NCBI GenBank assembly: GCA_015143735.1
Contig: VKHC01000021.1
Location: 1-28,329, forward strand
DNA length: 28,329 nt
Source of the DNA: Synura sp. LO234KE
Lineage: Eukaryota > Sar > Synurophyceae > Synurales > Mallomonadaceae
Reading direction: 5' to 3'
Shown one piece after another: positions 1 to 28,329 of this stretch (position 1 is the first letter of the stretch; every line of letters starts with the position of its first letter). The notes under the pieces were generated by a model. That model was not told the DNA's origin. It made no database searches and saw nothing but the letters and a program-made list of their open reading frames with translations. The position numbers were made by a program, and so were the translations under genes.

Positions 1-98
1 TACCCCTAGAGGGATCTGCCAATCTGGCTCATAAGGGTGCTTAGTGACTGACATATCATGTTTTTCTCTAAGCTAAGTTTAACTTTGAAAAAAAAAAT
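1..98 (+). mobile_element. 3' end of a LINE-like retroelement (copy A, rest outside window)
   Basis: Bases 29-98 resemble the 3' end of the element ending at 22350. Shared blocks, in order, are 'ctcat(a/g)agggtgcttag', 'catgt' followed by 't(c/t)t', 'ctaagctaagtt(t)aacttt' and an A-rich tail. The tail here is a run of ten A (about 89-98), typical of target-primed insertion. The rest of the element lies left of the window, so no coding part or target-site duplication can be checked. The tail ends three bases from the stop codon of the minus-strand kinase gene. Confidence 0.7.
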
Positions 99-101
99 CT
101 G

Positions 102-3100
102 CTACGGCCCCCACCGTACCCGAATCGGTTTTGCGCCTACTCCGGAGAGCAATTCCTTGGCTCCGCTGGGAGTGGCGGAAGGATCCATTATATGAGCCTT
201 GCAAAGTTCATATACTTGTCTATGGAAGCGCACGTTAAGGAACAAGGCGATGTTAAAGCTGGGACGACGCCATACTAAGAATACGTACTCGTAGAGCTCA
301 TCCCCAAGCAGCTCCACCGCGTTCCTCCGCTTGTCCGCTATAAATCCCTCGATCAATCCTTGTTGTCGCTGTTTCTGCTCCTGAACCTGGCGACGGACGC
401 ACAGCAGTACGATGAGGAACTCAGAAGGTAAGGTAAGGGACGGGGGGGGGCATAAGCATGCATGTACAGAATAGGAACTGTTCAGAGTTTGGTTAGTCAA
501 TGGATTTATATTGTCTCTCTCAGACTCCTCCAACGGAGCTAAACTATCTCCCAGACCTGTTGAGGAGAGGGCTTGAACCGCGAGACAGTCTGACTTCCGC
601 GGAGGTCGTCGTCGACGTCGGAGGACTTCACATCTGACTGCAAGGCCTGTCGCAGGGCCTGGGACATGCTCCCGCGGGACATCGACATTGACATCACGTC
701 TTTATCCGTCGCCCCTGGGACCTGGTCCTCGTCGCCTATTTCCGCGTCCTCCTCTGCGCCGCGCTCGTCCTTCTCATCTCTGCTGCTGTACCTCGCGGCC
801 ACGGGAATATCTCTGAATTTATCGTCCCCGTCTTCATCCCTCTCCATATCCACGTTCGTGTCCACCTCGCCTATTCTCCCTCGTCGCAACGACCAAACGG
901 GATTCCATTGACCCTGTGTCATCCCATCGCCCCCACCCTCACCGTCACTACTGCTGCTCTCTTCCTTAGGGACTGCGCTCGACTTCCTTGACGACAGCCG
1001 CTTCTGTTCCGCCGGCTGGGACTGCTCGTCGGAGACAACGGATAGTTCCTTGGCACTGGGAGACCTTTTGACCGGATCCACAGAACCTACAGTACCTCCT
1101 GCGTTCGCAAGTCGCGGTGTGAGGCGTAACGGCTGGGCAGCGCTATCGACCGGATGCACGTCAATCGGGAGGACGGCCCTCTGGAGGCTGTGTCTCCTAA
1201 CGGTGACTTCAGACGAGGCGTCGTATACCGCCACTGAATACGGCGCACAAGGGAGGGAACAGACAAGCAAGATGAGGAGAGAATGTAGATGCATTTCAAT
1301 CCCTTCCTCCTTCACCCACCTTTCGGCCCAGTATCCTCTGCCAACCCTGTCATAAATGCAGCCCTCTCTTCCAGCCCCTCATTCTTTTTCTCTTCGGAAA
1401 TCGTTCTATCCGCTCCCGGTCGAACTAAGGTCATCTCCGTCTTTCCGCTGTCTTGCTCATCGTCGTCCTCCTCGAAATCTTCCTCGTAAACAGTCCCGTT
1501 GTTATTGTATCCGGACACGTTGCCGTCAAAGTCAGCGGACATAGACTTCCCGATCTCTAACAGTTCCTCCAAACGTAACCGCTGCCGGCGCTCGTCCGCG
1601 TCCGTGAGTAGCGGCGAAGAATCCTCGTCCGCGAAACCACCGGACTGCCGCGCCACAGCCTTCTCTTCCTCCTCGCGGTCCCTTGCCATCGCTGCAGCGA
1701 TCAACATCTGGCTCACCTCGTAGTCGTTACTCTGACGCAGAGCCGGGGACTCCGAGCAAGGAATGTACACGTCGTCCCCCTCATCCTTACCCTCTGACGA
1801 CACGTCCTCGCCCACAGGCTCCCCCCCTTTCCCCTCGTCACCCTCGTCCCCGCCCTCCTTCCCATCGCCCTTGTCCTCCCCCACAGGTCGTCGGACCGGA
1901 GGCCTCGTCTGGTAGCGACTCAAGGCCTTGCTGCTGGGCGTCCTGGTCTTGCTCGGACCGCGAACTCGATCGCCGCGAACGCCGGCCACCGCGGGCAAAG
2001 GAACCGACACCGCACCACTGACGTCGCGACTTTTGCCAAGTGGGGGAGGAGGAGGTGGCACTTTAGTGGGAGTCCCGGAGTGAGACAGCGACGACCCGTT
2101 ACGTCCTGGAGTGGTGGAAAGCTTGGACGAGGACTTCTCTTTCTTCCTCTTCCCGCCCACCGCGCCCGTAGAGTTTGTGTCCGCTGCATCGGGAGAGGAG
2201 GAGCGGGCGGGGTCCACCGACACGGCAGACGGCTTCTTTATCACTATTTCCGACGGCGCGATGGCCGCTAGCTCTGGAGGGAGAGAGAAGTTATGTTCCT
2301 TCAACCGCTCCCTTATTGACTCCTGAGCCACACGGCATACAACGAGAGAACGGCAGATAACAGATCAAACAGGTGGCCAATACCAACTTTATATCATCCT
2401 CGATAAGTTGGCTCCGATAGATTTGGTCTAATTATTCCTTTACGATTGCTTAATATGATGAGTGCGGTAAACAATGGACGACATATCTCACATCGCAAAG
2501 AATCTCTTTCGTAGTAGGCCGTAGTAGAGGGTCCTTCTGCAGCAGGTTCAGCACTAGCTGTGACAGATCGGTTGAAACCGTTTCCGAGGGAGGTGGCGTG
2601 ACTTGAGCATTGATGATCTTCATTATAAGAGCGCATTGGTTTCTTGCTTCAAAAGGGTGATTTAAAGTACAACACTGCACAACAGAAATGTATTGGTATG
2701 TGGTTATCTTGATGCAGAACGTTCCTCTCCACCCTGAGTAATTTAAAATTAACTCACCTCGTAAAGCACTACTCCAAGAGCCCAAACATCGGATTTATCT
2801 CGATAAGGTTGATCGGCACAGAGTTCTGGAGATAAATAATACGGAGTGCCCACAATAGTTTGCGCAAACGCAGTACTTGTTTCCAATAACTTTGCCACAC
2901 CTAAATCTCCAATTTTCACGCTAAAATAAGGTTGCGAGTCGTCTTTTTTGAGAAATACATTAGCGCATTTTAGGTCCCGATGAAGAATTTTCTTCCGGTG
3001 CAAGTAATACAATCCTAAAATGATCTGTAAACCTATATTCCATGTAACATGCTCCTTTAAGCAAATCAAATTTTTGTCTTTTGCTTTTTTAATTAGCGAC

Positions 3101-3461
3101 TGCAGGTCTCCTTTATTACAAAATTCCATTACTATATATAAACTATCGGTCTCCAAATAGGAATCATAATATTTGACAACATAAGCGCTGTCCATCTGGG
3201 ATAAAATTCGAACTTCATTTATGGCCTCTTCTTGTTCTTTGTAGGAGAGCTCTGCTATCCTTACTGTCTTTATTACGTATATTCCACTATCAACAATTCG
3301 CTTCACTGCAAAACACGAAAATGGCGCAAGGCGATTAATTGATTAATCATCAGCAAAAGTTTGAACTAATATGTCGGACCTTTATGCACAGTTCCAAATG
3401 ATCCAGAACCAAGCTTTTGCATAAAAATGAAATCGCTAGAGCTGGACCTATCATCCCCCAT
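102..3461 (-). CDS. NEK-family serine/threonine kinase with long acidic C-terminal tail, six exons
   Basis: Exons on the minus strand are 3461-3380, 3305-2758, 2674-2492, 2322-1320, 1233-557 and 386-102, giving about 925 residues. All joins keep frame and use GT-AG. The kinase domain is complete: glycine loop GSGSFGTVHK (interrupted by intron 1), the ATP lysine in YVIKTVRI, HRDLKCAN catalytic loop, DLGVAK in place of DFG, activation segment GTPYYLSPE, and DVWALGVVLYE. HRDLKCANVFL with GTPYYLSPEL is characteristic of the NEK (NIMA-related) family, which acts on centrosomes, cilia and microtubules. Residues beyond about 275 are low-complexity, Ser/Pro/acidic, with YEEDFEEDD and a final segment containing ELLGDELYEYVF. 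The start ATG sits 13 codons before the glycine loop. The last acceptor is ambiguous: 386 (ccag) or 419 (ctgag), both in frame. Kinase call firm; tail exons 5-6 less so. Confidence 0.85.
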
Positions 3462-3533
3462 GGTTTTGTATTTGGTAACGTTTGCAAGGAAACTGTGTGT
3501 TGGGATGATAATTGCTCAACTAAAGTGCTCCGA
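3462..3533. promoter_or_regulatory. Putative bidirectional promoter between kinase and mannosidase
   Basis: Only about 72 bp separate the inferred start codons of the divergent kinase (3461, -) and GH99 gene (3534, +). The GH99 frame is open further left, with an in-frame ATG at 3417 inside kinase exon 1, so the 5' ends may overlap. No clear TATA box is visible. The call rests on gene arrangement only. Confidence 0.35.
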
Positions 3534-5019
3534 ATGTTGAAATGCATTTTTGTAAGTTTTGTTGTTTCCAGTCCAACTTATTTCTCAAGAGAAATAGATC
3601 GTGAGGTTCATGGATTCTTTTATCTGTGGTATGGAAATGTAGATCGTGATGGTGCTTGGAAGCATTGGAATCACGGTATGTAGTTAGTAGTTACCAGAAT
3701 TAGCAATTATTCAATAATGCCTTATGGTTAACCTCTTGATTACATTTTGATATCCAAAGAGGTATTACCGCATTGGAGGAGTGATGTAAATGATCAATAT
3801 TTAACAATTGGTAAACGATTTACACCTCCGGAGGATATTCATTCTCCCTATTATCCGTTGAAGGGTCCTTACAGCAGTAGAGACCCTGAAATTATATTTA
3901 ATCAATTTGCTGAAATGCGTCAAAGTGGAATTGATGTTGCTGTTTTGTCGTGGTGGGGACAATCGTCCAAAAATTATTCCACTGACACGCAAGGTATATC
4001 TACTGATTCTATTGTGTCAATCATCATGGGATTAGCGGAGCATGATGGTTTTATTAAAATTGCTTTTCACCTCGAACCGTATCCTTCAAGATCTGCGCTA
4101 TCTGTGCGTGATGATATTAAGTATATTCTGGAGAAATACGGATCATACACTTCGTTCTATCGAACACGTGATGGACTCCCTCTATTCTATGTTTATGATT
4201 CTTATCACATATCAACGGATGAGTGGGAGGATATTCTTCAGCCGGACGGTAAAAACACTATTCGGAATTCACCATTAGACGCGGTGATGATTGGTTTGTG
4301 GTTGGAGAGGCAGAATGGCGACGATTTGAAAAGGAGTGGGTTTGATGGCGTGTACACGTACTTCGCGTCTGAAGGTTTTTCGTACGGATCCTCTGTGCAT
4401 AACTGGCTACGGATATGCAATTACTGTCGCGCCAATGAAATGCTTTGCGTGTTAAGCGCCGGACCCGGCTATAACGACACTAAAATCCGACCTTGGAATC
4501 ATGCCAACACTATGAGCAGAAGGTGTGGAGTATGGGTTATCAATAAAGACGATCAATTCGGACTGGTATCTCAATTGCGGTTTTCTTTTTCTGTCCTCTC
4601 TCCCGTCCACTTCAGGGATGGATCCTATTACCGAGAAATGCTGGAGGGCGCCCTCGCCGCCAACCCTCATGTCGTCAGGTTATTACAAGCGCCAAGTTCC
4701 CTTGCACAATATTGTAGTAGGATGTTGTCTCGTAACGTTACTGTTCCTTTGATGTCTCTGCCTTCGTGCTCACCCTCTTCTCACCTATTGTCTATGACTG
4801 TGCGCATCAATGTCCTTCCGCGAAAGCATAACTTCTTTTAACGAGTGGGGCGAGGGAACTCAAATTGAACCCGCCCGGTCTAGTGGCGGTGCGTCCGCGG
4901 CATACCTGACCTACGGCCGTAATCCATTCGTGTACTTGGAGATAACGGCAGAGTACGCCAGGAAGTTTCGGGGGGAATTTCACGAAGGTCCCGGAACTAA
5001 TCAAGAACGAGAACTGTAA
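3534..5019 (+). CDS. MANEA: Glycoside hydrolase family 99 endo-alpha-mannosidase, four exons
   Basis: Exons 3534-3675, 3760-4522, 4616-4678 and 4827-5019 give 386 residues. Introns are 84, 93 and 148 nt, all GT-AG and phase-consistent. The product follows the GH99 fold closely: YFSREIDREVHGFFYLWYGN, the KHWNHE-VLPHW block, SPYYPLKGPYSSRDP, VAVLSWWGQ, FHLEPYPSR, LPLFYVYDSY, SGFDGVYTYFASEGF, GPGYNDTKIRPWN and the catalytic SFNEWGEGTQIEPA with both glutamates of the NEWxE motif. Animal members are Golgi type II membrane enzymes that cleave glucosylated mannose from N-glycans. Here the N-terminus is short: MLKCIFVSFVVSS, a weak signal-anchor. Human MANEA is longer (about 460 residues), mostly in the N-terminal stem, so an upstream exon could be missing; the in-frame ATG at 3417 is an alternative start. 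Confidence 0.92.
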
Positions 5020-5600
5020 TTGAGCCATGGTTTTCTACGGATGGAATGTAATCGTGATGTATTTTATTCCATTTAACTTCAAAACTATAAATTTTTGTTA
5101 TCGTAACCATTGATGTTTTCTCATGTATCTTGACAGTGGTAGTAGAACATCGCGAGAAATTTCGCAATGTGGACTAAGTTTTAGTGGCGGGCGGCATGAG
5201 TTGCAATAGGACTACGCACAACTACACACACTCTATCACAAATTATATTTTTCAATCATCGTCGTGCACAGCCGGTGCAACGTTTGGACCAATGGGGTGG
5301 TAACATGATTGGTAAACACGAACCGCTATCCTACAGGTTTGTCGGTTTGGTCGTATCTTGGTGGGGTTAGTAGCAACAAGAAGAGCGTCTTCAGAAACAA
5401 ACAAGGAGCCGCTCCTCCTAATCTACCAACATAGTAAACCGATAAATCTGCTTGGGAGATCATCTACCAAAAATCGTATCCATAGTTAATTCATAGGGCG
5501 GCGCAGTAAGATGAGGTTTTCCCCAAGAAATAAATTTCCTTCTTACTAATTGTTACGGTTGACAGGACCACACGCTGAAAGTCTACTAAAAGTGAGTGTC
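5020..5600. other. Intergenic, no gene seen
   Basis: This stretch after the GH99 stop contains no ORF of interest and no recognisable repeat or RNA gene. It presumably begins with the 3' UTR of the mannosidase gene. Confidence 0.5.
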
Positions 5601-5601
5601 T

Positions 5602-6440
5602 CCCGTGTACCAAGTGGCATACCCCGTCACCCCGTGGGGGATAATTAAGATTGGGTTACAAAGTCAGACAAGATTTTAAGAACGTGTTCCTGTACCAAAG
5701 CATGTCTAAGTCTTTTACAATTCGGCTTCTGAGTAATTTTCCCTCCGAATCCGTCTAAAGGCCGCTAAATTCACGTAGTAATCTGAGCCTTTAAAAGTGC
5801 ACGCGACTCCACTACCAGTTTCTAGCGCACGAATGAGTAAATACTGCTGACAAATTAATTTTCAGTTATAACCATTCTACTCGGGAGGGGCCTTTTTTCC
5901 CGCCCATGAGTGGAGGACGCTTTCCCTCTCCCCCTACTCGGCGGTCACGGGGTTTGCCAGTTGCCATATGGGGCTCTTAATTATTATTGCCGAAAATCTT
6001 TCATCGTAATAATGATAAATAGACAGAAGGCATACGCAGAATGTCCAATAACTAAGAGCTCCCATGTACCAACTGGCAAGCCCCGTTATCCGGGTGGGGG
6101 AGGGGGGAGGCGGCCTCCGCCCGAAGGCGTAGGAAAGGCCTCCCCCGGGGATGATTAGTACGCAACGACCTCCGAAACTAGATAGAAGGGTAAGCGCGTA
6201 CCACCCCCGGGGGAGGACACTCCTACTAAAGGGGAAAAAGGGCGGGAAAACGACAGTATTGTAGCTCGATGCAGAGATAGTGGTACCAAGAGCACCGGCA
6301 GATAAGGGAGGAATGGCGTGTTCACAGTTCAACAAGTGAGATAATGATGCAAAAATGCAGGCCATCACACTGACCGAGACCAGGAATGCAAAATAGACAA
6401 AAAGCTCTCATGGCACATCTGACTGGCACCGCAATTGGGG
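5602..6440. repeat. Cluster of four related GC-rich repeats, two forming a foldback
   Basis: A roughly 40-bp motif with core 'gtaccaa(g/c)tggca(t/a)(a/g)ccccgt' occurs directly at 5602-5644 and 6054-6102, inverted at 5931-5977, and degenerately at about 6402-6440. The 5931-5990 and 6048-6102 arms are inverted with a loop of about 60 nt and could form a cruciform or hairpin. Homology continues into an AT-rich flank ('gctcttaattattattg' versus the complement of 'caataactaagagc'). The pattern fits decayed terminal inverted repeats of small non-autonomous DNA transposons. Open frames here are by-products of the palindromes. Confidence 0.6.
5668..5860 (+). repeat. Dispersed repeat, copy 1 (second copy near 24 kb)
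   Basis: The segment around 'ttcggcttctgagtaatttt' through 'gtagtaatctgagcc' matches 23901-24095 in the same orientation. The best block is about 95 bp with moderate divergence and small gaps; weaker similarity extends both ways. It overlaps the inverted-repeat cluster and is probably part of the same kind of old element. Confidence 0.55.
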
Positions 6441-6449
6441 CAACAAAAT

Positions 6450-8290
6450 TACTCTAGATAAAGGGACACGAGGAGTTGAAGCGGCTCCACTACGCTGGTG
6501 CTCCGGCGATCCGGCCCCTTCCCGTGTGCCCACGGTGGTGCAAGCTGGTCCCGCTCCGGTCCGGAGAAACTTTCATCACGTGAGACAGCAGGGGTTGGAT
6601 CAAGGGACGATGGCAGAGGAGACGTCGTAGTTGCGAGGGTGTCGTGCCCCTTCACGCTGTCCTCGCGTGTGGGTTGCGTATCCTCCCGCTCCGGGAGCAA
6701 GCTCTCGATGGTCGGTTCCGCTAAGACACTTTGGATTTCAGTCCCCTTTATGGTCCCTCAACGAGAGACCTGCTGGGAGCGCCGCTCCGGTGAGGACAGG
6801 TGGGAAAACGAAGCAAGGCCCCTCCGACCTTGTGGAGTGGATGAAGGGAGGGAGGGTGAGAAATGGACGCCGTAGAGAGTTAGGCTTCCTCCACCCTCCT
6901 CAGAATTACAGCTCATATGGGGTTGATTACCTTTCCCTATGGATCTCACGCCCCTATAGTTGCGAAGAGACTCTCGATTCTCGCCATTTGCAGCGAAGAG
7001 AAGTAGCCCAGTTACCCGCGGGAGTACTCCTCTGGATCTAGAGCGATTTCTTTACGACTTGACTTCCACGTCGTATCGAGGGACGAGGTCGTCTGGGAGA
7101 TAATCGGTACGCTTGTCTGCCTTATGGCACTGATAAGATAAGAAGGACAAACTCGGACCGCGACGCTGGTCCACTCGTTTTGAAGGTCACGCTGTGTTGC
7201 CTCCACCCGGAGGAGGAAGTTACAGCGCCAGACAATTTTAACATAAAAGACTTTGTCAGGAGTGTCTTGTTGACCCTCGTATTGTTGAGAGAAGCCAAGT
7301 GGGGCAAAACCTTGGATCTGAAGAAGGTTAGAGAGTTTTCCAAGAGATTGATGACACCTGGGTCCCATAGCGTGGTCTTGCAGAGAGTTTCTGGTGATAT
7401 ATGCATGAATAGAGACAATATAGCTGTTTAGTTATTCCAATTCCAATTAGATGAGATCTCAAGAAGTTTGAATGGCGACGCTGTAAACATAGGTCAGCTG
7501 GTGGTGGAATAATATGCGTCAGAGAGTTTATCCGGGTGGGTGGTGGTGCGTAGTCAGTAATATCAGCTTCGCTGTCAGCAGCACGAAAATATTGGAATTG
7601 ATCAAGGCAAGGTGTCCTCCTCGAGTGTAACTAGAGGTCACAGCTTTGGCGGGTACCTGGTCCGTCAAAGGCGCGCCAAAATGAAAGATAAAAGTAGAGT
7701 GGAGAGCGGGGCTGCAGTCGCCAGTCCGCGACGATTGACACCCGTCAATACCGAGGTCAGAGGGAGTTTTCCATTAACTCAACTTTGTCGGCTCCAGAAT
7801 GAGTCGGATCCGACGATGGTGCCAGAGTGTTCTAAGTCCCCCCAAACTTCAGACCTGTAGCGGAGCTGTTACCGAGCTGAAATCCTGGAAAAGGAGAGAG
7901 TCGGAAACGCGATTGAAATTTATCGCCAAAGCAACTTTGCGAAGAATATAGGGCTGGAGTTGAGGGGGCTTGTGCTCCAAACCAAATTGTTGCCACAATG
8001 TGCTTGAGCGAAATTCGGTGGAAGATTAGGCGATGCTGATGAAGTCCTTGGGTAGCATCGGCGCTTCCACCAGTGCCAGGGTAAGAAAATGAAGTGAGGC
8101 CCAGATGCTCTCGTGGATTTGTAAAGGTAAAGATTTCGGCGTGAGGTCCTGTTTGTTCTTGATCACTCCAAATCGGAGGAGTGGAACAGGATTGACAGCG
8201 GGAGTGCGATTTCCAAATAGACTAGTGCGCCAATCATCGTCATCGAGCACTCCTCGAGTATCTTGGATATTCCGCTCTAAATGAGGCCAA
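6450..8290. other. GC-variable region, no gene recognised
   Basis: Several frames of 80-135 codons are open on both strands (for example 6631-7041 + and 7012-7368 -), but none shows a recognisable domain and they overlap one another in conflicting frames. The sequence may be old element debris, like the rest of this intergenic block. Confidence 0.4.
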
Positions 8291-8298
8291 TGTGGAAG

Positions 8299-8556
8299 AA
8301 CCTGAGCCGGTTGTCGGTAATATTGATACTCTGCTTTATCAGCTTCAACTTCCGACGGTAAGGAGAATTGAAAAACATATTTGCTGCTGCCAGGGCAATA
8401 GCGCAAAGTATTTACTTTATTTCCGCATAAACCAGAGCCCTTTGTCTGTAAGATTGATACTCCGTTTCATCATCTTCATCTTCCGACAATGAGGAGAATT
8501 GAAAAATTGATTGGCTCTTGCCAGGGCACCAATTCTGCAAAGAGTCGTATTTACTT
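8299..8556 (+). repeat. Diverged tandem duplication, unit about 130 bp
   Basis: Unit 1 (about 8299-8421) and unit 2 (about 8430-8556) share, in order, 'aacc(t/a)gagcc', 'attgatact(c)', 'cttccgac', 'gaggagaattgaaaaa' or its near copy, 'tgccagggca', 'gcaaag' and 'tatttacttt'. The units differ by substitutions and small indels, so the duplication is not recent. No third unit is visible. Confidence 0.7.
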
Positions 8557-8559
8557 TCG

Positions 8560-9400
8560 AGGTAATCGAGTCTAATTTTTGTGCAAAATTGGTTTGGTCA
8601 AAGTTTATGTGTAGACGTTGTTGTTTAGGGAGACTAAGTTATTTCTCTATCTGGATTGTTTTGGCTAAGGTGTCGAATCGCCTAAGTCTTAAGGAATACT
8701 TATTTTCCTTCGGTATCATCGTTGAAATCCTTCACTCTTTGAACGGTGTTCCATGCTCTTGGGACCGAGTTGATGAGTAATAATCAATTTTTGGAAACAA
8801 TTATGTTGGCGGAGACGTCAATCTCCAAAATTTTTTAGCAATTATTTAGTAGTATGCCGTAAATAAGAGAACTATAGGCAATTGTGAGATTACACCGCTC
8901 AAAATTGGAGTAGATAAATACTTGTTAGATATGCTTCGGTACTGTCACACAGCCTAAACACGTTTTAAACATCGGATAAAAAAATACTCTAAATTATTAT
9001 ACATTCTAGGGCATTTTCCTTTTTTCTACCGTAATAATTGTTAATGGGTAATAGATTTGTTAGGGAGGGGGTGGTCGGTTTTGTGATTGGGTCCGGTTTA
9101 CTCACTTCTTGGGTTGTCTTTATTCCTTTTTTCGCCCTTTAAACTGAATATACGCCCTCGTCCGCATGCCAACACTGGTCCATTCCGAAACCGAGTGGGG
9201 GTGAGCTCCGGGTGAAGACTACTCTGGGATCGAATTTCTATTCACCCACACCTGCGTAGTTGTCAGGGACGAGGCACTTGGCGCAGGGGTGCGCAGAGGA
9301 TGACACAAACCCGCAACAACAAGAAATACAACAAGTTAAGAATTCTTTTAATATATTTGAAATCACAAGTTGTAAATATTAGAACGTAAGACACAAGTAC
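8560..9400. other. AT-rich intergenic, no gene seen
   Basis: Nothing codable with a recognisable product lies here. The right end holds the likely 3' UTR of the minus-strand gene that stops at 9419. An A/T-rich stretch at about 9335-9385 may include its polyadenylation region. Confidence 0.4.
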
Positions 9401-9418
9401 ACGAATCCTACACCATCG

Positions 9419-12400
9419 CTAGTCATCGAAGGCATCCGAATAGTAATCCTCATCCGAAGGAATAGACTTTTTAGACATGGAGTGGCTAAGGCCTTTCGTG
9501 ACAGCCGCAGCTCGGTTAGGAGTTGACGCGGACCGCTGTCCAAGAGACGCAGAATCGAATTCATCTTCGTCGTAGTAGTCGTCTTCTTCGCCGCCTGCAC
9601 TATTGCCACTTCCCCGGCTACTAGCCCCCACACTGCTGCTTGCACCTCGTCCACCACCCGATTTCACAGGACTAGCGACGTTTGGTATGGGTACTTTTAA
9701 CTTGGACTCAGTCTCGGAGAAATCATCGTCATATCCGTAGTCTTCGTCTTCATCCTCCTCTCCATCGCCGGCCGCTCCAACAGTTTCCACACCAACAGCT
9801 AAAGACAAATCGGATCTCAACTCTTCACCGACACTTCCGTTCACAGAAACGCCTTTCGGAGGATCAATTGCTGATATTCCCGCGACACCAAGGGTTCCCT
9901 TCTTGGCTGTATCTTCGCTGTACACGTCGTCGTCGTAGTCCACTTCCTCGTCCCCGCCAGGCCGCTCTAATGATTTGATGCCGCCGCCGCTTCTTGACTC
10001 TCCCTTATGCTCAATTGATTCTTTCGCGTCCGAAGGCGGTGTTATCACTACTCCCGGGTAACCGGCCGCACCAGAATCGTCCTCATCTACCAAGCCGGAG
10101 CCTCTCTCAAACTTCTCATCGGCGAGACTGTCCCCATCTCCAACCAAACTGTCCTTGTCCAACAATTCGCGTTCGCTGATTGTCAGGCTGCCGAATTTCC
10201 CTTCAAAGTCTTTGTTGAAATCGCTCTCCGCGTAGGTCTCTTGGGTGACGTTTGTGCCCTCCGAAGAGTCCGGAGACCTTACGGTCGACTCACCGTCGCC
10301 TCCATCTCCGCCGCCGATACTTAAAGCCGGAGGGACCGTTTCGAACTTCATCGCAGGAGGCGGTTCTAGCGACCGCGTCACTTCAGGACTCTGTAGCTCA
10401 GACTTCACTTCAGTACTCTGTGGCTCAGACATCACTTCAGGACTCTGTGGCTCAGACTTCACTTCAGGTGACGATTCCTTCGATTTCATTTCAGGGGAAG
10501 GTTGCTCGGCCTTTATTTCAAGCAATGGTTCCTTGGCCTCCTCCGCCGCGTGAACAAGCGGAGATTCCATGTCCGCGGACATAACGCCGATCGGCTGAAC
10601 AACATCATTACCGTTTGTTGCAGAAGGAGAACTGCTCTCTGCAGGATTCGGTGATGCTGTGTGATCCCTAAGGATGGGAATACTTTCGACACCGTTTGCA
10701 TTACTCTGCATATCCACTGCAGAACCTTCATGCAACAGCGCTTTATTCGCCTCCAATGGTTTTCCATCAACTTTCGGCGATGGAAGTGAAGCGCACTCTT
10801 CTTTGTCCACTCCATCGGGTATCGACGCGTCATTCACCACCACTGAAGCAGATTCGTCAGGATGCACTATTACCAGACGAGCCGCTTCAATTGGTGGGGA
10901 ACTAGACTTAAAGTTGTCAAGTTCCTCGTGGTCCATTTTCTTTTCTCTTAAGCGCAGGCTACCCTCTTCCTTTTCCTCTCCATTTGTGCGCGCAACAGCC
11001 GTTTCGTCCAGGAAGTCAACTTCGTAAAGACTCTCCGCAGCCGCAGTTCCGGAGCCCTCCCTACTCACGACAGCTGCTACATCGTGGCCGGACAACCGGA
11101 CACTGTCGGATTCATTCACTAACTCTTGCGCCAGCCGTGCGTCCTCTTTGGCCTTTAAATCCGCGGCCTCTTTGGCTCGCTGCTGGGCAAGCCGCTCCTC
11201 CGCCTCCCTGGCTAGACGTGCTTCTTTCTCCGCCTTCAATTTAGCTATTTTCTCCTCTTTTAATTTCGCTACTCTCTCCGCCTGGCTGCGAGACTCCTCT
11301 TGCTGTTTCAACTTCGCGTCTTCCTCGGCCTTAATTCGCGCCTCTCGATCGGCCTTCGCCTTGGCCTCCCACTGCTGCCGCTTCTTCAACTCCATTTCCT
11401 CCTTCTTCTTCGCCGCCTCTTGACGGCGCTGGTCCTCTTCGGCCTTCGCCTTTGCAACAGCGTCCGATCGATCAATCGCTGATAACCTCTTCTTCAACGG
11501 CGGCGGATCCACCTTCCGCTTACTCTGACTAACTCTGTCCCTGTCTTCAACGATACCGCCTCCCTCCGTGCGGTCCTTCGACCCGCCAAGCCGACCCGCG
11601 GCGATCTCCTCCACTGTCTGCTCAGTGTGAAAGCTCCACGCGGAGCTCTGCACAGGAGAAACTGTTCCGTTAGCTCCCGGGTCATCTTGCTCAGGTCTCT
11701 CGGGCTTCGAATCTGTATCTGTCGGGCCAACAGAGACAACCCCAGTCGCTGTCGAGGTCCCAGGCTCTGGCGGTTTCGTCAACTCTCTTCGTATAGCCTT
11801 TCTGCTTATGCGGACCTTCAAGTCTCCCGATATTCCATTGCTCACAATCACGACCCGTCTGAGATGCGTCACCCACCACTGGACCGAATCTGGCAAGAAC
11901 GCAGCCACGTCAACAGACGACCGGGGACCCGACTCCCCGTCCTCTAACTTCTGACGGTAGGACTTGTACGCTCCGATGTCGATATTCGTCTTGGCCTCCA
12001 GCGACGTGGCCGGATCGTACACCACCGCTTGTAGGCGTTCAGTCGCCGCCGGAGCTTTCGGTGCCAGTAATGCGAGCACCACTGGTCGCTCGTAAATGTC
12101 GGACACGAGTTCGGTCATAACCGTGTCCATTCCGACTTCCAACTTGTTACCTATTTTCACCAGACTCGGTTGGCTGGCAGTGCTCTTCTTCAGCCGCGGA
12201 GGTGATTCGCTGTTGTTGCTGATAACGGCCGGGGACAGGAACTCCGGGGCGGAGGCGGAGTGCATGGCGGAGGTAGGGGCGCGCTGGGCCACGATTTGTG
12301 CGCGCCGCTTAGATAAGGTGCTCACCTTCTGTTTATTTAAAGACACGAAATTCGGGACAGCGGCGACTTCCCCGCGACCGGCCCCGCCTTCCCCCTGCGG

Positions 12401-14744
12401 CTGTCGGTTCACAGCCGCGGACCGTTTCACATGACTCAGGTACTTGCTCGCGTTATTGACCACTTGTATGACCCAGTGGATGAACTTCATGGCGGCCGAC
12501 TCCACTTCGAAGGTAATCGCACTAACGCGACTGCTTCCGTCGGCAGGGTCCGTCAGAGAAGCCTCTTGTAGCTCCCTAGTGTGGGGCGAGATGATATCCA
12601 CTTTGTACTGTCCGCGAGGGGCGAGAGGGGCACACATTGCGATCGTTGTTATAATCTGGAGTAATATTCGAACATGAGAGGCAACCGCTTCGTTACCTTG
12701 GGTACAGTCGCAGGAATCAAATGGTTCATAAGCTGTGCCAGGTCTTGCGCTTGGGCGAAGTCAAGGAAAGCTTGCCAGGACAGCGATTGCGCCGACTGTA
12801 CCGTAGGACATGGAAACGGGAAGGAGGCGAATTAGAAAGAATCTAATCGTGTGACTCTGTACTAGGCTCTCCTCTCCACTGGGCATACACACACATACAT
12901 ACATACATACATACATACATGCAGCACTTGTCACTCACATCGACCTCTTCTTGGAGCAGAACGAGCACTGATGCGCCTGTGATCGCCAGACACCGCGGAG
13001 GGGACCGCACTTCGCAGAGCAGTTCCACGTCTTCGAACACGATCTCCTCCATGCCCACCCTGCTGAGGTGCCGCGGAGAGCTCTCCGCCGCCACGGGCGC
13101 ATTCGCTGCCGGTCGAGCGAACTTAATGCGCTTGCCGTTGTGCTCGGTCGACAGTCTCTTCGGACTTGTCCCCGATGCCGCACTCTCCCCCACCCCATAG
13201 GAGTTCAGGCTGAGCTTCTCTGTTGCTGAGACGTCGTTAATCTGCACTGTATTAGAATGTCTCTGGGAGCGGGTTCCCTCCCGTGTCCCGGAGACGACCC
13301 TCAAGTCTCCTCGCTCGTCGGTCTCGAAGTGCGGGAATTCGCCGGGGCCGTCCTGGCTCGTGGACACAGTCACAGCACCTTGCTCCTCAACCCCCGGGTG
13401 ATTGATCTGCGGTTTCGGTAACCGCCGAGGCGCAGAGGAAGTGGAAGGGGCGGAGGGCATTCCAAATTTCTTCCGAAGTAACTTTCCGACGTGTGGGTCG
13501 GGCGGTCTAGCGAGGGCAGCCGCAGTGTTGGCAGTGAAAGTCACCGGCGATGACGAGGAAAGGGCGTGACTCGCAAGACTGAAAAGACTGTCGTCCTCGA
13601 CAGAGTGCAACGACGAGCTCAACTCGGTCAGTCTCGTGGGCTCGATCTGCTCCAGTGGTCCGTGCGCGTACTTCGCCTCGACCCGATCCGCCACCGCGGG
13701 GAGAGGAAGCTCCATCCGCTTCGTACTTGCGCTGCTTAATCGCTCGCCCACATTCTGGCCCAGTCTCTGCAGCTGCACGTTAGCATAGAAATTCCACTTC
13801 AGAAGGGACTCGTTGCTAGCCACGTGTTTGTCTCGTTCCTCTGACCTACTCGCACTCTCTTCATCGATCTGCGCCTCCTCGGCCCAGTCAATGGCAGGAA
13901 TACCATGCACGTTGAAGTCTGTCTCTTTCTTTAGAACGCGCTCAGCTTTTCTCATCCGTAGCCGTTGAAGATAAAGCGGACCCTCGTTCGAACCCCCTGT
14001 ATCATGAGAGGCTAGTTGCGACGGCGAAAGTTTATAAGATAACTCGCTTAATGGATTAGGAAGCATAAGCGGATTAACACGTAGCTTATGCGGAGATATG
14101 CCTAACGCTTTCACAAGCGGCTTAATGTCAGCAAGGAAATCCAAATCACTAATTAATTTCAGTAGGTAATTTTGTCCCTCCCACATAAAAGGTCTAGGCA
14201 TATCGGGATCAACATTAGGCATAGTGAGCCTCCAAGCGCACACCATTTCCACCAAATCGACGGTAATATCCCTGATACGACTCAAATAATCTAGTATCAT
14301 AACACTATCCCGAGTTTCGAGTTCTGTGTCTCCGTTTTCATCCCTAATCCAAGGTTGGCAAGCTACAATAATTTTATCTAGTACAGTTTCTCTGTTTAGC
14401 AGATGCTTCAAGACCTTAAGCTCAATAACTCGATCAGTTCCCTCATGATGAACAAAACCAAATGTTGAAGCGATAGAATCAAAGGCAGATGAATTTTCGA
14501 CACGTTTCACCAGTTTTTGACTCCTAGTAATTTTGTTTCGTCTAGAATCAACCATGCCGGAGAAAGTCACCAAATCAGCGCTTTCATCTACGGCAACAGA
14601 TGAAATCAACTTTTTTACGTCATCTGTAGAGGAAAGCACCATCCGAAGCTTAGACAAATCATCCGACGGAGCCAATCTGTCATTCCAACCTATTTCGAGT
14701 TTGTGAAGAACCTTGGGATGGATTTCATTCTTTCCTGGCTTCAT
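9419..14744 (-). CDS. Large putative ciliary/microtubule protein with dynein-stalk-like segment and coiled coil
   Basis: Exon 1 is 14744-12939, exon 2 is 12795-12697, exon 3 starts at 12607 (or 12655) and ends at 9419, giving about 1,697 (or 1,713) residues. All joins are phase 0. Residues about 1-260 are a folded, AT-encoded domain with MWEGQNYLLKLISDLDFL; I do not recognise the family. Residues about 565-720 (exon 1 end, exon 2, exon 3 start) follow the layout of the dynein heavy-chain stalk: 'EVRSPP' then a hydrophobic helix, SWQAFLDFA, and later VESAAMKFIHWVIQVV. A Lys/Glu/Ala coiled coil follows (about 12 heptads, encoded around 11140-11480), then SPEV-type repeats and a long acidic tail with four DYYxD/DDFS-type motifs, ending DEDYYSDAFDD. 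It may bind microtubules in a cilium; this is inference. Frame continuity is solid, function is not. Confidence 0.75.
10375..10500 (-). repeat. Degenerate 27-bp tandem repeat encoding KSEPQSPEV units
   Basis: Within exon 3 of the large gene, five or so units of nine codons encode variants of KSEPQSPEV (SPEVKSEPQ, SPEVMSEPQ, STEVKSELQ, SPEV). In plus-strand DNA the repeat reads 'ctcagacttcacttcagga/gtactctgtgg'. Low-complexity acidic/Pro repeats are common in disordered linkers. Confidence 0.8.
12893..12920 (+). repeat. ACAT tetranucleotide microsatellite in an intron
   Basis: About seven ACAT/CATA units lie in intron 1 of the large minus-strand gene (intron 12938-12796). Reading through it in the exon 1 frame would give a Cys-Met-Tyr-Val run, an artefact of not splicing at the strong gat|gtgagt donor. 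Confidence 0.9.
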
Positions 14745-14894
14745 AACAAATTAATACCAAGTAACAGTTACACACACAGCTCTTTTTTACCTAAAAAAAG
14801 GTTTGACGCCTTTCAAAGATTTTCTCACTAGTACAAAACGCTCGTTGATGTTTTAGATAACAACTTCGGCGAGGCGAAAACATTCAAGTTCCAA
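14745..14894. promoter_or_regulatory. Putative divergent promoter region
   Basis: The large gene (start 14744, -) and the PAPAPKVE gene (start 14895, +) are head to head with 150 bp between start codons. The interval must hold both 5' UTRs and promoters unless 5' exons lie elsewhere. A 'ttttttacctaaaaaaagg' hairpin-like stretch at about 14784-14803 is the only visible local feature. Confidence 0.35.
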
Positions 14895-16213
14895 ATGGCG
14901 CGGCCGCTTATCTCCCTTTTATCAATTTTTGTGGTTATCCAACTTTCTTCGGCATTTTTTCATGGCATTTCGTCTAGATCTGTTCGTAAAGTTTCGTTGG
15001 AGATGGAATCTGATTTCTCCGCTCTTGAAAAGAAATTGCTCGAAAGATCTGCTAAAAGGGAAACTGAACCTGTCGACGTATCCCCTAAATCTGGTTCTGT
15101 TGCAGCTAAAAAGAATGTAGTCAAGCCAGTCTCTCAGGCAGTGAAGAAGGCAGAAGTGCCGAAAAAAGCCGAAGTCGTTCAACCTGCCAAGGTTGTGCCC
15201 GTCCAAAAGGTGGAGCAGGTGAAGAAGGCTGATATTGCCTCTAATTCTAAGGGCACCTCTGTACCAGAACCAAAAATAGTTAAAGAGTCTATAAAAGTGG
15301 CGCCTAAAGAGAGCGTCGTTTCGAAGACTATTATTGTGGATCCAACACCTGTTCCGCCTATATCTGCTGGAGAGTATCTCGGCGGAATTTCTTTGGGTCT
15401 TGCCCCTTTTATTGTCTTGCCTGCGCTTGTTATACCCCGAGTTCTTGCTCTTTTCAAACCACCTAAGCCGTTACCAGTACCCCCACCTCCTAAAGTACAG
15501 CCGTATTCAAAGCCTTTAGGTGAAGGAATCTCCGAGGGTTTAAAGGAATTCCTATCTGATAAGCGACCAGCTGATATAACAAAGGGAATTAAGTTGAGTG
15601 CGATAGGATTTGGTTCATCGCTAGTCTTCCTAGTTGGTTCTATTGGACTCTCCCAGAAACCTACTGAAGCTCCAGTTACACCTGCACCGGTGGTGAAAAC
15701 CGAGAAGAAAACCGCCCCAGCCCCTGTCAAAAAAGTCGAACCTGCTCCTGCGCTTAAGGTTGAGCCAGCCCCTGCACCGAAGGTTGAACCTGCTCCTGCG
15801 CCTAAGATTGAGCCAGCCCCTGCACCTAAGGTTGAGCCAGCCCCTGCACCGAAGGTTGAACCTGCTCCTGCGCCTAAGGTTGAGCCAGCCCCTGCACCGA
15901 AGGTTGAACCTGCTCCTGCGCCTAAGGTTGAGCCAGCCCCTGCACCGAAGGTTGAACCTGCTCCTGCGCCTAAGGTTGAGCCAGCCCCTGCACCTACCCC
16001 TGCTCCAAAAGTTGAACCCGCTCCCAAGGAACAACCTGTGGAGGTTCTGCAAGTCAAGCCCACAGCTAGTACGGAATCCGTTAATCTGGACGCAATCAAG
16101 TCACTTTCGGTATGTCGTAGAATCGATATCCTCTACTCTCTATTAACCTCGTTCTATCTCACTTTTTCCCCTCCCTACCGCAATAAATATTACAGAAGTC
16201 GAAGAAGCGTTAA
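14895..16213 (+). CDS. Predicted plastid-targeted membrane protein with PAPAPKVE repeats
   Basis: Exon 1 is 14895-16109 and exon 2 is 16196-16213, with an 86-nt gtatgt...tacag intron, giving about 410 residues ending KSLSKSKKR. Residues 1-20 are a clear signal peptide ending SSA, followed by Phe21-Phe22 and a Ser/Arg-rich stretch. A Phe at +1 after the signal peptide is the hallmark of stramenopile bipartite plastid targeting. A Lys/Val/Ala/Pro linker leads to two hydrophobic segments (about 164-186 and 234-252), then about a dozen KVEPAPAP-type octapeptides (about 281-375). The linker and repeat suggest an extended spacer attached to a membrane, comparable in composition to TonB-like linkers, but no homology is implied. 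The function is unknown. Without splicing the frame runs on to 16217. Confidence 0.8.
15739..16020 (+). repeat. 24/48-bp coding minisatellite (PAPAPKVE)
   Basis: Two alternating 24-bp variants, one using gaa-cct-gct-cct-gcg-cct and one using gag-cca-gcc-cct-gca-ccg, form a 48-bp higher-order unit repeated with almost no change. Both variants encode the same octapeptide, so the higher-order pattern records recent 48-bp expansions rather than selection on protein sequence. Confidence 0.9.
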
Positions 16214-16900
16214 ATAGAATTGACCTTCACCAATCTAGCTTAGGACCAAGTTGAGGCGATGGTTCATGACAAACACACATTTTCGGAAATAGTATTTAAC
16301 ATTTTATTTAGATTGTTCCCTTCAGCACTTGTGATATTTTGTAGCTCCTACTCTACGCCCTTAATGCAAATATAAATGTACTTTATTCATCCTCTGTGAT
16401 TATATGATTACCGAAAATCGAATAATAAAGATCACTAGTGAGGAAACGAAGGCGAGAAGAGAAGTAGGCAATGGCCGCCCAGAGACGCCTGTACAACCAA
16501 CCTAAAACCTCGCTTGTAGTAACTGCTAGTGGTGAGACGAAGGAGCTCCGGTGCATCATTTACACCTCTTTCCTCTATGGCTGCTGCCCAGCGCGTGTAA
16601 TGGTTTCTGTGATTCTGAATTTTCGACAAAAAGTGCTAGTTTCTGTCCGCGCGTGAGGCAGGCTAATCCATCTTTCTAGTACTAGCCCCCCACGGTGTAG
16701 CACTAAAGTAGCTACTCTGGTGGCTGCTTGAGCGGTGGCGTGCATGCTCTTGGAGATGTGGCGACCGGTCTCCAGTGCCGTTCTGGATTCGCCTGGTACT
16801 TATCGCGGCGGAGCATATTACTAGTTCGTCTCCATAGTGCTTTGCCGAAAATCGAATAGTTAATTATGAAGTCTTGTTAGTAGATATAGATAAGAGATCA
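16214..16900. other. Intergenic; 14-bp direct repeat flanks a 420-bp block
   Basis: The segment holds the 3' UTR of the preceding gene and a block bounded by 'ccgaaaatcgaata' at 16411-16424 and 16845-16858. No coding content is recognised. The direct repeat could be a target-site duplication of a short insertion (16425-16844), but no terminal structure or poly(A) is obvious. Confidence 0.35.
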
Positions 16901-18800
16901 CACAGAGCGAACAGGAAGACGTCATAAGAACCACCCACTTTGAACCAAGGGACAAAACCCGTTACAGGGTTAAGGGGGGAACCGTGCGAACTCACCACCC
17001 GGATAGCTACGAACTCAAGTCGCCATCTAGATCCCCGTAGTATTCATACATGGGCGGGTTACAGGCACTGGCAGAATGAAAACGCATGGCTAGACGTAGA
17101 AAGAACGCACGCCAGACGGGAGCCTGTCACCTATCAAACGGGGGTACTAGCTAATCGAGAGGAGGGTCTCGACGAGGAAAGCCGTTGGTTTCCGCAAGCG
17201 CGACGCAAGTGGGCGTGGGCCGGGACCGACGAGGAGGGCGAGGTTTGGAGGGGCGCTGGTGCTGTTCAGGAGGAGGCAAGAAGGTGCTCGAGGATCGGGA
17301 CAGACAAGGCGCCCCGCAGCCACGCGCTGCTAGTCGGTCAGCAGCGGCGTTCCCCTTCGCGAGGGGGATGTCTCTTCGTTTGGGACGGGATCCAAGAAAT
17401 AGAAACATCATTTTTCTGCTTTACTTTGGCGAGAAGGGACGTAAATACGAGCGATCATTCGTTTGTTTGCCACTGGTTTAATAGACCGGGTGGCAAACAG
17501 TTTGACACAGTAGTCGCTGTCGGAGACGACGTTTTATCTGGGGCAAACCAGGGCGAGGTCCGTATATTTTTGATCCAATCGAGGGCATGGTAAATTCCAC
17601 ACATTCACCCGTATTTCTTTGGTGGCAAAGGCACCCATCCAGTTGGGGCACCTCGCGGGCGTCACTACAGGCCCCCAAAGTCTTTTGGTCTCCGTTCGAT
17701 CAGGGAAGGTGATCTGCACTCCCCAGCCAGCTGGGCCATTGGGCAAGGCAGAGCTGTCTGTGAACAGGAACGCAACTGGGTCCTCGTCTAGGAGGCGATT
17801 GCCGGCCCCGATGTAATTGCCAAGTAGTCGACTACTTTTTCACGGGAGATGAATCTCTTGAAGTCCGTGTGAATGCCGACTGTCTGAGGCTGCGTCCCCT
17901 TCCAGAACGTGTAGATGCCGGGACATGACCGAGCCGAACGGCATAAAAGACCCGGGGGATACCGCGGAAGGGAGGCGAGGTTTGTGACAGCGTCTCCGAA
18001 GAACCCGGAGAGTGGCGGAATCAACTTCAGGGTTGTTAGTGAGTGCATCGTGATAGAGCGCTTGCTGTATGGTCCAGATGGTATCAATCCTGTTAAGAAA
18101 GTACTTGCTCAGGGCGAAAAGACTCTCGTTCAGTGCTGGCACTGTGTCAGTAGGTTGGATGACCTGGTCAAGCTGCGAGATCTGCGAGGTGGACAAGTTG
18201 CCAAAAGACAGATCCTATGTCTATCTTCCGACGCTAGTAGTTGCAGCAGTGCAGGGAGCAGACGACGATTGAGTTTCGTGGGGAGTGGAAGCAGGCGATG
18301 ACAGTTATCCGAGTTATGCCAGGCTTTTGTTAGCAAGAAGTGTCGGCAGGACCGAAAGATGAGATATTATGTGTCATCCGCGGAAAGTTGCGTCCGACGC
18401 GCAGAGTGGGCACCGGAGAAGGTACTTGCGGTCGCTCTCTGTCTTGGCCCCATCGCAGGAATTATGCCCGACAGTCCAATGGCGTTCATGCACATGACGT
18501 TCGTAGTGCCCTCGGGCCCCTGGAGAGAGACCCGCCATGTTTGGCACTTTGGTAGCGAAACGGAGAGGGACGTTCTTCCACCGCAGCGAGTGGAGTCTGG
18601 TGGCCCTACCTTTGTCCCGGTTGGTCTAGGCGTTGAGGCGTTGGTGGTCAAGTATTCGGTACTCTACCAGAATAAAGAGCGGACCACTCGTATAGATGTT
18701 ACACCAGGACCAGCAATGCAGAAATATATCGGGGAGGGGAGAGCATCGGAGTGGCGGATTACAGCAATTGGAAGTTCGAAAAAGCGCGAGGGACCGTAAA
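16900..18800 (-). mobile_element. Decayed minus-strand retroelement relic with RNase H motifs
   Basis: Minus-strand frames contain, in N-to-C order, pieces of an RNase H domain: FLFTDSSALPNGPAGWGVQ (about 17770-17715, first catalytic Asp), DSDYCVKLFATRSIKPVANK (about 17524-17465, third acidic position) and KGNAAADRLAARG (about 17356-17318, last Asp). The pieces are in different frames, and the segment with the second acidic residue (Glu) is not visible, so the copy is dead. Upstream (18200-17840), LYHDALTNNPEVDSATLRV and similar text could be the thumb/connection region, and 'LSADDT' at about 18372-18385 could be a mutated reverse-transcriptase F/YADD box. Boundaries are uncertain. It is a different family from the 20496-22350 element. 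Confidence 0.5.
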
Positions 18801-18889
18801 TTGTTTAGCAGAGTTACCCTTGAGAGAGACCGGAGATGGCGTACGCCGCGCCCTAAGTTATCTATAGTGCGCACGCAACATCGGTGAAC

Positions 18890-20479
18890 CAGAATCGTCC
18901 ATCAAAATCTAAAATAATATTTTACACGTTGGGTGGTTAAAGTCCACAAAAATACATGAAAGAAACCCATTTTAAGATAAATCTGGACTATTACCTTAAT
19001 CTGGCAGATGGTGTTTGTGGTCCATTTGAACACAACCATATTTTGACATAAAATGATTTAAAGATAAAAATATTTAGTGTGGGAACTCAAATTAATTCTA
19101 TGCAATCGGTGTCTTTTCGAGGCACATCTATGTGGTGTTTGCACGTGGTCGAGATATTTTGCTAGATAATGGTCCTACAGCAAATGAAGGACAATATTAG
19201 CTTTACGTAGATGAAGAACTTAGAAAAAAGATACTTTAATTACCTGATGTATTTTGAATCGGTCAATTCATGTGAAGATATTGGAAATTCTTGTGGCGCC
19301 TGCTCGTAGTTTTTGAAAAGAGAGCGTTGCCTTTTGTGAAATACGTTGCTAGTCTCTAAGGAATGCTATCGTTTGCTTACGTCTTGCTCTTCCCTAAGAA
19401 AACTACTCATAGCGGATAATAACAGAAAAAATTATTCGATAATTAACTTTCAGGTACTTCAATATTTCCTAAGTTCTAATTGTCCACGTTAATAAATATA
19501 AATATTTATCTCCATTTGGCCACTACAATCAAAATATCTGTCAGCAGGCTATCTAAATAAATTCTCGTTATTTTGTATTTTTGTGGTATGTATGATAACA
19601 AGGTAATTTTCTAAAGTCAAACCAGATTAATATACCTCGAAAACACAAATTATGATTCTTATCTACAGATGGATTTTGATGCACCGATGGATTTGTCGCT
19701 TGCCGTATTTGTCGATTCCAATCTGTTCAAGCTGCTTGCCGTATTTGTCGCTTTGACTTGTGTCATAGACACCTACGCTCGTGAAGTTGCGCTACTCTTT
19801 GAAAGGGACCCGAGTCGCGTGTAAAACCTCGCTCAAGTAATTTTCAAATCAACTGATTATAAATCTGTTCTAAGAAAAAGTTGAAAAATTTGACCGTTAA
19901 AAGTCCTCCAAAGATAGATCTCGACCGATAAGGCCCCAAAGTAAGCAATATTTTGACGCCAATTACGGCTCCCCCACAAAATAGCTCTGATAATTTTGTT
20001 CTTTAACAACTGCTCCCAATACTTCCATCCTGCAACTACAGTTTGGAACATAAAATATTAGCGCTAAATATCAGATCTTCGAGAACTAAGTATCAATTTC
20101 CAATCGTTACCTCTGCGTTAGTAGCTAATTTCTGCCACAGAATTACTGTCCTTGCTGTATATGCTCCCTCGGGCCACCTTCTGACTTTGCCTTCCTGCCC
20201 CTCCAAACCACGTTGACCAGCCGCGGCTGCTGGCAGCACCCTCCATTAAAGGTAATCGCACGAGCACTCTTCATGAGAATCACATATCACTCCTCAAACG
20301 CTCTCATAACTTCAATCTCGCATCAGGACGCCCGCGATAGCTTCTGACATAAGCTGGTAGATGCCGCGCCCCACTAAGACTGCACCCCTCCGTGATGTTT
20401 CTTCGATCTCCCCTGGAGATCTCTGAACAGGCCAATACTCTCGCCCTGTCATATATACCTGCATCCTAGCAAGCCATAT
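18890..20479. other. AT-rich intergenic, no gene seen
   Basis: No coding region or RNA gene is recognisable. A 17-bp direct repeat 'gcttgccgtatttgtcg' occurs twice about 38 bp apart near 19690-19750. The right end (20480-20495) is the left copy of the 16-bp repeat flanking the LINE insertion. Confidence 0.45.
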
Positions 20480-20495
20480 ACATGCAACACACCAT
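20480..20495 (+). repeat. Left target-site duplication of LINE copy B
   Basis: The 16-mer acatgcaacacaccat is repeated exactly at 22351-22366, immediately after the A-rich tail of the element. Flanking bases differ on both sides, so the repeat is exactly 16 bp, a usual size for LINE target-site duplications. Confidence 0.8.
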
Positions 20496-20555
20496 AGGCA
20501 GGAGCTCATCAAGCAACAGAACACCTACCGGATTCAAGCCGAAGCTACCCGACTG

Positions 20556-21040
20556 GTGAGTATCTATACAGATGGGTCCTACACTCGAGATGTTACGGGA
20601 CATGGACTACCTGCACTTGCCGGGTGGGGATATGTGGCGATTGACCGAGAATCTGAGGTTCTTACTGTAGAGACAGCAAGGGGAGGCGCAAGTGTCGATC
20701 CGATGCACGTCGCATTTCGAGGTGCAACGCTGAAGAGCAACAACACCGGAGAGCTCACAGCTATTGGGGAAGCCCTAACCTGGATCAAGTCCATCCCCTA
20801 CACCCCTGGCATAAGCTACGAAATCTGCTCTGACAGCTCATACGGACTTGATGAAGTTGATATTTAAGAGTAAGGACTGTCCTCGGGCGAAAAATGGAAC
20901 TCTTATTCAAAGGGGACTTGACACTCTTACCGCAGCCAGGGATCCAGGGCACATAATACAGTTTCGCAAGGTTCGTGCTCATTGCCATGACCTATCGCCC
21001 GAGAGTCGGCGAAACAATGAAGCGGATGCACTGGCCTGAG
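20556..21040 (+). pseudogene. RNase H domain of LINE copy B, frameshifted
   Basis: The first frame (20556-20867) has SIYTDGSYT (Asp), AGWGYVAID, NNTGELTAIGEALTWI (Glu) and ICSDSSYGLD (Asp), matching three acidic positions of ribonuclease H. A frameshift near 20850-20870 moves the rest to the +1 frame, where 20870-21038 has VRAHCHDLSPESRRNNEADALA with the last His and Asp. All catalytic positions are thus present but split between two frames, so this copy makes no intact enzyme. The frame is open upstream of 20556 with no ATG needed, since the domain would be the C-terminal part of the polyprotein. Confidence 0.8.
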
Positions 21041-21788
21041 TGACATCGAAGAGGTGGAAGAAAACCCAGTGCCCCACCTCATGCCAAGCTCCCTGCCTAT
21101 TCGCATGAAAGCAGGGCTAACTGACATTGACAAGGCCATCTGCCGACTGGCACGGATCAAACGGCCGCCAGACCGGGACAACGAGGACATTCGACAGGAA
21201 GAGGATGTCGCCACCAGGATGAAGAAAAGGAAACCAGCCACGCTATACACACTGTTACACCACTCCACCAAAACCCTTCTTACCGCGCTCACCCTAGCAT
21301 GCTTGTTCACTCTGCACCCTGTATTAATATCCACCCTAACCTAAACAGACTATCAGTGCAGAAAAGGCCAAGACTACCAGCACAGCTCGGTCTGAACTCC
21401 CAACCCAGGCTAGGGACATCCACGGTTCTTCCAGGAGGGATGAGCCTCACAACCGAGATGTCCTAGACTGGGAATGGCCTGAGAAGTGTGCCCGAGGTCG
21501 TGTTTGCATCCAGAATCAGCCTACACCGGTAACGGAGCCCAACGGTACAAGAAATGTGACGGATCACCTAGTAGGCAGTGAAGCAGAAGGTCCACACACG
21601 GGAGAATCGGGCAGGACACCGGAACCATCTCAGCCAATCCCAGAGAATGAGCTTGACTGACCCGACCTCACGTTCAAACGTCAGAAGAAGACCACGAGAT
21701 CTGCAACGGTGCTGATGGACTGGCTCCACCTGACTTTAGATCTTCTAAGTCAACCTATTCCTCCCGAACGCACCATCGGAGCCAGGCG

Positions 21789-21992
21789 AGATATGCCACG
21801 ACCACTCAGCAGCGGAGCCGCACTCCCACAAGGCGGAAGGAAACGCAAGCAACTCACCTCTGGCGGGAAAGACCACAGAAATGCAGTTGCAGATATGCCA
21901 CGACCACTCAGCAGCGGAGCCGCACTCCCACAAGGCGGAAGGAAACGCAAGCATCTCACCTCTGGCGGGAAAGACCAGAGAAATGCAGTTGC
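21789..21992 (+). repeat. Recent 102-bp tandem duplication inside the LINE
   Basis: Two copies, 21789-21890 and 21891-21992, differ at about two positions (caactc/catctc and accaca/accaga). The unit is 34 codons and stays in frame with an open frame at 21709-22014, encoding DMPRPLSSGAALPQGG-type repeats. Near-identity shows it is younger than the frameshifts elsewhere, or was present in the source copy. Confidence 0.9.
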
Positions 21993-22350
21993 GGACATTC
22001 AGAACACTACGTGAGAGCCAGAAACAGCCCGAGCAGACCATGAAGCACGGAAGGGAGATGACGGGAGCGACCCAAACCAGGGGAGCCCGAACCAGGTTCC
22101 GACCAGCCTATCATCTTTCTATGAGGGAAGGAAGAACCTTGTGAAGAGTACGTGAGATCTACGGGAAGGAGTGAGCTTTGTGGCTCAAGATATTGTTGGA
22201 GATGGGAGGGGGTTGGGGTCGGTCTAGGTATTAACGTCCGCTTGCCCTCTCACCGCATGTGACTAGCTAATTAGCTCATGAGGGTGCTTAGCATGTATTG
22301 CATGAGTGTCATGTCTTCTTGCTAAGCTAAGTTAACTTTCGAGAAAAATA

Positions 22351-22366
22351 ACATGCAACACACCAT
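22351..22366 (+). repeat. Right target-site duplication of LINE copy B
   Basis: Exact copy of acatgcaacacaccat at 20480-20495, directly after the element's A-rich tail. Confidence 0.8.
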
Positions 22367-23900
22367 TCCGCGCCACACATATGTAACCTCAAATAAAAAA
22401 ACTTACAGCATGACACATGTAGCGCAACACCTCGTAAATAAAAATATACTCCTTTCCACGATCTCATAGGTGGAGCTACCTAAAAAAAGCTATCTCCACT
22501 ACTAGTGTAGTTGAAGTCACTAGAAGCACAAGGGGATAAGTTTCAAAATAGAGTAGAAATGAGTTACAATCGTAACCAAGCCAAATCGATCACCAGTGCG
22601 CACCACTAAAGTTGCTGTTTAATTTGAGCTTAGTAGGTCCTGGCGGTAGAGATATACATCTCACTGATCAGTCATAATAGAAGTAGAATACTGTGTGGGC
22701 ACGGCATAGGCAGAGGAGTGCACACTCACAGCGATAAGTACTATCAACCGCACAAAGTAACCTTATGTACAATACGTAGCCGAAAACTTTGAATACTGCT
22801 CAAAATTAACATATGTGAGAATTTTGGCGTTCACGCAAACTTCGATAATGCAGGAAAACATCTTGGATCGAAACTACTTTTCTCGGCTGAAAATTACTCC
22901 AAAAAACCAAGAATGTTCCTATAAGATTCTCTGTCTTGATTACATAAACCCAAAGTTAACTATTTTGAGAGAGTTATTACGTCGATATGTTGCCCAATTG
23001 CATTCAAGTTAACAATTCCATAACCAACTTTACTACTCATAAATTTTGCTATTAATTATATATATATTAATATACATACATTTGCTGTGAGGAAGGGGAT
23101 TAAATTAATATAGTTTGGATGCAAGTTTTACTTTGGCTCATCCAAGAATTAACACGCCACCATCACCTGCGCCACCATTACCTACTCACGACTGAACAGG
23201 AGGAAGATTTTTGCTATGTTTACATCTTTTTTCCTGATCAAACTCTCGGCATGAGAGTCTTCCCTCTCTCCACCTTCTTCCCTCACCAAAGAAGGCCAAA
23301 CGCCTGGATAACGGTCCTTCACCTCTCCCCACCCCGACCCCTGACTGCACCTCGAAGGTTCGGCCCCGAAAGCATCCGTCAATTTTGATTCTGTTCTCCA
23401 AGTGCACTCCCCCCGCGGAAATCAAAACTGGTGCGGCATTGCCTCAAGAGACCCCTGGGTCATCGCTCTCCATGACGGGATACTAGGTTCTACCGCTCAA
23501 CAGGATCGAGACAAAGATCTTGCCACTCGTTACTAGCCTCCCAAATGGTGGCAAGATGTCCCCTCTGCTTTGCTGCAAAAGTTTTCAATCTATCAGAAAG
23601 AGCTCAGGGAGCCCACTATGAGCGCCTCTCTCATGAACGTCACTAGACGGTAGGTCAAATGGCCTGCAAAGCTGCAATGACTGATCTTGTGAGGCCCATT
23701 TCACTCCAACGTCAATTTCTACTTAGAACACCTATGACCACATCGTCCGTTCATGTCAACACCCTCTTCTGTGACCAACACTTGCAGTCACTCCCCCCTT
23801 GGCGACAAGTCTAGATCATGTCTTTTTGTCGGCTTCGTCTATCTTCCTTACGAGGAGGATGATCATCGCATCTGCGTTGGTAATTGGAGCACTTACGAAC
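22367..23900. other. AT-rich intergenic, no gene recognised
   Basis: Short conflicting frames (for example 23119-23388 + and 23186-23425 -) have no recognisable domain. A small TA-rich stretch lies at about 23055-23080. The GC-richer part from 23120 to 23800 may be old element sequence. Confidence 0.4.
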
Positions 23901-24095
23901 AAATCTAGTTTTATAACGTGGTGTTTTATGCGACAACACCAAAAGAAATCTAAGAAGTGTTTTACTACTCGGCTTCTGAGCAGTTTTGCTTCAGACTTTG
24001 CCTAGAGGCCTCAAGATCCATGTAATCTAAGCCCTCAACAGCGTAGACGACAATGCTCCCGCCGTTTAGTTTACGCTGCGAAATGGAAACTTATG
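23901..24095 (+). repeat. Dispersed repeat, copy 2 (copy 1 at 5668-5860)
   Basis: The segment with 'ctcggcttctgagcagtttt', 'ctagaggcc' and 'atgtaatctaagccc' aligns in the same orientation with 5668-5860. Two copies 18 kb apart with moderate divergence point to an old transposable element family. Confidence 0.55.
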
Positions 24096-24690
24096 AATTG
24101 CGAAACCGGAATCTCCAACCTATTTTAGATGATTATGGTCACGTAGAAAAGAATCCAAGGTTATACCTTTGGGCTGACATAATCCAGGCCTCTAGCCAAC
24201 TTAATCCTGACAAAAACATATTCACGTTCTACTTACCCACAATCCATGAGCTTGATTTTTTGCCGAAATAATCTTGCCCCAGAATTTAGGCTCAGCGCAT
24301 AGAAATTTCAACCCTCATTTAAATTTTTGGGTCGGAAATGGTGCCCCGATAGTGTAATTTCCATCGTATAGTCTATCCGCCTCACGACGGCACTGACTAT
24401 TTTATTCCTGGAGGAATTCACAAAGCATCGGCAGGAGAGCTAAATACGGTGAAGCAGACGAGGATAATCTCCAGCTTATGACTGACGACGATGATTACTG
24501 GTATTCAGATTCCAAATTGGACTTTGGATTTGATAAAGTACAATGCTGGACTGCCACTCGCACCTTCCACGGCTCTGAGGAAGAACTTTTTGTCAGGTTT
24601 CCGGGCATCACGAAACTTGTGCCAAATGATTTGTTACCGGTCGCGACCCCATCTCTCATCCCGCGGAGCTTGGTGTGATTGGAGGTTTCA
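24053..24690 (+). other. Two short open frames of unknown status
   Basis: Frames 24053-24271 (72 codons; contains DYGHVEKNPRLYLWADI) and 24478-24678 (66 codons; contains TDDDDYWYSDSKLDFGFD and FPGITKLVPNDLLP) look more protein-like in composition than the random frames around them. I recognise no domain. The first overlaps the dispersed repeat, so both may be fragments of an element-encoded or host pseudogene. No convincing splice connection between them was found. Confidence 0.25.
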
Positions 24691-24899
24691 CAAGCAACTA
24701 AAGTCGCCAATGATTCAGATTTTCGGGAGCCCCTTTGCACGATCCCCGACCACGAGGGATGCAAGTGATGCGGATCCCACCCAATGAGGAGAGTTAATGT
24801 TTACAGGAGGGGCTCCTTCGAGTGCGCTGCAGAATATTGGGGCGGAAGCATCACTCATCGCAATTCCACCAGGTTCTGGGCGGTCGAGGAGCAGTGTCA

Positions 24900-26600
24900 C
24901 TAGCGAAGACGATCGACGGGGTGGGCAACAAATATTATTTACTAGTATAATATTTTCTCGTCACTGAAAGAAGATAACATATTTTTCTTATTGCTATGCT
25001 TGATGCACTTAAGATTGCTTATACGTATTGTAATTGTCTATGATCAGATTCTGCCTGTTTATGACAAGATTTCCGCAATATTGTAAGAAGGCTATTAGTT
25101 TACTATTACTAGGTTACTTAAAAAGAAGATTTAAAACGAATGGCATATTACAAACTTACTACCGAAGCATTCAGGTGAATCCTAAGTATTTGTAAGTGCT
25201 CAATACTTTTCAGCACGTATATCAGCTGAAAACAATCACTTACAGTTGCTTCCCTTGTATTCGCTCAATATAACAGTAACAGAAACAATAAAAAAATGTA
25301 ACCCTCAAAAGTATTCGCGCAATCTTCTGATATTGAAAACTGTTTTGGGATAAATCGACATAACGACGAACGATCTGTTTTCCTTTATGCCGACTTGGGT
25401 GTTATCTGAGCTTCATAACTCAATTAGTAATACACTTGTGTACGTAAAATGGTTATGTCCTCTGGTGGCGCGGCAACCCTGCTCCCAGTAGTCCCAACGA
25501 TCTAAGCAGTGAAATATTGAAGGGAACCCTGAGTAAAGGGAACCCTTGTGAAGCGCGGCTCGACTTCACATATAAATATCCTCAATAGAATACTTCCCGC
25601 ATGTCACTTAAACCGCGGTAAGAGGAGTTGTTTCGATAAAGGGGAAAAAATTCTAACAAAAATTGCCAGGCATGAGATAGCAATTGAATAATATCACGAT
25701 ATGGAGCAGCTTGTGTGAGCGGAGAAGTGCACAATCCTGTGATCACAATAGGTGTTCTGGAGCAGTATGGTTAATGAATACTACGCAGGAATATCGAGAA
25801 AACTTGAGTTTTTGAAGGTAAAATATGCAATAAGAGGTGAAAAGTTGCGATTAACTGAATAATTTGTAACCAAAAATTTATTCTGTTACAATATTAATTA
25901 GGTAATTGCCTAACCACGGAATTTTACAAATGAAATAGAGCGCTGCCGCGTCGAAACTAACTTGAACGTTTGCAAAAGATAACATTCCTAAATCCTTTAG
26001 ATGAAATAGCGTTCGCTTAGTATTCTTTTAAACAGTCCATCTACTTCCCCGCCCGAGAATCAAGTATAAAAGAGATAATATTTCCAAACATATCAGCATT
26101 AATTGAGCCCTCTTCAGTTCTATATAATACGTTTTTAATATTCTACAAGATTAATTTTATATATGCATTCATCCAAATTACTGATGTAATGATAACTTGT
26201 GTGAACACACTCATGTGAAAACGATTTTTTATGTCTTAAGGGATAGAAGCGTGTCGATAATTGATAATGAATGAATCAGATCATATTGAGTAATAGAATA
26301 ATATTATGAAAAGTACGAGAAACTAAAGTACTTACTTTATTTAAATTCCGTCGCAATTTAATAAATAGATATTTTTGTTTGAATCAGGAAAGAGGAACCA
26401 ATATCAAGGCAGGAGAGAGTTTGGAAAATTATAACCTCAGACGAATATTCACGGAAGATGCACGCAGGCTCGGACGGAAGGTGCGTGCAGGCCCGGATGG
26501 CAATAATGACATTTTTGTTTATTTTTCTATGAAAACACAAGTACTCAAGCTACAGTACTTACAGCAGCAGGCTTGCGTACTAAACGGTTCGAGATTTTTC
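24900..26600. other. AT-rich intergenic, no gene seen
   Basis: Nothing codable or structured is recognisable apart from a short direct repeat of 'gggaaccct' at about 25522-25547. The right end is presumably the 5' region of the gene starting at 26612. Confidence 0.45.
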
Positions 26601-26611
26601 TTCAATAGAGG

Positions 26612-28152
26612 ATGCCCTTTGCTATTTATTGGCAACCTATTGTTTATTTTTTTCTTCTATCGCCTATTTATGTCAGCTCGTATGTCCTTATGCCGTCGTA
26701 CTTTAGTAGAGGCGATTGTAAACAGAGTCACCGTTTCGCCGGTGGTCAAGAATCAGACTTGCCGAAATTCAACGCGAATGGTATTGCGATCAAGCTATCC
26801 AGCTTTACCCTAGGACTAGGTTTAGCGTTTTATCCATCGAATATGTTTGGAGTCACCTTAGCTGCGACTGCTCCGACTACAGAGTCGAATTCAGCGCTGA
26901 AGACTACGCTGAGAGACTATAAAGAATCTGCTGTGAAAGAGGAGAAGACCAAATCTTCTGGCGCAGTCAAAGAAATAACTTCGTCTTCGGAAGCGTTGCT
27001 TGCTAATAACGAAAATGATTTGTTAGATAAAGTAAGTAAATTCAAAAAACCTGGCCAAGGAGCTCCAGCCTCGATACCCGCAAAACCCGTCCAGTCCACA
27101 GATTCCTCCACTAAACCTGTTAAAGCTTCGTACTCAAGTACACAAGTAGCTCAAGCTGTGACGCCTCCACCGACTGCAATAGTGAAACCACCCGTCGTAA
27201 CAGAGAAGAAGAGTTCTCCGATTACTGCGATCGAGAGTACCAATAATGAACTCAAAGCAGTCCCAAAACCAACATCAGCATCAAAGGCGGTCCCCGCTCC
27301 TGCGAATACGAAAGTGATCACTAAAACCAAGGTTACGGAAAAACCCAGCGAACTTCCAGAAGAACGTAATTTAAATGAAGCTATCAAGAAGAGAAACAAC
27401 GACAGATCCAAACAAGCGAAGCTTGTAACGGATCTACGCGATAGCAAAAATTTAGTTTCTAAACTAACTGCCGTTGTGGCAACAACCGAGAAGGACATTC
27501 AGCGGGTTCGGAATACCATCGACAGGGGCGGGGACCTCGACAAGAAGCAGACCCAAGCGGCGGTGGATGAGCTATACAACTTACGTAAATCTCTTTCTTC
27601 GGTAAGTAGGACGTACATAGAGCTCGCGCTGGTCTCTATGATGGTAGAAGTGTCCGAGTTCGTGACGACCGACTGATGTGGCCCTGTTGTTGTGCCTCAT
27701 CATTTTTTCTGGTGTAGTCTAAGAAGGAGCTACAGAGCACAGAAGATAAAATAAAAGTACTGACCCGCGACCTTGACAGGTAATGCGAGGGAAAGAGAAA
27801 GGACGAGGGACCATTGAGAATAATTCTATATGCATAGCTTAGCTCTCCTCCCTTGCGAAGTATATCAGTTACCGTAATGCACGACCAGTGACTTTGCTGT
27901 TCCCATTATCGACCTCGCGCATGTAGCATCAAGACGACTTTGAAGAGCGAGGACGAGCAGGTGAAGGCGAGAGAGTTGGCTCTAAAGAAGAAGCAAGAGG
28001 AGATCGCCCGTAATGCTAAAGCGGCTGAGGCGAAGCGACTGGCAGAGGAGGCCGCGGCACGGGCAAAAGCAAAAGCAGAGTTGGTGGCGAAGAAGTCGGC
28101 AGAGCTTCAGAGTCTTCAGTCGGAGGAGGTGAAGGCGGAGCAGGTGGGTTAA
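26612..28152 (+). CDS. Secreted or plastid-targeted Lys/Ala-rich coiled-coil protein, at least three exons
   Basis: Exons 26612-27601, 27718-27779 and 27927-28152 give 425 residues; introns of 116 and 147 nt are GT-AG and in frame. The N-terminus MPFAIYWQPIVYFFLLSP is a signal peptide or anchor. A second hydrophobic stretch (about residues 59-85, ending TLAATA) could be a lumenal-transfer or membrane segment. A Ser/Thr/Pro/Lys linker follows to about residue 240, then a charged helical region with NEAIKKRNNDRSKQ and ELYNLRKSLSS, and exon 3 is a strong coiled coil (KARELALKKKQEEIARNAKA). A donor-like cag|gtgggt at 28144 precedes the stop, and the following sequence is pyrimidine-rich to the window end, so the gene may continue through another intron. 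Function unknown; composition and an intron position match the 14895 gene. Confidence 0.7.
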
Positions 28153-28254
28153 GGCAAGGGAAGAATACGGGACAGATGTTCTAGGCGATGGACACATGGC
28201 CTCCACTCTTTGAGGGCACATAACCTGGAGTGGTTCAACACGACCAACCGGGCG

Positions 28255-28329
28255 TCAAATGAAACCTCGCGGATCTCCTTCCCCTTCCTTCCCCCTCCCC
28301 TCCTCTGCCCCTCCCCCTCCTCTGCCCCT
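28255..28329 (+). repeat. Pyrimidine-rich C/T tract at window end
   Basis: About 60 bp of nearly pure pyrimidines, with 'cccctcctctgcccct' occurring twice. It could be a simple repeat in an intergenic region or the polypyrimidine part of an intron of the preceding gene, and it is cut by the window end. Confidence 0.7.

Follow-up and report, generated by a model that had tools for sequence, protein, structure and literature searches.

The gene analysed here encodes a predicted protein of 1697 amino acids (aa) which, judged by its sequence, is a member of a conserved family unnamed in the sources searched. A segment of this protein, unit 1 (aa 565-705), may be a distant relative of the microtubule-binding tip of dynein; the support is moderate and the chances are about even. 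The gene lies on the minus strand of the window, which is the whole 28,329-nucleotide stretch of DNA analysed, and its host is probably an alga with flagella.

Gene Model and Protein Family

The features of the gene are as follows:

9419..14744 (-): gene; exons 14744-12939, 12795-12697 and 12607-9419, joined in frame; 1697 aa
13920..14474 (-): conserved helical domain at the N-terminus, aa 91-275 (15 homologues; alignment A5; model of P0010)
12939..13052 (-): first part of unit 1, aa 565-602 (an acidic residue and a hydrophobic pattern, then Pro-Pro and a hydrophobic helix)
12697..12795 (-): unit 1, middle part, which is exon 2, aa 603-635 (translation and alignment of relatives)
12398..12607 (-): last part of unit 1, aa 636-705, containing the helix ESAAMKFIHWV (translation and alignment of relatives)
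11798..12142 (-): unit 2, aa 791-905, conserved (aligned with P0011, P0014 and P0015)
11123..11482 (-): highly charged stretch, aa 1011-1130 (53% K/R/D/E)
9422..11122 (-): acidic tail, aa 1131-1697 (several acidic Tyr/Phe motifs)

The three exons proposed in an earlier note on this DNA were found to join in frame into the 1697-aa protein, with GT..AG borders. The GT donor of intron 1 is located in the loop that follows the first helix of unit 1. Only the relatives whose frame ends in this loop were counted, and the frames of all nine that end in the unit 1 region (9/9) stop 2 to 18 residues past the loop Val. As the frames of the relatives end where the window gene has its GT donor, intron 1 is supported. 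The loop Val of these relatives, which are known here from their protein letters, may correspond to a read-through donor.

Exon 1 has 15 homologues (E 2.6e-144 to 8.0e-36), all of which share the N-terminal domain, and P0001 is a close relative of the last exon. Wherever the source names the exon 1 homologues (4/15), the label is "hypothetical protein". The first part of unit 1 is present in 12 of the 15 (P0002, P0003, P0005-P0008 and P0011-P0016) and absent from P0004, P0009 and P0010; the predicted proteins P0011, P0014 and P0015 run uninterrupted across both unit 1 and unit 2. The layout of the family comprises the N-terminal helical domain, unit 1, a second conserved unit (unit 2) and an acidic tail. 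The alignment of the N-terminal domain (A5, 11 rows) contains 46 invariant columns. This domain of P0010 was modelled as helices, with block means mostly of 82-96 (lowest 64), and a fold search with the model returned no informative match. In P0009, the N-terminal domain is followed by a different C-terminal sequence in place of unit 1, which may be due to a gene that ends differently or to a join in the assembly.

Motifs and Sequence–Profile Searches of Unit 1

The motifs EVRSPP, SWQAFLDFA and VESAAMKFIHWVIQVV, on which the earlier proposal of a dynein-like segment was built, are indeed present and start at aa 578, 608 and 670. Their order is like that of the dynein tip: an acidic residue with a hydrophobic pattern, Pro-Pro and a hydrophobic helix, and then a helix of the form (S/E)-x-A-A-x-x-hydrophobic-x-x-W/Y-V. 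Unlike the dynein tip, unit 1 is acidic and has few Lys and Arg residues. Its net charge is -7 or -5 with 11-14 Lys+Arg, compared with -3 to +2 and 22-28 in seven dynein pieces that are somewhat longer than unit 1. The first helix after the Pro pair contains a single Arg in the window protein; in P0015, it lacks basic residues altogether. The structure model of unit 1 had a pLDDT of 23-35, which is too low to read the fold.

The Pfam family MT (PF12777) spans the stalk and the tip of dynein. Three window pieces searched against Pfam at an E value of 10 gave no match, MT included, and eight relatives gave only weak unrelated matches, with no MT among them. No dynein was present among the PDB matches of the profiles A11 (43 positions only) and A12. 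Meanwhile, MT matched two other places, L001 and L002, in the same 8.09-Mb assembly of 549 contigs, of which the window is one, and the PDB chains closest to their stalk pieces are axonemal dyneins.

Along the whole 1697-aa protein, a dynein profile found its best place at aa 566-656; the register was the same, which speaks for the relation, although the score there was negative. The HMMER comparison of unit 1 with dynein gave -1.3 bits for the window protein (1/100 shuffles as high), -2.7 for P0015 (31/100 shuffles as high), -3.7 for P0011 and -4.2 for P0014, the last value being under that of its own reversed sequence (-3.2). That all sequence–profile searches were blind to a dynein relation favours another explanation, namely that unit 1 is a small helical domain with no relation to dynein, whose Pro-Pro and AA..W helices became dynein-like by convergence of common patterns. 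The acidity of unit 1 also speaks for it.

Profile–Profile Comparison of Unit 1 with Dynein Tips

The dynein profile A3 was made from seven dynein tips. The main unit 1 profile contained the window protein, P0015, P0011, P0014 and six fragment relatives placed by MAFFT in a dynein-free alignment; these fragments reach only across the first helix. The main profile matched A3 with a score of 27.6 over 104 collinear columns. Shuffling the columns of the dynein profile never gave a score as high, either in 100 shuffles (maximum 26.2) or in a further 250 (maximum 22.4, none with at least 90 columns). Because the periodicity of helices is lost when columns are shuffled, any helical match looks better in such a test than it should. 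When nine hand-placed fragments were used, the score was 27.9, and none of the shuffles of either side was as high (0/300 and 0/300, maxima 23.1 and 20.8), while an earlier, poorer MAFFT placement of the fragments scored 24.4. The four rows without fragments scored 16.2 against the dynein tips (8/100 shuffles as high), the window protein with P0015 only scored 14.4 (13/100 as high, one shuffle at 27.3), and the longer four-row alignment A2 scored 18.2 against A3 (P 0.12).

For the slice test, the host genome's dyneins L001 and L002 were aligned over 1350 aa and cut into 16 overlapping slices. In all four versions of the profile, the tip slice gave 106-117 aligned columns, and the remaining slices gave 1-55. 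The main profile scored 27.5 over 117 columns with the tip slice, 18.8 with the overlapping slice and at most 15.0 with the rest. For the hand-placed profile, the corresponding scores were 28.0, 19.5 for the next slice and 15.1 for the rest. The tip slice was still the top one for the fragment-free profiles (20.1 and 20.6, the rest at most 15.1). As a caution, the unrelated N-terminal profile of the family scored 20.8 against the dynein tips over 16 columns, which exceeds the unit 1 score without fragments.

The dynein-like segment of the earlier note is thereby upheld in part: the resemblance to the tip rises above shuffles when partial relatives are included, but the four-sequence score is within their reach. 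The profile–profile check suggested there was likewise not negative, having been run against the seven dynein tips and not by HHpred against the Pfam profile. The explanation by an unrelated helical domain gains from the weak match without fragments and from the score of the protein's other helical domain; it is opposed by a match that is collinear across unit 1 and specific to the dynein tip slice, and by the 250 shuffles that reached neither the score nor 90 columns. We consider its chance to be slightly below even.

Motor, Stalk and Tubulin Interface

Unlike a dynein heavy chain, the window protein has no Walker A motif, no apparent coiled-coil arms and no Pfam match. GxxxxGK[ST] is missing from it, in agreement with the lack of a motor motif stated before, and also from P0011, P0014 and P0015; no AAA domain was matched in Pfam by the window pieces or the eight relatives. 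The gene might also be what is left of a dynein heavy chain after decay or rearrangement, and the resemblance of unit 1 is all that speaks for this. The spliced open frame of 1697 codons, the N-terminal domain conserved across 15 homologues and the absence of Walker A from four proteins make a remnant extremely improbable.

The proposed dynein stalk was not confirmed. By eye, the sequence on either side of unit 1 looks disordered, with much Pro, Gly, Ser and Ala and no apparent coiled-coil arms, so that a stalk lacks support; unit 1 may be a cap without one. Unit 1 is acidic, has roughly half as many basic residues as the dynein pieces and has few or none in its first helix, which speaks against the same tubulin interface. 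In one report, the first helix of dynein is described as moving with stalk registry (PMC6629372). Without arms, nothing would drive such a movement in unit 1, and a switchable microtubule grip is therefore unlikely.

Unit 2 and the Tail

By eye, a Pro-hydrophobic helix and a Trp helix can be seen in both units, and MAFFT put the first helix of unit 1 onto unit 2 in alignment A1, as would be expected of two copies of one dynein-cap-like domain. However, the unit 2 profile matched neither unit 1 (12.1 over 7 columns) nor dynein (12.6 over 22 columns), both scores being at the shuffle level, and we regard two copies as very unlikely.

The highly charged stretch behind unit 2 is perhaps a long helix. 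The tail was correctly called acidic in the earlier note, its net charge being -73 over aa 1131-1697. A simple pattern finds five acidic Tyr/Phe motifs in it (9422-10350, minus strand), at aa 1431, 1525, 1585, 1642 and 1687.

Possible Role of the Protein

The explanation that we prefer, at nearly an even chance, is a non-motor scaffold in which unit 1 most likely shares its ancestry or fold with the dynein cap, with no stalk or AAA ring. Unit 1 would adopt the dynein-cap fold, the N-terminal helical domain would bind a partner, and the protein would be located on the microtubule skeleton, either in the flagellum or in the cytoplasm. Unit 1 might hold tubulin there, and the hold would be static because no ATP cycle could switch it; alternatively, tubulin binding might have been lost and unit 1 might serve as a protein–protein cap. 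A family of non-motor proteins anchored statically to microtubules or doublets by a stalkless dynein-type cap would be undescribed so far and would show that such a cap can function away from a motor; we consider this unlikely.

Should unit 1 prove to be a dynein-type cap, the part of dynein that reads tubulin would also occur as a module of its own, which would bear on the origin of stalk and cap and would provide a motor-free protein for studying the cap–tubulin contact. Otherwise, the window still encodes a member of a conserved multi-domain protein family that has no name in the sources searched.

Other Genes of the Window

A protein kinase domain (PF00069), NEK-like by eye, is encoded at 2749-3306 and 1312-2331 on the minus strand. 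An open reading frame (ORF) near it contains an acidic stretch, YEEDFEEDDD, which resembles the tail motifs of the 1697-aa protein. A glycosyl hydrolase family 99 protein (PF16317) is encoded at 3747-4841 on the plus strand. The ORF at 14895-16217 (plus strand) has a signal-peptide-like start with an SSAFF motif, followed by KVEPAPAP repeats. An SSAFF motif after a signal peptide is typical of secondary-plastid targeting, and the start of this ORF suggests a fit with a photosynthetic stramenopile host.
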